From IMG/VR virus record IMGVR_UViG_3300047481_002870, positions 1 through 35,461 of that record: a stretch of DNA of 35,461 nucleotides. One strand, 5' to 3'. Position numbers and translations under genes: made by a program. The stretch's first letter is position 1. Every line of letters starts with the position of its first letter. This stretch comes from a virus. Below are positions 1 to 35,461 of this stretch, piece after piece. The notes under the pieces are model-generated. The model was not told where the DNA came from, searched no databases, and was given only the letters and a program-made list of their open reading frames with translations.

Positions 1-41
1 ACATCCATGGTATCAACAGCATCGCGGGTCATGGGTCAGAC

Positions 42-440
42 ATGAAGACCTTCGATGCACAGAAGCAAGATCTTGACTGGGCCCTGGCCTGGCATGATCG
101 CTACTATGCCAACGAAAAGGGCGTGGACGGCGGTTTCATCCTGGCGTTTGGACGCCTACACTACTATGCCCGCACAGCCAAGAAACCTGTGACCTTGGAT
201 CGTGCCGTTGAAGACGATCTCTACGAGCTGTTCAAAGCACATTATGGATCACCCAAAGGCTTCCACAAAGACTGCAAAACTCGGCACACAGATTTCCAAA
301 GCAAAAATGCCTTACCGGAATCTTGGTCAGATGCTTGCCTGACTCCCATCCTGGTCATGGACTACTATGATCCCAACAAACACGGTGGCCGACTGGTGCT
401 GCCGCAAGTGCCGAACATGAGTACCTATGCCGGATACTAA
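42..440 (+). CDS. Conserved hypothetical protein, possibly 5'-partial
   Basis: A 132-residue soluble protein, rich in aromatic residues and acidic overall, with no family I recognise. There is no clear Shine-Dalgarno site before the ATG. Two readings are possible. The frame stays open to the window edge, so the protein may start outside it. Alternatively, a different upstream frame ends in TGA at 43-45, giving an ATGA overlap of the kind common in this genome, with the upstream gene lost off the edge. The 3' end overlaps the next gene by 14 nt, so the two are probably co-transcribed. That it is a gene is fairly safe from its length and packing; its function is unknown. Confidence 0.6.
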   Translation: MKTFDAQKQDLDWALAWHDRYYANEKGVDGGFILAFGRLHYYARTAKKPVTLDRAVEDDLYELFKAHYGSPKGFHKDCKTRHTDFQSKNALPESWSDACLTPILVMDYYDPNKHGGRLVLPQVPNMSTYAGY

Positions 441-819
441 GATCTTGTACTTCTATGTGTGGCAGCATCGTTTTGTAGACTCCAACGATGCTGTGCAAAC
501 TCGCACCTGTTTCGGACTGACCAGCAATCCACTGAGTCGGTGTCAGAGCTACGAAGGCCATGTGGGTCATGACGTCAAATTCCTGGCCCTGTGGTCCGGA
601 CCTGAACGTTTGATCCGCGAGCTGGAAAGCCGGCTCAAACGCGATTTCCATGAACATCTTTTCGTGGGCGCCGGTGGCTATCGCTACGAGTGGGTCACGG
701 AATCTGTACCCACCGAGCATGTGCTGGCCTGGGTGCAATGGGAGATCGAACACACTTTCACAGGTATCAATGCAGTCACAGAGCATGCACAACTTGAACC
801 CCGAGGACATCATGAGTAA
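427..819 (+). CDS. GIY-YIG-like (T5orf172/MUG113 type) protein
   Basis: A 130-residue protein. A first strand with YFYVWQH (residues 9-14) and a second with CFGLTSNPLSR (28-38) sit where GIY-YIG folds carry their GIY and YIG elements. A helix with RELESRLKRDF (64-74) places a Glu where T5orf172/MUG113 proteins have their conserved one, and EWV (88-90) matches their terminal EW motif. The canonical GIY and YIG residues are only loosely kept, so it could be a degenerate nuclease or a DNA-binding relative. Phages use such proteins for homing or DNA processing. It overlaps the genes on both sides. The fold call is an inference from motif order. Confidence 0.5.
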   Translation: MPDTKILYFYVWQHRFVDSNDAVQTRTCFGLTSNPLSRCQSYEGHVGHDVKFLALWSGPERLIRELESRLKRDFHEHLFVGAGGYRYEWVTESVPTEHVLAWVQWEIEHTFTGINAVTEHAQLEPRGHHE

Positions 820-1027
820 ACTTCAACTTTATGGCCGACCCTATGTGATCTTTGATCCAGCCAACAAGGATCATCGCCGATGGTTTGCCAAATTTAACAA
901 ACATCTGTCCTGGGGCGGCTGCCCGGTGCGATTCGTCATTGATGATGATCACGGTGATCTAGTGACCATGATACAACGCAAGTTGATACAATATTACGTG
1001 GACAAGGAATTCGCCGACAAGGTGTGA
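812..1027 (+). CDS. Small conserved phage protein, unknown function
   Basis: A 71-residue protein starting at the ATG inside the end of the previous gene (8-nt overlap), with a GAGG element about 8 nt upstream. The frame stays open further upstream, but that part is only a shadow of the preceding gene. The product has a basic and aromatic N-terminal half and an acidic DDDHGD patch in the middle. I recognise no catalytic motif. It ends 15 nt before the next start, and a late-type promoter fills that gap. Confidence 0.65.
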   Translation: MSKLQLYGRPYVIFDPANKDHRRWFAKFNKHLSWGGCPVRFVIDDDHGDLVTMIQRKLIQYYVDKEFADKV

Positions 1028-1029
1028 TC

Positions 1030-1037
1030 TATAAATA
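1030..1037 (+). promoter_or_regulatory. T4-type late promoter (TATAAATA)
   Basis: An exact match to the T4 late consensus TATAAATA, which T4 reads with its gp55 sigma factor and gp45 clamp. The element covers about -13 to -6 in T4, so the predicted start site is 1043, the A of the downstream ATG. No Shine-Dalgarno site fits in the 5-nt gap. The mRNA is therefore predicted to be leaderless. Confidence 0.7.
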
Positions 1038-1042
1038 TCGGC

Positions 1043-3001
1043 ATGACGTCACGTATCTTTGAGATCAAGACGCCGGCCGAAGCTCAAGCTGACTCTTCCC
1101 AGGATGTTGAACCCGCACCTCTCCTAGTGCCAGAAGAGAGTCCGCATACTCGCATGCTGGAACGAGTGGCTGAGCTTAGCCGGGGTCGTCCACAAAAAAA
1201 CACCGAACAAGTGATCATCCATTCGGTCACACGCCGAAAGCGTGTGGCTATGGTCATGACTCCGTTCTGGAGCGTGGACATAGCTCCTTACAACATTGCG
1301 AGATTGACAGCTCTTGCCAAGGCTGCAGGTTTCGCTGCCTGTGCCTATGATCTCAATGTGCAGTGCTATCATGCACTGGGCGGTGAGCTATGGAGTCCCT
1401 ATACTGACTGGAAATGGGAACAGGATGTGTACTGGACCGAAGTGCATCCACAGATTGAAGCCACACTTAATCAGCACATCGACCGCATCGTAGAGTTTGC
1501 TCCTGACATCATTGGATTCAGCCTTTACTATACTAACAACAACTGTGCCAGTTGGGTGATTGAACAACTCCGACAACGCTTGCCTGGAGTGAAGATCCTG
1601 GGCGGCGGCAGCCAGGCCATACAAGAAAAGGTGCGTTACGATCACTTGTTTGATCACATCGTGGTCGGCGAGGGTGAGCAACTGTTCCTGGAGATCCTGG
1701 AAAACATCGAAGCCGATGCTGAACCCTTGCCCAAGTTCCTGCGTCATCCCAAGAGCCAAAGGATCGATCTTGACAGCATGCCTTGGCCTGACTATTCAGA
1801 TCTGCCTTTGGATCTCTATCGCCTGGGCACATCTGTGGGATCAGAGATCAGTCGCGGCTGTGTGGCCAAGTGCCAGTTCTGCTCAGAAACCACGTTCTGG
1901 CGCTATCGCGGTCGCCTGGCCGGTAATATCGTGGACGAAATTGAGTATCAATATCGTACTTTTGGTGTGCGTACTGTATGGTTCATCGACAGCTTGGTCA
2001 ATGGCAATCTCCGAGAACTGAGAGCCTTTGCCCTAGGCATCGTGGGTCGCGGCATCGACATCAACTGGCTGGGTTACTGCCGCTGCGACGAAAGGATGGA
2101 CCTGGCCTACTTTGAAGATCTCAAGGCATCTGGTTGTGATCTACTCAACTTTGGCATCGAATCCGGCAGCCAGTATGTGCTGGACATCATGAAGAAAAAC
2201 GTCAAGGTGGCCGCGGTCGAGCAGAATCTTCGCGACATCACACAGGTCAAGATCAATGCTTTCACCAATTGGTTCGTGGGCTTTCCTGGCGAACGACCCA
2301 GAGATTTTGCCGACACCATGACCCTGATGTGGCGAACTCGCAACACCAACATCATTGGTTATGCAGTACAGACCTGCAATGTATTGCCAGACACACCCTT
2401 GCATCTCGAGCGCGATCGTTTCGACATCAGTCACGGACACTTTGGTGGACATTGGGTGATGAACGACTATGAAAATACTGTGCTGCATCGATTGATCCGG
2501 CTCAAAAGCGTGAACATACTCATGAATCACATGCGCCGTGGCACTGCTAGGCACAAGATCGAGCGTCCCGGGGTGGAAAGCCATTACACTCTCAGCTACC
2601 GGAGTGATCGAGCTCGAGAATCCATTCCCTACGAGACCGATTTTGATCATCGCATCATCCAGATCGATTTCAATCCCATGGCCAACAGCTTGGTCAACGA
2701 AATCTGGCCATTGTTGCGTGTACTGTGGCTGGCCTGGGGGGAGTTTGAACTCAACGTCACATTTGATCATGATCGAGACAGCGTGGAGTTTGGGCCCAGT
2801 CGAGTGCCAGTAGACTCAATGACCAGGATGGATGCGCAGATTTGGTTCCGCATCGAAGCAAACGGGCACTGGCACAGCCGGCATGTGTACGATGTGCAAG
2901 CCGGTGGTCCCAATGGTTGGCCCGACGAACGCGGGCTGGACTATGGATTCCGCTTGGGTTGGGAAGGGCGCGGGCACTGGACCCGCCCGGTTGACCAATA
3001 A
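1043..3001 (+). CDS. B12-binding radical SAM protein
   Basis: A 652-residue protein. After about 65 polar residues comes a Rossmann-like region (about 67-215) of the cobalamin-binding type found in class B radical SAM enzymes, including the GEGE motif common before the SAM domain. The radical SAM core carries Cys273-x3-Cys277-x2-Cys280 for the 4Fe-4S cluster, followed by a TIM-barrel-like region and a variable C-terminal domain (about 480-652). The classical DxHxxG cobalamin motif is not evident, so cofactor use is uncertain. Such enzymes do methylations or ring and lipid rearrangements; the substrate cannot be read from sequence. It sits alone behind an exact late-type promoter, so it is probably made late in infection. 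It could be an auxiliary metabolic gene or modify phage components. Confidence 0.88.
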   Translation: MTSRIFEIKTPAEAQADSSQDVEPAPLLVPEESPHTRMLERVAELSRGRPQKNTEQVIIHSVTRRKRVAMVMTPFWSVDIAPYNIARLTALAKAAGFAACAYDLNVQCYHALGGELWSPYTDWKWEQDVYWTEVHPQIEATLNQHIDRIVEFAPDIIGFSLYYTNNNCASWVIEQLRQRLPGVKILGGGSQAIQEKVRYDHLFDHIVVGEGEQLFLEILENIEADAEPLPKFLRHPKSQRIDLDSMPWPDYSDLPLDLYRLGTSVGSEISRGCVAKCQFCSETTFWRYRGRLAGNIVDEIEYQYRTFGVRTVWFIDSLVNGNLRELRAFALGIVGRGIDINWLGYCRCDERMDLAYFEDLKASGCDLLNFGIESGSQYVLDIMKKNVKVAAVEQNLRDITQVKINAFTNWFVGFPGERPRDFADTMTLMWRTRNTNIIGYAVQTCNVLPDTPLHLERDRFDISHGHFGGHWVMNDYENTVLHRLIRLKSVNILMNHMRRGTARHKIERPGVESHYTLSYRSDRARESIPYETDFDHRIIQIDFNPMANSLVNEIWPLLRVLWLAWGEFELNVTFDHDRDSVEFGPSRVPVDSMTRMDAQIWFRIEANGHWHSRHVYDVQAGGPNGWPDERGLDYGFRLGWEGRGHWTRPVDQ

Positions 3002-3019
3002 TTCACCATTTGCTATAAT
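2991..3019 (+). promoter_or_regulatory. Sigma70-like promoter TTGACC-N17-TATAAT
   Basis: The -35 TTGACC (2991-2996) overlaps the end of the radical SAM gene. A 17-bp spacer and a perfect TATAAT (3014-3019) follow. The ATG at 3026 lies 6 nt after the -10 box, so the predicted start site coincides with the start codon. The TTGACCAATWA stretch recurs at 3250, 3464 and 7293. Confidence 0.85.
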
Positions 3020-3025
3020 TAGAGC

Positions 3026-3253
3026 ATGAAAGATTTGAACTGGTATCTCAAATGGACAGCCACTGCGATCTTGATCGCCGGGACCGCGGTCAACAGCCTG
3101 GGCTACTACCCGCAAGGTCCCTTGATCCTGGCCCTAGGCGGAGTGATCTGGCTAGTGGTCAGTGTGCGTTGGCGTGAGCCCAGTCTCATCGTCACCAACG
3201 GGATCATGCTGCTAACCGGCCTTGCCGGTCTGGCCTGGAATTACCTAGGTTGA
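3026..3253 (+). CDS. Small conserved membrane protein
   Basis: A 75-residue protein with about three hydrophobic segments: roughly residues 10-27, 32-47 and 56-73. A basic WRE patch lies between the second and third. I recall similar short membrane proteins in T4-like phages of aquatic bacteria, with no known function. It has its own strong sigma70-like promoter with the predicted start site at the ATG, so the transcript should be leaderless. The next promoter begins over its stop codon, so it is probably a single-gene unit expressed early. Confidence 0.75.
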   Translation: MKDLNWYLKWTATAILIAGTAVNSLGYYPQGPLILALGGVIWLVVSVRWREPSLIVTNGIMLLTGLAGLAWNYLG

Positions 3254-3278
3254 CCAATAAACACAGATCTGGTATACT
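3250..3278 (+). promoter_or_regulatory. Sigma70-like promoter TTGACC-N17-TATACT
   Basis: TTGACC (3250-3255), a 17-bp spacer and TATACT (3273-3278). The -35 overlaps the previous stop codon. The spacer contains the 8-bp palindrome CAGATCTG at 3264-3271. The predicted start is near 3285, three bases before a short leader ORF at 3288. Confidence 0.8.
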
Positions 3279-3287
3279 AGGACTATC

Positions 3288-3314
3288 ATGACCATCAAGG
3301 GAGATGCGCAGTGA
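3288..3314 (+). other. Possible 8-codon leader ORF (MTIKGDAQ)
   Basis: An ATG about 3 nt after the predicted transcription start opens an 8-codon frame. Its TGA (3312-3314) overlaps the GTG start of the next gene at 3311. The arrangement would allow near-leaderless initiation followed by re-initiation at the GTG, but the GTG also has its own GGGAGA site, so the ORF may be incidental. Confidence 0.3.
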
Positions 3315-3439
3315 GGAACTTTGTGCTGGGATTTTTGGTAGGAATCGTAGTGGCCACCATTGGTGTCACAGGCATCGCCCGCTTGCTGGACCGTGGGGTA
3401 GAAGTGGTAAAATCCAGTGCCCAGGAACTGGCACAGTAG
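3311..3439 (+). CDS. Small single-span membrane protein (GTG start)
   Basis: A 42-residue protein read from GTG, with a GGGAGA ribosome-binding site about 7 nt upstream. It has one hydrophobic segment (residues 4-21, containing GFLVGIVVATIG) followed by ARLLDRGVEVVK and a short polar tail. I recall this architecture (a short N-terminal span and a LDRGVE-type motif) in many T4-like phages of aquatic bacteria, function unknown. It was found by reading the gap between two promoters. It is probably a membrane-anchored early protein. Confidence 0.7.
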   Translation: MRNFVLGFLVGIVVATIGVTGIARLLDRGVEVVKSSAQELAQ

Positions 3440-3463
3440 GAAAACCGCTTGTTTTAGCAGAGG

Positions 3464-3492
3464 TTGACCAATTATTCGCCAAATGCTATAAT
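3464..3492 (+). promoter_or_regulatory. Sigma70-like promoter TTGACC-N17-TATAAT
   Basis: TTGACC (3464-3469), a 17-bp spacer and TATAAT (3487-3492), almost the same sequence as the promoter at 2991. Unlike that one it is followed by a leader of about 58 nt with an AGAAAGG ribosome-binding site before the ATG at 3557. Confidence 0.85.
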
Positions 3493-3556
3493 ATAGGTGT
3501 AGTAAAAATCGCAGTAATCCATCAACTTGTTAGGCAACTTAGAAAGGCAACACACT

Positions 3557-3901
3557 ATGGCAACTGATAAACTTTTCACCGTGGCAGGTACTGCTCGCAA
3601 CCCCGATGGCACCGTCAAGGCTCGTTTCGCCAATGACCTGGTGAGTCGTGTCAAGATCCTGACCAAAGCCGGCTGCTCTGATATCGATCTCATTGAGCTT
3701 CCCCAGCCCATGACCAAGCTCGAGGCTCTGCAACATCTGCAGGGTCTGGGCCGTACCCAAGGTGATGCTGGTTATGCCGTGGCCAATAAACTGGCCGAGA
3801 AGACCAAGCTGGCCAAAAAAGGCGAAGTACGAGTCAAGGCCACCAAGCCTGCTCGCAGCACTGTCACTGCCGAAGACATCATCGCAGCAGTCACCGAGTA
3901 A
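3557..3901 (+). CDS. Conserved phage protein, unknown function
   Basis: A 114-residue protein. The ATG at 3557 is preferred over an in-frame start 30 nt upstream because AGAAAGG lies just before it. The N-terminal half (KLFTVAGTA, then KARFANDLVSRVKIL and DLIELPQPMTK) resembles a short family I recall in T4-like cyanophages. The C-terminal half is rich in Lys and Ala and may bind nucleic acid. It is a single-gene unit between a strong promoter and a strong terminator, which suggests high independent expression. Function unknown. Confidence 0.8.
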   Translation: MATDKLFTVAGTARNPDGTVKARFANDLVSRVKILTKAGCSDIDLIELPQPMTKLEALQHLQGLGRTQGDAGYAVANKLAEKTKLAKKGEVRVKATKPARSTVTAEDIIAAVTE

Positions 3902-3920
3902 GGCCATCGGCTCTCGCCAC

Positions 3921-3946
3921 AAGCGGCCCCAGGGCCGCTTTTTTTT
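3921..3946 (+). terminator. Rho-independent terminator
   Basis: An AAGCGGCC / GGCCGCTT hairpin with a CCAG loop, followed by eight T residues. It lies 20 nt after the stop of the 3557-3901 gene and closes that unit. It is the clearest intrinsic terminator in the window. Confidence 0.92.
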
Positions 3947-3978
3947 GGCCGGCATAATTAGTATATGCACCGCGACAA

Positions 3979-4236
3979 ATGTCTGCCATGACCATACCGA
4001 GATTCCGTTCCGCCGAACCCTTGTTCATCCTGATCATGAGAAACCATGCCACAGCCGAAAGCCTGTTCCGTGCCTGGATACGCGACCAGGCCGTGGAGCA
4101 TGCCCAGGTGCAGGGCAATCGCATGCATCTCCACGAAAGCGGCGCCTGGGAGAAGTTTGTGATCACTTGGCCCCATGGCTGGGCGGACCTCACCATCTGG
4201 GATGCCTGGAATCGCCGACACATCTGGCTAGATTGA
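3979..4236 (+). CDS. Small conserved hypothetical protein
   Basis: An 85-residue protein from ATG 3979; an ATG at 3988 gives 82 residues and neither has a good Shine-Dalgarno site. The body contains RNHATAESLFRAWIRDQA and later HESGAWEKFVITWPHGW, and looks like a small soluble alpha/beta protein. I recognise no catalytic motif. It lies just downstream of the terminator, so it needs its own promoter; I see only a weak CATAAT around 3953-3958 without a matching -35. Confidence 0.6.
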   Translation: MSAMTIPRFRSAEPLFILIMRNHATAESLFRAWIRDQAVEHAQVQGNRMHLHESGAWEKFVITWPHGWADLTIWDAWNRRHIWLD

Positions 4237-4249
4237 CTCGGCATTTTCC

Positions 4250-4278
4250 TTGACACCGGCCAAGATCCTGTATAAAAT
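4250..4278 (+). promoter_or_regulatory. Sigma70-like promoter TTGACA-N17-TAAAAT
   Basis: A perfect -35 TTGACA (4250-4255), 17-bp spacer and TAAAAT (4273-4278). The ATG at 4285 lies 6 nt after the -10 box, so the predicted start site is the start codon. It probably drives the small-gene operon up to nadE. Confidence 0.75.
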
Positions 4279-4284
4279 ACATGC

Positions 4285-4482
4285 ATGGATGTGGCACCCT
4301 TGATCATCACGCTCACTCAACTGCACGACTTGGCCGGCTGTTATCACGCAGATTCAGACTTTGAACGTGACGCCAAAGTAATGGCCTGGATTGGTCCAAG
4401 GTCATACCGTGTGGTCCAGCACCGTGATCAAGCCATCAACACGGATTCCACAGTCCAGATCTTAATCATAAAGGAAAACTAG
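4285..4482 (+). CDS. Small hypothetical protein, first gene of an operon
   Basis: A 65-residue soluble protein. The ATG at 4285 is preferred because it fits the promoter spacing seen at three other genes; an out-of-frame ATG lies 4 nt upstream. I recognise no family. One nucleotide separates its stop from the next start, so it heads a run of overlapping genes reaching nadE. The transcript is predicted to be leaderless. Confidence 0.6.
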   Translation: MDVAPLIITLTQLHDLAGCYHADSDFERDAKVMAWIGPRSYRVVQHRDQAINTDSTVQILIIKEN

Positions 4483-4483
4483 C

Positions 4484-4678
4484 ATGGAAAGCAATCACGA
4501 CATCATCCGACGAGCATTCGAAGAGTATCTTACGGAGAACGAGAAATTTGTCACCAAAGGCGTCAAGGCTTCGGCGGCTCGTGCTCGCAAGGCCCTTCAG
4601 GAAATCTCCAAGGCCATCAAAGAGCGCAGAAAAGAAATCACCGCAGAAAAAGAAGCTCTCAGCGCTGACAAATCATGA
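4484..4678 (+). CDS. Basic helical phage protein (histone-like motif)
   Basis: A 64-residue, almost wholly helical protein. It has an acidic first half and then KGVKASAARARKALQEISK (residues 26-44), a Lys/Arg/Ala pattern like that of small histone-H1-like or Hc1-like proteins. It ends in a charged KERRKEITAEKEA helix. I recall short homologues in many T4-like phages. It may bind nucleic acid, but this is inference from composition. AAAGGA lies upstream of the ATG, and its stop overlaps the next start as ATGA. Confidence 0.75.
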   Translation: MESNHDIIRRAFEEYLTENEKFVTKGVKASAARARKALQEISKAIKERRKEITAEKEALSADKS

Positions 4679-4851
4679 GTGCCACGCCCAACAAAACACG
4701 CAACGGTCGTGACCGTCTGGGCGTATTCAACTGGACACAGTTGGTGGCTGCCTTGGAAAAAGCCCAGCGCGGCCGTGATCGCCAACGCCTGCGTAACCGC
4801 ATGGCCTGGATCCAAAAACATTGCCCACACATGATCCCTGCACAAACATGA
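4675..4851 (+). CDS. Small basic hypothetical protein
   Basis: A 58-residue frame between two annotated-looking genes, joined to both by ATGA overlaps (4675-4678 and 4848-4851). That coupling is the main evidence that it is real. The product is basic, with many Arg and Gln (EKAQRGRDRQRLRNRMAW), and would form one long helix. I recognise no family. Confidence 0.6.
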   Translation: MSATPNKTRNGRDRLGVFNWTQLVAALEKAQRGRDRQRLRNRMAWIQKHCPHMIPAQT

Positions 4852-5033
4852 CCGATCAAGCCACGCTGAGATTCACCAGACCGGTGATGGCTGATCCCGA
4901 CGACCCCGATGGTCTCTTGCTGGACCTTGGCCTGGAAATCTGCGAGGTACTGGGCTGGCAAGTGGGCGATGTCTTGACCTGGACTGACAACGGAGATGGG
5001 ACATGGACACTGACCCGCAAAGACCAATCCTAG
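4848..5033 (+). CDS. AbrB/SpoVT-like small protein
   Basis: A 61-residue protein. The pattern LLLDLGLEICEVLGWQVGDV then LTWTDNGDGTWTLTRK is that of a swapped-hairpin AbrB/SpoVT strand-helix-strand unit, as in MazE-like DNA-binding proteins. The first strand is short and the usual basic DNA-binding loop is weak, so binding activity is uncertain. I recall such one-domain proteins in aquatic T4-like phages. It is coupled to the previous gene by ATGA and overlaps the next by 31 nt. Confidence 0.6.
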   Translation: MTDQATLRFTRPVMADPDDPDGLLLDLGLEICEVLGWQVGDVLTWTDNGDGTWTLTRKDQS

Positions 5034-5542
5034 CCGATCTCAACGTCACTGGCGTTGATCTTGACCGGATCTCAGGATTGAGCATCGACGATTCCATCAC
5101 CCTGGATCTCAGCCCGCATGGTGCAGCCGCACAGCCCATCTACAGCATAGACATGGGATCAGGCACCATGTTCAACAACTGGACCGCTGGCACCATCACC
5201 ACCACCACTATTGGTGCCGGCGGTACCGGCAGTACCTTGGGTGCCGGCAGCCTGGACTGGCAAAGTTATGGTATCAAAAGTCCGGTCACCCTCAACCAAA
5301 ATGGCAGCATTGATCTCCAGGGCGACCAGGCCGACATCGTGATCAATGGTGTGAGCCTGTCAGAGACCCTGCGCACTCTACAGGAACGCATGAACATGTT
5401 GGTGCCTGATCCACGCATGGAACAGGAATGGGACGAACTGCGCGAGCTCAGAGAAGCCTATGAGCACAAGCTGGCCCAGTGCCGGGAAAAAAGTCGCATG
5501 TGGGACCGACTCAAAAGCATGCCCCCACCGGAGAAACTATGA
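5003..5542 (+). CDS. Phage protein with Gly/Thr-rich middle and coiled-coil C-terminus
   Basis: A 179-residue protein. GGAG lies 8 nt before the ATG, supporting this start despite the overlap. Residues 1-45 are a polar domain. Residues 50-90 are rich in Gly, Thr and Ser, like fibre or shaft sequence. Residues 120-170 form a charged helix (MEQEWDELRELREAYEHKL) likely to be a coiled coil. This suggests a virion-associated oligomer, but it is encoded away from the structural block. A related coiled-coil tail occurs in T4-like phages as I recall. It is ATGA-coupled to nadE. Confidence 0.65.
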   Translation: MDTDPQRPILADLNVTGVDLDRISGLSIDDSITLDLSPHGAAAQPIYSIDMGSGTMFNNWTAGTITTTTIGAGGTGSTLGAGSLDWQSYGIKSPVTLNQNGSIDLQGDQADIVINGVSLSETLRTLQERMNMLVPDPRMEQEWDELRELREAYEHKLAQCREKSRMWDRLKSMPPPEKL

Positions 5543-6312
5543 CATCTCGACAAAGAATCGCCCATATTACCCGATGGATCAAAAACTACGCTGCTCGTAA
5601 CAGAGTCAAGACTCTAGTAGTAGGTGTGAGCGGCGGCATTGACTCGGCCGTGGTCTCCACTCTGTCGGCGCGTACCGGCCTGCCTGTGATCGCTGTGAGC
5701 ATGCCCATCCGACAAAGCCGAACCACGCACAGCCTCAGCATGGCCCACGGCGCTTGGTTGGTGGAGAATTTTGACAATGTAGAACATCGCCTGGTAGATC
5801 TTACTCCTGCTTTTAAACAGTTTGAGCGACTGTTCTTGGATGGATCTGAACTGGGCCTGGCCAATAGCCGGGCACGACTCAGGATGATGACTCTGTACCA
5901 GATCGCCCAGGACACAGGTGGCATCGTGGTAGGCACCGGCAACAAGGTCGAAGACTTTGGCGTGGGATTCTACACCAAATACGGCGACGGCGGTGTGGAC
6001 ATCTCGCCCATTGGTGATTGTCTCAAGACCCAAGTCTGGGCGATGGGCCGCGAGCTGGGCGTACTGGACGACATCATTGATGCTGCCCCCACTGACGGAC
6101 TCTGGGCCGATGGTCGCACCGACGAGTCACAGCTGGGCATGACCTATCCCGAACTGGAAGAGGCCATGCGACTGGATCAGCTCAACGACGATAATATCGA
6201 GATCCGGAATCTTGACAAAACTCAACGCAGTCTCCTGCGCCGATATCGCGAGATCCGAGCACGGAATCTGCACAAGATGCTGCCCATTCCGGTGTGCAAA
6301 TTTGACACATAA
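5539..6312 (+). CDS. nadE: NH3-dependent NAD+ synthetase
   Basis: A 257-residue enzyme making NAD+ from deamido-NAD+, ATP and ammonia, the last step of NAD synthesis. The ATP-pyrophosphatase P-loop SGGIDS is at residues 31-36. GTGNK (132-136) and TKYGDGGVD (146-154) are the conserved adenine and deamido-NAD contacts of NadE. Length is normal for the ammonia-dependent form; there is no glutaminase domain. The start is the ATG at the ATGA overlap; an earlier in-frame ATG is a shadow of the previous gene. As a phage gene it may keep NAD+ high during infection or counter NAD-depleting defences; that role is inference. Confidence 0.93.
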   Translation: MTSRQRIAHITRWIKNYAARNRVKTLVVGVSGGIDSAVVSTLSARTGLPVIAVSMPIRQSRTTHSLSMAHGAWLVENFDNVEHRLVDLTPAFKQFERLFLDGSELGLANSRARLRMMTLYQIAQDTGGIVVGTGNKVEDFGVGFYTKYGDGGVDISPIGDCLKTQVWAMGRELGVLDDIIDAAPTDGLWADGRTDESQLGMTYPELEEAMRLDQLNDDNIEIRNLDKTQRSLLRRYREIRARNLHKMLPIPVCKFDT

Positions 6313-6330
6313 CTGACCTTCATGTAAACT
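6302..6330 (+). promoter_or_regulatory. Sigma70-like promoter TTGACA-N17-TAAACT
   Basis: TTGACA (6302-6307) overlaps the last codons of nadE. A 17-bp spacer and TAAACT (6325-6330) follow. The predicted start near 6337 falls inside the palindrome CTAGTA-A-TACTAG, so an operator is possible. It drives the cell wall hydrolase and the membrane gene behind it. Confidence 0.7.
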
Positions 6331-6435
6331 AGTAATACTAGCCGTTAATGACCAAATGGTGTCATTTGGCCGGGGTTTGGACCGTATTTCTGGCACCAAA
6401 CTGTAAGTAAAACTACTCAAAAAGGAGAGCACCCC
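6329..6435 (+). promoter_or_regulatory. Structured 5' leader of the cell wall hydrolase gene
   Basis: A leader of about 100 nt. It begins with a 13-bp palindrome, CTAGTA-A-TACTAG (6329-6341), on the predicted start site. The hairpin CCAAATG-GTGT-CATTTGG (6352-6369) follows, and AAGGAGA lies before the ATG. No T-run follows the hairpin, so it is not a terminator. It may be an operator plus a stability or translation-control element for a lysis gene. This is the longest leader among the sigma70-type units here. Confidence 0.45.
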
Positions 6436-6993
6436 ATGGAAACACGGATCGTAGATCATGTCTCGACCGCCATCAAAGGTCTTGCACTTTTGCTAGTGAT
6501 CGCAGTGTTGGCCTGGAGCACTGACCAGGCCTTTGAGCGAGCCATATTTGAACGCAACAGCATGTCGATAAACTTTGTGTCGGCCTCTGACCGAATGAAA
6601 CAACTGGAATGCCTTACTCGCAACATCTACTGGGAAGCTGCCAGTGAGCCGTTTGAGGGCAAGGTCGCAGTGGCACAGGTCACACTGAATCGCTTGCAGT
6701 CCGGCAAATTTGCCGACACTGTGTGCGGGGTGGTCTATCAGAAAAATGTGGTCTACAGCAGGGTTATCTGCCAGTTCAGCTGGTACTGCGAGCCACATCA
6801 TCGGGTCAGGCCCGTGCATCAGGTCATGTGGGACGAAAGCCACGAAGTGGCCAAGCGCGTTTTGTTAGAGGGATTCCGGCTGCCCAGCCTGGAACAAGCC
6901 TTGTATTATCATGCAGATTATGTGCAACCTGGTTGGCGCAAGCCCAAGATTGAGAAAATTGGCCGCCACATCTTTTACGGAGAACGTGTATGA
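6436..6993 (+). CDS. SleB-like cell wall hydrolase (Hydrolase_2 family)
   Basis: A 185-residue protein, probably a lysis or peptidoglycan-cutting enzyme. Residues 13-27 form an uncleaved N-terminal anchor (GLALLLVIAVLAW). The catalytic domain (about 55-183) starts with NIYWEAASEPFEGK; Glu67 matches the catalytic Glu of SleB-type lytic enzymes. VAVAQVTLNRLQSGKFADTV and CQFSW complete the family pattern. The anchor suggests a signal-anchor endolysin crossing the inner membrane. It has a strong AAGGAGA site and a structured leader, and is ATGA-coupled to a membrane protein, forming a likely lysis pair. Confidence 0.88.
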   Translation: METRIVDHVSTAIKGLALLLVIAVLAWSTDQAFERAIFERNSMSINFVSASDRMKQLECLTRNIYWEAASEPFEGKVAVAQVTLNRLQSGKFADTVCGVVYQKNVVYSRVICQFSWYCEPHHRVRPVHQVMWDESHEVAKRVLLEGFRLPSLEQALYYHADYVQPGWRKPKIEKIGRHIFYGERV

Positions 6994-7292
6994 CCATCGA
7001 CATCGCTCGTGCAAGAACTGCCTTGGAAGGCGCACTCAAACGCATCAGTGCTGAAACCATGGGTTGGTTGGCCGGCATAGTGATACATGCGGCCACTGTG
7101 CCAACCTTGCTGGCCATTATCACAGGGTTGACAGATTCAGGTCCCAGTCTTGATGTAGTGGCTTTCATGTGGGCCGGACTGGTACTATTGTTCTTCCGTG
7201 CCGTGGTGCTGCGCGACATGCTCAACATCGTGACCCTTAGTTTGGGCTTTATGATCCAGGCCGCGCTGATGGCCTTGATCATCTTCAAGTAG
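6990..7292 (+). CDS. Small membrane protein, candidate holin
   Basis: A 100-residue protein with about three hydrophobic segments (roughly 25-46, 56-72 and 80-99) after an amphipathic N-terminal helix. It is ATGA-coupled to the SleB-like hydrolase, and a class I holin-like size and topology fits a lysis cassette. Similar proteins occur next to hydrolases in T4-like phages as I recall, but I know of no test of holin activity. T4 itself uses a different holin. The next promoter starts right at its stop codon. Confidence 0.7.
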   Translation: MTIDIARARTALEGALKRISAETMGWLAGIVIHAATVPTLLAIITGLTDSGPSLDVVAFMWAGLVLLFFRAVVLRDMLNIVTLSLGFMIQAALMALIIFK

Positions 7293-7321
7293 TTGACCAA
7301 TAATGACGAGTCTGCTATACT
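7293..7321 (+). promoter_or_regulatory. Sigma70-like promoter TTGACC-N17-TATACT
   Basis: TTGACC (7293-7298), 17-bp spacer and TATACT (7316-7321). The ATG at 7328 lies 6 nt after the -10 box, so the predicted start site is the start codon. The first bases (TTGACCAATAATG) match the other members of the promoter family. Confidence 0.83.
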
Positions 7322-7327
7322 ACCAGC

Positions 7328-7591
7328 ATGACTACAAAAATCTATCCGCATCTAACTGTAATCGTAGACACTGAGCCTTGGTTCCAGGATCTCCTAAGCG
7401 GTTATGGCGATGCTGATCATGCCCAGCGCCGGCTCTTGCGTGAAAAGATGAGCGAGCGCGACCGCAGTTTCTCACAGTGGTTAATCGCTCATGGCTATGA
7501 GTACGGACGTGACTATCAGCGATGTGATCAAGGATTCCAATTTGCCAACCCCGGGTTGGCCACCATGTTTGCCCTAGGAGCACAACCATGA
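7328..7591 (+). CDS. Small hypothetical protein with FALG C-terminus
   Basis: An 87-residue soluble protein. Its C-terminal part, FQFANPGLATMFALG, resembles the endings of the tandem small genes at 9040-10049 (HFADEQNATMFALRWS and relatives), so it is probably a diverged member of the same family. The N-terminal part (LTVIVDTEPWFQDLL) has no match I know. It heads the operon running through the methyltransferase, with a predicted leaderless transcript, and is ATGA-coupled to the next gene. Confidence 0.7.
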   Translation: MTTKIYPHLTVIVDTEPWFQDLLSGYGDADHAQRRLLREKMSERDRSFSQWLIAHGYEYGRDYQRCDQGFQFANPGLATMFALGAQP

Positions 7592-8004
7592 CCATGCACC
7601 TCGAAGGTCCCTGGATGACCACCACGCGCTACAGCAAGCGGCCGCACAAAAAATGGGCCAGCAGTGAGGCCAAGCAACGAGCCGAACGCGAAGCTCGCGA
7701 ATGGGCCGAACTCAGTCAGCGCCTAGAAGATCTCGCCCCCAACTTTGCTGGCCGCAGGTATGCCGCACAGGCCATGCCGCGCGGTGCATTCCAGCCCTTG
7801 CAGAACCGCTCAATCTATCCACCCGGTCGCGAGCCCCAGCAACAGATCCCCAGTCGTGATTCAGGCGTGGGCGTGGCTGCTGCTCCCGCGGCCAAGGTCT
7901 ACACCGGTACCAAGATCCGCGGCATCGGCACCATGCACAAGTCAAATGCCGTGCCCATCTTTTCCGACGAAGAAGCTCAAGACATCGCTCGCATGCGGAG
8001 ATGA
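7588..8004 (+). CDS. Conserved phage protein with GIGTMHKSNAVPIF motif
   Basis: A 138-residue protein. It begins with HLEGPWMTTTRYSKR, has a charged helix (SSEAKQRAEREAREW, about 25-40) and a Pro-rich linker. It ends with TKIRGIGTMHKSNAVPIFSD and EEAQDIARMRR. I recall this ending as highly conserved among many phages of aquatic bacteria, also outside the T4 group, with no known function. The strict conservation suggests a binding peptide for a host or phage partner; that is inference. Confidence 0.85.
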   Translation: MTMHLEGPWMTTTRYSKRPHKKWASSEAKQRAEREAREWAELSQRLEDLAPNFAGRRYAAQAMPRGAFQPLQNRSIYPPGREPQQQIPSRDSGVGVAAAPAAKVYTGTKIRGIGTMHKSNAVPIFSDEEAQDIARMRR

Positions 8005-8011
8005 ACTGCCG

Positions 8012-8542
8012 ATGCCTTTGATCTCTGAATCTTATCGACGTTTGCTGGAACGTGAGCATGCGATTAGGCCCTGGGGACACGCTGCCAGCGAAGCCATTGA
8101 ACAGATTTGCCAGTTCATTGACCGGCATGCTGGCAATGAAATCCTAGACTACGGAGCAGGCCAGGCGTATCTAGAACGTGAGTTACCAAAAAGATATCCT
8201 GGTATCAAAATTTGCAGTTATGACCCCGGAGTACCACAAATATCATCTGCCCCTTGCCCTTGCGACTTAGTGGTTTGCATTGATGTGCTGGAGCATGTGG
8301 AACCTGATTGTCTAGAGGCAGTGCTGGAAGATCTTGTTAGAGTCACAAAAAAACATGGATTGTTTCATGTATCCACGATACCGGCCTCGAAGATACTGCT
8401 CGACGGGAGAAATGCTCATCAGATAGTAGAATCCCACGATTGGTGGTTGGACCGCATCTCACAGAATTTCCGAATAACCAATCATAGTATCAATCATGTA
8501 TTATTTGAATCCAAATTTGAAGTAGCAAGCAAAGCACTGTGA
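8012..8542 (+). CDS. Class I SAM-dependent methyltransferase
   Basis: A 176-residue protein from ATG 8012, the first ATG after the previous stop. Motif I is EILDYGAGQAYLE (43-55), the acidic end of strand 2 is SYDPG (about 68-72), and DLVVCIDVLEHVEPD is the post-motif region of small-molecule-type methyltransferases. ESHDWWLDRI follows near the end. The substrate is unknown; DNA-methylase NPPY-type motifs are absent. Codon use looks more A+T-rich than neighbouring genes. The next gene's GTG overlaps its stop. Confidence 0.85.
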   Translation: MPLISESYRRLLEREHAIRPWGHAASEAIEQICQFIDRHAGNEILDYGAGQAYLERELPKRYPGIKICSYDPGVPQISSAPCPCDLVVCIDVLEHVEPDCLEAVLEDLVRVTKKHGLFHVSTIPASKILLDGRNAHQIVESHDWWLDRISQNFRITNHSINHVLFESKFEVASKAL

Positions 8543-8724
8543 ATTACAACGAACGCATTCGCCAACGCTGTGACTGGTTGCTGGCCAGCCTAGTAGGCGC
8601 AGACCTAGTGGAAGATTGGTGGCAGTCACCCAACCGGCACTGGAGCGGCCAGCGGCCACAGGATGTGTTTGAAACCCACCCCCAGGATGTGCTGGACTAT
8701 CTCATGTATTACGCACTCAAATAA
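8539..8724 (+). CDS. Small MbcA/ParS-like (DUF2384-like) protein
   Basis: A 61-residue protein read from GTG, overlapping the previous stop. The pattern DWWQSPNRHWSGQRPQDVF and then PQDVLDYLMYYAL resembles the C-terminal toxin-binding segment of Xre/MbcA/ParS antitoxins (W..PN..L.G..P.D....P..V...L). No helix-turn-helix part and no RES toxin are present, so it is not a complete toxin-antitoxin pair. It might act as a stand-alone anti-toxin; this is speculative. Confidence 0.5.
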   Translation: MNYNERIRQRCDWLLASLVGADLVEDWWQSPNRHWSGQRPQDVFETHPQDVLDYLMYYALK

Positions 8725-8732
8725 AGGCCACG

Positions 8733-9035
8733 ATGAACATACCCGCCCTAGTGATCACTGCCGTGCTGGTTCTAGCACAGCCCGCCCTGGCCCAGCCTGC
8801 ACAGAAGGTGTGCGAAGGCGTGGGAGCCGCTGCCGAAACTGCCATGAAAGCCCGCCAGGCCGGAGTGCCCATGAGCGCAGTGATGAGCCATGCCGGCACC
8901 ACTGAAATCCTGCAGAAGATTGTGATCGACGCTTACTCGGTCACGAGGTACGGCACCGACGAATACCAAGAGCGTGCTGTACAGGAATTCCGCAACAAGT
9001 GGGAACTGGCCTGCTTCAGCCTGGTCATCCGCTAG
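8733..9035 (+). CDS. Small exported protein with signal peptide
   Basis: A 100-residue protein. Residues 1-20 form a signal peptide (IPALVITAVLVLAQPALA) with an ALA-Q cleavage site. The mature part is helical, with Cys29 and Cys94 placed to form a disulfide, consistent with a periplasmic location. Similar small secreted proteins occur in aquatic phages as I recall. A role in lysis or superinfection exclusion is possible but unsupported. Confidence 0.72.
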   Translation: MNIPALVITAVLVLAQPALAQPAQKVCEGVGAAAETAMKARQAGVPMSAVMSHAGTTEILQKIVIDAYSVTRYGTDEYQERAVQEFRNKWELACFSLVIR

Positions 9036-9039
9036 TGTC

Positions 9040-9252
9040 ATGGGCCTGCAGATGCCACGTGACTCACAGCGCTGGCGTGTGAACTCGGTGCCGGGCGTAG
9101 GTCCTATAGTGGTACTCACGGACTGGCAGTTCTGGGGCCAGCATCAGGCCCAATTGGATGCCTGGTGTGCGGCCAACGGTGCCCAGCGCCAGGGCATGAC
9201 CGTGGACATGCCCGAGCCTGTGTTGATGTTGTTTGCCTTGAGGTGGTCATAA
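9040..9252 (+). CDS. FALRWS family small protein, copy 1
   Basis: A 70-residue protein from ATG 9040; ATG 9052 would give 66. The N-terminal part (WRVNSVPGVGPIVVLTDWQFW) is unlike its neighbours, but it ends in PVLMLFALRWS, the shared signature of this tandem cluster. The codons for LRWS contain GAGGTGG, a Shine-Dalgarno site for the next ATG, and its TAA overlaps that ATG by one base. Function unknown. Confidence 0.65.
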   Translation: MGLQMPRDSQRWRVNSVPGVGPIVVLTDWQFWGQHQAQLDAWCAANGAQRQGMTVDMPEPVLMLFALRWS

Positions 9253-9428
9253 TGAAACGGTGGATCACGGCCCGTGCTGTACGCACTTGGGAATATGATG
9301 CTGAGACAGTGGTTGGAATGGATTCGTGGATAAGACAAAATATCGGCCGGCGCTATTGCCATAGTGCTGGACATTTCCATTTCCGTACCAAAAAAGACTG
9401 TGCTTGGTTCTTGTTGAGGTGGTCATGA
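9252..9428 (+). CDS. FALRWS family small protein, copy 2
   Basis: A 58-residue basic protein (MKRWITARAVRTWEYD). Its second half, GHFHFRTKKDCAWFLLRWS, has the family pattern: an aromatic strand, a charged turn and a terminal (F/L)(A/L)LRWS. The final codons again hold GAGGTGG for the next gene, and the stop overlaps the next start as ATGA. The motif resembles a small alpha/beta unit, but no biochemical role is known to me. Confidence 0.65.
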   Translation: MKRWITARAVRTWEYDAETVVGMDSWIRQNIGRRYCHSAGHFHFRTKKDCAWFLLRWS

Positions 9429-9646
9429 GACACCATCGGTTCCCGCATGAAGTGATCATACACAAGTCACGGCACCATGAGGCCGAAGCGTGGTGCCGTG
9501 AGCATTTTGGTGCAAGGTGGGCGGCCATGGACAATCTGCATGGTACATGGTGTTGCTTCTGGGCTGGTCGAGAACGATTTGGTGCTTATCGATATCATTT
9601 CGCCGACGAGCAAAATGCTACCATGTTCGCTCTGAGGTGGTCATGA
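9425..9646 (+). CDS. FALRWS family small protein, copy 3
   Basis: A 73-residue protein rich in His, Arg and Trp. It ends in YRYHFADEQNATMFALRWS, the most complete version of the family signature and the one closest to the ending of the 7328-7591 protein. The internal segment HEAEAWCREHFGARW may be a helix. It is coupled to genes on both sides by ATGA overlaps, with the GAGGTGG of copy 2 as its ribosome-binding site. Confidence 0.65.
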   Translation: MRHHRFPHEVIIHKSRHHEAEAWCREHFGARWAAMDNLHGTWCCFWAGRERFGAYRYHFADEQNATMFALRWS

Positions 9647-9846
9647 GCAACCGTGAATCCCAGTGCCGGGGCTGTGATCAACCGCGTGAGTTCCACTGCG
9701 ACCAAGGCCAGTGGTGGAATCTCTCTAACTATTATGGCATCACCGGCTACTTCTGCCCTGCGTGTTATGACAAGGTCTCACATGATTCCTACGGACGGCC
9801 TTGTCAGCCCCAGGAATATCTACTGATGATAATGAGGTTGGCATGA
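9643..9846 (+). CDS. Small zinc-ribbon-like protein
   Basis: A 67-residue protein set inside the FALRWS cluster. It has CRGC (residues 8-11) and CPAC (38-41), a CxxC...CxxC pair suggesting a zinc ribbon. It ends in MIMRLA, and the corresponding bases still read TGAGGTTGGCATGA, so the next gene's ribosome-binding site is kept although the protein signature is lost. It may be an unrelated gene inserted into the tandem array or a diverged member. Confidence 0.65.
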   Translation: MSNRESQCRGCDQPREFHCDQGQWWNLSNYYGITGYFCPACYDKVSHDSYGRPCQPQEYLLMIMRLA

Positions 9847-10049
9847 GCAAGCGAGATTGGTGCAACATTCCAGTTCGGGTGCGATGGCAGGGTTCGAACC
9901 AATGGCAGGATCTGCGTGTGTGGCTGCAGGAGCATGTGCATGACTGGGACTATGACGCTGCCGGAGCGGACATCGAAGATCTGAACCGCAAAACCATCTG
10001 GTTCGCCCGCGAGCGGGATGCTGTGTCATTTGCCCTGAGGTGGTCATGA
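9843..10049 (+). CDS. FALRWS family small protein, copy 4
   Basis: A 68-residue protein with WQDLRVWLQEHVHDWDYD in the middle, ending in KTIWFARERDAVSFALRWS. The strand-turn-helix ending is shared with copies 2 and 3, while the first half has diverged. The closing codons carry GAGGTGG before the next ATG, and the stop overlaps it as ATGA. Confidence 0.65.
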   Translation: MSKRDWCNIPVRVRWQGSNQWQDLRVWLQEHVHDWDYDAAGADIEDLNRKTIWFARERDAVSFALRWS

Positions 10050-10348
10050 GCACCTTTTTCGAACATGTGGTGGAGCAGTATCCCCTTGAACTCAAAAAGA
10101 AAAAATACCGATACTGGCGTCAGATGGCCCAGGCCAACGCAGACTTCCGTAGCGGCCGCCCGCCTTGTCGGGTCAACGGCATCAAGGACTTCAGTGATGA
10201 ACTGCGGGCGTTTGAACAGTGGATGAGGGAACAGTGGGGCTTGGATGTGGCCATGGCCCAGGATGGCCCCAGCCCTTACTACACCGTGGTGGATGAACAC
10301 AAATATCTCTTGTTTGAGTTGAAGTATGCGGGGTGTGATAATGGATAA
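10046..10348 (+). CDS. Possible diverged FALRWS-family protein
   Basis: A 100-residue protein starting at the ATGA overlap. The first half is basic (ELKKKKYRYWRQMAQANADF). The second half reads FEQWMREQWGLDVAMAQ and then PSPYYTVVDEHKYLLFELKYAG, where LLFELKY occupies the position of the FALRWS signature. It is thus probably a longer, diverged relative. It overlaps the next gene by 8 nt. Function unknown. Confidence 0.6.
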   Translation: MSTFFEHVVEQYPLELKKKKYRYWRQMAQANADFRSGRPPCRVNGIKDFSDELRAFEQWMREQWGLDVAMAQDGPSPYYTVVDEHKYLLFELKYAGCDNG

Positions 10349-10721
10349 AGAAACTCGAGAGTTTTGTCACAAATATGATGCCCATGTTGGGCCCAGCACC
10401 CGCATGCATCGCAGGGTCAGACGCACCACAGTGCAGATGTGGAGCGAGAACGATCCTGGGCTATTCCCGACCTTGCCCGCAGAGGAGGTGCCTTGCGTGG
10501 AGATCCACATGCCAGCAGATCGATTCCAGGCACTCATGGAACACGATGCGTGGTTGGAGCGAGAACAGCGGCGTGGCGATGGGTTCATCGGCAACGGAGC
10601 CGTGCGTATAGCCCGCGAGCACGAGCGTGAATGCCGCATACGCCACGAGCATCCAAGTGTACAAGCGGCCTGGGAGCAGTATCAGATCATGCTGCGATTG
10701 GTGGATGCAGCACAGCCGTGA
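10341..10721 (+). CDS. Hypothetical protein, charged and helical
   Basis: A 126-residue protein. ATG 10341 lies inside the end of the previous gene; an in-frame upstream start only adds shadow sequence. It has a basic N-terminal part (TRMHRRVRRTTVQMW), an acidic middle (PAEEVPCVEIHMPADRF) and a long charged helix (VRIAREHERECRIRHEH). I recognise no family. It closes the overlapping gene run that begins at 9040. Confidence 0.6.
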   Translation: MDKETREFCHKYDAHVGPSTRMHRRVRRTTVQMWSENDPGLFPTLPAEEVPCVEIHMPADRFQALMEHDAWLEREQRRGDGFIGNGAVRIAREHERECRIRHEHPSVQAAWEQYQIMLRLVDAAQP

Positions 10722-10773
10722 TTGCGCAACATCGATCTGCAACGTCATAACTACTCAACTGAAAGGATGTCGA

Positions 10774-11112
10774 ATGACTCGTTATTTTGATTTTGGACGA
10801 ATTGCCAACCGCAGTGAATACTGGGCAACTTTGATATTGACCAGTGTGGCTGCACTGGTGCTCACCCTTGTGAGCTTGACACCAGTGGGCCTGGCCGGTG
10901 GAGATTCAGCAGCAGCGATCCTGTCTCTGATCCTGATCCTAGCTGTGATGGTGGCCGGAGTGTGGATCACCCTGGCCGTTAGCGTGGCCCGTTGCAGGAG
11001 TGCCGGGATCAACCCTTGGTGGACTGCGGCCTTGATCCTGCCTTATGTGGGATTTGTGGTCATGATTGTTTTGGGCTGCTTGGCTCCGCGGGTCTCGGAG
11101 GCACAGGCTTGA
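10774..11112 (+). CDS. DUF805 family membrane protein
   Basis: A 112-residue inner-membrane protein. GRIANRSEYW (residues 8-17) is the typical DUF805 opening; a second element VARCRSAGINPWW (about 70-83) matches the family's R.hd.G.s.WW signature. Three or four hydrophobic helices lie around 18-36, 45-68 and 84-103. DUF805 proteins are common in bacteria and of unknown function; a phage copy is unusual. The start has GAAAGG upstream. The next gene begins at a TTG overlapping its stop. Confidence 0.85.
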   Translation: MTRYFDFGRIANRSEYWATLILTSVAALVLTLVSLTPVGLAGGDSAAAILSLILILAVMVAGVWITLAVSVARCRSAGINPWWTAALILPYVGFVVMIVLGCLAPRVSEAQA

Positions 11113-11444
11113 ACACCGACCAGCTCAAGGTCTGGAGCACCATCGCAGACTCGCCCGCCAACTACTATGTCACAGCCAGCGAAGCCGAGCGTGAAATCAT
11201 GCGCGACTGGGTCACAGGGCTCTTGCGCGAACGTGAAATCACAGTGACCTTTAATCGAGCCGATGGAGCCGAACGTGTGATGCGCTGCACCCTACAGGCC
11301 GGTGTGATGCCAGAGATCTTGCGCGAAAGCTCAGAACCGCGTCGTGACAACACCGATGTATGTGTGGTCTGGGATGTCACACAGGGCGCATGGCGCAGTT
11401 TCCGTTGGGACCGAGTCACCCGCATCGAGTTTGATCTTGGCTAA
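11109..11444 (+). CDS. SH3-like beta-barrel phage protein (TTG start)
   Basis: A 111-residue protein read from TTG 11109, overlapping the DUF805 stop. The C-terminal part has the pattern of a phage family often described as SH3 beta-barrel: [20 protein letters not shown], then [20 protein letters not shown]. The N-terminal region is a helix ([19 protein letters not shown]). Role unknown. The stop overlaps the infA-like start by 8 nt, coupling the two genes. Confidence 0.7.
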
Positions 11445-11655
11445 AGAAGAAGGCATCCGTATGGAAGGGCAGGTCACGGAAATCCTGCCCAATGCCACTT
11501 TCCGTGTAGCTCTGGAAGGTGTGAACACAGTGGTCTTGGGTGTGATTTCGGGCAAAATGCGCCAGCACAACATCAAGATACTCTTGGGCGATCGTGTAGA
11601 AATTGAGTTTTCGCCCTATGATCTCACACGTGGTCGCATAACTCGGCGCCGATAA
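11437..11655 (+). CDS. infA: Translation initiation factor IF-1
   Basis: A 72-residue protein, exactly the length of bacterial IF-1, read from TTG 11437. It keeps the family's landmarks: the MAKEE start, [18 protein letters not shown] (residues 10-27), [20 protein letters not shown] (about 37-56) and [10 protein letters not shown] (59-68). IF-1 is an OB-fold protein that binds the 30S A-site during initiation and works with IF-2 and IF-3. The line-up with the E. coli protein is end to end, with no missing strand, so a working factor is likely. It is translationally coupled to the previous gene. A phage copy may shift host ribosomes toward phage mRNAs; that is inference. Confidence 0.9.
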
Positions 11656-11658
11656 ATA
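11651..11658 (+). promoter_or_regulatory. Late-type promoter (GATAAATA) before sodB
   Basis: GATAAATA differs from the T4 late consensus in its first base and overlaps the infA stop codon. The ATG of the superoxide dismutase lies 4 nt further on, so the predicted start site falls on or next to the start codon. No Shine-Dalgarno site fits. Confidence 0.5.
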
Positions 11659-11662
11659 CCTC

Positions 11663-12211
11663 ATGGACCTAAGAAACACACTTGATCTGGTAGAGGCCAG
11701 CACTCGTCCCGCCAAGCTGGAGACCACGCCCTTGCCCTATGGTGAGCGGGATCTTGAACCCGTGATGAGCCGAGCCACCATCGACTACCACTATGAACAC
11801 TTGGCCAAGGGCTATGCAAAAAGATACAACGCCGGCGAAGGCAATGCGGATTTCAATCGTGCCGGTAGCTTCCTACACAACAAGTTCTTTCCGCAACTGC
11901 GGGCGCCCAAAGGCGCCAATCGACCTCGTGGTGCAGTGTTAGAGTTGATTGAAAGCAAGTTCAAGACCTGGGAAGATTTCAAAGCAGCATTCAAAGAAGC
12001 TGCCATGCGGATACAGGGCTCAGGTTGGGTGTATCTTTCCACTTCGGGTGACATCAAGACCATCGCCAATCATGCTGTGAGAACTGACATCTGTGTGCTA
12101 GTGGACTGGTGGGAGCATGCCTGGGCTTTGGATTATCAAAGCGACAAAGAACGATATTTGGACAATATCTGGCGGATCATTGACTGGGACGTTTGCAACG
12201 AGCGACTATGA
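11663..12211 (+). CDS. sodB: Iron/manganese superoxide dismutase
   Basis: A 182-residue enzyme converting superoxide to H2O2 and O2. All four metal ligands can be placed against E. coli Fe-SOD: His43 (in DYHYEHL), His72 (FLHNKFF), Asp148 and His152 (DWWEHAWALDY). GSGWVYL (119-125) is also typical. The second-shell gateway Tyr is kept (Tyr51), but the gateway His (E. coli His30) is Leu47, which may lower the rate. The protein is cytosolic with no signal peptide. Its promoter is late-type, and the Fe-S carrier gene is coupled to it by ATGA. Together they suggest protection and supply of iron enzymes during infection. Confidence 0.92.
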   Translation: MDLRNTLDLVEASTRPAKLETTPLPYGERDLEPVMSRATIDYHYEHLAKGYAKRYNAGEGNADFNRAGSFLHNKFFPQLRAPKGANRPRGAVLELIESKFKTWEDFKAAFKEAAMRIQGSGWVYLSTSGDIKTIANHAVRTDICVLVDWWEHAWALDYQSDKERYLDNIWRIIDWDVCNERL

Positions 12212-12528
12212 AACTAGACACAAGTGCTGTGAATAAATTGCGTGAAATCTTGGCCGAAGAGGCCAATCCCGACACTCGCCTCCGAGTGTTTGTACAGGGC
12301 GGTGGATGCTCAGGATTCCAGTATGGATTTGCCTTGGAAACTGAGGCCGGTGACGACGATTTCGACTTTGACTACGAAGGTGTGCGCGTGGCCGTGGATG
12401 CCATGAGCATGCAGTATCTACAGGGTGCAGAAATCCGCTGGGTGGAAGATGCCCGCGGTGCCAGCTTCATGATTGAAAACCCCAATGCCCAGACCACCTG
12501 CGGCTGCGGGTCTAGTTTCAGCGTATAA
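12208..12528 (+). CDS. erpA: Iron-sulfur carrier, ErpA/IscA (HesB) family
   Basis: A 106-residue A-type carrier that delivers Fe-S clusters to apo-enzymes. The three ligand cysteines are present: Cys34 (QGGGCSGFQYGF), Cys98 and Cys100 (TTCGCGSSFSV). ENPNAQTTCGCG is the usual family ending. The length is standard. It starts at the ATGA overlap with sodB. Such genes occur as auxiliary metabolic genes in aquatic phages. Possible clients in this window include the radical SAM enzyme. Its 3' end overlaps the converging tail-fibre assembly gene by 11 bp. Confidence 0.93.
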   Translation: MKLDTSAVNKLREILAEEANPDTRLRVFVQGGGCSGFQYGFALETEAGDDDFDFDYEGVRVAVDAMSMQYLQGAEIRWVEDARGASFMIENPNAQTTCGCGSSFSV

Positions 12529-12877
12529 GAGCAGCGGCTGCGTCGCGCTGTCTTTCCAGCTCAAGGTATTCTTCCTGGGTGAGTGTGGTAGGTTTGTTCA
12601 AGGCCTGTTCGCGCACATGACGCAGGACCTTCCAATCGCTGTTGCGTAGGAAAATCCTGGCTTCAGCCTCTTGCTGTTCCAGAGCCTTGGCCGCAGTCAT
12701 GTCGGCCGTGACTGGTAGTACCTGTCGGCTGGGAATGTCAAAGTAGTGTGTACCGTGTTCGACGATGCTGTCATATTGATCATCGGTGATGATGACCACC
12801 TGCACCGAGTCAGGCACTGCGGGTTCATAGTCAGGTGAACTGACGATTCTTTCGTTTTCTATGCACAAATAACGCAT
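12518..12877 (-). CDS. Putative tail fibre assembly protein
   Basis: A 119-residue protein on the minus strand, directly after the tail fibre gene. The ATG at 12877 has GGAGA upstream and is preferred over a longer in-frame start inside the fibre gene. The C-terminal part (FLRNSDWKVLRHVREQALNK then LTQEEYLELERQRDAAAAL) matches the helix pattern of phage tail-fibre or tail assembly chaperones, which have a SDW motif near that place. The N-terminal domain is beta-rich. The call rests on this pattern and on its position. Confidence 0.65.
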   Translation of the reverse strand: MRYLCIENERIVSSPDYEPAVPDSVQVVIITDDQYDSIVEHGTHYFDIPSRQVLPVTADMTAAKALEQQEAEARIFLRNSDWKVLRHVREQALNKPTTLTQEEYLELERQRDAAAALIR

Positions 12878-12894
12878 GATTTCTCCGTTGATAT

Positions 12895-15213
12895 CTAGCT
12901 GTTGCTCCAAATGGCCAGATAGTTGCCCTGCGGGGCTGATCTTTGTTCGCTGTTGCTGACCCAAACCCGCATCCTGTCACCGCCGAAAGGCTGGAATTTG
13001 CATCGCAAGGTATCGTTGTTGTCCACATCACCATTGAACTGGATCTGGCTAATGCTGGCTAAAAAACCTATCAAGTTGGCCATGGTTTTTCCGGAGGGCG
13101 GGAATACATCAAAAAAGTTTTCGGTGTCAGAATTTTGTTGTCCCCAAGCAAGCACCGTTTGTTGGCTTTGATAGACGATCGTGGCCACGTTGGCGCTGAT
13201 CTGTTGGCTGGCATTGAGCACGATGGTCTTGTTGTCGATCTTTACACCGCCCAGGGTGGCAGTGGTAGCCTGCGGCAGCACATAGCCTGCTGGTGCGGCT
13301 GAAATCACTCCGGTGCTGGGATTGATAGTGATGGTGCTGCCGTCGATTCTCACACCACCCAAGGTGGAAGTGCTGGCTATGGGCAAAACATAGCTGCCAC
13401 CGCCGCCCACTGCACTGAGCACACCGTCGCCGGATATGGTCAATCCTGTGCCCACACGGATTACTCCGCGTGTGGCCGCTGAAGCGAAAGGCAGTCCGCC
13501 AGTGTTCACGGAAATCTGCCCATTGGCTGCCAGGGCCAGGCTGCTGGTGTTGACCCGCACCATGCCCAGCGTGGATGCAGTGGCCTGTGGTCCCACGGCG
13601 GAAATCACTCCTGATCCGCTGATAGTGATGGTGCTGCCATCTATCTTGACACCGCCCAGCACCGAAGTGGTGGCCGTGGGCAAGGTGTAGCCGCCGGGCG
13701 CAGCTGAAATCACACCCGAACCGTCAATGGTGATGGTGCTGCCGTCGATCCTCACACCGCCTAGAGTCACAGTACTGGCTGTGGGCAAGGTGTAACCGGT
13801 GGCACTGAACGTGAACACATTGCCGGCTTGGCTCAGCCCTGAACCTGCGAATGTGACGCCGTTGGCTGACACCAGCGCATTGGGACCTTGTATACGACGT
13901 ATTCCGGTGTTGGTTATGGTCAAAGTACCGGCCGAAGTTATGGGGCCTCCTGTGACCTGTATGCCTTCGCCGCCGGCACCGTCCACGCTGGTCACGGTAC
14001 CGGTACCCACAGGCAGCACTCCACTGACCCAGCTCACACCATTGCTTATCAGCACATTGCTGGCCGCACCCGGACTCACCACACTTACCGGGCTGGTTCC
14101 CTGGCCGATTATCACTCCGTTAGTGGTAAGATTGGTCACGCCTGTGCCGCCAAATGGCACGCCCAAGGGCGTGGTCATGCCTGTGAGGCTGGTGATGTCC
14201 GAGTTGGGGCCACTGGCTGCTGCGCCAAGATTGGATCTAGCTCCCGAAGACAGGGGCGATCCTGTGCCACCAGCTGACACCGGCAAGGGTGTGATTCCTG
14301 AAATGGTACCTCCGGTGATGGCCACAGCATTGGCGTTTTGTGTGGCTATGGTCCCAATGTTGGCTATGGCACCTGAACCCAGTCCCAGGTTAGATCTTGC
14401 AGTGGCAGCGTCTGTGGCTCCTGTACCACCCTGATTTACCGGCAATGCCGCCGTGGCCGTGAGCGTGCCGCCGGTGCTGATCACAGCGCCCGAAGCAGCG
14501 CTGGCCAATGCCAGCGAGGCCAACCCTGTCACAGAACCGCCGGTGATGGCCACAGCATTGGCATTTTGTGTGGCTATGCTGCCCAGGCCGAGATTGTCAC
14601 GAGCCTGCACGATGGTGGCAGCCCCAGTGCCGCCCGAATCCAAGGGCAAAGGAGCAGTGAGATTGGTGATAGTACCGCCTGTGATGGCCACTGCTCCGGC
14701 ATTTTGCAGGCTCATGGTACCAAGATTGGTGGTAGCATTGCGTACAAAAGCCGTGGTGGCTATCTGGCCCGTGTTGGTTCCGTTGGCTGCAGTAGGTGCA
14801 GTGGGCACACCTAGAAATTGCGGACTAGAAGTCACGAATGCTGTGGTAGCCAGTTGGGTATTGGCAGTGCCAGCTGGAGCGGTGGGCGCAGTAGGCACAC
14901 CGGTAAATGCCGGACTGATCTTTTGTGCATCCACATATACCTGTGTGGCCAGCGCGGACCAGCTGTTGGCTGAGCTGTAAGTGCTGATGGTATCTGTGTT
15001 GCTGTTATACCAGAGCTGCCCTAATATGGGCGCTGTAGGCGCTGTGGCCGCGGCAAAATTCTCCAGCATGAAAACAAAGTTTTCATTCTGTGCTGTGCCA
15101 AAATTAGTTACCCCTTGCCCGATCAGGGTGATGCTGGTGGCACTGGTGTTGGCTACCCCGTCGGGCACGATGGCTATGATATTTCCACGACTATTGTTGA
15201 TGATATATGACAT
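12895..15213 (-). CDS. Tail fibre protein with repeated beta-rich modules
   Basis: A 772-residue fibre on the minus strand. The N-terminal domain (about 1-95, with GQLWYNSNTDTISTYSS) is a phage tail-attachment type. Next come phage-tail repeats of the APTAPxGT-N-T-QLATTAFV kind (about 105-165). Then come repeats of NANAVAITGG and LPVxxGGTGA-AR-NLGL (about 170-330). Then come repeats of TLGGVxIDGSTITI-SGVISA (about 470-660). The last 100 residues form a non-repetitive tip that probably binds the receptor. GGAG precedes the ATG and a late-type promoter lies 18 nt further up. Repeats of this kind let fibres change length by recombination. Confidence 0.9.
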   Translation of the reverse strand: MSYIINNSRGNIIAIVPDGVANTSATSITLIGQGVTNFGTAQNENFVFMLENFAAATAPTAPILGQLWYNSNTDTISTYSSANSWSALATQVYVDAQKISPAFTGVPTAPTAPAGTANTQLATTAFVTSSPQFLGVPTAPTAANGTNTGQIATTAFVRNATTNLGTMSLQNAGAVAITGGTITNLTAPLPLDSGGTGAATIVQARDNLGLGSIATQNANAVAITGGSVTGLASLALASAASGAVISTGGTLTATAALPVNQGGTGATDAATARSNLGLGSGAIANIGTIATQNANAVAITGGTISGITPLPVSAGGTGSPLSSGARSNLGAAASGPNSDITSLTGMTTPLGVPFGGTGVTNLTTNGVIIGQGTSPVSVVSPGAASNVLISNGVSWVSGVLPVGTGTVTSVDGAGGEGIQVTGGPITSAGTLTITNTGIRRIQGPNALVSANGVTFAGSGLSQAGNVFTFSATGYTLPTASTVTLGGVRIDGSTITIDGSGVISAAPGGYTLPTATTSVLGGVKIDGSTITISGSGVISAVGPQATASTLGMVRVNTSSLALAANGQISVNTGGLPFASAATRGVIRVGTGLTISGDGVLSAVGGGGSYVLPIASTSTLGGVRIDGSTITINPSTGVISAAPAGYVLPQATTATLGGVKIDNKTIVLNASQQISANVATIVYQSQQTVLAWGQQNSDTENFFDVFPPSGKTMANLIGFLASISQIQFNGDVDNNDTLRCKFQPFGGDRMRVWVSNSEQRSAPQGNYLAIWSNS

Positions 15214-15229
15214 GTGTCACTCCGCTGAA

Positions 15230-15240
15230 GGTATTTAGCC
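15230..15240 (-). promoter_or_regulatory. Late-type promoter (GGCTAAATACC) for the tail fibre
   Basis: Read on the minus strand, GGCTAAATACC carries the TAAATA core at 15237-15232. Predicted transcription starts near 15226, with GGAG and the ATG at 15213 downstream. It forms an inverted repeat with the plus-strand copy at 15261-15270. Confidence 0.6.
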
Positions 15241-15260
15241 AGCTGCAGCCAATGCCAGAC

Positions 15261-15270
15261 GGCTAAATAC
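15261..15270 (+). promoter_or_regulatory. Late-type promoter (GGCTAAATAC) for the plus-strand virion genes
   Basis: GGCTAAATAC with the TAAATA core at 15264-15269. Predicted start near 15275, followed by AGAGGA and the ATG at 15290. It is the mirror copy of the minus-strand element at 15231-15240, with a 20-bp spacer between them, so both transcripts diverge from a 76-bp gap. Confidence 0.62.
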
Positions 15271-15289
15271 ACCAAGAGGACTTCCAAAC

Positions 15290-17947
15290 ATGGCTCAGCA
15301 ACAAATCAATGTAGGCAATGTGGCAAACGACGGTGATGGTGATCCATTACGCACAGCTTTTATCAAGTGCAATGATAATTTCACGGAATTATACAACATC
15401 GGCGGTCTGAGCGGACTGTCTAACGGATTCAGCAATATCCAGCTGTATGGCAGCGGTTCTCCGGCCAATGTGATCACCATGGCCACAGGCAATGTGCCAA
15501 ATGTGGTAGTGATATCCAGCAGCGGTACCACTTTGCTGGGCCAGATGGCTGCAAACACTGTCACTGCCACTGGTAATATCACCACTGGCGGACTTTTCGT
15601 GGGCAACGGCAGCCAGCTCACAGGCGTGATCAGTTCCAGCCCAGCCAACGCCCTGATTGGCAATATTTTAAGCAGCAACGTGACCACCAGCAGTCTTACA
15701 GCAGTGGGAGTGCTGGCCAATCTTAGCGTCAGCGGCAACACCGTGGGTGGCAATTTTGTCACTGGAGGACAACTCAGTGCTGCTGGCAACATCACCGGAT
15801 CCAACTTCAACACCGTTGGATTGATCCTGGCCACCGGTAACATCACTGGTGGGAATATTGCTTCTGCGGGTGATGTAGCTGCAGCAACTATGTCAGCGTC
15901 GGGCAATATCCAAGGGTCATTTTTCATCGGAAACGGCAGTTTGCTCACAGGTGTCACATCTACCACTGCTGCTAGTGCTCTCACGGGCACCACACTTTCG
16001 GCCAGTGTGATCAATTCCAGCCTTCAAACTCTGGGAAATCTCACGGACCTTGTGGTCAGTAATGCTCTGGGCGGATTCGGCAATATTTTTTGTGGCAACA
16101 ATATATCTGCATTGGCAGAGATAAGTGCATTTGGCAACATCACTGGTGGCAATCTCATCACTGGTGGATTGATTTCAGCCACGGGTGCCATCACAGCCGG
16201 CGGCGACGTCACGGCCCAGAATGTCAGCGTGCCCGGCGGCAACATCGGTGTGGCTAACGTGGCAGCCACAAACACCATCACCGCTGCAGTGGTTTCTGCT
16301 TCGGGCAACATCACTGGCAACAATGTCACGGTCAATGCTAACCTGGCAGTGACAGGCAACACTGCTTTGGCCAATCTCACAGTATCGGGCGTGGCCAATT
16401 TGGCTGCCATTTCCACTCCGGGATCGATCACGGTCACTGGCAATGTCACTGGCGGCAACATTGATACTGCAGGCCTGATCACTGCCACCGGCAACATCAC
16501 AGCCACGGCCAACGTCAACGGCGGCAATATACGGTCACTGGGTGTGATAACTGCCAGCGGCAATGTCACATCATCGGGTAACGTGGCCGCCGGCAATGCC
16601 ATCATTTCAGGATTGATCACAGCCACAGGTAACGTTACCGCCAGCAATGTGGTCACAGCAGGTCTGATCACAGCCACTGGCAACATCACCGGTGGCAATG
16701 TCCTTTCGTCGGGCACGCTCACGGTCTCAGGTGATTCTGTGATCGGAGGCAATCTCACAGTCAACGGCAACCTCGCGTATGTGAATGTCGAAGCCTTGGA
16801 AGTAGAAGATCCCATCATTGGAGTTGGGCGCGGCGCCAACGGAGCCAATCTTACCACCAACGACGGCAAAGATCGTGGCACCTTGCTTTATTGGTATAGC
16901 AATGCCGCTGCAGCTCAGAGATCGGCATTTTTTGGCTATGATGACAGCACAGGCAAACTCATAGCAGCCACGCAGGTCACGGTCACCAATGAAATAGCCA
17001 CAGTGAATGCCTATGGTAACATCGTGGTGGGTGGCATAGAATCAGCTTCACTGTCGGCTTCAGGTAATGTCACTGGTGGTAACATCATCACAGGTGGCTT
17101 GATCACAGTGTCTGGCAACGTGATCGCCACTGCTTTAGTAGCCGGCAGCCTCAGCTTGTCAGGCAATGTGTTGTCTGCGCTCAACGTAGACCAGACCATC
17201 ACCACTACAGCCAACATCACCGCCGGTAATCTTGTCACTGGAGGTCGTGTCACTGCTACAGGAAATATCACCGGTGGCAACGTGGACACCGGTTCGATCA
17301 CAGCCACAGGCACAGCATCAATCACAGGCAATGTCACAGCAGGTAATCTAGCCACTGCTGCAATCACAGCAAATGCCACAGTGAGTGCCACCGGCAACAT
17401 CACTGGTGGCAACCTTGTCACAGCGGGTCAGGTCACAGCCACTGGTAACATCACCGGCGGCAACATCAACACCGGTGCATTGAGTTTATCTGGCAATATC
17501 ATCACGGTGATCAATGCCTCAGGCAACATCACTGCACCCAATCTCTTTGCACTGGGACAGATCAGTGCCACTGGCAATGTGATAGCAGCCAATGTACAGT
17601 CGGGTACCCTGAGCCTGTCGGGCAACGTGATTTCTGTACTGAATGTCACTGGCAACATCACTGCAGGCAATATTGCCAGTCCCGGGCGTGTCAGTGTGGC
17701 TGGAAATGTCATAGGCGCCAATGTACAGTCAGGCACACTGAGTCTATCGGGCAACGTGATTTCTGCACTGAATGTAACCGGCAACACCACATCTGGCAAT
17801 GTCACAGTCAACACAGTGTTTAGAGTGCCAGTTTATGCTATCACTCCAGCATCGGCTCCGCAAGGGGCCATCATATTTGATCAGTCGGCTGGGCTTGGTT
17901 CACAGTTCAAAGGATGGAATGGTTCAGCTTGGGTTAATCTGGGATAA
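15290..17947 (+). CDS. Large repetitive virion protein (tail fibre type)
   Basis: An 885-residue protein. Residues 5-40 (INVGNVANDGDGDPLRTAF... NFTELYN) form a small attachment domain related to those of the two proteins at 22052 and 22969. Most of the rest is a long array of about 20-residue beta repeats with the core ATGNITGGN-xx-T-GLI, ideal for a beta-helical trimer shaft. A non-repetitive insert lies around 490-580 (EALEVEDPIIGVGRGANG... LLYWYSN). The end (ITPASAPQGAIIFDQS... FKGWNGSAWVNLG) is a short tip domain found on many phage fibres. AGAGGA lies before the ATG and a late-type promoter drives it. Confidence 0.88.
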   Translation: MAQQQINVGNVANDGDGDPLRTAFIKCNDNFTELYNIGGLSGLSNGFSNIQLYGSGSPANVITMATGNVPNVVVISSSGTTLLGQMAANTVTATGNITTGGLFVGNGSQLTGVISSSPANALIGNILSSNVTTSSLTAVGVLANLSVSGNTVGGNFVTGGQLSAAGNITGSNFNTVGLILATGNITGGNIASAGDVAAATMSASGNIQGSFFIGNGSLLTGVTSTTAASALTGTTLSASVINSSLQTLGNLTDLVVSNALGGFGNIFCGNNISALAEISAFGNITGGNLITGGLISATGAITAGGDVTAQNVSVPGGNIGVANVAATNTITAAVVSASGNITGNNVTVNANLAVTGNTALANLTVSGVANLAAISTPGSITVTGNVTGGNIDTAGLITATGNITATANVNGGNIRSLGVITASGNVTSSGNVAAGNAIISGLITATGNVTASNVVTAGLITATGNITGGNVLSSGTLTVSGDSVIGGNLTVNGNLAYVNVEALEVEDPIIGVGRGANGANLTTNDGKDRGTLLYWYSNAAAAQRSAFFGYDDSTGKLIAATQVTVTNEIATVNAYGNIVVGGIESASLSASGNVTGGNIITGGLITVSGNVIATALVAGSLSLSGNVLSALNVDQTITTTANITAGNLVTGGRVTATGNITGGNVDTGSITATGTASITGNVTAGNLATAAITANATVSATGNITGGNLVTAGQVTATGNITGGNINTGALSLSGNIITVINASGNITAPNLFALGQISATGNVIAANVQSGTLSLSGNVISVLNVTGNITAGNIASPGRVSVAGNVIGANVQSGTLSLSGNVISALNVTGNTTSGNVTVNTVFRVPVYAITPASAPQGAIIFDQSAGLGSQFKGWNGSAWVNLG
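15560..17815 (+). repeat. Degenerate tandem repeats coding GN(I/V)TGGN units
   Basis: Many imperfect copies of a unit near GGCAACATCACTGGTGGCAA, spaced about 50-75 nt and always in frame. They encode the repeats of the virion protein. Long open frames on the opposite strand come from this low-complexity sequence. Similar units recur in the gene at 22969 (23690-23810). Confidence 0.85.
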
Positions 17948-17952
17948 TCAGC

Positions 17953-20900
17953 ATGGCACAACCTGTTTGGCAAACCCCGGCTGGTAGTCTCGGAGTCATA
18001 CCCGAGGGCATATTCTTCAGCCAGGTCCTGGAGGCTACTGATCCAGATGCGGGCTCGGTAACCTATCAGGTCATCGCCGGCACATTGCCGCCTGGAGTGC
18101 AACTCACAGCCAACGGACAGATCAGTGGTGTGCCGCAGGCCACTAGCACCATCCAGGGTGTGCCTACTCCTGTGAATCGCGACGTAACCAGCAAGTTCGT
18201 GATCAGAGCCCGGGCGCTGACACGCATCGCTGATCGAACATTTACTCTCACAGTGACCGGCAATGATGCGCCGCAATTTGTCACACCCGCTGGCTCCATA
18301 GGCACGTTCTACGACGGCGATCGTGTGGATGTCACTGTGGAATACACCGAGAATGATCCCGGAGATGTCACAGTGGTACGACTAATCGCCGGAGAACTAC
18401 CTCCAGGTCTGTCACTCAGCGCTGCAGGAGTGATAACCGGCTACATCGAACCGGCCACACCCTATGATCAAACCCCGGGCAATGACGAAACTCCTTATGG
18501 TGTGGAACCCTATGACTTCGTGGTAGAATTCCAAAGCAGGAACTATCAATTCACGCTGGAAGTCACTGATGGTAAGACCAGTGACCTGCGCACGTTTACC
18601 ATGTTCGTTTATGCTCGCAACGAGCTCACGGCCGACAATACCACTATCACTGCCGACAACTCAGTGATCACTGCCGACGAGACCAACACCCGGGCACCAT
18701 TCTTGGTCAATGCTGCCCCCAGCGATCTTGGCGCTGTACGCAGTGACAACTACTTTGCCTATCAGTTCATTGGCGAAGACTACGACACCGCAGATATCAG
18801 CTATGCCATATCGGTGAATCAAGGTTTTGGTCTGCCTCCCGGGCTCACTCTGGATCCCAGCACCGGCTGGTACTACGGCGAAATCCCTGATCAAGGCACC
18901 ACCGAAGTAACTTACAGTTTCAATATCACAGTGTATCAGACTGAAAGCGTGCAGGCACCTGTGTCTTGTATCGCCACGTCTGCAGCTACCAATCGCATCA
19001 CTTGTGTTAGCACTGCACCCTTGGTCGGCCCCGACGACTGGTTCATCGCTGGGGATGAGCCTTTGTACATTCCCATCAAGCTGTCGGGCACGGCCCTGGG
19101 CGGACTCAGCACCGCTGGAGAAATCTTGTACTATGTGGCCTATGTGTATTCGGCCACTGAGTTCAGCATCGTGGACAGCCCTACCAGCACAGATCTAGTC
19201 AATCTTTCTACATCTGCAGGATCAATGACTGCGTCAGTGGTAATCACCAGCGAGCCATTTCCGTTCACACTGACCCTAACTGGAGCCATTGACACAGAAA
19301 TAACCTGGCTCACTGACAGCGATCTAGGCACACTGGTCAACGGTGAAACCAGCCTGCTGCGCGTAGAAGCTGTGAATCGTGGCGGTCGTGATCTGGAATA
19401 CCGACTGCGACCCGGCGCATTCAACGAGCTGCCGCAAGGACTGCAACTACTGCCATCGGGCGACATCGCTGGACGTGTGACATTCAATACCTTTGCCATT
19501 GACCTTGGTGCCACCATCATCGATGACAATACCACCACCTTTGACAGCGCCTATGTGTTCACGGCCGAGGCCTACGCACCGGACACACAGCAGACCCTTT
19601 ACAATGTGGCCGAAATCCAAGTGGTCGCCGGTGGTTCGGGTTACAGCCGCAGCTCGCCGCCCACCATAGTTTTCCAAGCTCCCATTGGTGCCAGTGCGGT
19701 ACGAGCTCTGGCCGGCAATGTCACCATCGGTTTTGACAGCACCATAGCACAGGCAGCACGCAGTTCTCTCAATGTGGCTACCATAGTAACCAATGAACCA
19801 CACCAACTCACCGATGGAGCAGGAGTCAGCATCATTGATTGCTCTCTGGCCGGATTTGATGTAGTTGGGGCCACCATTGGCAACGTCACTGCCACATCGT
19901 TTACCTATACCAATGCAGGGGCCACTGTGTCTCTGCAATCAGCCACCGGAAACGTGCAGTCAGGCTCGGGAATCACAGCAGTGGCGGTGGCTGATCCTGG
20001 TGCTGGATATGTCAGCACTGCTGGCAACATCATTACCATTACGGATGGCTTTGGTGGCACCGGGGCCAATCTCCAAGCTGTGATGCAGGCCACAGGAACC
20101 CGAGATGTCATCTCTACCTTCAAAGAATTCACTATCACCTTGATACGAGAATATGATGCTCCCTATCAGAATCTCTATGTGGTAGCCATGCCTCCCCAAC
20201 AGGATCGTGAACTCCTGTCAGAACTGCTGGACAATCAAGAGATTTTTGTGCCTGACTACATTTTCCGAGCCACAGATCCCAATTTTGGACTCAGTACACA
20301 GGTACGCTATCAGCATGCATTTGGTCTTGCTCCTGATGCACTGGATGTGTATGTGGAAAGCCTGTATCTCAATCACTACTGGAAAAATCTTGTGCTTGGA
20401 CAGGTAGAAACAGCCATTGCACGTGATGCCAACGACAACATCATCTACGAAGTGGTGTATAGCCGTATCATCGATGACCTGGTCAACAATCAAGGCGAGA
20501 GTGTGGCCAAGATTGAGCCCTTGGCCTATGCAATCACAGATCCCGGAGATGGCAGTTCGGTATTGAATGTGGTCTATCCCAACAGTCTGGACAACATGCG
20601 AGATCAAGTCATCGACACCGTGGGGCAGATCAGCACCGGATTGCCGCTGTGGATGACCAGCAAGCAGGCCGATGGGCGAGTGCTGGGTTTCACACCAGCC
20701 TGGGTGATCTGCTATGCCAAACCCGGGCGAGCCAGACAGATCGCCTACTATTTGGCCAATGAGTTCGGTGAACAGCTCAATAAGATAGATTTCAAAGTGG
20801 ATCGATATGTGTTGGATCGTGCTCTCAGCCTTAACTGGGATACCGGCACACAAGACTGGACCCCACAGCCCAATCTCACCACCTTTGACAGATTCAACAC

Positions 20901-22038
20901 ATCGCAGTTTACATTCCTACAAAGTGTTGATATCGGTACTAATCTCGCTTACTCAGATGTGAGCGGGCGTACCCTGCAGGAAGTCAATGATCTCGGTGGG
21001 TTCGATGGCATCATCAACCAGGTCGATGGCAACACCATAGTGTTCGTCAAGCAGGAAAATTACAATGGCCCTCCCGGTAGCAGCTATCCAGATGCAGATT
21101 CGGCCTGGGAAGATCCAGTGGTTACCTTTGACAGCGAACCCTTCGATGCTACCGGCACCAGTTTTGACGAAGCCAAGACCATCAGTGGCGGTGTGATCCT
21201 GGAATGCGACGAAACTGCTGCTGGAACTAACATCATCACTTATGTCAATGTCACTGATGTGGCTCTGGTCTACGAAGATTTGCCGGTTATCATTACTGGC
21301 ACCGTGGCCGGTACCGGTCTTGCTACTGGTGTGCATGTGGTCACCTCGGCACCCACCAAAGACACCTTTACAGTGGCCAAGGCATCCTGGGTGACCAACA
21401 CACAGGCCGACACAGACCTCATCACGGTCAGCGACAGCGCGGGACTCAGTGTCAACGATACCATAACTTTTTTCCAAACGCCGTTTGGCGGTCTGGTGCC
21501 AGGTGTGACCTATCATATCTTGACTGTGACCAGCATTGGCGGTGGGGCAGCGCAGATCACAGTGAGCTTGTCTTCGGGCGGAGTGAGAGAAACACTGACC
21601 ACTGCCGCAGGGCTATGCTTGCTGCGCCGGACCAGTGACGTGACACTGAACTCGGTATCAGGCATCACTGGACTCACAGTGGAAACCTTCAACGAACGCA
21701 TGGCCGTGTGGACCATAGCTGTGGGATCCGGCGGTGTTCTTGGCCTGTCTATAAAAACGCAGACACAAGACCCCACACCGCTGAGCGTTTCGCCGCCCTA
21801 CTTGCCGTTTGTTTCTGTGACTCGTGGTCAGCAGTATATTTCAGCTCAACTGTACAGGCCCGTGTTGCCAGGCACAGGATTCACCCGTGTGAGCTGGCTG
21901 GCTGTACCTACCATAGTCACAGATGAAACCACCTTCGACCAAGGCAGTGTGGACTTTGTAGAACCAGTGGATATGTACAATCCGGGCGAAACCAACGATA
22001 AATATCTGGTCTTCCCCAAAACAAATATTTTGGTTTAA
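17953..22038 (+). CDS. Giant virion protein with Ig-like repeats
   Basis: A 1361-residue protein, the largest here. Four putative Ig (He_PIG-type) domains occur in the first 520 residues, each with the pattern LPPG(V/L)xL-xxxGxIxG: near residues 47-57, 136-146, about 290-310 (GLPPGLTLDPSTG) and about 490-510 (LPQGLQLLPSGDIAG). Two glycine-rich segments with SGYSRSSPPTIVF and GAGYVSTAGNIITITDGFGG follow. The second half (about 740-1060) is a globular region with RELLSELLDNQ and YYLANEFGEQLNKIDF, which resembles baseplate-wedge-type sequence. It is probably a baseplate or fibre adhesin. No strong ribosome-binding site is visible; translation may follow from the gene 5 nt upstream. Confidence 0.82.
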   Translation: MAQPVWQTPAGSLGVIPEGIFFSQVLEATDPDAGSVTYQVIAGTLPPGVQLTANGQISGVPQATSTIQGVPTPVNRDVTSKFVIRARALTRIADRTFTLTVTGNDAPQFVTPAGSIGTFYDGDRVDVTVEYTENDPGDVTVVRLIAGELPPGLSLSAAGVITGYIEPATPYDQTPGNDETPYGVEPYDFVVEFQSRNYQFTLEVTDGKTSDLRTFTMFVYARNELTADNTTITADNSVITADETNTRAPFLVNAAPSDLGAVRSDNYFAYQFIGEDYDTADISYAISVNQGFGLPPGLTLDPSTGWYYGEIPDQGTTEVTYSFNITVYQTESVQAPVSCIATSAATNRITCVSTAPLVGPDDWFIAGDEPLYIPIKLSGTALGGLSTAGEILYYVAYVYSATEFSIVDSPTSTDLVNLSTSAGSMTASVVITSEPFPFTLTLTGAIDTEITWLTDSDLGTLVNGETSLLRVEAVNRGGRDLEYRLRPGAFNELPQGLQLLPSGDIAGRVTFNTFAIDLGATIIDDNTTTFDSAYVFTAEAYAPDTQQTLYNVAEIQVVAGGSGYSRSSPPTIVFQAPIGASAVRALAGNVTIGFDSTIAQAARSSLNVATIVTNEPHQLTDGAGVSIIDCSLAGFDVVGATIGNVTATSFTYTNAGATVSLQSATGNVQSGSGITAVAVADPGAGYVSTAGNIITITDGFGGTGANLQAVMQATGTRDVISTFKEFTITLIREYDAPYQNLYVVAMPPQQDRELLSELLDNQEIFVPDYIFRATDPNFGLSTQVRYQHAFGLAPDALDVYVESLYLNHYWKNLVLGQVETAIARDANDNIIYEVVYSRIIDDLVNNQGESVAKIEPLAYAITDPGDGSSVLNVVYPNSLDNMRDQVIDTVGQISTGLPLWMTSKQADGRVLGFTPAWVICYAKPGRARQIAYYLANEFGEQLNKIDFKVDRYVLDRALSLNWDTGTQDWTPQPNLTTFDRFNTSQFTFLQSVDIGTNLAYSDVSGRTLQEVNDLGGFDGIINQVDGNTIVFVKQENYNGPPGSSYPDADSAWEDPVVTFDSEPFDATGTSFDEAKTISGGVILECDETAAGTNIITYVNVTDVALVYEDLPVIITGTVAGTGLATGVHVVTSAPTKDTFTVAKASWVTNTQADTDLITVSDSAGLSVNDTITFFQTPFGGLVPGVTYHILTVTSIGGGAAQITVSLSSGGVRETLTTAAGLCLLRRTSDVTLNSVSGITGLTVETFNERMAVWTIAVGSGGVLGLSIKTQTQDPTPLSVSPPYLPFVSVTRGQQYISAQLYRPVLPGTGFTRVSWLAVPTIVTDETTFDQGSVDFVEPVDMYNPGETNDKYLVFPKTNILV
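21997..22004 (+). promoter_or_regulatory. Possible late-type promoter (GATAAATA) inside the end of a gene
   Basis: GATAAATA lies in the last codons of the 17953-22038 gene (Asp-Lys-Tyr). The predicted start near 22010 would give a 42-nt leader with AAGGAT before the ATG at 22052. The match may be a coincidence of codons, but T4 late promoters often lie inside the end of the preceding gene. Confidence 0.35.
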
Positions 22039-22051
22039 CAAAGGATATCAA

Positions 22052-22957
22052 ATGGCCAGCCAAATCAATCCCAACTCCATAGATGCTGCTTATCCTGTGG
22101 CCGGACAGGACAACAGCACACAGGGATTTCGTGACAACTTCAATCAGATCAAGATCAATTTCCAGTTCGCCGAAAGTGAAATTACACAACTGCAAACAGC
22201 CTCGGTACAACGCGGCAGTGGGGTAAACAACGACCTCGACGGCGCAGTGATCTACAATGCTAGGCTGCAGAAAACTTCAGACGTGACCTATGCTTTGGGC
22301 ACTGTGACCAGCAATGCTGCAGTGATCAATGCCAGCGCCGCCAATTATCAATCTCTGACCTTGGGCAATGCCAGTGTGGCCCTGAGCTTTAGCAATTTTC
22401 CCGCTGCTGGCAGCGAAGCAGAGGTCACGTTGGCCATTACTGTGCCTGACCTTGGCAACAGTGTGGTGGTATTTCCGTCGTCGGTGGGCAATGCTACCAG
22501 CAACGCATCTGCGCAAGGCATACAAGGGCTCACAGGCAACACCCTAACATTTGCCGAAACTGGCACCTATGAACTGGTGGTCAGCACCGCGGATGGCGGC
22601 AGCAGTGTTTCCATCCAAGATCTCACCCGGCCACGCAATCGTTGGACCAACCCCTTGTTTGTCACTGGCAGCGAAGACCTTGCCAGCGGAGCAGCGGCCA
22701 GCCTGCTCAAGACCACCAGTTATTTTGCCACTTCAACTGCCGAAACTGCCACTCTTGCGGCCGGCACCGACGGTCAGATCAAGGTATTTTGCATGTCGGC
22801 CGATGGAGGCGACATGGTGATCACTGTGACCAATGCCGGCTGGAAGACTTCAGGAACAGGTACCATCACTTTCAACGCCATAGGCGATGCATGCACACTG
22901 CTGTATGTCAACAACAAATGGTATTGCATCGGCAACAATAGCTGTGCTTTTGCTTAA
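22052..22957 (+). CDS. Virion protein with YPVAGQDN attachment domain
   Basis: A 301-residue protein. Residues 8-52 (SIDAAYPVAGQDNSTQGFRD, then NFNQIKINF) form an N-terminal attachment domain shared with the next gene, ending in a helix (AESEITQLQ). The rest is beta-rich, with VALSFSNFPAAGSEAEVTL and a tail VNNKWYCIGNNSCAF typical of a fibre tip. AAGGAT lies before the ATG. It probably plugs into the same baseplate or fibre socket as its neighbour. The receptor and exact position in the virion are unknown. Confidence 0.82.
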   Translation: MASQINPNSIDAAYPVAGQDNSTQGFRDNFNQIKINFQFAESEITQLQTASVQRGSGVNNDLDGAVIYNARLQKTSDVTYALGTVTSNAAVINASAANYQSLTLGNASVALSFSNFPAAGSEAEVTLAITVPDLGNSVVVFPSSVGNATSNASAQGIQGLTGNTLTFAETGTYELVVSTADGGSSVSIQDLTRPRNRWTNPLFVTGSEDLASGAAASLLKTTSYFATSTAETATLAAGTDGQIKVFCMSADGGDMVITVTNAGWKTSGTGTITFNAIGDACTLLYVNNKWYCIGNNSCAFA

Positions 22958-22968
22958 TGGACAACTAA

Positions 22969-24471
22969 ATGAGTGACATAAATTTTCTCGACATTGACGG
23001 CAACTACCCGGTAGCCGGGCAAGACAACAACAGCCAAGGCTTCCGTGACAATTTCACCAACATCAGAGTGGCCCTGGAAACTGCCAACGATGAAGTGGGA
23101 GATTTGCAGATCAAGGCCCTCTTGCGTGCTCCATTGGTGGGCTCCAACATCGCCTTGTCCACCAGCAACAATCTAGCCAATGCCGCCAGCGGACTTTCCG
23201 AAGGAGCCTTGTTGGGTGCTGTGGTACGCAACTTCGGTGCTACCAAAATCACTTCCAGTACCACTTCGGGCACAGTGACCGTAAACTATGTGTCAGGGCA
23301 CTATGTGTCTGTGAGCACCACAGGTTCGATCACCCTGGCTTTCACCAACTTTCCCGCATCGGGCACCTACGGATATCTAAAAGTACAGATCAACATAACC
23401 AATATCGCGCATACCGTGACTCTGCCTGCGGCCGTGACTCTGGGACTTTCAGGATTGCAAGGCTATGCCGCCGGCACCATCACATTTGCTGCCACCGGTG
23501 TGTATGAGTTTGCATTTGGTACCTACGATGCTGGCACCACCATCACTATTTTTGATCTCAACCGAGCACTCACTAACTTTGCAGCAGCAGACCTCACCGT
23601 AGACGATCTCACTGCTGCTGGAAACGCCAATGTGTCCGGATCAGTGAATGCTGGCACTACAATAACCAGTCTAGGTTCTGTCAGTGCTGCAGGCAATGTG
23701 ATCGGTGGTAACGTGCTCACCGGCGGCATCATAAGTTCTACAGCCAATGTGGTAGGCGGTAATATCACCACTGCGGGATTGATGAGTTCGGCCGGCAATG
23801 TGGATTCGGCTTTTGTGAACTCACGCCTGCGCCCCACCACAGGCACTTCGACCCTGGCTCCATTGGTGTTCACGGGCGGTACTCTAAACACCACCGCCAC
23901 GGCCGGATCTGTGGAATATGATGGCACGGTGCTTTACAACTCGCCCACCACTGCACAGCGGGGTCTGTTACCGGCCATGATGTTCCGTTTGCAGACCACC
24001 AATAGAACACTGGCCGATTCAGCTAGCACTCAAAACGTATTTGACACCCCGGCCAGCATCACGCTTGACAGCAGCATGGCCTACGAACTGGAAGCTGTGT
24101 ACTACATCACTCGTTCCGCAGGAGCCAATCCGCATACGCTGAGCACTTTGTTCAGTCTAGGCGGCAGCCTCACATCTATCACTTATCTAGCCGAGACCAC
24201 CAGCACCACCGGCAATGCTCTAGGTCCTGTGAGCCGGCTCATCGCCACCGGTGCTACAGCCACGGTGGTCACGGCCAGCAGCTCTGTGACCACCGAACAA
24301 ATCACTGTGACCTTGCGTGGCATCGTGAGGACCAATGCCGGCGGTTCATTTACACCGCAGATACAATACAGCTCAGCTCCGGGTGGTGCTCCCACCATTT
24401 TGGCCAACAGCTTCCTACGTCTCACTCCGTTGGGTACCAGTTCGGTGCAAAGCGTGGGCAATTGGAGTTGA
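22969..24471 (+). CDS. Virion protein, attachment domain plus fibre repeats
   Basis: A 500-residue protein. Residues 3-46 (INFLDIDGNYPVAGQDNNSQ, then GFRDNFTNI) repeat the attachment domain of the preceding gene. Residues 100-180 form a beta domain like that of its neighbour. Residues about 215-285 contain GN(V/I)xGGN repeats like the shaft of the 15290-17947 protein, as if that module had been copied in. Residues 320-500 are a beta-rich C-terminal domain with LRGIVRTNAGGSFTPQIQYS, a pattern of fibre tips. A strong promoter starts over its stop codon. Confidence 0.82.
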   Translation: MSDINFLDIDGNYPVAGQDNNSQGFRDNFTNIRVALETANDEVGDLQIKALLRAPLVGSNIALSTSNNLANAASGLSEGALLGAVVRNFGATKITSSTTSGTVTVNYVSGHYVSVSTTGSITLAFTNFPASGTYGYLKVQINITNIAHTVTLPAAVTLGLSGLQGYAAGTITFAATGVYEFAFGTYDAGTTITIFDLNRALTNFAAADLTVDDLTAAGNANVSGSVNAGTTITSLGSVSAAGNVIGGNVLTGGIISSTANVVGGNITTAGLMSSAGNVDSAFVNSRLRPTTGTSTLAPLVFTGGTLNTTATAGSVEYDGTVLYNSPTTAQRGLLPAMMFRLQTTNRTLADSASTQNVFDTPASITLDSSMAYELEAVYYITRSAGANPHTLSTLFSLGGSLTSITYLAETTSTTGNALGPVSRLIATGATATVVTASSSVTTEQITVTLRGIVRTNAGGSFTPQIQYSSAPGGAPTILANSFLRLTPLGTSSVQSVGNWS

Positions 24472-24496
24472 CCGCAGATCCAAGATCTGCTATGCT
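24468..24496 (+). promoter_or_regulatory. Sigma70-like promoter with palindromic spacer
   Basis: TTGACC (24468-24473), 17-bp spacer and TATGCT (24491-24496). The whole spacer is a dyad, GCAGATC-CAA-GATCTGC, so a repressor could bind between the two boxes. The ATG at 24503 lies 6 nt after the -10 box, predicting a leaderless transcript. Confidence 0.72.
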
Positions 24497-24502
24497 AGCA
24501 GC

Positions 24503-24733
24503 ATGGAACATCCGCTGATTGGTCCCCTCACTGATCTCACCGAAGAGCAACTGCTGACCAAAATCGCAGAGCTGAATCAAAAACTCAATTTTGTTGCCAG
24601 GATGGGCAATGGCACCATGGCCAACCAGATCAGGATGGCCCTGGAAAGCTACCAAAATCGCTACCGAGAGTTGGTTGCCCAGAATCGCAAAACAGATGGT
24701 GTGAACTTTGACGACAAGATCGACATACAATGA
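24503..24733 (+). CDS. Small conserved phage protein, helical
   Basis: A 76-residue protein from the ATG at the predicted transcription start. The helices LTEEQLLTKIAELNQKLNF and MANQIRMALESYQNRYREL suggest a small coiled-coil protein. I recall similar proteins upstream of replication genes in T4-like phages. It is the first gene of the 24503-25837 unit and is ATGA-coupled to the next gene. Confidence 0.72.
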   Translation: MEHPLIGPLTDLTEEQLLTKIAELNQKLNFVARMGNGTMANQIRMALESYQNRYRELVAQNRKTDGVNFDDKIDIQ

Positions 24734-25326
24734 ATGTTAGACTGCGATACAACACAGACATGCTGGGTGCCGTCTACTTCGATGGCCGTTTGCAGATCAA
24801 CAACTACAGCATCAACCTTGGCATGGTCACACAGGTGACCGACAATGCCGAGACCAATGTGGCAGTGGAACGGCTGAAATGCATGCTGCAGCACGAGCTA
24901 CAAGGCATGGTCTGGTTCCACCAACGACACGCAGCACAGGCCAAGATCATGGCTGATCTGGGCACCAGAGTGGCAATCTTGCCCGAGGAACCCGTTGACC
25001 AAGTGATTGGTATGGTGCTATACTGCAAGCTCAATGCTGTGATGGAGGGTCGGGTCTTGGTGACCAATCTTGACATCGCCAGTGTACTGGGCGACTGGAT
25101 TTGGTACAGCCACGATGAATCCGAAAATCTCGGACCTTTGCAGACGCCGGGTTGGTGGACGGATGCCAGTCCCAGCACAGATTCCAGCGATGACATCACA
25201 GCCGACAACGTAGTAACCATATGCCAGCGACGCTGGCACGAGCATGATCTCAACTGGCCCAGCGAGGCCGCTGACATGGATGACAATCGAGTGGTTTTAG
25301 CCCGCTTTCCACGACATGAAAAATGA
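24730..25326 (+). CDS. Conserved phage protein, unknown function
   Basis: A 198-residue protein. The N-terminal half is beta-rich (MNVRLRYNTDMLGAVYFDG) followed by a helix (VAVERLKCMLQHELQGMVWF). The C-terminal part is acidic with Ser and Asp runs (DASPSTDSSDDI) and ends in a basic patch. I recall homologues in T4-like phages of aquatic bacteria without a known role. It lies between two conserved small genes in the replication block, and its stop overlaps the DnaE-like gene by 11 nt. Confidence 0.7.
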   Translation: MNVRLRYNTDMLGAVYFDGRLQINNYSINLGMVTQVTDNAETNVAVERLKCMLQHELQGMVWFHQRHAAQAKIMADLGTRVAILPEEPVDQVIGMVLYCKLNAVMEGRVLVTNLDIASVLGDWIWYSHDESENLGPLQTPGWWTDASPSTDSSDDITADNVVTICQRRWHEHDLNWPSEAADMDDNRVVLARFPRHEK

Positions 25327-25837
25327 TCACTATGGCAACATGATATTTGGTCAGAGAGATCTCTTTGACATGGCCATGCAAGGCAGATCGTTGCCAGATA
25401 TCCCTGGAGTGATCGTGGACACAGATGTGGATATCACGGCCGCTATTGCTGTGCTGGAGGATCCAGGATTGCTGGTGACCTGGCGAGAGCCGCCCGATCC
25501 TGACAGGAGCGTGGCCGAGTTTGATCGCGAACAGCAGAGCCACTGGTACATGCCCCAAAGCTATCGTGACATGGATATCGCAGCGCATGTGCTGGGTCTC
25601 TGTGACAGCGATGCCGAACTGCAGCGCTGTGGGCAAGAATTGTTGTTGTTCCAGCAAGCAGGTCTATTTGATCTCCTGCGCTATCTACGCTATCTAGTAG
25701 ATGTGATGCGTGAGAATCGTGTGATTTGGGGTGTGGGCCGAGGATCAAGCGTGGCCAGTTTTGTGCTCTATAAACTGGGAGTGCATAGGATCGACAGCCT
25801 CTACTATGATTTAGATCCCCATGAGTTCTTGCGTTAA
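25316..25837 (+). CDS. Stand-alone DnaE-like fragment (Pol III alpha GRGS motif)
   Basis: A 173-residue protein. The segment WGVGRGSSVASFVLYKLGVH (138-157), then DSLYYDLDPHEFL (160-172), closely follows the active-site stretch of DNA polymerase III alpha (PGRGSGAGSLVAYxLGITxxDPLxYDLxFERFL). The preceding helix LRYLRYLVDVMREN also matches DnaE. The catalytic aspartates lie further on in DnaE and are absent here, so it cannot be a polymerase on its own. I recall short versions in T4-like cyanophages. Possible roles are a nucleotide- or primer-binding accessory or a decoy of host Pol III. It precedes the co-chaperonin and clamp-loader genes. Confidence 0.75.
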   Translation: MKNDHYGNMIFGQRDLFDMAMQGRSLPDIPGVIVDTDVDITAAIAVLEDPGLLVTWREPPDPDRSVAEFDREQQSHWYMPQSYRDMDIAAHVLGLCDSDAELQRCGQELLLFQQAGLFDLLRYLRYLVDVMRENRVIWGVGRGSSVASFVLYKLGVHRIDSLYYDLDPHEFLR

Positions 25838-25840
25838 ATA
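25833..25840 (+). promoter_or_regulatory. Late-type promoter (GTTAAATA)
   Basis: GTTAAATA overlaps the stop codon of the DnaE-like gene. The predicted start near 25846 leaves a short leader carrying GAGGAG before the ATG at 25861. The TAAATA core is intact. Confidence 0.55.
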
Positions 25841-25860
25841 TAATTTTAGAGGAGCATGTG

Positions 25861-26064
25861 ATGACTCATCGAGTGTACAAAACCGCCGGAGGCAAACAGC
25901 TGGATCTTGGCAAACTGGCCTTGAAAAACGAAACCGAGCGTGCTGTGGGCAACATGAAAGTGAACGCACGCGGCGACATGTTGGATGATGCAAACCGTGT
26001 GATCGCCCGCAAAACCGACCAAGTAAACCGACACTACAACAAACAGGTAACTAAAAAAACATGA
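25861..26064 (+). CDS. Small conserved phage protein with RAVGNMKVNARGD motif
   Basis: A 67-residue basic protein. GAGGAG lies 6-10 nt upstream; a GTG directly before the ATG is a less likely start. The stretch ETERAVGNMKVNARGDMLDD (30-49) is a strongly conserved signature that I recall from many T4-like phages of aquatic bacteria, with no known function. A late-type promoter suggests a virion or assembly role. It is ATGA-coupled to the co-chaperonin gene. Confidence 0.75.
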   Translation: MTHRVYKTAGGKQLDLGKLALKNETERAVGNMKVNARGDMLDDANRVIARKTDQVNRHYNKQVTKKT

Positions 26065-26462
26065 GCAAGCTGGCCTACGCACCACACCAGATCCGACGCG
26101 AGCAGTTTCGTGCCTTGCATGACTGGATCATAGTCACGGACATGGAGTTCCAGGAAAGATTCACACAGGGTGGCATCATCCTGCCCAACGACAACGGCAA
26201 AGGTACCGGCATCCGTCCTCGATGGGGACAGGTCTATGCCACAGGGCCCGAACAGAAAGATGTCACAGTGGGTCAATGGATCTTGGTAGCACATGGCCGA
26301 TGGACCCGCGGTCTAGATGTCGAAGATGAGACCGGGCGGCACACTGTGCGCAGGGTAGATCCCAAAGATATCCTATTGATCTCCGACGATCAACCACAGG
26401 ACGACACCATGAGTGACGCGGTGCACATCGAACAAAAACCCGACTACATGTGCCACACATGA
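26061..26462 (+). CDS. GroES-like co-chaperonin (T4 gp31 analogue)
   Basis: A 133-residue protein. It shows the GroES order: FRALHDWIIVTDMEFQ (18-33, the first strand pair), then a mobile-loop region with TQGGIILPN (36-44). A central strand WGQVYATGPEQKDVTVGQW follows, with VRRVDPKDILLISD near the end. The C-terminal 25 residues are an extra tail. T4 gp31 replaces host GroES to enlarge the GroEL cage for folding capsid protein; the same role is likely here. There is no GroEL gene in the window. It lies between a late-type small gene and the clamp loader. Confidence 0.83.
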   Translation: MSKLAYAPHQIRREQFRALHDWIIVTDMEFQERFTQGGIILPNDNGKGTGIRPRWGQVYATGPEQKDVTVGQWILVAHGRWTRGLDVEDETGRHTVRRVDPKDILLISDDQPQDDTMSDAVHIEQKPDYMCHT

Positions 26463-26689
26463 AGCAGGACTGGGACGTAGGTGATGTACTGGCCCAGCTG
26501 CGGCGCTGCCATCGAGCGGCGTCCAATAACTGGGACACGGGATATGTCCAATGGCCTTGCAAACAAGACCTGTATCAAGTAAAATTTGCTGTAGATGAGA
26601 TGTTGAAGAACACGCCCACCTTTTCTGGCGAACAGGAATGGCTGGAAGAACAATCCAAGAAACAAGTCTGGAACGCACTCAAACAATGA
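26459..26689 (+). CDS. Small conserved protein before the clamp loader
   Basis: A 76-residue protein from ATG 26459 (ATGA overlap). The motif MKQDWDVGDVLAQLRRCHRA, then WPCKQDLYQVKFAVDEML and PTFSGEQEWLEE, is one I recall from other aquatic phages next to the clamp loader. It is small, helical and without a catalytic motif. It is coupled to the ATPase gene by an ATGA overlap. It is too short to be the T4 gp62 small subunit. Confidence 0.7.
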   Translation: MKQDWDVGDVLAQLRRCHRAASNNWDTGYVQWPCKQDLYQVKFAVDEMLKNTPTFSGEQEWLEEQSKKQVWNALKQ

Positions 26690-27609
26690 AACAACTCTGG
26701 GTAGAGAAATACCGTCCCAGCACAGTGGACGGCTATGTTTTTGTTGATCAAGATCAAAAAGAGCAGGTCATGACCTGGATCCGCGATGGCTCCATACCGC
26801 ATCTCATGCTGAGCGGTGCAGCTGGCACAGGCAAGACCACCTTGGCCAAGATGCTGATCGCCGAGCTGGGCATCGACGACTACGACGTGATGTATGCCAA
26901 TGGATCCAAAGAAGCCAGGAAAGTGGCCTGGGTAGATCGCTTGATTTCATTCTGCGAAACCATGCCATTTGGCCGTTTCAAAGTGGTGTTGATCGACGAA
27001 GCTGACTACATGAACAAGGATTCGGTACAGCCGGCCCTGCGCAATCTCATGGAAGACTACAGCCAAAGCGTGAGATTTATCCTGACCTGCAATTACCCGC
27101 ACAAGATCATCCCGCCCATACACAGTCGATGCCAAGGATTCCACATCACCAAGACCGATCACACCGAGTTCACGGCCCGGGTGGCCACGGTGCTGGTCAC
27201 AGAAAACGTGGAATTTGAACTCGACGTCCTGGATACCTATGTCAAGGCCACCTATCCTGATCTCAGGAAATGCCTCAATCTCGTGCAGGCCAACAGCCAG
27301 ACCGGCCGTTTAAATGCACCGCGCGAAGCTGACGCCGGCCTGCGCGATTGGAGACTCGAAGCCGTTGAACTGTTCAAACGCGGTGAAATACGAGCAGCCA
27401 GGAACATCATGTGCCAGCAGAGTTCGCCTGAAGAAGCCGAAGACATATTCCGTTGGATGTATGACAACCTGGACCTCTGGGGTGCCACTCCCGAGCAGCA
27501 AGATCAGGCCATCGTGATCATACGCAATGGTCTGGTCAACAACAACTCCGTGGCCGATGTGGAAATCAATCTTTCGGCCACTCTGATAGAACTGGCACAA
27601 ATACAATGA
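26686..27609 (+). CDS. Clamp loader ATPase subunit (T4 gp44 / RFC small subunit type)
   Basis: A 307-residue AAA+ protein that loads the sliding clamp (T4 gp45) on primer-template DNA. Walker A is GAAGTGKT (44-51), Walker B is VVLIDEAD (100-107), the sensor-1 region is FILTCNYPHK (131-140) and the arginine-finger SRC is 147-149. The opening WVEKYRPSTV is the usual RFC/gp44 start. The C-terminal collar domain (about 230-307) is present. The length is close to T4 gp44 (319 residues). The clamp also activates T4 late transcription, so this gene links replication to the late-type promoters seen here. Confidence 0.93.
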   Translation: MKQLWVEKYRPSTVDGYVFVDQDQKEQVMTWIRDGSIPHLMLSGAAGTGKTTLAKMLIAELGIDDYDVMYANGSKEARKVAWVDRLISFCETMPFGRFKVVLIDEADYMNKDSVQPALRNLMEDYSQSVRFILTCNYPHKIIPPIHSRCQGFHITKTDHTEFTARVATVLVTENVEFELDVLDTYVKATYPDLRKCLNLVQANSQTGRLNAPREADAGLRDWRLEAVELFKRGEIRAARNIMCQQSSPEEAEDIFRWMYDNLDLWGATPEQQDQAIVIIRNGLVNNNSVADVEINLSATLIELAQIQ

Positions 27610-27893
27610 GATACATGATCATCACTTATTTTCGCAAGGCCGATGGACGCATCGACGAATCCGTGGCCGTGGGTCGCAGGCTTAAAACACGAGATCTGCA
27701 GAGCGGCAGCGTGATCATCGACTTTCGAGATCGCACCATCGTCAAGGCCAGCCTGCAAGATGCGTCGGTGCCCAAGGACTGGCAGCGCATCGTTATGTAT
27801 TATCAGCAGCATTATCGAGAGCTGATAGATCAGCTGGCTGCGGCCAATGGTTATCAACTAGAAGTCAAAGAAGCCGACAATGCCACAACATAA
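27606..27893 (+). CDS. Conserved phage protein after the clamp loader
   Basis: A 95-residue protein starting at an ATGA overlap. The pattern MRYMIITYFRKADGRIDESV, then SVIIDFRDRTIVKASL and MYYQQHYRELIDQLAAA, is a small alpha/beta fold that I recall as conserved in T4-like cyanophages. Its place after the clamp-loader ATPase is where T4 has gp62 and regA, but I see no resemblance to either, so this is only positional. It overlaps the HAD gene by 14 nt. Confidence 0.72.
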   Translation: MRYMIITYFRKADGRIDESVAVGRRLKTRDLQSGSVIIDFRDRTIVKASLQDASVPKDWQRIVMYYQQHYRELIDQLAAANGYQLEVKEADNATT

Positions 27894-28485
27894 CATTGAC
27901 TCCAGAGATCTCATCCTAGTCGACTGCGACGGCGTGCTCCTGAACTGGGAGTATGCGTTTGCGGTGTGGATGGAAGCACACGGATTCGAAAAAACTCCCG
28001 GCGCCAATTGGATCTATGACATCGGCGAGCGCTATGGCATCGATCGTGCCCAGAGCCGGAAACTGGTCAAGATCTTCAATGAAAGTGCAGCCATCGGATT
28101 CCTGCCAGCGCTGAGAGATGCGGTGTACTATGTGAAACGCCTGCACGAAGAACACGGATTTCGGTTCCACTGTATCACCAGCCTCAGCCAAGACCGTAAC
28201 GCAGCCAAACTCAGAGAAATGAATCTAGCCAAGCTGTTTGGAGATCAGGTATTTGAGCACATCGAGTGTCTGGACACCGGCGCCGACAAAGACTCGGCCT
28301 TGGAGCCCTATCGCGATTCCGGCTGCTGGTGGATCGAAGACAAGCCAGCCAATGCCGAAACCGGCGCACGCATGGGTCTGCGCCCCATACTCATGGAACA
28401 CGGGCACAACATGGATCATGAGTGCCCGTGGCCTTTGGTCAAGAACTGGCGTGAGATCTATGATCTCATCGTGGTTCAGTCCTGA
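27880..28485 (+). CDS. HAD-family phosphatase, 5'-nucleotidase-like
   Basis: A 201-residue protein of the haloacid dehalogenase fold. Motif I is LVDCDGVLLNW (13-23) with Asp15 as nucleophile and Asp17 as acid/base. Motif II is around HCITSLSQDRN (Ser/Thr after the second strand). Motif III/IV is WWIEDKPANAETG with the metal-binding acidic pair. The cap between motifs I and II is short and helical, as in deoxyribonucleotidases. It may dephosphorylate nucleotides or remove a 3'/5' phosphate in DNA repair. Its end meets the minus-strand phoH gene, with a 10-bp overlap. Confidence 0.82.
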   Translation: MPQHNIDSRDLILVDCDGVLLNWEYAFAVWMEAHGFEKTPGANWIYDIGERYGIDRAQSRKLVKIFNESAAIGFLPALRDAVYYVKRLHEEHGFRFHCITSLSQDRNAAKLREMNLAKLFGDQVFEHIECLDTGADKDSALEPYRDSGCWWIEDKPANAETGARMGLRPILMEHGHNMDHECPWPLVKNWREIYDLIVVQS

Positions 28486-29213
28486 TAAAGCTCTAACACA
28501 CTTCCTATGATGGGGTGACGCTGTACATCGCGCGATTCCAGCCCGCACACTGCTATGCCAGTCACGGGTTGACTCTGGAGGCGCTCGCAGAGGTCCAAAA
28601 GGCCGTTCTGCCCTGTGGCACGGTCAGCCTGCTCGACATCTCCGGTGATCACTATCTTTGAATCCTGTCCTATGCGGGTCATCAGCATCTTGGCCTGTGC
28701 CGGTGTGGCATTCTGCATTTCGTCTGCGATTATCCATGAGCGTTTAAAGGTCCGACCGCGCATGTAAGCCAGAGGCGCTATTTCTATGACCTGATCTTCG
28801 AGCATGGCCGAGATGTCCTGTGGACGGTAATACTCCCGCATGACGTCCAGCAAAGGACGGGTCCAGGGTTCCATTTTGGCTATGAGATTGCCGGGCAGGA
28901 AACCATGTTGTTCGCCCTCGACACCCACTGCGGGGCGGGTCATCACTATCCTTTCGCATTCGCCCGCCCGTAATGCCTTGACTGCGGCCAGCATGGCCAG
29001 ATAGGTTTTGCCTGTGCCTGCTGGTCCTGCTGTGACTACGATGTGCTGATCGGGATCTTGCAGGGCCATGACCAAGCGTTCCTGGTTGCGTGTGCGTGGC
29101 ACGAGTTCTATGCGTCGTGCCACTGACCGCGGAGCCGGGCTAAATGCTATGGTGTTTTCTGCCACTGCTTGATTCATCCTTTTTTGTGCCTTTTGTGCTC
29201 GTTGTCTGCTCAA
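28476..29213 (-). CDS. phoH: PhoH-like ATPase
   Basis: A 245-residue P-loop protein common in T4-like and many aquatic phages. The Walker A site is GPAGTGKT (63-70 from this start) and the Walker B stretch is SWIIADEMQNATPAQ (about 159-173). TRPAVGVEGEQHGFLPG is the PhoH signature in between. I chose TTG 29213 because AAAGGAG lies 8 nt before it; a longer frame upstream lacks one, and an ATG at 29177 is a second possibility. PhoH proteins are thought to act on RNA. A late-type promoter (CGTAAATA) lies about 40 nt upstream on the same strand. Confidence 0.9.
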   Translation of the reverse strand: MSRQRAQKAQKRMNQAVAENTIAFSPAPRSVARRIELVPRTRNQERLVMALQDPDQHIVVTAGPAGTGKTYLAMLAAVKALRAGECERIVMTRPAVGVEGEQHGFLPGNLIAKMEPWTRPLLDVMREYYRPQDISAMLEDQVIEIAPLAYMRGRTFKRSWIIADEMQNATPAQAKMLMTRIGQDSKIVITGDVEQADRATGQNGLLDLCERLQSQPVTGIAVCGLESRDVQRHPIIGSVLELYQD

Positions 29214-29253
29214 GTGCGATTCTCCTTTGTGATCCGGCTGGGCCGGACATGGA

Positions 29254-29261
29254 TATTTACG
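29254..29261 (-). promoter_or_regulatory. Late-type promoter (CGTAAATA) for phoH
   Basis: Read on the minus strand, CGTAAATA has the TAAATA core at 29259-29254. The predicted start near 29248 leaves a leader of about 35 nt with AAAGGAG before TTG 29213. Confidence 0.5.
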
Positions 29262-29309
29262 GACTGGTCTCAGCCACATAAACAGGTACTATTCTGGCTG
29301 ACTCAGGTC

Positions 29310-29317
29310 ACTAAATA
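29310..29317 (+). promoter_or_regulatory. Late-type promoter (ACTAAATA) inside a dyad
   Basis: ACTAAATA lies between the arms GGTCA (29306-29310) and TGACC (29319-29323). A transcript from it would have a leader of about 57 nt that contains the second promoter at 29365. The dyad may be an operator or coincidence. Confidence 0.45.
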
Positions 29318-29364
29318 CTGACCCGGCCGGAGCCAAAGCCAAAAACAAGCATTGTCGATGCATG

Positions 29365-29372
29365 TATAAATA
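29365..29372 (+). promoter_or_regulatory. T4-type late promoter (TATAAATA)
   Basis: Exact TATAAATA in a perfect inverted repeat CATGTA-TAAA-TACATG (29361-29376). The predicted start is at 29378; ATG 29380 then gives a two-base leader. With the site at 29310 it forms a tandem pair of promoters for the 29380-34362 unit. Confidence 0.7.
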
Positions 29373-29379
29373 CATGATC

Positions 29380-29958
29380 ATGGACAAAGAGCTCTTTAAG
29401 GACAACTCAGACTACTGGCAAGTCGCCGAACTCATCCGCGACATCTACCAGAGTGAAGGCACCATCACCACGCTCTTGGATTTTGAGCGTGTGCTGGACG
29501 AAATGGACCTGTATGCATTCCGCAACTGGGAGATCGGCGAGCTGGTAGCCGGCCCCGAAATCAGCAAATATCGCGTGGCCTGCACGTTCATGTGGCCCGA
29601 GCGGCTCATGCCTGATCCGCGTGGCGGAGCAAGATTATTGCCCTTCGACTGCGAGATCAGCTATCGTAGGGTGATGATGAAGATCCCCATACGCATCAAA
29701 GATCCTTCGGACTACATCCCTGGTACCATGAAAGCCAGGATCGTGGAAAAACCCGTGTGGCTGGTGGAGATCGTCATGCCCAAGGCCTTGATGAACGACA
29801 TCCGCACCGGCAGCGTGGATCTCGAAGATCAAGAAATCGATCTCGAAGACCTCGATGCGGCCTACGAACAAGATCTAGATCAAGACGAGACCCAAAATGA
29901 TGCTCAGGCCAATCAGGCCCAGCAGAGCCTGAACCAAGGAGCGCCCGCCAATGTTTGA
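29380..29958 (+). CDS. Conserved T4-like phage protein, probably virion-associated
   Basis: A 192-residue protein. I chose ATG 29380 because the late promoter would start transcription at about 29378; ATG 29374 and a still earlier start would overlap the promoter. The body has LLDFERVLDEMDLYAFRNWE (about 30-50) and CTFMWPERLMPDPRGGARLL, both signatures I recall from T4-like cyanophage proteins of uncertain role. The tail is acidic and Gln-rich (DLDQDETQNDAQANQAQQSL). It is followed by an overlapping gene, so it heads a late operon. Confidence 0.75.
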   Translation: MDKELFKDNSDYWQVAELIRDIYQSEGTITTLLDFERVLDEMDLYAFRNWEIGELVAGPEISKYRVACTFMWPERLMPDPRGGARLLPFDCEISYRRVMMKIPIRIKDPSDYIPGTMKARIVEKPVWLVEIVMPKALMNDIRTGSVDLEDQEIDLEDLDAAYEQDLDQDETQNDAQANQAQQSLNQGAPANV

Positions 29959-30490
29959 ACACCTCATGGAAGGTCTGCAATACCGAGATCTTGACGGCAT
30001 GATGAAGCCCACCATCCATGTGGACGAGTTTGCTGCCAAGATGGGCGACGACGATGACATCATCGTCGTCAGTTTTTTCGTGCGTGACCAGCAGGCCGCC
30101 AAGGATCTAGTCAGCTGGTTCGAGCGCGGCTATGACTTTGTGCTGGATGCCGATCGCAGTCCTGGAGAAATCAAGCCCAACCGCTATCTTGTGTATGTGG
30201 AAATCCGACGCCGCAGTGCTGCCCCCCAACACATACAGCGCCTGCTGGAAGATCTGGGCACGCTCACTGAGTTTGACGTGGACGACTGGCAGATGCATTA
30301 CAAAGACAAGAATCACGCCTGGAGCGAAGACACCTTCGCTGCTCTGGTGCCGCTCACGCCCGATGCCTATCGCCGTGACAACGACCAAGACCTCAATGAG
30401 ATGCGGGTGGCCGCGGGTCTAGACACGCGCCGCATCTACAGCGACACGGCCGAAACTCGGGCTCTCAAGGCCGCTGCAGGCATCATATGA
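29951..30490 (+). CDS. Conserved T4-like phage protein, unknown function
   Basis: A 179-residue protein that overlaps its neighbours on both sides. DDDDIIVVSFFVRDQQAAKD and WFERGYDFVLDADRSPGEIK and VEIRRRSAAPQHIQRLLEDL outline an alpha/beta fold with paired strands, which I recall from T4-like phages without a known role. The start MFEHLME-G has the LxE-G form of a head-protease site at residues 5-8, weakly like the genes that follow. No ribosome-binding site of note; translation coupling is likely. Confidence 0.7.
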   Translation: MFEHLMEGLQYRDLDGMMKPTIHVDEFAAKMGDDDDIIVVSFFVRDQQAAKDLVSWFERGYDFVLDADRSPGEIKPNRYLVYVEIRRRSAAPQHIQRLLEDLGTLTEFDVDDWQMHYKDKNHAWSEDTFAALVPLTPDAYRRDNDQDLNEMRVAAGLDTRRIYSDTAETRALKAAAGII

Positions 30491-30840
30491 GATATCGTGA
30501 AATCCTGGAAGCCTGTTGGACCGGCTATCGTCAGCAAGGCATGAAGAAAAAAGGCAGCAGGATGGTGCCCAACTGTGTGGCTGTGAGCGAGGCCGAGCTG
30601 GAAGAAGATCTCAAAAAGTGGTTCCGTGAAAAATGGGTGAGATTTGGCCCTGACGGCAAGATCCGTGGCGCCTGCGCTCGTGGTTCCAAATCCGAAGGCA
30701 AGCCCAAGTGCCTGCCCCAGAAGAAGGCACATGCCTTGGGCAAAAAAGGTCGTGCTTCGGCCGCGGCCCGCAAACGTAGACAAGATCCCAACCCCGAAAG
30801 ACGTGGCCCTGCCAAGAACGTGGCCACCAAACGCTCATGA
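30487..30840 (+). CDS. Basic DUF5872-like protein with capsid-targeting-like N-terminus
   Basis: A 117-residue protein, ATGA-coupled on both sides. The start MRYREILE-A resembles the T4 capsid-targeting sequence (MKTYQEFIAE-A) in order: basic, aromatic, Glu, hydrophobic pair, Glu then Ala. Next comes GMKKKGSRMVPNCV (19-32). The rest is LKKWFREKWVRFGPDGKIRG, PKCLPQKKAHALGKKGRASA and a tail of Lys, Arg and Pro (ARKRRQDPNPERRG). I recall the same blocks in phage proteins near DUF5872. The strong positive charge fits a head-internal or DNA-binding protein. That it is packaged is inference. Confidence 0.75.
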   Translation: MRYREILEACWTGYRQQGMKKKGSRMVPNCVAVSEAELEEDLKKWFREKWVRFGPDGKIRGACARGSKSEGKPKCLPQKKAHALGKKGRASAAARKRRQDPNPERRGPAKNVATKRS

Positions 30841-33380
30841 TACTAGACCAACTGTTTGAAGACCCAAGATCGCGACGCTTGTCGGCCGAAGAAAAACTGC
30901 AACGTGCCATCGAGCGCGAAAGGGCCCGTAATCCGCGTCCAGGGACCAGTCACTTAGATCGCTTGCTGGCTGCTCAGCGTGCTGCCGATGCTGCCAAACG
31001 CCGAGACCTGGTCGAATTCGCACCTGACAGCAGCGGTGACGATGGCGGCGACGATGGATTCAGCGAAGAAACACTTAAAAAGTTTGCGGCACAGTGGTAT
31101 AATGGCGACGAAGATCCTCAAGTAGAAAAGACCTTGATGGCCGCAGGTTGGGAAATTGGTCAAGACGAAGGCTACGACGACGAACCTGGTGTGTTTGTAG
31201 TGCAGGCAGGTGACATCAATGGCCACAGTTTTATCAGTTGGCCTGCCAACGAATTACGACAAGGTGTGGCGGAAGGCTCCGAGCAATATTACGCTATCGT
31301 CCATAAAGTAAACAACAAACCACTAAGCACACATCGTAATTTGGAATCAGCCAAAGATGAATGGCGTGGTTTAGATCAAAATCAAAGACAATTTTATAAA
31401 GTAGTTACTACTAAAAAAGCGCCAAAAGATTGGTCAATGAAAGAACAAGGTGTCTCGGAAGGCATAGATCCTTACCGCTTGGAACGACTAGATCCACAGA
31501 CACGCAGGGTGTTGATTCGCATGGGCGATCATAAAGATCCCGGATCATGGCTCAGTGCCTCAGAAGCCTATGCCATGATGCTGGGCCTACAGTACAAGAA
31601 CCGCGATCCCCGAGGCTGGGAACAAGAAGTCCAGCATTATGTGGACCTTTATCGGCAATACAGTGGACAAGGTGTCACGGAAGGCTTTGGTAGCGGTCTA
31701 GCCGGCGGCACCTTCGGCTTTTTAGCGGGTATTCCTTTGGCTGCTACGACAGGAATAATTGGTTGGATGTTCGGTACAAGCGAAACGGGTGCCAACGTCT
31801 GGTTAGGAACGATGGCTTTATCAACTGCATTAGGATCCTGGTTGGCGAACAAGGCAGACGAAGCAGATAATAAAATAAATTCTTACAGATCCAAAAAAAT
31901 ATTTTCTGTATTCGTGAACGGGAAGAAAATATCAACCAATTTAATGGATTATACAGATGCCGGGAAAATGATAGCAAATTTAGCTAAAAAAGAGCACAAT
32001 CCTGATACATATTTTACTATCTATGATAATGAAGCAGAAGAAATATCATGGAGGTTTCAAATAAAAGACGATAAGCGTGAAGATGATGGATTAGAAGAAA
32101 GCGTCAATCAAGGTGTCTCGGAAGGCTCCTTGAATGAACAGACCACTGAGGGAATCATTTATGCCACTGGACCACGATCCATGGGTATCAACGATGTTGA
32201 CTTGGTTTTCAAAAATCTTAGAACAAATAAAATCGTAGCATCAGTGGTGGGCAACAATGACCATGGTGGAATTTACGAAATAAGAATCAATCAAAATGGC
32301 GTCAGCAAAGGGCCGCCCAACTTTGTGGCCCGGGGCAATCCCCAGAACAGCAGTGATGAACATGTGGTATATAAACTGGATCCCACCAGTGGTAAAACTG
32401 GCTCTACTATACGCAATGGCTTTGATGAAGAGAATGGCACTTACTATGGTATGACCATGGAGTTCGTAGGCGACGATGACTACTGGTCATTCTTGGAAAA
32501 CATCATCGGCGATATCATGTGGGAAGACGATGCCATCGAAGCCGGTTATGTTGACAGATTAAACAACGGTGATCTTGTATTCACAAAACAGCAAGGCGTA
32601 TCAGAAGGCAGTCGTGAGCATGGCAGTGCCTATGACCGCGGTGCTGCTGATTCTTGGTATGGCAGGCCCTACAATCCACAAAAATACAGCGATGCTGCGG
32701 CACAGGCCGAGTACAAGGCCGGCTACGATGAAAACGAAAGCCAGGCCAGCATGCGCAAAGACTACGACGATGACCGTGATCTTGACCAGGATCGTGACCA
32801 GTTGGACGAAGATGGACGCACTGTGGAAGTGGTGGTCAGTGACGGTACCAAGCGATATCAGCGTCGTGTTCGAGTTGGCACCAACACCAAAAATCTCGAA
32901 TCTTCCATCGTGAAGTACTACCAGAAACTGGGACTGCCAGTGATCAGCATCGACGGAAAAAAGGTTTCTGCTGCTGTGGCCGAAACCAATGATAGTCGAG
33001 TTTTAGACCGATACATGAGCGTGGAAGTCATCACCAAAGGTGGGCGCCGAGAACGACGCCAGGTACGCCTGAGTTCGACCACACAAGACCCCATACGTGC
33101 CATCATGTCCCACTACGCTCGTCAGGGCATGGAACTGTATTCGGTGGATGGTCGCAGAGTGGGAGCCGGTTCATTGGCCAAAAACGAATCACGCATGAGT
33201 TGTCCTGAATGTGGTGGTCCCATGTTCAAGAGCCGCTTCATGGCCGAAGAGCAGGATGCCTGTTATCACAAAGTGCGCAGTCGCTACAAGGTATGGCCAT
33301 CAGCCTATGCATCGGGCGCCCTGGTGCAGTGCCGTAAAAAAGGTGCTGCCAACTGGGGCACCGGAGGGAAGAAAAAATGA
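30837..33380 (+). CDS. Modular 847-residue protein with five QGV(S/A/T)EG linkers
   Basis: An 847-residue protein starting MILDQLFE-D. QGVAEG or QGVSEG/QGVTEG occurs at residues 142-147, 204-209, 278-283, 425-430 and 586-591, dividing it into six parts. Part 1 (1-141) is acidic and helical. Part 2 (148-203) is short and basic. Part 3 (210-277) is helical. Part 4 (284-424) begins with two Gly-rich hydrophobic segments (about 287-305 and 320-340), probably membrane-inserting. Part 5 (431-585) is beta-rich. Part 6 (592-847) has an acidic linker, two tandem repeats of about 50 residues (661-712 and 728-778) and a Cys domain from CPEC (789-792), followed by ACYHKVRSRYKVWPSAYASG. G+C differs sharply between parts. 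It looks like a polyprotein carried in the head. Confidence 0.8.
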   Translation: MILDQLFEDPRSRRLSAEEKLQRAIERERARNPRPGTSHLDRLLAAQRAADAAKRRDLVEFAPDSSGDDGGDDGFSEETLKKFAAQWYNGDEDPQVEKTLMAAGWEIGQDEGYDDEPGVFVVQAGDINGHSFISWPANELRQGVAEGSEQYYAIVHKVNNKPLSTHRNLESAKDEWRGLDQNQRQFYKVVTTKKAPKDWSMKEQGVSEGIDPYRLERLDPQTRRVLIRMGDHKDPGSWLSASEAYAMMLGLQYKNRDPRGWEQEVQHYVDLYRQYSGQGVTEGFGSGLAGGTFGFLAGIPLAATTGIIGWMFGTSETGANVWLGTMALSTALGSWLANKADEADNKINSYRSKKIFSVFVNGKKISTNLMDYTDAGKMIANLAKKEHNPDTYFTIYDNEAEEISWRFQIKDDKREDDGLEESVNQGVSEGSLNEQTTEGIIYATGPRSMGINDVDLVFKNLRTNKIVASVVGNNDHGGIYEIRINQNGVSKGPPNFVARGNPQNSSDEHVVYKLDPTSGKTGSTIRNGFDEENGTYYGMTMEFVGDDDYWSFLENIIGDIMWEDDAIEAGYVDRLNNGDLVFTKQQGVSEGSREHGSAYDRGAADSWYGRPYNPQKYSDAAAQAEYKAGYDENESQASMRKDYDDDRDLDQDRDQLDEDGRTVEVVVSDGTKRYQRRVRVGTNTKNLESSIVKYYQKLGLPVISIDGKKVSAAVAETNDSRVLDRYMSVEVITKGGRRERRQVRLSSTTQDPIRAIMSHYARQGMELYSVDGRRVGAGSLAKNESRMSCPECGGPMFKSRFMAEEQDACYHKVRSRYKVWPSAYASGALVQCRKKGAANWGTGGKKK
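31260..31277 (+). repeat. Module-boundary repeat, site 1
   Basis: CAAGGTGTGGCGGAAGGC, coding QGVAEG at residues 142-147, followed by TCC as in site 4. It marks the switch from about half G+C upstream to about 35% in the next module (hand count). Confidence 0.9.
31446..31463 (+). repeat. Module-boundary repeat, site 2
   Basis: CAAGGTGTCTCGGAAGGC, coding QGVSEG at residues 204-209, identical in all 18 bases to site 4. The following module is about 52% G+C. Confidence 0.9.
31668..31685 (+). repeat. Module-boundary repeat, site 3
   Basis: CAAGGTGTCACGGAAGGC, coding QGVTEG at residues 278-283. It precedes the module with two hydrophobic segments, which is about 39% G+C. Confidence 0.9.
32109..32126 (+). 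repeat. Module-boundary repeat, site 4
   Basis: CAAGGTGTCTCGGAAGGC, coding QGVSEG at residues 425-430, identical to site 2. The following module is about 44% G+C. Confidence 0.9.
32592..32609 (+). repeat. Module-boundary repeat, site 5
   Basis: CAAGGCGTATCAGAAGGC, coding QGVSEG at residues 586-591, with three base changes from site 2. After it the base composition returns to that of the rest of the genome. Confidence 0.88.
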
Positions 33381-33784
33381 GAGAACTGATCAGCTTCGTA
33401 GAAAATGTGCAGCGCGGCTGTCCACCGGCCACACAGAGCATCGATCTCAATCTAAAAAATCGCAAAAAAGCCATCGATGAGTACATGTACGGGCCCTTGG
33501 ATCCCAATCAACCCAATCGCGAATACTGGAGCAAGATCGCTGCAGAATGGAACATGGATGACATCGAGCAGGCACAGTCAGCTCGCTGCGGTAACTGTGC
33601 GGCCTTTGACATCACTGAAAAAATGCAGGACTGCATAGCCCGCGGTATTGGCAGCGAGCCCGGCAGTGATCCACACGACACCATAGATGCCGGCACCTTG
33701 GGCTACTGCAAGTTCCTCAAATTCAAGTGTGCTGCCTTGCGCACCTGTTCGGCCTGGGTGGAAGGTGGACCCATCCGAGACTAG
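33377..33784 (+). CDS. Cys-rich conserved phage protein with targeting-like N-terminus
   Basis: A 135-residue protein. The start MRELISFVE-N is of the same type as its neighbours. CPPATQSIDLNLKNRKKAID and EYMYGPLDPNQPNREYW (about 15-55) are blocks I recall as highly conserved in aquatic phages. The second half has RCGNCAAF, MQDCIARG, GYCKFLKFKCAAL and RTCSAWV, giving six cysteines, which suggests a metal site (zinc or Fe-S). It is ATGA-coupled to the modular protein, so both are made together. Function unknown. Confidence 0.82.
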   Translation: MRELISFVENVQRGCPPATQSIDLNLKNRKKAIDEYMYGPLDPNQPNREYWSKIAAEWNMDDIEQAQSARCGNCAAFDITEKMQDCIARGIGSEPGSDPHDTIDAGTLGYCKFLKFKCAALRTCSAWVEGGPIRD

Positions 33785-33786
33785 CC

Positions 33787-34362
33787 ATGCGAGCCCGTGA
33801 GTTTGTCCAAGAGAAAATCAACTCTGACATACTTGATCCCAAGTTCTTTGCGGAAAAAACCGTGACCATCAAGGGTGAACCTTTCGTGCTCAAGGCCCAG
33901 GCCATCGACAGCAAGATCATTCCACAGGTCAGGATCGAAGCCATCGATCCCAATGGAAAGAGCGTGGGCTATGTGCGGTTCGTGGTACACAACGCTGATC
34001 AACCCAGCCGTTGGTTTCAACGGCGAGAAGAACCCTATCTTTCGGCCGGTAATCTTTCGGTGTGGAATGAATATCAACGTCGCGGCATAGCATCGGCCAT
34101 GTACAACTTTGCTCGCGAACTGGGCAATGACATCCAGCCCAGCGGCACACAGACCGATCAGGGTCGCGCATTCTGGCAGGCCGGTGCTGGACAGGCCGAA
34201 ACTGAAAAATTAGAAGAGCTGTCGTTCCTGGGCAGTGAATGCACCAAAGACTGTTCGGGTCATCGCGCTGGCTACGAATGGTACGCACAGAACCAGCGCC
34301 AGCCACAATCGGTCAGCGCCAGTTTCAACAAAGGCGCTTACCTACGCAGCCAAGGCCGATAG
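33787..34362 (+). CDS. GNAT-like acetyltransferase with targeting-like N-terminus and Cys domain
   Basis: A 191-residue protein. The start MRAREFVQE-K matches the T4 targeting peptide closely (REFVQE against QEFIAE). A GNAT-like domain follows: SVGYVRFVV is strand 4, and LSVWNEYQRRGIASAMYNFA (motif A, R/Q-x-x-G-x-A/G) is the acetyl-CoA site (about 97-116). A second domain starts at LGSECTKDCSGHRAGYEW and ends SASFNKGAYLRSQGR; I recall it from other phage proteins, function unknown. It is only 2 nt after the previous stop. An injected acetyltransferase that modifies a host protein is an attractive but untested idea. Confidence 0.75.
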   Translation: MRAREFVQEKINSDILDPKFFAEKTVTIKGEPFVLKAQAIDSKIIPQVRIEAIDPNGKSVGYVRFVVHNADQPSRWFQRREEPYLSAGNLSVWNEYQRRGIASAMYNFARELGNDIQPSGTQTDQGRAFWQAGAGQAETEKLEELSFLGSECTKDCSGHRAGYEWYAQNQRQPQSVSASFNKGAYLRSQGR

Positions 34363-34363
34363 A

Positions 34364-35098
34364 TCACTGTTTGGTATACACAAAGTAAAGCCGGCCATTG
34401 GCATCACGTTTGAACACATCCAGATGTAGACCATACTGATCGGCAAACTCACGCACGATCTCAAAGCTCCAGGGAAAGATATCCACGTAAGGTCCGTTCT
34501 TGTGTGGGATACCCGGGTTGGCCCGGAGATAGAATCGTCCGCCCGGAGCCAGCAGATCCACGCAGTGTGCGAATCTCTGCTCGATCTCATCGCGGCTGTT
34601 GAAGTTGATTGACCCCAGCGCTATGATCACATCATGGCTGGCCGCAGGCACACGATATTCCAAGATGTCCACTTCATAATCGGCCTGATCGTTGTAAGGG
34701 TCAATGCCAATGATGTTGTTGATGCGACCCTTGAAAGGATGGTATCCACAGCCCACGTCCAACACGCTGCGTGGTTCAAGGGCATTGATTTCATCCACCA
34801 GAGCCCAGCCTGTGTGTTCATACTCGTTGGTCCTGGGCTTCCAGATTTCCGAAAAGAATCGATGCGTGTAGCGCTCACTGAGATCGGCCGTGACTTCGGC
34901 CACGGTGCCCACATAGTCGGAATCCAGGGCCAGTTCGGCGGTCATGGCATCGCGGAACTTGCGGTAGCGTGCCGGAGTCCAGGGCAAGGCGTCGATGCGA
35001 GTGCGGGCGTCTAGAGTGTCGCGCACAGATCTATGCCGTTCGAGATTGAAAGCCTGTTGTAGATTTTCTGTGAGCAGGGCAAAAATTTTGGTGTTCAT
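34364..35098 (-). CDS. SAM-dependent methyltransferase
   Basis: A 244-residue protein on the minus strand, converging with the GNAT-like gene one base away. Motif I is SVLDVGCGYHPFKG (111-124), the second strand ends in GIDPYND and the region around DVIIALGSINF is motif IV. LAPGGRFYLRANPG is the later strand typical of small-molecule or protein methyltransferases. The N-terminal 85 residues form a helical extension. The substrate is unknown. AGAGAGAAAAT lies before the ATG, and no late-type promoter is visible on this strand. I recall similar proteins in T4-like cyanophages. Confidence 0.85.
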   Translation of the reverse strand: MNTKIFALLTENLQQAFNLERHRSVRDTLDARTRIDALPWTPARYRKFRDAMTAELALDSDYVGTVAEVTADLSERYTHRFFSEIWKPRTNEYEHTGWALVDEINALEPRSVLDVGCGYHPFKGRINNIIGIDPYNDQADYEVDILEYRVPAASHDVIIALGSINFNSRDEIEQRFAHCVDLLAPGGRFYLRANPGIPHKNGPYVDIFPWSFEIVREFADQYGLHLDVFKRDANGRLYFVYTKQ

Positions 35099-35114
35099 AA
35101 GAAATTTTCTCTCT

Positions 35115-35122
35115 GATAAATA
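35115..35122 (+). promoter_or_regulatory. Late-type promoter (GATAAATA) before the TctA-like gene
   Basis: GATAAATA lies in the 110-bp gap between the divergent genes. The predicted start near 35128 leaves a leader of about 80 nt. An imperfect hairpin can form between 35133-35142 (AACCAAGCAA) and 35152-35164 (TTGCTGCCTGGTT). Confidence 0.5.
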
Positions 35123-35208
35123 ATTTTACGCAAACCAAGCAAAAATTTCTCTTGCTGCCTGGTTTTCTTGTAAGTATGTAGCATTCATTAACTCAAGACC
35201 TAAAAAAC

Positions 35209-35461
35209 ATGGAATTCTATCTCTGGTTGTTGGCAGGAACCTTGTATGGACTGATCATTGGCCTGATTCCAGTGGCCGGTGCCACCACGGGACTAGTAGC
35301 AGTGTTTTCGTTCATACACATGTTCATGGCCGCAGATCCCTATGCCGGTGTGGCCTTTACCACGGCCTTGGTGGCAGCGTCGGCGCTGGGCGACAGCTTT
35401 GCGTCAGTGACCATGAACATACCCGGGGCCAACGGCAGTGCTGCCACCATGGTGGCAGCAC
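35209..35461 (+). CDS. TctA-like transporter permease, 3'-partial at window end
   Basis: The first 84 codons of a membrane protein cut by the window edge. LAGTLYGLIIGLIPVAGATTG (a G-x3-G-x2-P-x2-G turn) and then MNIPGANGSAATMV near residues 70-83 match the start of TctA, the large permease of tripartite tricarboxylate transporters, where a NTPG(E)-type loop holds the substrate site. Here it is NIPG. Normal TctA is about 500 residues; the rest, and any TctB or TctC partners, lie outside the window. The ATG has no good Shine-Dalgarno site. As a phage gene it may import carboxylates for the infected cell. Confidence 0.72.
   Translation, partial: MEFYLWLLAGTLYGLIIGLIPVAGATTGLVAVFSFIHMFMAADPYAGVAFTTALVAASALGDSFASVTMNIPGANGSAATMVAA

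Follow-up and report, generated by a model that had tools for sequence, protein, structure and literature searches.

The window analysed here, 35,461 nucleotides of virus record IMGVR_UViG_3300047481_002870, carries near its end an ORF of 847 aa (30837-33380) that reads as a string of small modules joined by five QGV(A/S/T)EG repeats (Table 1). An earlier note on this DNA had pointed to these five repeats and to the frame kept between them, and all five indeed lie in the frame of the ORF. A mismatch-tolerant DNA pattern gave 5 matches where 0.29 were expected, a number that none of 100 shuffles reached, and in 20,000 shuffles of the protein the motif QGV[AST]EG was found at most once, in just 8 of them. 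Copies 1 to 4 depart from the family consensus, CAAGGTGTGGCGGAAGGC, at 0-2 positions and copy 5 at 4, and comparison of the copies bears out the statement that the second and the fourth are identical over 18 bases.

Table 1. Features of the cassette-array ORF and of its neighbours (a slash in a peptide marks the predicted cut).
Feature	Coordinates	Strand	Remarks
Upstream gene, DUF5872-like	30487..30840	+	MRYREILE/A start; same module internal to L074 and L087 arrays
Cassette-array ORF, 847 aa	30837..33380	+	MILDQLFE/D start, capsid-targeting-like; zinc-ribbon-like module at end
N-terminal 'WYNGDEDP' module	31014..31259	+	in 16 other phage loci, partners differ
Joint 1, QGVAE/G	31260..31277	+	CAAGGTGTGGCGGAAGGC, exact match to family consensus
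Module 1, GC 38%	31278..31445	+	96% DNA identity to L005; flanks there unrelated
Joint 2, QGVSE/G	31446..31463	+	2 mismatches to consensus
Module 2, GC 53%	31464..31667	+	97% DNA identity to L252; flanks there unrelated
Joint 3, QGVTE/G	31668..31685	+	
Module 3, GC 40%	31686..32108	+	composite; first part hydrophobic and rich in glycine, second part (from about 31857-31900) low-GC, beta-beta-alpha-beta-like
Joint 4, QGVSE/G	32109..32126	+	18/18 bases same as joint 2
Module 4, GC 45%	32127..32591	+	70% DNA identity to L074/L084 module located after DUF5872-like module
Joint 5, QGVSE/G	32592..32609	+	4 mismatches to consensus
C-terminal modules	32610..33377	+	tandem pair of small beta-beta-alpha-beta domains (aa about 660-775), plus zinc-ribbon-like module VWPSAYASGALVQCRKKGAANWG
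Downstream gene	33787..34362	+	MRAREFVQE/K start; weak GNAT acetyltransferase match

The computed G+C contents of modules 1 to 4 (37.6, 52.7, 40.1 and 44.9%, with a window mean of 53.4%) are close to earlier hand counts of 35, 52, 39 and 44%. The accompanying claim that composition changes exactly at the repeats holds for joints 1 and 2, where the steps are sharp, and fails in module 3, which looks composite because G+C drops to about 30% within it, near 31857. No relative of module 3 was found outside the window. The N-terminal module is predicted to fold as helix-helix-strands-helix (pLDDT 74), with no PDB match better than E 0.25, and the model of the whole protein (mean pLDDT 50) is useful solely for the small folded segments that it shows and for the low confidence at the joints. 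The domain at aa about 660-775 (45-60 aa, predicted beta-beta-alpha-beta in the window copies) is recurrent, in tandem and across many arrays, among them modules of L002, L005 and L074, with sequences that are very different. Only few modules match known domains, and Pfam and PHROGs say little. GNAT-like modules form part of the L077 and L169 arrays, the separate window gene at 33787-34362 has a weak GNAT match, and one module of the L059 array (4751-8686) resembles ribosome modulation factor (RMF) at E 4e-4, below the cut-off. Elsewhere in the window there are a NAD synthase (5479-6312; PF02540, E 4e-49), possibly for NAD metabolism or NAD-based counter-defence, and, near a clamp-loader AAA protein (26638-27609), a GroES-like co-chaperonin with a Cpn10 match (26061-26462) and a PhoH-like ATPase (28476-29279, minus strand), the last judged by sequence only.

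Cassette-array genes of this kind form a large family in uncultured T4-superfamily phages, to which the ORF belongs; 183 ORFs with 1-9 joints occur among 166 records, and the median cassette module is 78 aa long. The note had read it as a cassette-swapping gene, with modules of different sources joined through a short shared sequence, and this reading has stood up well. When modules were searched singly, modules 1 and 2 were found elsewhere with different partners, their identity to L005 and L252 beginning and ending inside the 18-mer, as expected of breakpoints at the repeats, and the relative of module 4 in L074/L084 also sits among other partners. Nor are the set and order of modules constant among related genomes: of the 136 module clusters present in at least two records, 96 have two or more different neighbours to the left or to the right, a count to be read knowing that a few of the 166 records overlap. 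L025 and L090 are 100% identical over 513 bp and show no similarity beyond; L059 and L078 are 98.5% collinear over 5,889 bp, after which the same modules are permuted and some are gained or lost; and between L074 and L084, from phages that are 96-98% identical, a single cassette has been replaced by two and a module has been lost between two VEEG/MEEG sites. The ends of homologous segments (at least 80% identity) fall no more than 6 aa from a joint in 41% of cases, compared with 7% for random positions. With the same cassette beside different partners and breakpoints at a shared joint, the gene behaves as a cassette-exchange array, and our comparisons show that phages gain, lose, replace and permute cassettes by crossovers inside the joint. 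The DUF5872-like module, a separate gene at 30487-30840, lies within the arrays of L074 and L087; cassettes thus also turn into separate genes.

The joint is a peptide motif and, at the same time, a DNA element. Its 18-bp consensus, encoding QGVAEG, is nearly fixed: the exact sequence occurs in 37 of the 58 copies that were not selected by the search pattern, and the pairwise DNA identity frequency of unselected QGVAEG copies is 0.43, against 0.004 expected from codon usage. Conservation extends to silent positions, as had been proposed from the window alone, the joint alanine codon being GCG in 91% of cases and in 10% in the same ORFs. Near-copies keep to one reading frame of an ORF in 265 of 266 cases, and a second set shows the same for 92 of 92. 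The codon pattern points, if only indirectly, to a constraint on the protein and not to a role at the RNA level. In IMG/VR the 18-mer has at least 120 matches, which cover only the first 6 of 74 loci known from a narrower pattern, and extrapolation suggests a total of about 1,500, while a synonymous 18-mer used as control had 16 matches in the whole of IMG/VR, all in unrelated proteins. The joint was absent from the 50,697 phage records searched, cultured phages included, and neither the extended joint nor the N-terminal module had a match in the GTDB bacterial and archaeal genomes searched, where the joint pattern was longer and stricter than the 18-mer. What cultured phages have in common with the arrays is limited to the zinc-ribbon-like module (365 records) and DUF5661.

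What the peptide does is inferred from the constraint on its residues. Over 448 joint copies with at most 4 mismatches, the P1 glutamate has undergone 6 nonsynonymous and 27 synonymous changes, and every copy but one has V, M, I or L at P3 (30 of 31 replacements are of V by M, I or L), whereas P5 (111:4, nonsynonymous to synonymous) and P1' (110:54) vary freely. The constrained residues, a hydrophobic one and a glutamate two residues later, make up the motif of the T4 prohead protease gp21, which cleaves after L/I-X-E (PMC9026906). Sites of the hydrophobic-x-E type are rarer within modules than expected (41 observed, 57.9 expected), whereas the other ORFs of the same contigs show no such depletion (614 observed, 503.9 expected; modules against other ORFs, motif against reversed motif, Fisher p=1.5e-4). 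Counting against cleavage, P3 is given as L/I in the gp21 logo and the joints mostly have V.

The beginnings of the cassette ORFs, in turn, are like those of T4 internal head proteins. Starts such as MRATEFITE/QGVAEG, MKAREFITE/A and MRFTEFISE/A resemble the MKTYQEFIAE/A of T4 ipII/ipIII, and the pattern is matched by 67 of 116 cassette ORFs (58%) and by 236 of 1228 other ORFs, a threefold enrichment (p=6e-18). The family thus has a targeting-like peptide that ends in hydrophobic-x-E, to which the start of the window ORF bears a weaker likeness, and the downstream gene at 33787-34362, with its similar start, likely encodes another head-targeted protein. Large array-carrying contigs have gp20, core protein, gp21, gp22 and gp23 in T4 order; gp21 (PF03420) was detected in 6 of 20 and gp23 (PF07068) in 8 of 20, in contigs that include the capsid region, and the propeptides of capsid proteins in large contigs appear to end in LSE/SAT or LKE/NAS. 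In three large contigs, away from the main capsid gene, small ORFs of 136-157 aa (L110, L113, L114, L116, L117 and L118) also match the gp23 model, in separate short stretches at positions 5-32 and 124-193. The window record, a 35-kb fragment, has no match to gp21 and no gp23-type capsid protein. This lack of gp21 counts against our main reading, set out next, as do the 42% of cassette ORFs whose starts fall outside the targeting pattern and, in large contigs, the great distance between array and capsid genes.

Taken together, we consider it probable that the gene encodes a cassette-swapped, head-packaged polyprotein that is cut into small internal proteins. The swapping is directly visible in the genomes; cutting at the joints, packaging and injection are inferred from sequence, in the absence of virion proteome or cleavage data for these phages. 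The array could instead be a cassette-shuffled multidomain protein that works as a single chain and is never cut, with QGVAEG as a flexible linker. The low, linker-like model confidence at the joints would fit, and polyvalent phage proteins with 2-15 domains are known. We think this unlikely, as it leaves unexplained the strict P1 glutamate, the hydrophobic P3 and the free P5 and P1', the depletion of L/I/V/M-x-E-small sites in modules and the capsid-targeting-like starts.

The conservation of the joint DNA exceeds the needs of a protease site and its explanation therefore rests on the recombination part, for which the enzyme is unidentified. Integron- or homing-like systems, with a dedicated site-specific recombinase or endonuclease acting on the 18-bp joint and a protein motif of secondary importance, would account for DNA conservation far beyond codon usage, for joint copies that are all on one strand in each genome and for crossovers within 15-18 bp. 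Nevertheless, we regard such a system as quite improbable: neither tyrosine integrase (PF00589) nor serine resolvase was found in any of the 19 large array-carrying contigs, although unknown recombinases and endonucleases are not excluded, and the near-invariant reading frame of the joint copies also speaks against it. Because these recombinases were not found and a UvsX/RecA-like protein was (RecA-like, 7 of 19 of the same contigs), we favour a general recombination engine for the cassette-swapped polyprotein.

The presence of tail-type genes elsewhere in the window, and the fact that shuffling in phage proteins is best known from receptor-binding proteins, might suggest a tail or adhesin protein with receptor-binding domains as modules, yet no adhesin or tail domain was detected in any array scanned and the starts resemble head-targeting peptides, which makes this very improbable. 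Finally, fusion of unrelated metagenome contigs by assemblers at the 18-bp repeat can hardly be credited, even if every record is a metagenome assembly and some repeats run a few bases past 18 and could reach a small k, because separate assemblies agree on the module order of entire arrays, 7-10 modules long (L075/L078, L046/L083/L092, L068/L073), L074 and L182 are 99.9% identical over 7.9 kb, and misassembly produces neither the selection pattern of the joint nor the targeting-like starts.

Several known systems resemble parts of this arrangement. Nearest in proposed function are T4 IPI, IPII, IPIII and Alt, which bear capsid-targeting sequences (CTS) and are processed by gp21, and which are alike in their MKTYQEFIAE-type N-terminal peptide, in hydrophobic-x-E cleavage (inferred here), in being small and highly diverse proteins and in belonging to phages with a capsid gene order of the type seen in array-carrying phages; T4 differs in having one gene per internal protein, instead of many modules per ORF, a fixed 18-bp joint and in-frame exchange. 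In integrons, cassettes are separate genes that an integrase moves at attC sites. The arrays share with them an open pool of cassettes exchanged via a short conserved site, but array cassettes are in-frame protein segments, and since a PF00589 integrase was found in none of the 19 contigs we do not file the array as an integron. Polyvalent proteins, which phages and conjugative elements encode and which are thought to be injected along with the DNA, likewise combine many small domains in one polypeptide, although no shared DNA joint or joint-bounded shuffling is seen in the parts of that work available to us (Iyer et al. 2017, PMC5512222), and almost no domain from that work was found in the arrays, only one sub-threshold Kinase-PolyVal (L062); together with the GNAT, RMF-like and DUF matches, this neither places the arrays in the polyvalent class nor rules them out of it. 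Mosaicism and domain shuffling in phage proteins similarly involve exchange of fragments between unrelated proteins, but, to judge by the terms that it uses, the paper on them describes no shared joint in head-internal proteins (PMC10684548). The zinc-ribbon-like C-terminal module VWPSAYASGALV is common to cyanophage proteins annotated as structural (T4-GC0119 and relatives), which also have a multi-module layout and differ in lacking both the 18-bp joint and the QGVxEG array.

A fuller proposal, for which we see an about even chance, is a widespread phage system in which a single 18-bp element serves both as recombination joint and as protease site, T4-type phages draw on a common pool of effector-sized cassettes, and the capsid protease cuts the changeable polyprotein of each phage for injection. 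Cassettes do pass between phages by crossovers in the joint. Homologous or single-strand-annealing recombination in co-infected cells could move them, and since exchange needs matching joints only consensus-keeping cassettes would remain in the pool, which we propose as the cause of the fixed spelling of the joint. The N-terminal peptide would then direct the chain to the prohead core, where a gp21-type protease would cut G-[VMIL]-x-E/[GAS] at every joint. The released modules may remain in the head until they are injected together with the DNA, as are the T4 head proteins Alt and IPI-III (PMC3012670, PMC12373910). Once inside they could, by analogy, act on host defences or metabolism, and as few modules match known domains any host-directed function rests on that analogy. 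If the polyprotein is targeted and cut in this way, one expressed gene would deliver a changeable set of host-interaction proteins.

In the literature searched we found no description of cassettes arrayed in frame around a joint that serves two purposes. The proposed function, an inference, is that of the T4 internal head proteins, among which the highly diverse IPI-III act by blocking restriction enzymes; the array layout itself is new. Our reading predicts cleavage at every QGVAE/G, and the 18-mer is a searchable tag with which metagenomes can be mined for many phage proteins that are uncharacterised and probably directed at the host. A shared joint for the in-frame trade of small proteins would, if true, offer these phages a direct route to refresh their sets of internal proteins.
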